A DNA stretch of 20,471 nt from a virus. The DNA lies in the IMG/VR virus record IMGVR_UViG_3300037961_003130, positions 1 to 20,471 of that record; one strand, given 5' to 3'. The notes beneath the pieces were generated by a model. It was not told where the DNA came from. It saw only the letters and a program-made list of their open reading frames with translations, and ran no database searches. Positions 1 through 20,471 of this stretch are shown piece by piece. How positions within the stretch are numbered: position 1 is the first letter of the stretch; the number at the start of each line of letters is the position of its first letter. Position numbers and translations under genes: made by a program.

Positions 1-3000
1 TAGTTGATCCACTCTTCACCGCTATTGCCTAGCCAAGCAGCGTCAAAAGTGTTCGTCGTAAAGTTCTGTGATTGGCTGGTTATTGCTGCTGTGCTGTTAA
101 GAAGCAAATAACCCTCAACGCTGCCAGTGTCAACAGCAACGTACCAATCGCTTGTGCCGTCCATTCGCTTACGGAAGACCATATGCGGTTTAGCATTCAA
201 GCCGTGACCAATCGTTCCAGAGCTAGAAATTGTTGCTTTGACAATCGAGAACCCAGCAGATTGGTTAGCACGAACATTCGCACTGATGCTGCCGTCAGTA
301 TTGCTAGCTGTTGACGTTCCAGCGTCCCATGCCCAGGCAATATACGCCTCATTAAGGGCATTTGTAGGGTTAGAATTGCCTTTGACAGTAAAGCCGTTTG
401 AATCAAAAGACTCAAAAATATCTTCATTGTTGAAAATAGTTGTTTGCGATGAAGATAAACGTTGTGTAATTGCGCGAACTGTGTCGTAAATAGAATGTCC
501 AGATACAGCAGTACGAACTTTGGCCCACAAAAAATCAGGGCTGAAAGAGAAGCCAGTTATCGCTTGGGTGCTGCTGGCGGTTGTGCCATTGCCCGTATAG
601 AGCTTGGCGTCAAAGTAATCCGAACCATCGGCAATCGTTGGGTCCGGCAGATTCTGCGTGCAGAGTGACTTGTAGCCTGTTGGTGGCGTGTACGCAAATG
701 GGCGTTGGCCGAAGTTAACGTTGATGGCTACGTTCTGGTTCAACGCGCTAACGGGTTGAAGATTACCCGTGTCAGGTGCCGTCAACGTTCCAACAGATGA
801 TCCGTTTCGCGTAATGATCAAGCCACGCGTTGATGGATCAAAAGCAAACCCAATAATGTCGCCAGCACTTGCACTGAAATCTGCTGCTGTTTGGGTTCCA
901 TTGACATATGTGCCACCACCACTGCCAGAGCCAGCCAGATAAATACCCGCTCCACCAGATTGATCAGGACGGCCACCTTGCGCATTAACGCCATGGATAC
1001 CGCCAATTGCACCAGTCCTTGGTGTTTCTACAGTGACTTCCCAATAGCATTTTGCAGTTGGAACGATAGTTGAAGAGGCAATTTTTGTTGCAGAGTTAGA
1101 ATTAGTTGCGTCTAGGTTTCCGTTAGACAGTGTGACACCAGAGCTAGACAGTGGGTTCCACGTCGCATAGTTGCCGCCGTTATTGCCGGACGATGCTTCG
1201 TAGTTCGTCGGCGTGTCGATCAGGCTGTCAATAACTGATCCATCAGGCGTTCCAGCAAACGCCATGTAGATGTAAGTTCCACCTGAAGCATTTATGTTTC
1301 CGTCTGTTCCATTGATTGTAAATCCAGTGCTTGTAAAGCTGAGATTCATCGTGGAATGACTTTGTTCAGCATCAGCGTTGTTAGCCTCAATCCAGTAATT
1401 ATCTCCACGAGCCGTGTCATACATAGCCCAATGGCCTGCAGAGTCAGTCCTTTTAATCATGACAAAAGCAGCAGCAAAGCCCGTTGCAATTGAATGACCA
1501 GAAGATCCAGTTCCGGTGTAGCTGCTAATTTTGCTAAATCCAGAAACTTCTGACCAGCAGTAGGCGACATAGTTGTTACCAGAGTTGTTCAGGTTTGTAA
1601 GGTTTGCACTCCCTTGAACAACTTGGTAAGTGCTGCTTCCAACGTTTGAGTAGTATCCGCCGCTAGGGGTAAAGGCTCCATTACTAACATCAAGCCCAAG
1701 AACTTTTGTCGCGGCCAGTGTCTCGTTATATGTAATCCAGTTATATGCGGAACTGCGGTTTTTGGTAATAATCAGCTTTGGAACCGCACTTAAGCCATGT
1801 CCAATAGTTGAATTATTAACGGAATTTCCTGCATAAGTAACAACTGAAAAACCATAAGTGTTGTTTGCTTTAACAACTGACTGAATGCTGCCGTCGAAGT
1901 TTGACGCTCCAGCAGTGCTGTTCGTATTGATCTGACCGCCCATTCCTGTGTGGTTTGCACAGCTGTAATACAGCGTTGATACGCCAGTTCCAAGAACAAG
2001 TGTTGTCTTGGCCCCTGCGCTGCCAGGCGTTCCAGTGTGCGTTACGCCTGTGGTGTAGTCAGTCCCGTTAGCAGACGTTCCAAACCGAATCGGGTGACCT
2101 GCATTGCTGCTATCTGATTGGTCAAAGACGTAGGTGCTGCCTTCCTGCAGGTCGAGCGTTACAGCGCTGGTGCCAAAGTCATCAAAGCGGTACTTGTTGC
2201 CGCTGTCACTAACAACTTTGACGGTGTAAGTCTTGTTGCTGTTTGCCCCAGCGTTCCATGCCCAAGCGACAAACGTTCCGCCTGAAGCGTTTGTTTGATT
2301 ATATGTGCCGTTAACAGTAAAACCGTTTGAATCAAAAGACGCAATGGCAGGATCATTGGTCTTTTCAGCACCGGTATTTGAACTCTCTAGGGCTTTTGTG
2401 ACACCACGGATAGAATCAAATAAAGCATGTGCGTTGTTGCCGTTTCTGCGTTTAATCCATAAAAAATCCGGCTGGAACTTGAGACCTGGGCCGGTGCCGT
2501 CTAGCAACACCGTTCCATCAACCTTGATGGCCCTCCAGTTGACAGCATTTGTGCCAGCAGTTGTCACATGTTTGACAATAATTCCGTTCGTAGTGCTGAT
2601 GGTTTGGCTGCCAATACTTACATAACTACCGCTACCCCCAGCCGTTGTGAGGTTAGTAAAGGTTGACCCTCCATCGAGAGAATAAGAGAATGTGCTGTTA
2701 TCTGTGTCGCCATTCCTTAAATACAGCTCAATAGAGCCTGTAATTGCAATTGGGGGTACAAATTTAATTCCGGAGCCACTTGTACTGCTGCTGTAAAAAC
2801 TTGTAGATGTATTTCCATCAAACAAGTTAGTTGCGGGTTCGCTACCAAGAGAATTGACATACGCGCTAACGCCGTCGCTATAAACAGGCCCACCAATCTT
2901 TTGCGTTCCACCATTGCCACTGTAAGTAACAGCATCGAAACCTTCCGTACCATCAGCACCAGCAGTAGCAACAAGGTTATTTACGTCGAAGTTATTGCCA

Positions 3001-5057
3001 GGTCGATCCGCAAATGCTGCGTAGATGTACGTTCCACCTGAAGCATTCATGCCAGAAGCAGTGCCATTAACGGTAAAACCATTGGCAGTCATTGTAATGC
3101 TGTAGTTGCTGTCTTCAGCATCACTTAAATCAGCCCAAACAGTTTTGCCAGTCCCTCTTGCCGAGTCAAAAATAAACCAATTTCCGGTTGAATCTGTCCT
3201 CTTGAGCAGTACATAACGAGGCTTGAATCCGGTCGTGACAGCTTTGCCACTTGATCCTGAACCGCTATAGCTGCCAAACTTGCTGAATCCGCTGACTTCG
3301 CTCCAGCAATAAGCGACTTGATCTTGACCGTTGCGGTTACTTTCTGTATCGCCACCTACGCTAAACACGCTTGAAGTTGGCGCTGTGCTGTTCCAGTTTC
3401 CTGTATTTGTTGATGCAATATTTTCGTTCAAATATAATTTTTTGCCTGCGCCAATTTCTGGCGAATAGATGGCCCAACTCATTGAACTTTCTGTACGACA
3501 CTTAGCAATAATTAGGCTTGGTGCAGCACTCAAACCATGGCCGACTGTTTCGGCGTTGCCAGTTCCCGTATAAGTAACAATTGAGAACCCGTAATCAGTT
3601 GAAACTGATGTTTGTGAACTTATAGATCCATCAGAGTTAGCTGATGCCGCTCCACCTGCTTTCCAACACCAAGCAACGTAAGAGCCTGAACTGATGTTTG
3701 TATTCGCACTTGTTTGAACGGTAAATCCGTCTGAGGTAAAAGCAGACAGATGGTCAGTTTGAGTTGTTTCTGGGTGGCTAACGTTAGAAATAAGGCGCTT
3801 ATTTGCACCGCGAACAGTGTCAAACAAAACATGGTATCTTGTAGCGTTGCGCTGCTTAATCCACACAAGATCAGGCTGGAATCCTAAGCCGCTAATTGTC
3901 TGCGTGCTGCCGCTACCCGTGTAGGTGACGACATCCATGCCGCCATCAGGATTCAATGTGACCGTTTCCTTTTGGTCGTAACCCAGTGTAGCGTTGCTGC
4001 TGTTATCGTTGAAGGGTAGGTAGAACGAATTGAAGCCTGTACCTTGAACAAGAATCGTAGTCCCGTCAATTCTGATTGCTGAAAAACCTACAGAGTTTCC
4101 TTGCGCTCCTTGTTTAAGGACAAAACTTGTAAACGTGCCACTGCCAGACAAAAGTGTCTTGTAGCCGTCGCCTGCAGCAAAACTTTGATCACTGCCGCCG
4201 TTGACTGAGTATCTAGTGACTGCAACATTGCCAGTTGGATATAAAAAAACCTCAACACTGCTGCTGTACGCAATACCGCCAGTTGGAGTAAAGGTGAGCG
4301 TTTGGTTCTGCGAAGTGTTAGTTAATTGAGCAGGCGTTGATGTGTCTCCATCAAAAGCATTTGATAACGAAGTGCCAGAATATAACGTTCCATTCATTAC
4401 TAAGTCGGCAAGATAGTCTGTGCCAGAGCCGTACGATCCGGAAAATTCTTTCGGCTGCCAGACATTGTTGCTGTCGTATTCACCGAAGTCAGATGCAGCA
4501 AGTGCTTGACCGTCGATGAAGTGAATTTCAGCCTGGTAACAATTGGTGTAAGTATTCGACTGCCTGCCAATGTAGTGAATATCCGTTGTATTTATATCAG
4601 TGGTCGCGTTTTCAGAAATAGTCGCTTCTGTTGAATATGACTGCTCTGTACCATTTACATAAATCCTGCATCGGTTGGCGACAGTCGAGTTAGTTGTGTC
4701 CCATGTAACGACAATATGATACCAAGCACTTGGATCTCTAAAAACAGCATCCGTTACTCGATATTTTGTAGGTCCGTCTACAAATTGCAGTCGATTACTT
4801 GTGTCAAATGCAACTTCAGTCGTTTGAGACGTGTCTGCTGACATCAAAATTGGTGTATATGTTCCAAAAAAACCTGCTCGCTTTACCCAACCGCTAAGAG
4901 TCCAAGTCGTACCACTGCCTGCAGACGACGGCGTTCTATTTAGATATGCACTATCAGCACTGTTAAACCGCAAGCTGCGATCTACCTGATAAGCAGCAGG
5001 TGCTGCCGCTGCCGTTGTAGCCAGCAGCAGAGGTGTTGCACTTCCAGGAATACTCAT
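1..5057 (-). CDS. Giant modular tail adhesin/receptor-binding protein (partial, runs off left edge)
   Basis: I read this frame by eye from the ATG at 5057 to the window edge and found no stop: 1685 full codons, with the C-terminus outside the window. The start overlaps the stop of the 808-residue fibre gene as ATGA. Approximate domain order by residue: Ala-rich start 1-20; LamG/concanavalin-like 22-190 (LSGWVKRAG, WYHIVVTWD); discoidin-like 215-370 (NAFDGDTST); WIK-R module 399-468; GFS-V-Y module 492-685 (WSEVSGFSKFG); second discoidin-like 724-849 (NLFDGNTST); WIK-R module 867-936; cupredoxin-like 942-1045; second GFS-V-Y module 1070-1270; SPRY-like 1333-1466; third WIK-R module 1511-1576; a further GFS-V module cut by the edge. 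I associate the WIK-R modules with DUF7483 from memory. The many beta-rich binding domains and the position after the hub and fibre genes suggest a surface-exposed adhesin that binds the host envelope. The role is inferred; the domain calls are by motif only. Confidence 0.85.
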   Translation of the reverse strand, partial: MSIPGSATPLLLATTAAAAPAAYQVDRSLRFNSADSAYLNRTPSSAGSGTTWTLSGWVKRAGFFGTYTPILMSADTSQTTEVAFDTSNRLQFVDGPTKYRVTDAVFRDPSAWYHIVVTWDTTNSTVANRCRIYVNGTEQSYSTEATISENATTDINTTDIHYIGRQSNTYTNCYQAEIHFIDGQALAASDFGEYDSNNVWQPKEFSGSYGSGTDYLADLVMNGTLYSGTSLSNAFDGDTSTPAQLTNTSQNQTLTFTPTGGIAYSSSVEVFLYPTGNVAVTRYSVNGGSDQSFAAGDGYKTLLSGSGTFTSFVLKQGAQGNSVGFSAIRIDGTTILVQGTGFNSFYLPFNDNSSNATLGYDQKETVTLNPDGGMDVVTYTGSGSTQTISGLGFQPDLVWIKQRNATRYHVLFDTVRGANKRLISNVSHPETTQTDHLSAFTSDGFTVQTSANTNISSGSYVAWCWKAGGAASANSDGSISSQTSVSTDYGFSIVTYTGTGNAETVGHGLSAAPSLIIAKCRTESSMSWAIYSPEIGAGKKLYLNENIASTNTGNWNSTAPTSSVFSVGGDTESNRNGQDQVAYCWSEVSGFSKFGSYSGSGSSGKAVTTGFKPRYVLLKRTDSTGNWFIFDSARGTGKTVWADLSDAEDSNYSITMTANGFTVNGTASGMNASGGTYIYAAFADRPGNNFDVNNLVATAGADGTEGFDAVTYSGNGGTQKIGGPVYSDGVSAYVNSLGSEPATNLFDGNTSTSFYSSSTSGSGIKFVPPIAITGSIELYLRNGDTDNSTFSYSLDGGSTFTNLTTAGGSGSYVSIGSQTISTTNGIIVKHVTTAGTNAVNWRAIKVDGTVLLDGTGPGLKFQPDFLWIKRRNGNNAHALFDSIRGVTKALESSNTGAEKTNDPAIASFDSNGFTVNGTYNQTNASGGTFVAWAWNAGANSNKTYTVKVVSDSGNKYRFDDFGTSAVTLDLQEGSTYVFDQSDSSNAGHPIRFGTSANGTDYTTGVTHTGTPGSAGAKTTLVLGTGVSTLYYSCANHTGMGGQINTNSTAGASNFDGSIQSVVKANNTYGFSVVTYAGNSVNNSTIGHGLSAVPKLIITKNRSSAYNWITYNETLAATKVLGLDVSNGAFTPSGGYYSNVGSSTYQVVQGSANLTNLNNSGNNYVAYCWSEVSGFSKISSYTGTGSSGHSIATGFAAAFVMIKRTDSAGHWAMYDTARGDNYWIEANNADAEQSHSTMNLSFTSTGFTINGTDGNINASGGTYIYMAFAGTPDGSVIDSLIDTPTNYEASSGNNGGNYATWNPLSSSGVTLSNGNLDATNSNSATKIASSTIVPTAKCYWEVTVETPRTGAIGGIHGVNAQGGRPDQSGGAGIYLAGSGSGGGTYVNGTQTAADFSASAGDIIGFAFDPSTRGLIITRNGSSVGTLTAPDTGNLQPVSALNQNVAINVNFGQRPFAYTPPTGYKSLCTQNLPDPTIADGSDYFDAKLYTGNGTTASSTQAITGFSFSPDFLWAKVRTAVSGHSIYDTVRAITQRLSSSQTTIFNNEDIFESFDSNGFTVKGNSNPTNALNEAYIAWAWDAGTSTASNTDGSISANVRANQSAGFSIVKATISSSGTIGHGLNAKPHMVFRKRMDGTSDWYVAVDTGSVEGYLLLNSTAAITSQSQNFTTNTFDAAWLGNSGEEWIN
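660..1060 (-). other. SPRY/B30.2-like domain inside the giant adhesin
   Basis: This segment encodes residues about 1333-1466 of the adhesin. It starts CYWEVTVE, has a Gly-rich middle, then GDIIGFAFDPSTRGLIITRNG, and closes with NFGQRPFAYTPPTGYKSL. The WEV start, the D-x-IG-x-A-x-D strand and the FGQRPF-Y-PP-GYK ending fit SPRY-type beta-sandwich domains, which bind protein or glycan partners. It lies between the second GFS-V-Y module and the third WIK-R module. Confidence 0.65.
1266..3047. repeat. Diverged direct repeats in adhesin GFS-V-Y modules (1266-1292 and 3021-3047)
   Basis: The 27-base segments at 1266-1292 and 3021-3047 differ at one position. Both encode NASGGTYIY near the end of the two GFS-V-Y modules. 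A related, more diverged copy (NASGGTFVAW) lies near 2250-2290 at the end of WIK-R module 2. Confidence 0.75.
1923..2234 (-). other. Cupredoxin-like domain inside the giant adhesin
   Basis: This segment encodes adhesin residues about 942-1045. It begins with beta-strand-like sequence (YTVKVVSDSG, VTLDLQEGSTYVFDQ), then has AGHPIRF with H988, and ends LYYSCANHTGMGG with C1033, H1036 and M1039. The order His, then Cys-x2-His-x2-Met, is the ligand pattern of type 1 copper proteins, and the amicyanin loop has the same C-x2-H-x2-M spacing. Whether it binds copper is not shown by the sequence. Similar CxNHxGMGG endings occur, from memory, in other marine phage structural proteins. Confidence 0.7.
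4490..5000 (-). other. LamG/concanavalin A-like domain at the adhesin N-terminus
   Basis: Residues about 20-190 of the adhesin read as a LamG-like jelly roll: RSLRFNSADSAYLNRTPS, then TLSGWVKRAGF, WYHIVVTWDTT, RIYVNG and IHFIDGQALAASDFGEYD. The WYHIVVTWD strand followed by an -IYVNG- strand is typical of concanavalin-like domains that often bind glycans. Carbohydrate binding is inferred. Confidence 0.7.
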
Positions 5058-7480
5058 GACACGTTCAGCAGCGGAGTGACCGTAATACGGGTCGCACTCT
5101 CCACATAGTAGGCAAGAACATCAACTGCACTAGCCGTTGTGGTCAAAGTTGGTGCCGTTCCACCAGCAAACTTGTACACCGAGTTATATGCAAGCGTACG
5201 ACTTCCTGTACCATCCTGCGTGACCACGATCACACCAGATTGACCAGCAGTTACGTTTGTTGGAGCGCCTAACGTCCGGTTGCCAGCAAGCGTCAACGTA
5301 AAGTTGTTTCCAAGGCTGAGATCTACTGCCACAGTGGCTTGATCCTGCAAAACAACAGGCGTTCCACGCTGCGCTTTCGTGAAGCTCTGAGCAACTGCAA
5401 GGCCAGCCACAGTCGTCGTTGCATCAGGCAGCGTAATTGTCCGATCAGCTGTGGGATCGGTAACGGTCAATGTGGTTTCAAAATCATCAGCTGTAGAGCC
5501 CTCAAAAACAATGTCACCGTTGAATGTGGCATTGCCGGTAAACGTTGAAGTCGAATCAAACGTCGCAACACCCGTAACGTCCAGCGTTCCAGGAACATCG
5601 ACATTGCTGGTGAACTCAACGCCAGTGCCGCCAGCATCGGTTTGCAGCAGTTGACGAGCAGTGCCGTTCGCAAGCTTGTTGACTGCAATCTCAGCAGTTG
5701 CACTGATGTCTGCGTTGGCAATCGTGCCATCCAGAATCATCGCGCTAGTAACAGTCCCTGTATCGCCAGTCGTTACAACGGTGCCTGAGACATCCGGAAT
5801 TGTGATTGTCCGGTCAGCAGTCGGGTTTGTGACCGTGATCGTCGTTTCATAGTCATCATTTGCAGAACCCTCAAACGCCAAAACAGCGTTCTGGCCCAGC
5901 AGCACCGTTCCAGTAAATGTCGGACTAGCAGCGCCAATTTTTTCAGAATCAAGCTCTTGAATTGCAGCCTGAACGTCAGTAGCCGAGACGTTTCCTGAAG
6001 CGGTAAAGCTGATGTTTGATGCAGTCTGACCAGCAATTGCGTTCGAAACGTCAATCAGAACGAAGTCAGCACCTGCACCTGTGGACAACAACATGTCCGG
6101 TGGTGCCAGTGCAACTGCAGGTGCCGCACCAGAGCCCGTTCCAGAGGCAGAAACAACGACGTAATAGTTTTGGTTCGTAGTGGCAGGAGCAGGCAGCGCT
6201 TGACCACTTGTAAAACCAGCTGCACTACCTTCACTGGTTACGCTGTCCAGCAAGTTGGTGCTGGCGTCATACGTTCCAGCAAGCACAAGGTTGCCGCTGA
6301 TAATTGTGATTGGCAGGTATGACGTACCCGTATAGATGTAAAGGTCTTCGTTCAGCTCGTCGAAGAAGAACTGGCCTTTGAAGTCACCATCAGGGAAGGT
6401 GACGACGTTATCGGTTGCACCAGCACCACCAAACTTGGTCGTAGACGCATCAGCCAATTTGGCTGCTGTAATAGCGTCCGAACCAATCAACGCGCTGCCA
6501 ATCGTTCCGCTCGTAATCTTCGATGCCGGAAGGTCGGGAATGTCAGTGGCAGCCAAGGTGTCACCAGTCGTGACGTGCCCTTGACCGTCAATCGTCACCT
6601 TCGTAAAGGTGCCAGTCGTCGCAGTGTTGCTGTGATTTAAGTTGCCGCTAGCGTCAACCGACAATCCCGTTCCAGGGATAACGGCACCTTTTGCAGAAGA
6701 TGTTGCAGCAGGTAAATCACTAGCCGTCAGAACACGGCCACCAGTGATTAAACCCTTTGCGTCATAAGTGACGACATGGTGCGTTGAGCTAGCCGTAACG
6801 TCGTTATCAACCTCAATGGTGTTGGAGTCCATGCGGAGTCCTTCACCGTTGACAATCACGCCACCTTTGGCGCTACTTGTTGCAACCGGAAGATCACTGC
6901 CATCAATCGTCCTAAACGCAACCGCACCACCAGCGCTGGTAGGACCAGCCATAAACTGATTGGCCGCAGACGTGTCGTTAATAACGGCCGCAACCGTTGC
7001 CGTACCACTGGTCGTGGTAACTGTGATGTCAACGATGCCAACAGTGCTGCCAACAACACTGTTGACTGAACCACCAGCTTTCAGGCTCAACCAAGACGAT
7101 CCGTCCCAGCAGTACAGAGAGTTGTCGTCCGTATCAACAGCAAGCTGACCAACAAAGCCACCAGAAGCAGGCAGCGTCGTGACCAAATCAACCGTTGATT
7201 CGTCCGCGAGTTTGGCTGCCGTTACACCGTCGTTGGCGATCTTGGCAGATGTAATCGCTGAATCAGCAACAGCTGCTGTTGCAATATCACCTGCACCAAA
7301 AAGAATCTTCGCGCCAGGGATCGTATCGTCGCTGATCAGAGTGACGCCGTTGGCCACCAAGTCGCCAATCGTGAGCTTCTTGGTCTCACTGGCGCTGCTA
7401 TCAACAACAGCAACCAAATCGGCAGTCGCCAAAGCGGAGCCAGCAAGCGCATTAAGCTCGCTAATTTTGAGGTCAGCCAT
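5054..7480 (-). CDS. Repetitive tail fibre protein, 808 residues
   Basis: The protein starts MADLKISELNAL and is low in Cys and rich in Thr, Ala, Gly and Asp, as expected of an elongated trimeric fibre. Several repeat types are visible: AITSAKIA/AITAAKLAD units; a pair at about residues 195-285 (SSAKGGVIVNGEGLRMDS and SSAKGAVIPGTGLSVDAS); and a pair at about residues 525-690 (FEGSANDDYETTITVTNPT and FEGSTADDFETTLTVTDPT, each followed by ADRTIT-PD). The C-terminal ~110 residues (from SFTKAQRG) look like a separate compact domain. ATG at 7480 has GGAG about 11 bases upstream. The stop overlaps the adhesin start (ATGA), so the two are probably made together and act at the tail tip. The fibre role is inferred from composition, repeats and position. 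The exact attachment point on the virion is unknown. Confidence 0.85.
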   Translation of the reverse strand: MADLKISELNALAGSALATADLVAVVDSSASETKKLTIGDLVANGVTLISDDTIPGAKILFGAGDIATAAVADSAITSAKIANDGVTAAKLADESTVDLVTTLPASGGFVGQLAVDTDDNSLYCWDGSSWLSLKAGGSVNSVVGSTVGIVDITVTTTSGTATVAAVINDTSAANQFMAGPTSAGGAVAFRTIDGSDLPVATSSAKGGVIVNGEGLRMDSNTIEVDNDVTASSTHHVVTYDAKGLITGGRVLTASDLPAATSSAKGAVIPGTGLSVDASGNLNHSNTATTGTFTKVTIDGQGHVTTGDTLAATDIPDLPASKITSGTIGSALIGSDAITAAKLADASTTKFGGAGATDNVVTFPDGDFKGQFFFDELNEDLYIYTGTSYLPITIISGNLVLAGTYDASTNLLDSVTSEGSAAGFTSGQALPAPATTNQNYYVVVSASGTGSGAAPAVALAPPDMLLSTGAGADFVLIDVSNAIAGQTASNISFTASGNVSATDVQAAIQELDSEKIGAASPTFTGTVLLGQNAVLAFEGSANDDYETTITVTNPTADRTITIPDVSGTVVTTGDTGTVTSAMILDGTIANADISATAEIAVNKLANGTARQLLQTDAGGTGVEFTSNVDVPGTLDVTGVATFDSTSTFTGNATFNGDIVFEGSTADDFETTLTVTDPTADRTITLPDATTTVAGLAVAQSFTKAQRGTPVVLQDQATVAVDLSLGNNFTLTLAGNRTLGAPTNVTAGQSGVIVVTQDGTGSRTLAYNSVYKFAGGTAPTLTTTASAVDVLAYYVESATRITVTPLLNVS
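5415..5910 (-). repeat. Tandem fibre repeat units (about 5785-5910 and 5415-5545)
   Basis: Two units in the fibre protein share the protein pattern FEGS-x2-DD-[YF]-ETT-[IL]-TVT-[ND]-PTADRTIT-[IL]-PD. They are separated by a DGTIANADISATAEIAVNKL linker region and a VDVPGTLDVTGVATF strand region. The similarity is clear at protein level and partial at DNA level. Confidence 0.75.
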
Positions 7481-7497
7481 GGGCGACTAGCTCCGGG

Positions 7498-8367
7498 TTA
7501 AACGTCCTGCTGTAACAGCAGTTTAGCTGCACTGTCTTGATCCAAGCGTATGTCACCAGAGTCCTCTTGCAAGAGAGCATCTCCGGTATCTATCAAAGCT
7601 TTTATTTGAATTGGGCCTGTAGTTATAAAATCTGCGGTGATCTGCACCAATGAATTTGGATTGAACTGAACCGCGCAGGCGGTCAAGACACCTGTCACTT
7701 CATACCAAAGCTGGTCATCGTCTGCACCAGCGTGACTGGCTGGATTGTACGCAAAAGTCTTCAAATAAAACTTTGCCGCAAAAGAGCTGCCGACTTTTGT
7801 TCGCAATGCCAGCTCTAGCAGGTAATGCGGCAGTTCTTTGACCGTATCCCCTGTGTACTCCCACTCACAAGACAGCCTGCCCGAACCGGACATAACTGTG
7901 CTTATCTGACTACGGAACTCATCAGAAAGCGTTGTGGTGTCTACTGTTTCGCGAGTCGTGTTTAGCTCATAGCTTTGAACTCTCCCAAGCACGCGGTACG
8001 CAGCATTCTCAACAGCAACCTTGATTGGGATCGCACTTGCTGGTGAGGCTAGGACCACAGCATTTGCCGAGTCGCCACTCATTGCATGAGCAAAAGTATT
8101 GAAAAGCCTTACGCCATCTAGCTCGTCGACATGAATAAACTTCTTAATGCTTGTACTTGTATGCCCACTTACGAAGCTTAGGGCTGCATTATTCGTGCTT
8201 GTAATTTCAATTTGATCCCCAGTGAGAAGCTGACCGTGCTCAAAGTCAAAGCTAAAGCGTTTTGCAGTGACGTTTACATCTGCAGGATCAACTGTAGAGG
8301 TCAACTCACCTCCATCAAACTGACGTTTTAGCTCAACTTCTCCAAAAGTTCCCAAATAAACCGTCAT
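7498..8367 (-). CDS. Tail-tube-like minor tail protein, 289 residues
   Basis: The N-terminal ~100 residues start MTVYLGTFGEVELKRQ and form an unfamiliar beta-rich domain (KRFSFDFEHG, GDQIEITSTNNA). From about residue 120 the protein contains RVQSYELNTTRETVDTTTLS followed by DEFRSQISTVMSGSGRLS. This matches the pattern of the neighbouring 144-residue protein (LETTTLNEHIRS...GYSGSATL) and resembles tail tube proteins. The C-terminus (ALLQEDSGDIRLDQDSAAKL and LLQQD) is a run of short LLQ/D-rich strands of a kind I recall from marine phage structural proteins. The start overlaps the upstream stop as ATGA. It is probably a tail tip or tube-associated structural protein; the precise role is unknown. 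Confidence 0.7.
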   Translation of the reverse strand: MTVYLGTFGEVELKRQFDGGELTSTVDPADVNVTAKRFSFDFEHGQLLTGDQIEITSTNNAALSFVSGHTSTSIKKFIHVDELDGVRLFNTFAHAMSGDSANAVVLASPASAIPIKVAVENAAYRVLGRVQSYELNTTRETVDTTTLSDEFRSQISTVMSGSGRLSCEWEYTGDTVKELPHYLLELALRTKVGSSFAAKFYLKTFAYNPASHAGADDDQLWYEVTGVLTACAVQFNPNSLVQITADFITTGPIQIKALIDTGDALLQEDSGDIRLDQDSAAKLLLQQDV

Positions 8368-8798
8368 GAGATTGTCACCGTAGACAGGGCTCCAGTGCCT
8401 TGGAACGAAATCTCAGCTCTAACAATTTCACCTGTTGCCGCTCCAATAGATGCACTGGTGATATACGCGGTCAGTTTGATGTCGTTGTTATCCGTTCCAT
8501 CAACCCAACGGAATGTCAACTCAACAGTGTCACTACTGCTTACACCGCTCGTTCCTGTTTTATAGAGCTTGTTGAGAACATTTGTGGTGTTGATATTGCC
8601 ACTGCCATCCTTGTAATACAACAAGGTTGCACTGCCGCTATAGCCGACCACACCAGGTGAATAGCTGCGGATATGTTCGTTCAGCGTTGTCGTCTCAAGC
8701 GTTTCAAGGTTTGATGACACCTGAAAATTGACGACCTTGGCAAGGGTCGTTCCACCGAGCTGCAGTACGCCGTCTCTGCCGGTGTAGACCTTTGCCAT
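8364..8798 (-). CDS. Phage tail tube-like protein, 144 residues
   Basis: The protein starts MAKVYTGRDGVLQLGGTTLA and continues with VVNFQVSSNLETLETTTLNE, then HIRSYSPGVVGYSGSAT. A short N-terminal strand, an -ET-T-L- loop, then a G-G-A-L strand and the ending EISFQGTGAL fit the compact fold of tail tube proteins. It is much shorter than the 311-residue tube protein at 18871-19806 and sits after the hub gene, so it may form a cap, tip ring or tube-like adaptor rather than the main tube. It shares the TTTL-x3-x-RS pattern with the next gene, which suggests an old duplication. The start overlaps the upstream stop by one base (TGATG). Structural role is well supported, exact position in the virion is not. 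Confidence 0.7.
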   Translation of the reverse strand: MAKVYTGRDGVLQLGGTTLAKVVNFQVSSNLETLETTTLNEHIRSYSPGVVGYSGSATLLYYKDGSGNINTTNVLNKLYKTGTSGVSSSDTVELTFRWVDGTDNNDIKLTAYITSASIGAATGEIVRAEISFQGTGALSTVTIS

Positions 8799-9187
8799 CA
8801 GATCACAGCAATCAAATTCACTGTAACAGTGCTGATACCGGGACGCACCTGAGTCATCTGAGGAGCATTCTCATATCGGTAGACGTTGCCATGGGCTCCC
8901 GCGCCGATCGCATCTTCATCACCTTTCCAGCCGCCTTTGCCGCTGCTTGGATTTACAGACAACGTTCCAAACGTTCCTTGAATCGAGTCGTAGTGATCCA
9001 AAATCAACTCAGCGTCAGCATCGGTGATATTGGCAAAGGTCAGCGACAGCTTCATGTTGGTGCGGGTGCTGCCATACAAAATTCGGTGCTCAGCACCGTT
9101 TTGCGCCTTAAACGTCTTGACCGGATAATCCCCAGCTTCAAACGAGCGAGAGGTCGGAATTAGATCAGGGAACGGTGCGAAAGCCAT
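8798..9187 (-). CDS. Minor tail protein, gpM/distal-tail-like, 129 residues
   Basis: The protein starts MAFAPFPDLIPTSRSFEAGD and has YPVKTFKAQNGAEHRILYGS, then LSLTFANITDADAELILDHY and FGTLSV. A loop with an expected-shape statement followed by a -LSLTF-nItd-a--i--hy strand-helix unit is the pattern of lambda gpM-like and related minor tail proteins that connect the tube to the tip. The gene begins inside the stop of the hub gene (TAATG). In lambda, gpM comes before gpJ; here the gpM-like gene follows the hub, so the order differs. Family assignment rests on pattern and context only. Confidence 0.6.
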   Translation of the reverse strand: MAFAPFPDLIPTSRSFEAGDYPVKTFKAQNGAEHRILYGSTRTNMKLSLTFANITDADAELILDHYDSIQGTFGTLSVNPSSGKGGWKGDEDAIGAGAHGNVYRYENAPQMTQVRPGISTVTVNLIAVI

Positions 9188-12100
9188 TAGGTGTCCTGAA
9201 CGTTGACGGAATTAGGGTTTGCTACAAGCTTGGCAAGCTCGCTGACTTCATTGCTATCGCAAGGATGCTCAGAAGCCACAATATCGACCGTGCCCTCCTG
9301 CGAGAACGTTAGCTGCTCAACCACATAGATGTTCTGAGACACTGTTGCGTCTCGAATGGTAAACACCGAATCGTAGAACGTTGAATCTGCAACTCGTCCT
9401 CCACTGACTTGCATTTGCCCATCAGCAACATCATCTGAACCTGTCTTGAAATAGGTCACGTCATACGTTCCATCAGCAAGATCACTGGCGCTCGTTACCG
9501 CTCCAGTGGTACTAACCGTGCCGTTGTTTGCGCTGCTGTACGGAGAAGCTTCAGTGATTACTTTGATGTACGAACCAGCTCGTAGATTCAAACCTTCGAC
9601 AGTGGTCGAGAAGCTAATGGTGTGAGTTACAAGCTTGCGGATGCCCAAGAAATACTGCGCAACTTTGACTGCATGATCTCTGGACGTGCAGAACTGAGTC
9701 AGGTCAAACTGTTCTTCGGGGATCCCAGTGTTTGTCTGGCTGTTTAGCGTGACCTCCATGACTCGCTCCTCTGGCAGCTTATTTCTTGATTCAAACCTGT
9801 AACGCATGACTGCTTTAAAGCTCTTACGCTCTTCACTCCTTAAATACTCAACCTTGTAAGTGTCCTCAAGGATGTTGCCTGCTGTAAACAACTGATCAAT
9901 TACCACCGGCCCAAGATTGATTGCACCACTCAACGGGTTATGTGGGATGGCAGGCAATAAAGAAAACTTGCCATCCATAATCACAAAGTTGCACAAGAAA
10001 TATGGCGCAGTGTCCGTGATGTATTGACGCAAATTAGTCCGTTCCGCAATCACACCGTTGAAGAACAGCTCCTGCTTATGGAGGAAGCGAGAAGTCTCCT
10101 CAAAGTCAGACTGGTTCAGCAAGAATGGATTGGTTGCACTCATTCCCGTAAGAGTGCCCGCTCCACCTGTCTGATTCGTCAGCAGGTAAAAAACAAGGTC
10201 TGTGAATAGGTTGCTAGGACCAGAGCGCTGCTGGAACGTAAGACTTGAGCTGTCTTCGTAAGGATTATTTTGAACAGAAGCGTAGTCAGGATGCAAGCGG
10301 TATACGTTTAATCCGCTGCCGAGCCAGCAACGCATTTGATCCAAGCTTGTGAAGTTACGGCTAGCTTTCAACGACAAACCAGCAAGCGTTAGTCCGCCAT
10401 ACTCAGGCGTACCGTTGTTAGGCAGGATTTCGTTTACATAAACGATGTTGTGCTCAGGCTCTGATTCGTTCGACTTTTGAACCAAGCCTCTATAAAAACT
10501 GATGTCCGCATATTGACTTTGGCTTTCAAATTCAGTCTCGCCTGACAAGTTGACTACTTGCGGAGCTTCTCGTAGGTCATTGATTTTGTATTTAAAGCCA
10601 ACCCTGTCGTAAGTCCAGTAAAAAGGATTGTTGCCAGCCCCGAGACCTACGGTGTCATCTACAACATCTCCCTTATCCCAGTTTGAGTTAGTAAAACCAT
10701 CATCAACAACAACAAGCTCTAACTGTTCCCACCTTTGTTTCAGGCCAGTAAAATGACCGCTAGGCAAACTTGTGACCACTCCCGTTATTTCAATTTTTAA
10801 CTGCTTAGAACCACTCGTCATGGAGCGAGTAGTTGTTCTAATGTCGCCAATCGCAAGATTGCTGGCATCGCCAAAAAGCTCATAGTAATAGGCGCCTGAG
10901 CGACCTTCAGGAGCGCTGGTAGTGTTGATATTAGAAATGCGATAGGTGTAGCCTGAAAACGTAATGCTTGAACCGCTGGGATGATTGTTCTTAAATTTAT
11001 TGTTATCCGGATAAGCGCTTGTTGACCCCTGAGCTAGGGTTGATCCTAATCCACGCTTAAAAGAAACTCTTTCCCCAATAGAGAATCCAGGCGAACTTCC
11101 AACAATGTCTGCACCAATCGAGTCGTAAGTGTTTTGCGCTCCATTCGTTAACGCATAATGCCCAGCAGGCAAAGCACGCACTCGAACCCTCCAGTTCACC
11201 CTTATCCATTTATCGCCTATAACTTCCCACTGCTCTTTTGAATGCTCCGATCCAACTGCAAAATTATCAGCATCGCCAAAAATTGCAGAGAAGAATGCGC
11301 CTGCTCTTCCTGGTGGATCAAGATTGCCTAAATTTTCCACAAACTCCATCGAAATTGCACGACGGAACGTTCCAGATTGCTCTTGAGGTAAAACGTCTTC
11401 GCGCTTTACCGCACTTGGAATCGTCGATAACCCATTAGTCAAAGACGTACTTGGCTTGCGAAGAAACTCTTTGTTTAACCTGACGTCTCGTTTTTTAACT
11501 CTGTACCCAGCCGCTTCTACCTCAAACGATCCAAGCCCAGGAACGTCGATGTTTTCTTGAACAATTTCTTGCTTCGTGTCAGGCACTGATGCGAAAAGAT
11601 GAATCATGATTTGTTCATCAGAAATGGCACGCAGCTCAGAGCCTGGAATACCTACAAATTTATACTCCAGTTCTTTAGGTTGGCCGCCGGGGTGGGTGAA
11701 GCGGATAAAGTTATATTGATCAACGGGCCTGCTGCCTCTAACAACAAAATACAGGTCTATACGCTGGAACCTAAAAGGATTGTTGTTACTATCTAGTCCA
11801 GCCTCTCGCACAAACACTTGAAACACAGACGATCTCATGATCGTTCCTGTGTACGTTCCAGAGCGCACAGTTACTTCTTCATCATCAAAATCATCTAGTT
11901 CGCCGGGTGTGGGAACAGTGTTAAAAGCGCAAAGATTGTTTAGACGTTGAAAAACCTTGCTGCGGATACCGACTTCAGTAACAACAGCTGGTTTATTGTT
12001 CCTTACGATGCCAGTTGCAACTCTTGTGATTGGAAAAAATCCAGCGCCAATTCCGCCTTCATCAGATATAAAACCCTTGGCAGGGTTGACTACGTTTTGC

Positions 12101-13602
12101 TCGCTGACAAGACCGATTACCTGCTGCCGCGACTCGTTGTTGTCAATGCACTTCAAGCGAATTTTTTGAGTTTCATCTATTTCAGGATCGAATCTCTCCA
12201 ATGTGCGTCCAACCACAACCCATTTCGTGTTGGCAATCGCAAATTGCTCACCAATCTGCATCGCTTCATCCGCTGCAATTTGCTCTGAAGCAACAGTAGA
12301 GTTAATGTCGTCTACATTTTCTCCGCCCCTATTATTGCTGCGCTGATATTTGTCCTCATCAATCTTGGTTGGAACAATCGTAAATTCAACAATGTCTCCC
12401 TCTTGGACTCTTTGCGTTTCAGAAAGGCCGGTGGCGCTTTGTACGCTTTCCGTTGATCCAGTTACTTTTTTGAGGCTGGTCAAACCCATGCGAGGGCTGT
12501 ATTGACGACCTTCACCCTCCATGTCCTGCTTGCGGACTTCTTTCATCTTATCTTTGTCAATGCTTCTGCCTGTAACGTCTTCGCCTAGCGCCCCAACAAT
12601 TTTGATTCGACGAAGAGTTAAAACAAAGGCTTGCTTGTTATCGGTTCCGTCAGGAATGGACACAACCTCGTAATTCACCCGATAACCGTTGCCATTTGCA
12701 ATCGGCCCGAAAACTCCAAACTGCGTATTGTTGACAGGCGAGAATGCGTGGCAAAAGCTAGTGGACCTATTTGACTGGTTGTCTGGGCACAAGAAAACAT
12801 CATCGTTAGGGCCGTTATACGTTCCAGGGTCTCCACTGCTGGGTTCCCCAGCTGTTCCATACTGAAGATTTTGCAGTTGAATCCGATTGAATCCTGATGC
12901 TGTAGGCACCAATTGCGAAATAGGAGAATTGCGCTTCCAGTAAAAAGCAAAAAAGTCTTCGTATAAAGCGTCTAGGGCGTTGTTGCCTAAGTAAATACCT
13001 TCAAGGTCAGGCCTTAAGATTCCATCAGGCGCAATCCCATCTGCATGACCTTGCTCGCCAACAGCAAACAGCAGCTTGGCTGATTGCTGCGTTCCATGGC
13101 TAAACATCCGCGACCACACCAGTTTTGGTGTGACCAACATGCCGCCTATGTCTTTACCTTTGTCGTAAAGACCAAAGATAATCGGAATTGGTGAGCCGTA
13201 ATCTGCAAGCTCGTTCAGCGTGTCAAAGCCACGGCTAGGCGTAAAACGATTTGCAGCGTTGATACTGCCAAGGTCCAGCTGAGTCCGCTTTGATGCCTCA
13301 GGCATCTTGGGCTTAGGCGTCAGCAGGTAGGAAACGCCAGTCAGCACAAGGCTGACGGCAATCATGATCAGAGTTTCAGTTCCAATTGCTTGAACATCTG
13401 GAATATGCGCATACTCAGCTGGCCTTACTCCACCACGACGCCTGACCTCTCCAGCAAATTTGCGATATTCGTCTTCGGTTAAACCAATCGTCTTGATTAA
13501 CTCTTTCTCGAACGGAAGCAGTGGTACGTCGTAAACAGTCGGACCGAAGACCACTGAATCCTTTCCGACATTCGATTGACGTGCAAGATTCCCGTCTGCC
13601 AT
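9187..13602 (-). CDS. Tail tip hub/host specificity protein, gpJ-like with gpI-like N-terminus, 1471 residues
   Basis: Residues 1-75 are polar (FEKELIKTIGLTEDEYRKFA, RRRGGVRPAEYAHIPDVQ), followed by a hydrophobic segment at about 77-95 (LIMIAVSLVLTGVSYLLT) ending in PKPKM. A membrane-like segment before TPKPKMP recalls the C-terminus of lambda gpI. From about residue 130 the protein reads as gpJ-like (YGSPIPIIFGLYDKGKDIGG, LLFAVGEQGHADGI). Later parts hold beta-rich inserts, including two similar segments at about residues 763-845 and 897-979, and a hub-like C-terminal region (about 1150-1400) with FLCNFVIMDGKFSLLP and GLNLRAGSYIKV. It is expected to form the central tail tip, recognise the host and open the DNA path. 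The ATG at 13602 lies 106 bases inside the NlpC-like gene; a later start is possible but would cut the conserved-looking N-terminus. Confidence 0.85.
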   Translation of the reverse strand: MADGNLARQSNVGKDSVVFGPTVYDVPLLPFEKELIKTIGLTEDEYRKFAGEVRRRGGVRPAEYAHIPDVQAIGTETLIMIAVSLVLTGVSYLLTPKPKMPEASKRTQLDLGSINAANRFTPSRGFDTLNELADYGSPIPIIFGLYDKGKDIGGMLVTPKLVWSRMFSHGTQQSAKLLFAVGEQGHADGIAPDGILRPDLEGIYLGNNALDALYEDFFAFYWKRNSPISQLVPTASGFNRIQLQNLQYGTAGEPSSGDPGTYNGPNDDVFLCPDNQSNRSTSFCHAFSPVNNTQFGVFGPIANGNGYRVNYEVVSIPDGTDNKQAFVLTLRRIKIVGALGEDVTGRSIDKDKMKEVRKQDMEGEGRQYSPRMGLTSLKKVTGSTESVQSATGLSETQRVQEGDIVEFTIVPTKIDEDKYQRSNNRGGENVDDINSTVASEQIAADEAMQIGEQFAIANTKWVVVGRTLERFDPEIDETQKIRLKCIDNNESRQQVIGLVSEQNVVNPAKGFISDEGGIGAGFFPITRVATGIVRNNKPAVVTEVGIRSKVFQRLNNLCAFNTVPTPGELDDFDDEEVTVRSGTYTGTIMRSSVFQVFVREAGLDSNNNPFRFQRIDLYFVVRGSRPVDQYNFIRFTHPGGQPKELEYKFVGIPGSELRAISDEQIMIHLFASVPDTKQEIVQENIDVPGLGSFEVEAAGYRVKKRDVRLNKEFLRKPSTSLTNGLSTIPSAVKREDVLPQEQSGTFRRAISMEFVENLGNLDPPGRAGAFFSAIFGDADNFAVGSEHSKEQWEVIGDKWIRVNWRVRVRALPAGHYALTNGAQNTYDSIGADIVGSSPGFSIGERVSFKRGLGSTLAQGSTSAYPDNNKFKNNHPSGSSITFSGYTYRISNINTTSAPEGRSGAYYYELFGDASNLAIGDIRTTTRSMTSGSKQLKIEITGVVTSLPSGHFTGLKQRWEQLELVVVDDGFTNSNWDKGDVVDDTVGLGAGNNPFYWTYDRVGFKYKINDLREAPQVVNLSGETEFESQSQYADISFYRGLVQKSNESEPEHNIVYVNEILPNNGTPEYGGLTLAGLSLKASRNFTSLDQMRCWLGSGLNVYRLHPDYASVQNNPYEDSSSLTFQQRSGPSNLFTDLVFYLLTNQTGGAGTLTGMSATNPFLLNQSDFEETSRFLHKQELFFNGVIAERTNLRQYITDTAPYFLCNFVIMDGKFSLLPAIPHNPLSGAINLGPVVIDQLFTAGNILEDTYKVEYLRSEERKSFKAVMRYRFESRNKLPEERVMEVTLNSQTNTGIPEEQFDLTQFCTSRDHAVKVAQYFLGIRKLVTHTISFSTTVEGLNLRAGSYIKVITEASPYSSANNGTVSTTGAVTSASDLADGTYDVTYFKTGSDDVADGQMQVSGGRVADSTFYDSVFTIRDATVSQNIYVVEQLTFSQEGTVDIVASEHPCDSNEVSELAKLVANPNSVNVQDT

Positions 13603-13868
13603 GTGACTGCGAATGCCCAGGATTGCTGCGGTAGCAGCAGAATATCTCCATCATACTGAGGTCGATCTACACGGGAACCCCAGCGCATAAGGTCTCGGCA
13701 GATCTCCCACTTGCTGGCTTCGTACCAAGAATGTTTAAACGGTGGCGGTTCAATACCCATCCGCTCCAATGCCTGATAACACAGGTGGATGCAGTCGATA
13801 TAACCGTCACTGCCGTCAGCACCGAGCCGATACGGCATTCCGATTAAATCACTGCAGTCGGACGCCAT
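13497..13868 (-). CDS. NlpC/P60-like tail protein (gpK-like), 123 residues, possibly inactive
   Basis: With the ATG at 13868 the protein starts MASDCSDLIGMPYRLGADGS and has YIDCIHLCYQAL with a candidate catalytic Cys26, then DGDILLLP at about 73-80. This is the fold order of NlpC/P60 cysteine peptidases: GxPYxxGG, DCxxL, then GDxxxx. The usual HVGIY strand is replaced by WAFAVTW, so the first catalytic His seems absent; His96 in GILHVN is the only nearby candidate. In siphoviruses this family (lambda gpK C-terminal half) sits just before gpI and gpJ, as here, and may cut peptidoglycan during entry. A TTG at 13889 would add 7 residues, but the ATG is preferred. The C-terminus (TYHCFRSRKS) overlaps the hub gene by 106 bases in another frame. 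Confidence 0.7.
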   Translation of the reverse strand: MASDCSDLIGMPYRLGADGSDGYIDCIHLCYQALERMGIEPPPFKHSWYEASKWEICRDLMRWGSRVDRPQYDGDILLLPQQSWAFAVTWQTGILHVNRMSERIQWSSVRLFTTYHCFRSRKS

Positions 13869-14337
13869 TGCTGATCGGCAAGTTGCCAACGATTTTTTGC
13901 GTCAGAGATCGCCTTGGTACGTCCGTTCCAACAGCATCTAAGATTGAGCCCAACTCAAGGTTCAGTGACACGTTATCCCACTGACCACCAGTGACAACGC
14001 CGGTGTAAGTGTGAGCAGTGGTATGCGTTGCCGTCAGGCCAGAAGTTGGATCAGAGTCTTCAATAATCAAGACCTCAACTTCCATCAAATAGGCTTCTTC
14101 AACCGACTTAACACCCCAAGAACGAGTCAAGGTGTTATTTGGAAAAACCAGTGATGCCTCAAGACCATCGCCCGTGCGGTTGACGGTGACGCCAGAGAAA
14201 CCAAACGGCACAAACTGGTATTTGTCGCCGTTCACGCCATGAGTCAGCTCTTTGCCGATGAAAAAGTTCTGAAACCGAAAGCTAACTGTGTTGTTAGCCG
14301 TAATCCTTAAAACGTGGCCAAAAGCAAATGTCGTCAC
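13849..14337 (-). CDS. Minor tail protein at the gpL position, 162 residues
   Basis: I do not recognise a named family with certainty. The protein has no Cys and looks all-beta: FGHVLRITANNTVSFRFQNF, DKYQFVPFGFSGVTVNRTGD, YLMEVEVLIIEDSD, and the ending QKIVGNLPISNGVRLQ. It starts within the tape measure stop (ATGA) and overlaps the NlpC-like gene by 20 bases. Its place between tape measure and NlpC-like genes is that of lambda gpM/gpL, so it probably belongs to the distal tail or tip. Lambda gpL binds an iron-sulfur cluster through Cys residues; those are absent here, so that property is not expected. Confidence 0.65.
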   Translation of the reverse strand: MTTFAFGHVLRITANNTVSFRFQNFFIGKELTHGVNGDKYQFVPFGFSGVTVNRTGDGLEASLVFPNNTLTRSWGVKSVEEAYLMEVEVLIIEDSDPTSGLTATHTTAHTYTGVVTGGQWDNVSLNLELGSILDAVGTDVPRRSLTQKIVGNLPISNGVRLQ

Positions 14338-17300
14338 ATTCCTAGCCTCTTACGGGTGCCGCTGCTCATTTGCAACCGCTTCAATGTTTTCTGCTCACCC
14401 TGTTTAGCACCCTGATCAGCAGCTTGCCTCATGCCAGCTTGGAACTGATCAGCGGTCACATAGTCGACGCTGTTGATGCGTTCGACGGTATAACGGACAT
14501 CGATAGGCTGAGATGCAGGCTGAGAACCTGCTGCGGCCTCATCACCAGAAGAAGCAAAACCGCTTGTGCCGCCAGCGTTATTACGCATTGAATAACGATT
14601 CATCGCATCAATAGCATTGCTGCGACCTGCAACTTCAACCCCAAGCTTGCCGTTACTGGCACGCTTCAAAGGCATGATCGCCTCAGGCCCAGCCTCACCC
14701 ATTAGGCCAACATCACCACCTGCCATTGGGAACATCGTCGGTTCAGCGACAACGCCACCTTTGGCGTATGGCTTGATGCGACCGCCTTGAACAACATTGC
14801 CGTCCGCACTAAGGAACATTTTGATTGTTTTAGCGATCGCGGCTTGCATCAAGATTTTGGCCATTTCTTTTAAAATTGATGCTGCCATTTTCTTAAAGTT
14901 TGTCTCTCCAGTTGCAATCATTTCAACGAGGCCGCTGCTAATTTGGCCAATTGCATTAGCAGCAACATTTGCAAGCTTGGGCGCAACATTGATCATGTCG
15001 TCGAGCTTGTCTCTGAACAATGAGTCGAAACTTTCGCCTGTATCGTCCGCCTTATTTGCTAGTTTGTTGAGAGCATCTTCTAGCGCCTTTAGCAATTCAA
15101 GCATCTTCTCGTCTGAGAAGAAGTCTTTGTAATCCTCTTGGAAATCAGCAAGCTCTTCTGCAATTCTAAGACGAGACATTTCCGCTTCGCTTAAGCCAGA
15201 AGCCGCAATGGTTGCTTCGCGCACATGATCTAAAGCTCGCTCCCTCATCTCCTCTTGGTTTTCAAAAATCTTGAGGCCATCCTTAGCAATATCGTTCATC
15301 CGTTGTTGATGATCAGCTTGCGCTTGCTCTTGCAAATTAGTTCTTCTATTAACATCTTCTACTTCCCTGGCTGCCGCTAAAAGATCTAACTCAAGCTGCA
15401 CTAAAGACTGTCTTACAAGGTTTTCTGCCTCAATCGCTTCACGCATCTGACGACGCAGCTGAAGCTCAACCTCTGACATCAGCTCTCTGCCTCCGCCTGT
15501 GCCGCCGTCTTCCGGCGTGGGGTCGTCGAAGTCAGTGGGTGTATATGACATTGGTGCATTTATTGCTGCACCAGTGGCGGGGTCATAGCTAATGCCAGAG
15601 ACGGTGTAAGGAGTCGCGAGCTTCATCGCAAGCTTTAACTCTTCAGCGGCCTTCTTGGTTTGGTTAATTTGACTAGTAAGTGCTATTAACATTTGATTAT
15701 TGCCAGTTTTCTCTTTTAGTTCCTCAAGTTCTTTAATCTCTTGATTTAGTTCACGCAGCCTATCATTGGCCTCCTTGTTGGTAACACTACCCTCCATAAC
15801 TGCCTTATTAAACTCTTTATGTCTCTGTGTATGCTTGATAATTGCGACTGTCGCGGCTGTAATTCCTGCGGCCAAGGCGACCCAAGGGTTAAGCAACGAC
15901 GCAGCCGTAAAGCCCTTCATTGCCACAGTCGCCTTGCCAAGGGCCGCAGCCAGCCCAAGCATGATCGCGCTGAGATTTGTGATGACTAGCGCGATCCCTG
16001 CAGCCCCAGCAATCATCAAAATCTCTTTGAAATTGGCAACCAAGGCCGCAGTAGCGTCCATCAACACTTTCATGCCGGCTGCTGCAGCAACTGCAGCCGT
16101 CTTGACGGCCGGCAGCACCTCCAAGGCGAATTCGGCAAATGCTTCCTGCAGTTCGGCTCCAATTGGCTGTAACGCTTCTCCAATCTCTCGGCGTACTTGC
16201 TCAAAGGCTACCGTCGCCTTTGCTCCAGCATCAGCACTACTATCTGCAATTCTTCTGGCAGTTGCCTCGTACTCAGGCCCCAGACTGATAATAAATTTCA
16301 TCAGCTGATCCAGTCCGACAGTGCCCGCCTTAAATGCTTTCTGAAGCTCAGGCAAAGTCATATTATTTGCCTCTGCAAACTTAGTAACTGCGCCAGGCAA
16401 TCTTTCACCCAACTGCCCAGAAAGTTCCTCGGCGCTAACTTTACCCTTAGAGAAAGTTTGCACCATGGCTGTTATCGCCGACTCAACATCTTGCGCTCCG
16501 CCGCCTGTTGCTTTAATAGCAGAAGTGATGTTTCTGAAGACAACTTCTGCGTCATCAACATTGCCGCCAGCACCGATAATCGCCGCCGACAATCTAGTGA
16601 TACCTCTAGTGGAAACAGCCAGAGGCACATTGAAGTCACGAGTTACATTGGCGGCAACTTTTAGTGCGTCTGTATATCTCGCACCCGCGACACCCTCAAG
16701 GGCAATCTCAAGCTTTTGCAACTCAGCCGCATACTCAGAAGTTGCGCCAAGCGCTTCACGCATCATCTTGACCTGAGCGCCAATTGCCGCACCTGCTGCA
16801 ACGCCAGCCACTCCACCAAAAGCGCCGCCAATAGCACCGCCAACCGCGCCTTCAGGACCGCCAAAAACACCGCCAGCAGCAATTCCACCAAGGGCAGAGG
16901 CAGCGCCTCCAATTGTTGGACGACGACGACGCTTGTTTAGCTTTTCAAGTCGACGATCAACTTTTTCGATTTCACGTCCGACATCCTGATAAGCCTTGCT
17001 GGTGGGGCTTAGGCCAGCACGCAACTGAGCCCAAGAAGCACGCTGCGCCTGAAGGCTGTTAATACTGCCATTTGAAGCCAATGTGGCTTCTCGTATATCT
17101 TGAGCTACCTCTTGGTAACTCTTGCCCATCCGGTCGATATCAGCGCTGATTCCAGACATGCCGATATCGCCAATGCTGCGATATAGGCCACTAATTTCTC
17201 GCACAGGTTGTTGTACTAAAGAGGCTCTGGCCGAGCCTCCTGCAATCATTGCGCCTGTGCCTGGATCCCTGGTGCCGATGGCGCCAGCCTGTGCCGCTTG

Positions 17301-18116
17301 AATACCAGCAAGCTTTGCAGCCCTGCGCTCTGCACGCTCTTGAGCGCGAGATAGTTCATCAAAAGCTTTACGACTGATGCCTAGTACAACGTTCAGCTCC
17401 TCTTGAGCATCCTTCAGGCGATTGCTTGTCGTTATGTACTCTTTGCTCCCGACATCAATGTTGTCAAGGTCCTGAGCAAGCTCAGCAATTTTTTGCTTAA
17501 GAGCTGCAGTTGTATGGGTGTTTTCAATGTTGACCTTGCTTGACTGAAGGAAACCAGTCGTCTGAGCCCTGTTTGTAGCGACAAGATTCTGGGCTATAAC
17601 CTGCTGGCGTTGCTGAGCCCTGCTGAACTCTTGCGTCCTTGCTGTAACTGCCGCCAATTGCGTGGCGTATTGAGCAGAAGTAACACCAAGCTTTTGCAGT
17701 AATTCGTTGCCGGCTGCAATCTGCCTATTGAATTTTTCAGGAACAACGGCAACGCTTTCAGTGCCAAATATTTGCTTTGCTGTTCTTTGTTTTTTAGTCT
17801 CCTCTTCCTTGCGGTTCAGCCTGTCTAATGACTGCGTTATGGCGTCGATATCTTTACCCAGCCTTTTGTAAACACTGCTGCCAATAGTGGCCTGCTGTTT
17901 TAATCCTTTAAAGGCATCAATCTGCCCACGAATAGACTGCTGACTTACATTGCTAGCTTTGGCTACCTGTATGATCTCTTTTCTTAATCTTTCAAGCTGC
18001 TTATCGCTTGCGGTTGAAACATTACTAAGAGTGCGCAGAGACCCTTTTAGAGCGGTTACGCCCTCAATGCCGTCAACGCCCAGCTTGATAAGAAGGTCGC
18101 CAACAGTCTTAGCCAT
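14334..18116 (-). CDS. Tape measure protein, 1260 residues
   Basis: The tape measure sets tail length by spanning the tube during assembly and helps DNA entry. Visible layout: charged helical N-terminal half (about 1-395, with many Gln/Arg/Lys-rich coiled stretches), a basic run RRRRP at ~397, a Gly/Ala-rich segment (~400-452), and a conserved tape-measure domain (~460-675) with AAIIGAGG, SAEELSGQLGERLPGAVTKF and LMKFI. Strongly hydrophobic segments follow at ~695-760 (EILMIAGAAGIALVI and AALAAGITAATVAII-like). Coiled coils lie at ~775-835 and ~865-970. The C-terminus has YAKGGVVAEPTMFPMAGGDV and GLMGEAGPEAIMPLKR (~1110-1150), a common tape measure ending. ATG at 18116 has GAAGG close upstream and overlaps the gpGT-like extension by 8 bases. 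At about 0.15 nm per residue the full protein would span at most about 190 nm. Confidence 0.95.
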   Translation of the reverse strand: MAKTVGDLLIKLGVDGIEGVTALKGSLRTLSNVSTASDKQLERLRKEIIQVAKASNVSQQSIRGQIDAFKGLKQQATIGSSVYKRLGKDIDAITQSLDRLNRKEEETKKQRTAKQIFGTESVAVVPEKFNRQIAAGNELLQKLGVTSAQYATQLAAVTARTQEFSRAQQRQQVIAQNLVATNRAQTTGFLQSSKVNIENTHTTAALKQKIAELAQDLDNIDVGSKEYITTSNRLKDAQEELNVVLGISRKAFDELSRAQERAERRAAKLAGIQAAQAGAIGTRDPGTGAMIAGGSARASLVQQPVREISGLYRSIGDIGMSGISADIDRMGKSYQEVAQDIREATLASNGSINSLQAQRASWAQLRAGLSPTSKAYQDVGREIEKVDRRLEKLNKRRRRPTIGGAASALGGIAAGGVFGGPEGAVGGAIGGAFGGVAGVAAGAAIGAQVKMMREALGATSEYAAELQKLEIALEGVAGARYTDALKVAANVTRDFNVPLAVSTRGITRLSAAIIGAGGNVDDAEVVFRNITSAIKATGGGAQDVESAITAMVQTFSKGKVSAEELSGQLGERLPGAVTKFAEANNMTLPELQKAFKAGTVGLDQLMKFIISLGPEYEATARRIADSSADAGAKATVAFEQVRREIGEALQPIGAELQEAFAEFALEVLPAVKTAAVAAAAGMKVLMDATAALVANFKEILMIAGAAGIALVITNLSAIMLGLAAALGKATVAMKGFTAASLLNPWVALAAGITAATVAIIKHTQRHKEFNKAVMEGSVTNKEANDRLRELNQEIKELEELKEKTGNNQMLIALTSQINQTKKAAEELKLAMKLATPYTVSGISYDPATGAAINAPMSYTPTDFDDPTPEDGGTGGGRELMSEVELQLRRQMREAIEAENLVRQSLVQLELDLLAAAREVEDVNRRTNLQEQAQADHQQRMNDIAKDGLKIFENQEEMRERALDHVREATIAASGLSEAEMSRLRIAEELADFQEDYKDFFSDEKMLELLKALEDALNKLANKADDTGESFDSLFRDKLDDMINVAPKLANVAANAIGQISSGLVEMIATGETNFKKMAASILKEMAKILMQAAIAKTIKMFLSADGNVVQGGRIKPYAKGGVVAEPTMFPMAGGDVGLMGEAGPEAIMPLKRASNGKLGVEVAGRSNAIDAMNRYSMRNNAGGTSGFASSGDEAAAGSQPASQPIDVRYTVERINSVDYVTADQFQAGMRQAADQGAKQGEQKTLKRLQMSSGTRKRLGM

Positions 18117-18785
18117 TTGCCTTCTTGCTGAATTCGGTCAGTGCAGCGGATTCCATCAATCGGAGACCCTCTAACACCTCACGGCGGTTCTCCACATCAT
18201 AAAGGTCAAAAAGGCCTCCGGAAACCAAGAGCACCTCGTACTTCATTCCAACATATCCAGCCATGCTGACTGTCCACTGGGTCTGCATGCGCAAGAACAT
18301 CATCACGATGTCCCAGTTTTCCTCCCAAACTTCAAAATCGCCCGACTCCTCCTCTTTGGGAACAGGAAGCTTTAAGCCAAAAGCGGCGGCATCGTCTTGA
18401 GTGTGATCCTCAATACGTTTGCCGCCCGAAGCCCAGTAGACAGCAGCGTCTTTTAGTTTCCCACTTGCGCCTCACCGTAAGTGGCGGTGTAAGCAGACAA
18501 AACTGCTTTCAGCCAATCAACATCATCAGCAAAATCATCAAGCTCAGACTCCGAAAATTCAATCGGGTCGCCATCTTCATCATTGATGCCCTCCCAGCCA
18601 ACAAGCACTTTCTTGAGCAAAGAAACGCCTTGCTCTTCAGACACTCCCTGGATCTCAGACATCTTCACTCGCTTGAAGATGGCCGTAAATTCAGACTTTT
18701 CAAACTTGCCTGGTTTCTTGTCGCTGGGCTCTTGAACTTCAACGGGCCACTTGAAGGTTTTTACCTTCTTACGAACAAAAGCCAT
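18109..18785 (-). CDS. gpGT-like tail assembly chaperone fusion made by -1 frameshift, 225 residues
   Basis: The zero frame (18785 to the slip site) joins the -1 frame that runs from 18456 to the TAA at 18111-18109. The -1 frame has no stop from the slip site onward and reads LKDAAVYWASGGKRIEDHTQ, then FGLKLPVPKEEESGDFEVWE, NWDIVMMFLRMQTQW and a helical end. The WxxNW-x-x-xxxF-x-x-x-TQW pattern followed by GYVGMKYE is typical of gpT-like or minor tail chaperone extensions. The first in-frame start codon in this stretch is a GTG at 18306, which would leave 50 coherent codons untranslated, so a fusion is the better model. In lambda the G to GT ratio matters for tail assembly. The frameshift is predicted, not shown. 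Confidence 0.8.
18453..18785 (-). CDS. Tail assembly chaperone, gpG-like, 110 residues
   Basis: This is the zero-frame product of a gpG/gpGT-type gene. It starts MAFVRKKVKTFKWPVEVQEP, has SEFTAIFKRVKMSEIQ and LVGWEGINDEDGDPIEFSES, and ends EAQVGN directly before TAA. The basic start, K-F-A-FKR strand, -GWEGI-DEDG- and acidic helical end fit tail assembly chaperones that bind the tape measure before tube polymerisation. It lies between the tube gene and the tape measure gene, the standard place. No clear Shine-Dalgarno is seen; the sequence before the ATG is CACTTACCCA. A terminator lies 33 bases upstream. Confidence 0.85.
   Translation of the reverse strand: MAFVRKKVKTFKWPVEVQEPSDKKPGKFEKSEFTAIFKRVKMSEIQGVSEEQGVSLLKKVLVGWEGINDEDGDPIEFSESELDDFADDVDWLKAVLSAYTATYGEAQVGN
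18456..18462 (-). promoter_or_regulatory. -1 programmed frameshift slippery site GGGAAAC
   Basis: On the minus strand the zero frame reads GTG GGA AAC TAA. G_GGA_AAC is a perfect X_XXY_YYZ heptamer, phased correctly with the stop codon immediately after it. The -1 frame after the slip (CTA AAA GAC...) is open for 115 codons. I see no strong stem-loop just downstream; only a weak AGAC/GTCT pairing is possible. Confidence 0.85.
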
Positions 18786-18817
18786 TGGGTAAGTGCATAA
18801 GCCGGCTCAGCATACAC

Positions 18818-18846
18818 AAAAAAAGGGAGCCCGGAAAGGCTCCCTT
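18818..18846 (-). terminator. Rho-independent terminator after the tail tube gene
   Basis: On the minus strand the sequence has a 7-bp stem GGGAGCC/GGCTCCC with loop TTTCCG, extended by A-T pairs, followed directly by seven T residues. Stem arms lie at 18838-18844 and 18825-18831. It follows the tube gene stop by about 24 bases and precedes the chaperone gene, so it could lower expression of everything downstream relative to the abundant tube protein. Confidence 0.85.
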
Positions 18847-18870
18847 CTTATTCCCGGCTTGAGGACTGTA

Positions 18871-19806
18871 TCAGGTGTAAACGAGTTCGATCTCGTCATT
18901 CCCTGAGGTGCTGGGCACCGCAGTAAACGGAATCTCCAGCATTGCAATACCGTCGAGGTCTCCATAAGAAACGTCGGCGATGTCAGCCTTTGCCGAATCC
19001 ACCTTCACGATGTTGCCGGCAGCAGTGCCATGCGTGAACTCGATGATTCCAAGGCTGTCAGCCAAGGCAGTGGCGAAATAGTCCTTAGTTGCCAGTGCAA
19101 CCGCCTCAATGGTGAGGTTGCCAGTGACGTTGCGGTTAGTCAAAAGGACCTCGCCAGTGCCTCCGACAAGCTCCCGATAAACAATCTCGTTGCCAATATC
19201 CAAGCTGTAGTTAGACAGTTTGGCGGTGGTCAGACCCATGACATTCAAGCCAGTGGTGTTGCCTTTCTTGAAAATCAAAGGCGTAGCTTGATCGGCATAA
19301 GTGACAGTTGGCTGAGCGCTGTCATCAGGCGCCACATAAATTCCAGTCATCGTGAAATCGATGGTAGGAATTTCGCCAACGTTGGCAGTAATCGAGAAAG
19401 TTCCACGGGCGCCAGTGACCTTGTGGCGGACACCGTCGATGTTGTAGTGAATGGTGACTGAATCAAAGCTTGCGCTCACCGGGTCATAGGTGACGCTAGT
19501 GCTGGCGACGATAGTTTCCGAGAAGCCGCACGCCTTGAGGGCTTTGCCGTAACGAGGTGCAGTGCCAGCAGTGCCAGAGCCGGCGAGTTCAACGCTAAAC
19601 GTGCATTCGACACGAGTGTTGGCCAGTAGCTGTTCAGAGGCGCCCAGATAAGGACGAATCAGGTCACGGCTAACAATGTCACTCTGCAGAGGGACAATGT
19701 TCAAATCCCGAACCAGTACTGCATCGGCCCCATCAGGACTGGCGTCAGTCCCGTAGGTCGACTCCTCCTCGATCAGAATCAGGCGTTTGCGTGTTAGCAG
19801 TGCCAT
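18871..19806 (-). CDS. Major tail tube protein, 311 residues
   Basis: The protein starts MALLTRKRLILIEEESTYGT and continues PDGADAVLVRDLNIVPL, VSRDLIRPYLGASEQLLANT and VECTFSVELAGSGTAGTAPR. The E-x-TYGTD start, the -R-x-L-RP-x-G- loop, and a F-VELAGSG-AG-AP-yGkaL strand-helix are typical of the phage major tail tube proteins found between tail terminator and chaperone genes. It should polymerise into hexameric rings around the tape measure. AGGAA lies about 8 bases before the ATG. Its expression is likely set apart from downstream genes by the terminator at 18818-18846. The start lies inside the 57-residue ORF in another frame. Confidence 0.9.
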   Translation of the reverse strand: MALLTRKRLILIEEESTYGTDASPDGADAVLVRDLNIVPLQSDIVSRDLIRPYLGASEQLLANTRVECTFSVELAGSGTAGTAPRYGKALKACGFSETIVASTSVTYDPVSASFDSVTIHYNIDGVRHKVTGARGTFSITANVGEIPTIDFTMTGIYVAPDDSAQPTVTYADQATPLIFKKGNTTGLNVMGLTTAKLSNYSLDIGNEIVYRELVGGTGEVLLTNRNVTGNLTIEAVALATKDYFATALADSLGIIEFTHGTAAGNIVKVDSAKADIADVSYGDLDGIAMLEIPFTAVPSTSGNDEIELVYT

Positions 19807-19918
19807 CGGTTTGTTCCTGAGATGAAGTTGATGAAGACGCTCGCCTGATCAGAGTGCGCTCGCCCGTTTCTGGATCCAGCAGATAAGTCCCGCCTTCTCC
19901 AGTGCGTTCACTAGTCAT
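19745..19918 (-). CDS. Small hypothetical protein, 57 residues, overlapping the tube gene start
   Basis: I read an ATG at 19918 and 57 codons to TGA at 19747-19745. The product starts MTSERTGEGGTYLLDPETGE and continues RTLIRRASSSTSS, then becomes Ser/Thr/Asp-rich. The first ~28 residues look like real protein, with a TYLLDPETGER strand-turn pattern; the last ~20 codons overlap the tube gene in a different frame. It fills the 155-base space between the terminator-protein gene and the tube gene, which would otherwise be unusually long for this compact block. No strong ribosome binding site is seen. Function is unknown. Confidence 0.5.
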   Translation of the reverse strand: MTSERTGEGGTYLLDPETGERTLIRRASSSTSSQEQTDGTANTQTPDSDRGGVDLRD

Positions 19919-19961
19919 GGTAAATGGAAAGGGTGGTTAGGTTCACGTTAGCGTCAGCGGA

Positions 19962-20387
19962 TTACTGAGTCAGATCGTCTACCTCAGTCCTATACCTAAC
20001 CTCGTACTCACAACTGATCAGAGCTGCTGGTTTATCAGCCTCAATAAACTCAAATTCAGTCCTGACTGGTTGAACATCAATTGCATACCCGCCAAGAGTC
20101 AAATCAGACATGACCTTGGCATGCAGAGATTCAATAGTGTCGTCAGCGGCTTGATCAGGCACGTCTGATCTTTCAATAACTGTAATTCGCACAGTCATCG
20201 TCCAATCAAGCGTCGGCAGGCTTGTGTTCTGTGCTGCAACGTCGCGGACAGGTTGAATGATGATCGCAGGCGACTCTGCTCTGGCGACAGGGTCTACGCG
20301 AGTGCGATAAATCCTTGTCCCAACGCCAGTGGTGTTGGCCAAAGCCGTTTTAATGGCAGCAAGAATGCTTTCTCTCTTGGTCGTCAT
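19962..20387 (-). CDS. Tail terminator/minor tail protein, gpU-like, 141 residues
   Basis: The protein starts MTTKRESILAAIKTALANTT, then TRIYRTRVDPVARAESPAII and IQPVRDVAAQN, followed by LDWTMTVRITVIERSD and CEYEVRYRTEVDDLTQ. A start helix IL-AIK-AL, a strand with R-R-DP, a second strand with P-iii-P, and a V-V--R closing strand is the arrangement of gpU-like tail terminators that cap the finished tube and join it to the head. It directly precedes the tube gene, as in lambda. The start overlaps the previous stop (ATGA). Confidence 0.75.
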   Translation of the reverse strand: MTTKRESILAAIKTALANTTGVGTRIYRTRVDPVARAESPAIIIQPVRDVAAQNTSLPTLDWTMTVRITVIERSDVPDQAADDTIESLHAKVMSDLTLGGYAIDVQPVRTEFEFIEADKPAALISCEYEVRYRTEVDDLTQ

Positions 20388-20470
20388 ATGCCTAGGCCAG
20401 GGTCACGTCTATTTTGCACGATATAGACAGCACGCTTGTAGAAAAACGAATCAGTCTTTCCTGATGCCTC
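20384..20470 (-). CDS. C-terminal fragment of an upstream head-tail joining or neck protein gene
   Basis: The last 28 codons of an upstream gene are open from the window edge to TGA at 20386-20384, overlapping the next ATG (ATGA). They read KTDSFFYKRAVYIVQNRRDP followed by GLGI. The tight overlap and the plausible protein sequence make this a real gene end. The gene just before a tail terminator in siphoviruses is usually a neck or HK97 gp10-like protein; 28 residues are too few to be sure. Confidence 0.6.
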   Translation of the reverse strand, partial: EASGKTDSFFYKRAVYIVQNRRDPGLGI

Positions 20471-20471
20471 C

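Follow-up and report, generated by a model that had tools for sequence, protein, structure and literature searches.

The question raised by this locus is whether a phage tail adhesin contains a cupredoxin with a working copper site and, if so, what such a module would do in a virion protein. The locus lies in a window of 20,471 nucleotides, which is the whole stretch of viral DNA that was analysed (positions 1 to 20,471 of IMG/VR record IMGVR_UViG_3300037961_003130). An earlier note, made from the sequence alone, had proposed a cupredoxin-like domain in this adhesin, with H988, C1033, H1036, and M1039 in the order of type 1 copper ligands.

The tail proteins and their insertion sites

The adhesin is a modular protein in which Pfam identifies DUF7483 (E = 1e-220, four stretches) and SPRY (E = 3e-7), and PHROGs assigns it to tail fiber and virion structural families. 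Relatives of the adhesin occur among the tail or structural proteins of pelagiphages, cyanophages, and roseophages, and some carry lectin, LamG, or SPRY annotations. Other genes in the window encode tape-measure, gpJ-like, tail-tube-like, and minor tail proteins, and neither tRNA genes nor Rfam families were found in the window. One of the three DUF7483-like units of the adhesin is filled, with the module located between WAWNAG and ASNFDGSI, while the two sibling units run uninterrupted through the equivalent site (WCWKAG-GAASANSDGSI and WAWDAG-TSTASNTDGSI). The earlier note had placed the module at adhesin residues 942–1045 (K942–T1045), corresponding to 1923–2234 on the minus strand. This mapping is exact, as are the positions of the four ligands, but the domain is slightly larger than was thought (about residues 940–1048; Table 1). 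A second insert of about 140 amino acids (residues 719–862, 2472–2903 on the minus strand) occupies another loop of the module-bearing unit, and relatives are just 12–35% identical there.

Table 1. Positions of the module, its putative ligands, and the two tail proteins in the window
Feature	Position	Strand	Basis or remark
Modular tail adhesin, DUF7483 + SPRY	3..5057	-	Pfam, PHROGs; 1685 aa seen, 3' end of gene beyond window
DUF7483-like unit, N-terminal part, residues 703-936	2250..2951	-	Alignment to two sibling units
Cupredoxin-fold module, residues 940-1048	1914..2240	-	AlphaFold2 model, PDB matches, 581-residue context model
H988, putative first His ligand, GHP motif directly before strand	2094..2096	-	Sequence, model, hhalign
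C1033, putative thiolate ligand closing a strand	1959..1961	-	Sequence, model, profile alignment, codon variation
H1036, putative second His ligand	1950..1952	-	Sequence, profile alignment, codon variation
M1039, putative axial Met ligand	1941..1943	-	Sequence, model, profile alignment, Met in 81/81 relatives
DUF7483-like unit, continuation after insert, residues 1049-1268	1254..1913	-	Sibling units uninterrupted
Minor/distal tail protein, 129 aa, site empty here	8798..9187	-	phrog_15525, alignment
Empty insertion site near GAGAHGNV, minor tail protein	8879..8911	-	Alignment

The minor tail protein, whose gene adjoins the gpJ-like gene, provides a second insertion site. Orthologues in sister phages are filled with a relative of the module in 13 cases and empty in 55, and filled and empty proteins align across the core. 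At one locus (L278) the adhesin and minor-tail sites are both filled. The minor-tail copies form a cluster (support 95/82) that also takes in four other rows, and the adhesin copies of the window's group fall outside it. Both host proteins would lie at the tail tip, judging from gene order and PHROGs names. The earlier note described a single adhesin; its module stands, but the loop insertion with empty sibling sites and the widespread family had been missed.

Evolved distal tail proteins (evoDit) show the same pattern: their core can be aligned with that of orthologues lacking the insert, and their carbohydrate-binding inserts promote adsorption (PMC10688798). In both cases some phages have an accessory module in a loop of a tail protein, which is at the tail tip in evoDit and putatively so here, and close relatives are without it. 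The two differ in the nature of the insert, which is a carbohydrate-binding module in evoDit and, here, a cupredoxin whose metal ligands are conserved as a set.

Fold and ligand layout

The AlphaFold2 model of the module, for which 40 aligned sequences served as input, is an all-beta beta-sandwich (mean pLDDT 94.9, pTM 0.88). A Foldseek search with this model gave 11 PDB matches at E ≤ 0.001, all of them copper proteins of the cupredoxin superfamily (HdNiR, rusticyanin, CueO, and a laccase), with the best match to 2dv6 (E = 9e-5). By VIA-align, the N-terminal type 1 copper domain of HdNiR (2dv6_A) superposes over 100/109 residues (Z = 10.1, rmsd 2.5, 20% identity) and rusticyanin (2cal) over 100 residues (Z = 8.9, 18% identity), followed by laccases among the best solved matches; middling Z scores are common in VIA searches, and here the top matches come from one superfamily and span the whole domain. 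An independent 581-residue context model, made up of the DUF7483-like unit and its inserts, again returned cupredoxins as VIA matches, every one of them inside the insert. The predicted structure thus has the features of the superfamily, namely a Greek-key beta-sandwich of about eight strands that can be superposed on solved cupredoxins. No carbohydrate-binding or Ig domain ranked in the structure searches with the module, the lists being full of cupredoxins, although other families are possible. The cupredoxin fold that the earlier note had proposed is well supported by these models, and the ligand set within it is intact.

Searches with the sequence of the single domain yielded marginal PDB matches at best (pseudoazurin, E = 0.35) and nothing useful in Pfam. 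Neither PF00127 nor PF13473 was matched by the window domain or any of 24 relatives, with the PF00127 cut-off not reached, and PF00127 has no match anywhere in the window record. The family is without a Pfam model; fold and ligand set make the module a cupredoxin, while the cut-off keeps it out of PF00127.

In the model, a strand follows directly after H988, another ends with C1033, and the loop that precedes the last strand contains H1036 and M1039. This is the arrangement of type 1 copper sites, in which the ligands follow the order His, Cys, His, Met and the last three are found at and past the end of the penultimate strand. A profile alignment with cupredoxins (score 35.5) pairs all four residues with ligands. 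Following removal of the phage member, the score is 34.2 and H988, C1033, and H1036 remain paired; the controls for this score are 200 column shuffles, which reach at most 17.9, and the reversed profile, which reaches 14.8. A remote H988, which the earlier note had named as a refuting outcome, was not seen: this alignment pairs H988 with the residue that is the first His ligand in known cupredoxins. The whole-length match to solved cupredoxins would place the four side chains within bonding distance in the predicted fold.

Comparison with characterized cupredoxins places the module close to several of them. Amicyanin, plastocyanin, and pseudoazurin (PF00127) have the same ligand order (H...C-x2-H-x2-M) and can be aligned with the module by profile. 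The spacing, described earlier as amicyanin-type, is indeed that of amicyanin, which reads CTPHPFM in the PDB (full-length sequence match). In contrast to PF00127 proteins, the phage module has HP for HN, as the first His is followed by Pro where plastocyanin and amicyanin have Asn, and it is inserted in tail proteins rather than being a free carrier. Rusticyanin has high structural similarity to the module and differs in being a free, high-potential electron carrier; its ligand loop is longer (C-x4-H-x4-M). The best structural match, the N-terminal domain of the nitrite reductase HdNiR from Hyphomicrobium denitrificans (2dv6), is likewise a cupredoxin tethered to another protein (PMC7201279). 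The copper ligands of HdNiR include His77 and, in the numbering of the other strain, His122 (PMC7201279), and both fall within the 2dv6 range matched by the module. That domain differs from the module in that it is tethered to an enzyme, is discussed in electron transfer, and has no virion role.

Conservation and distribution of the ligand set

The invariance of the ligands in alignments A1 and A2 was not used alone as proof because the pattern of the source scan contained C-x2-H-x2-M. Fair samples of conservation are provided by the phage records, the genome_contigs matches, the loci retrieved with the N-terminal 76 residues, and the sister phages reached through an unrelated gene. Both HP and C-x2-H-x2-M are present in 80/80 loci when the query is limited to the N-terminal 76 residues, a stretch that excludes the C-H-M segment. 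Sampling through an unrelated tail gene recovered the motif in 13/13 full-length minor-tail copies and in all of several adhesin copies from sister phages. An intact copy was also found in 13/13 named phage loci inspected, with matches down to <40% identity. Among 81 relatives the ligand residues are constant, while their codons vary synonymously (e.g., CAC 50/CAT 31; CAC or CAT at H1036 and TGT or TGC at C1033) and the x positions of C-x2-H-x2-M are variable. Ligands of homologous modules, whose comparison the earlier note had proposed, therefore do not vary freely (80/80, 81/81, and 13/13).

The dN/dS ratio of the window domain against its ten nearest relatives is 0.03–0.07, showing strong purifying selection on the module; dN values for loci from L023 onward were discarded, as those comparisons were unaligned. 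Between the window and loci L001–L010 the module is 91–98% identical and the flanking DUF7483 merely 35–52%, as if the module were exchanged as a cassette or were under much stronger constraint than its flanks, a contrast that is partly due to ascertainment since the loci were ranked by the module itself.

Matches to the module occur in hundreds of IMG/VR contigs and in 33 phage records, which are from marine phages wherever a host or source is stated. The hosts include Synechococcus, Prochlorococcus, Pelagibacter, and Methylophilales, and the genome_contigs matches are chiefly short or phage-like contigs within marine genomes. In one marine podovirus the module lies close to the C-terminal end of a T7-type tail fibre, and it is also found in cyanomyovirus baseplate and tail-fibre families and in a virion structural protein of S-TIM5. 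Carriers in culture include Cyanophage S-TIM5, Pelagibacter phage HTVC028P, and Synechococcus phage S-B68.

Some proteins carry several copies. A protein from a SAR116 MAG (L185, PADU01000020.1) contains five cupredoxin-like repeats, four ligand-less and one complete. Another, from a 189-kb contig of Prochlorococcus AG-418-C09 (L186), has three copies: one that has lost C/H/M, one complete, and one in which Gln, as in stellacyanin, replaces the Met ligand. This phage-like contig encodes a plastocyanin-type protein (G003:C3, L272) in addition to the tail cupredoxins (L177 and L186).

The site is complete in 25 of 34 non-redundant domains and is partly or wholly lost in the other nine, indicating that the fold family can persist without it. 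All nine degenerate domains, one of which has Gln for Met, occur in proteins with an additional intact copy. The degenerate second copy in L091 retains its Cys, so loss of C/H/M is not strictly all-or-none. These observations bear on the suggestion that the module is simply a beta-sandwich for adhesion or spacing, functions without metal, and keeps H-C-H-M for packing. Such a domain would fit with the family sequence signature still seen in site-less copies, and metal-independent binding inserts (e.g., carbohydrate-binding modules) are common in phage tails. However, this suggestion is unlikely, as a free Cys, two His, and a Met are retained in 80/80 loci and 81/81 relatives with variable neighbouring loop residues, no structural reason was seen for keeping H-C-H-M without metal, and every site-less copy found shares its protein with an intact copy. 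The metal-lost module that the earlier note had offered as an option is similarly unlikely for the window copy.

Possible roles of the putative copper site

The explanation that we favour, and regard as reasonably probable, is that of an accessory cupredoxin module in a loop of the tail adhesin, with a working mononuclear copper site, that aids adhesion of the tail tip. Metal binding is probable because the four-ligand set is retained and is invariant where its neighbours vary, and the metal would be copper because the fold is that of a cupredoxin. An adhesion function is suggested by context, since the architecture is like that of evoDit, whose inserts promote adsorption.

Under this explanation, H988, C1033, H1036, and M1039 together would hold a single copper ion in a type 1-like site. 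Several points count against this explanation: the cytoplasm in which phage proteins fold is poor in copper, PDB matches by sequence are marginal, the first His is followed by Pro where plastocyanin and amicyanin have Asn, and nine of the 34 non-redundant domains are degenerate. The adhesin may fold in this copper-poor cytoplasm as an apo-protein, and loading would for this reason probably follow release, with copper being taken up from seawater or host lysate. Copper would then lock a rigid, exposed domain that would aid the tail tip in adhering to the host, much as carbohydrate-binding inserts do in evoDit. Stabilization of such a display domain is our first choice among the roles of copper; a lure or redox contact, comparable to the Ferrojan idea for iron, is a possible alternative. 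The earlier note, whose interpretation is supported in part, had named copper sensing, tip stabilization, and mimicry of a host electron-transfer protein as candidate roles.

The conserved copper ligands suggest that virus particles may carry copper where they contact the host cell. Bound copper would give abundant ocean phages a redox metal at their interface with the host, and would tie viral attachment to trace-metal chemistry. A more far-reaching reading, which we hold to be doubtful, is that virions are copper-loaded, such that a large family of marine phages would have blue or green copper centres on tail tips and fibres that are filled after release. In the same reading, copper occupancy would serve as a lure or a switch when virions attach to the host. 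If this reading were true, the tail proteins would recognize hosts in a copper-dependent manner, and phage particles would make up a marine copper pool.

A separate proposal is that copper serves contact chemistry, with the holo-module docking on a surface or periplasmic host protein, or swapping electrons or copper with it, which would be the counterpart for copper of the iron 'Ferrojan horse'. Candidate partners would be a copper receptor or a cupredoxin partner, although we know of no partner protein. The complete and constrained ligand set, the location of the module in tail fibres, baseplate-associated, and tail-tip proteins, the comparable idea for iron (PMC5797145), and the 189-kb phage-like contig that combines a plastocyanin-type gene with tail cupredoxins are all consistent with this proposal. 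Nevertheless, it is quite unlikely, as the very diverse hosts suit a general module better than a single partner protein. It is very unlikely that another metal, such as zinc or ferrous iron, occupies the site as a structural ion. Both are also bound by Cys and His, and iron in the spike tip of phage P2 is quoted in PMC5797145, but H/C-x2-H-x2-M within a cupredoxin fold is a copper arrangement, and copper is what the closest solved domains of this fold bind. A chance pattern in a low-complexity tail protein was rejected because the ligands are conserved in hundreds of contigs within a confident fold, and C-x2-H-x2-M, which begins at the sole C-x2-H in the entire adhesin (C1033), is expected 0.0009 times per adhesin by composition and appeared in 0/2000 shuffles.

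No description of tail cupredoxins with a conserved copper-ligand set was found in the open-access literature. As tail binding inserts and cupredoxins were each known already, the novelty of the accessory module would lie in the use of a cupredoxin with conserved copper ligands as a tail module. Cyanophage plastocyanin (PetE), an auxiliary metabolic gene product (PMC3037559), is likewise a cupredoxin borne by marine phages; it differs in being a free-standing photosynthesis protein, whereas the tail module falls outside the Pfam model of PetE and has a different ligand-loop length. In Prochlorococcus phage P-HM2 (L089, PHM2_106), a second, divergent plastocyanin-like cupredoxin is found beside the module in one tail protein. 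This second copy matches PDB plastocyanin (E = 0.0024) and PF00127 (E = 8.5e-4, narrowly below the curated cut-off). Finally, the BFVD entries A0A481YVH3, A0A481Z6J5, and A0A481Z7Q7, which match the model by fold, are small 'beta-sandwich proteins' of marseillevirus- and pithovirus-like giant viruses.
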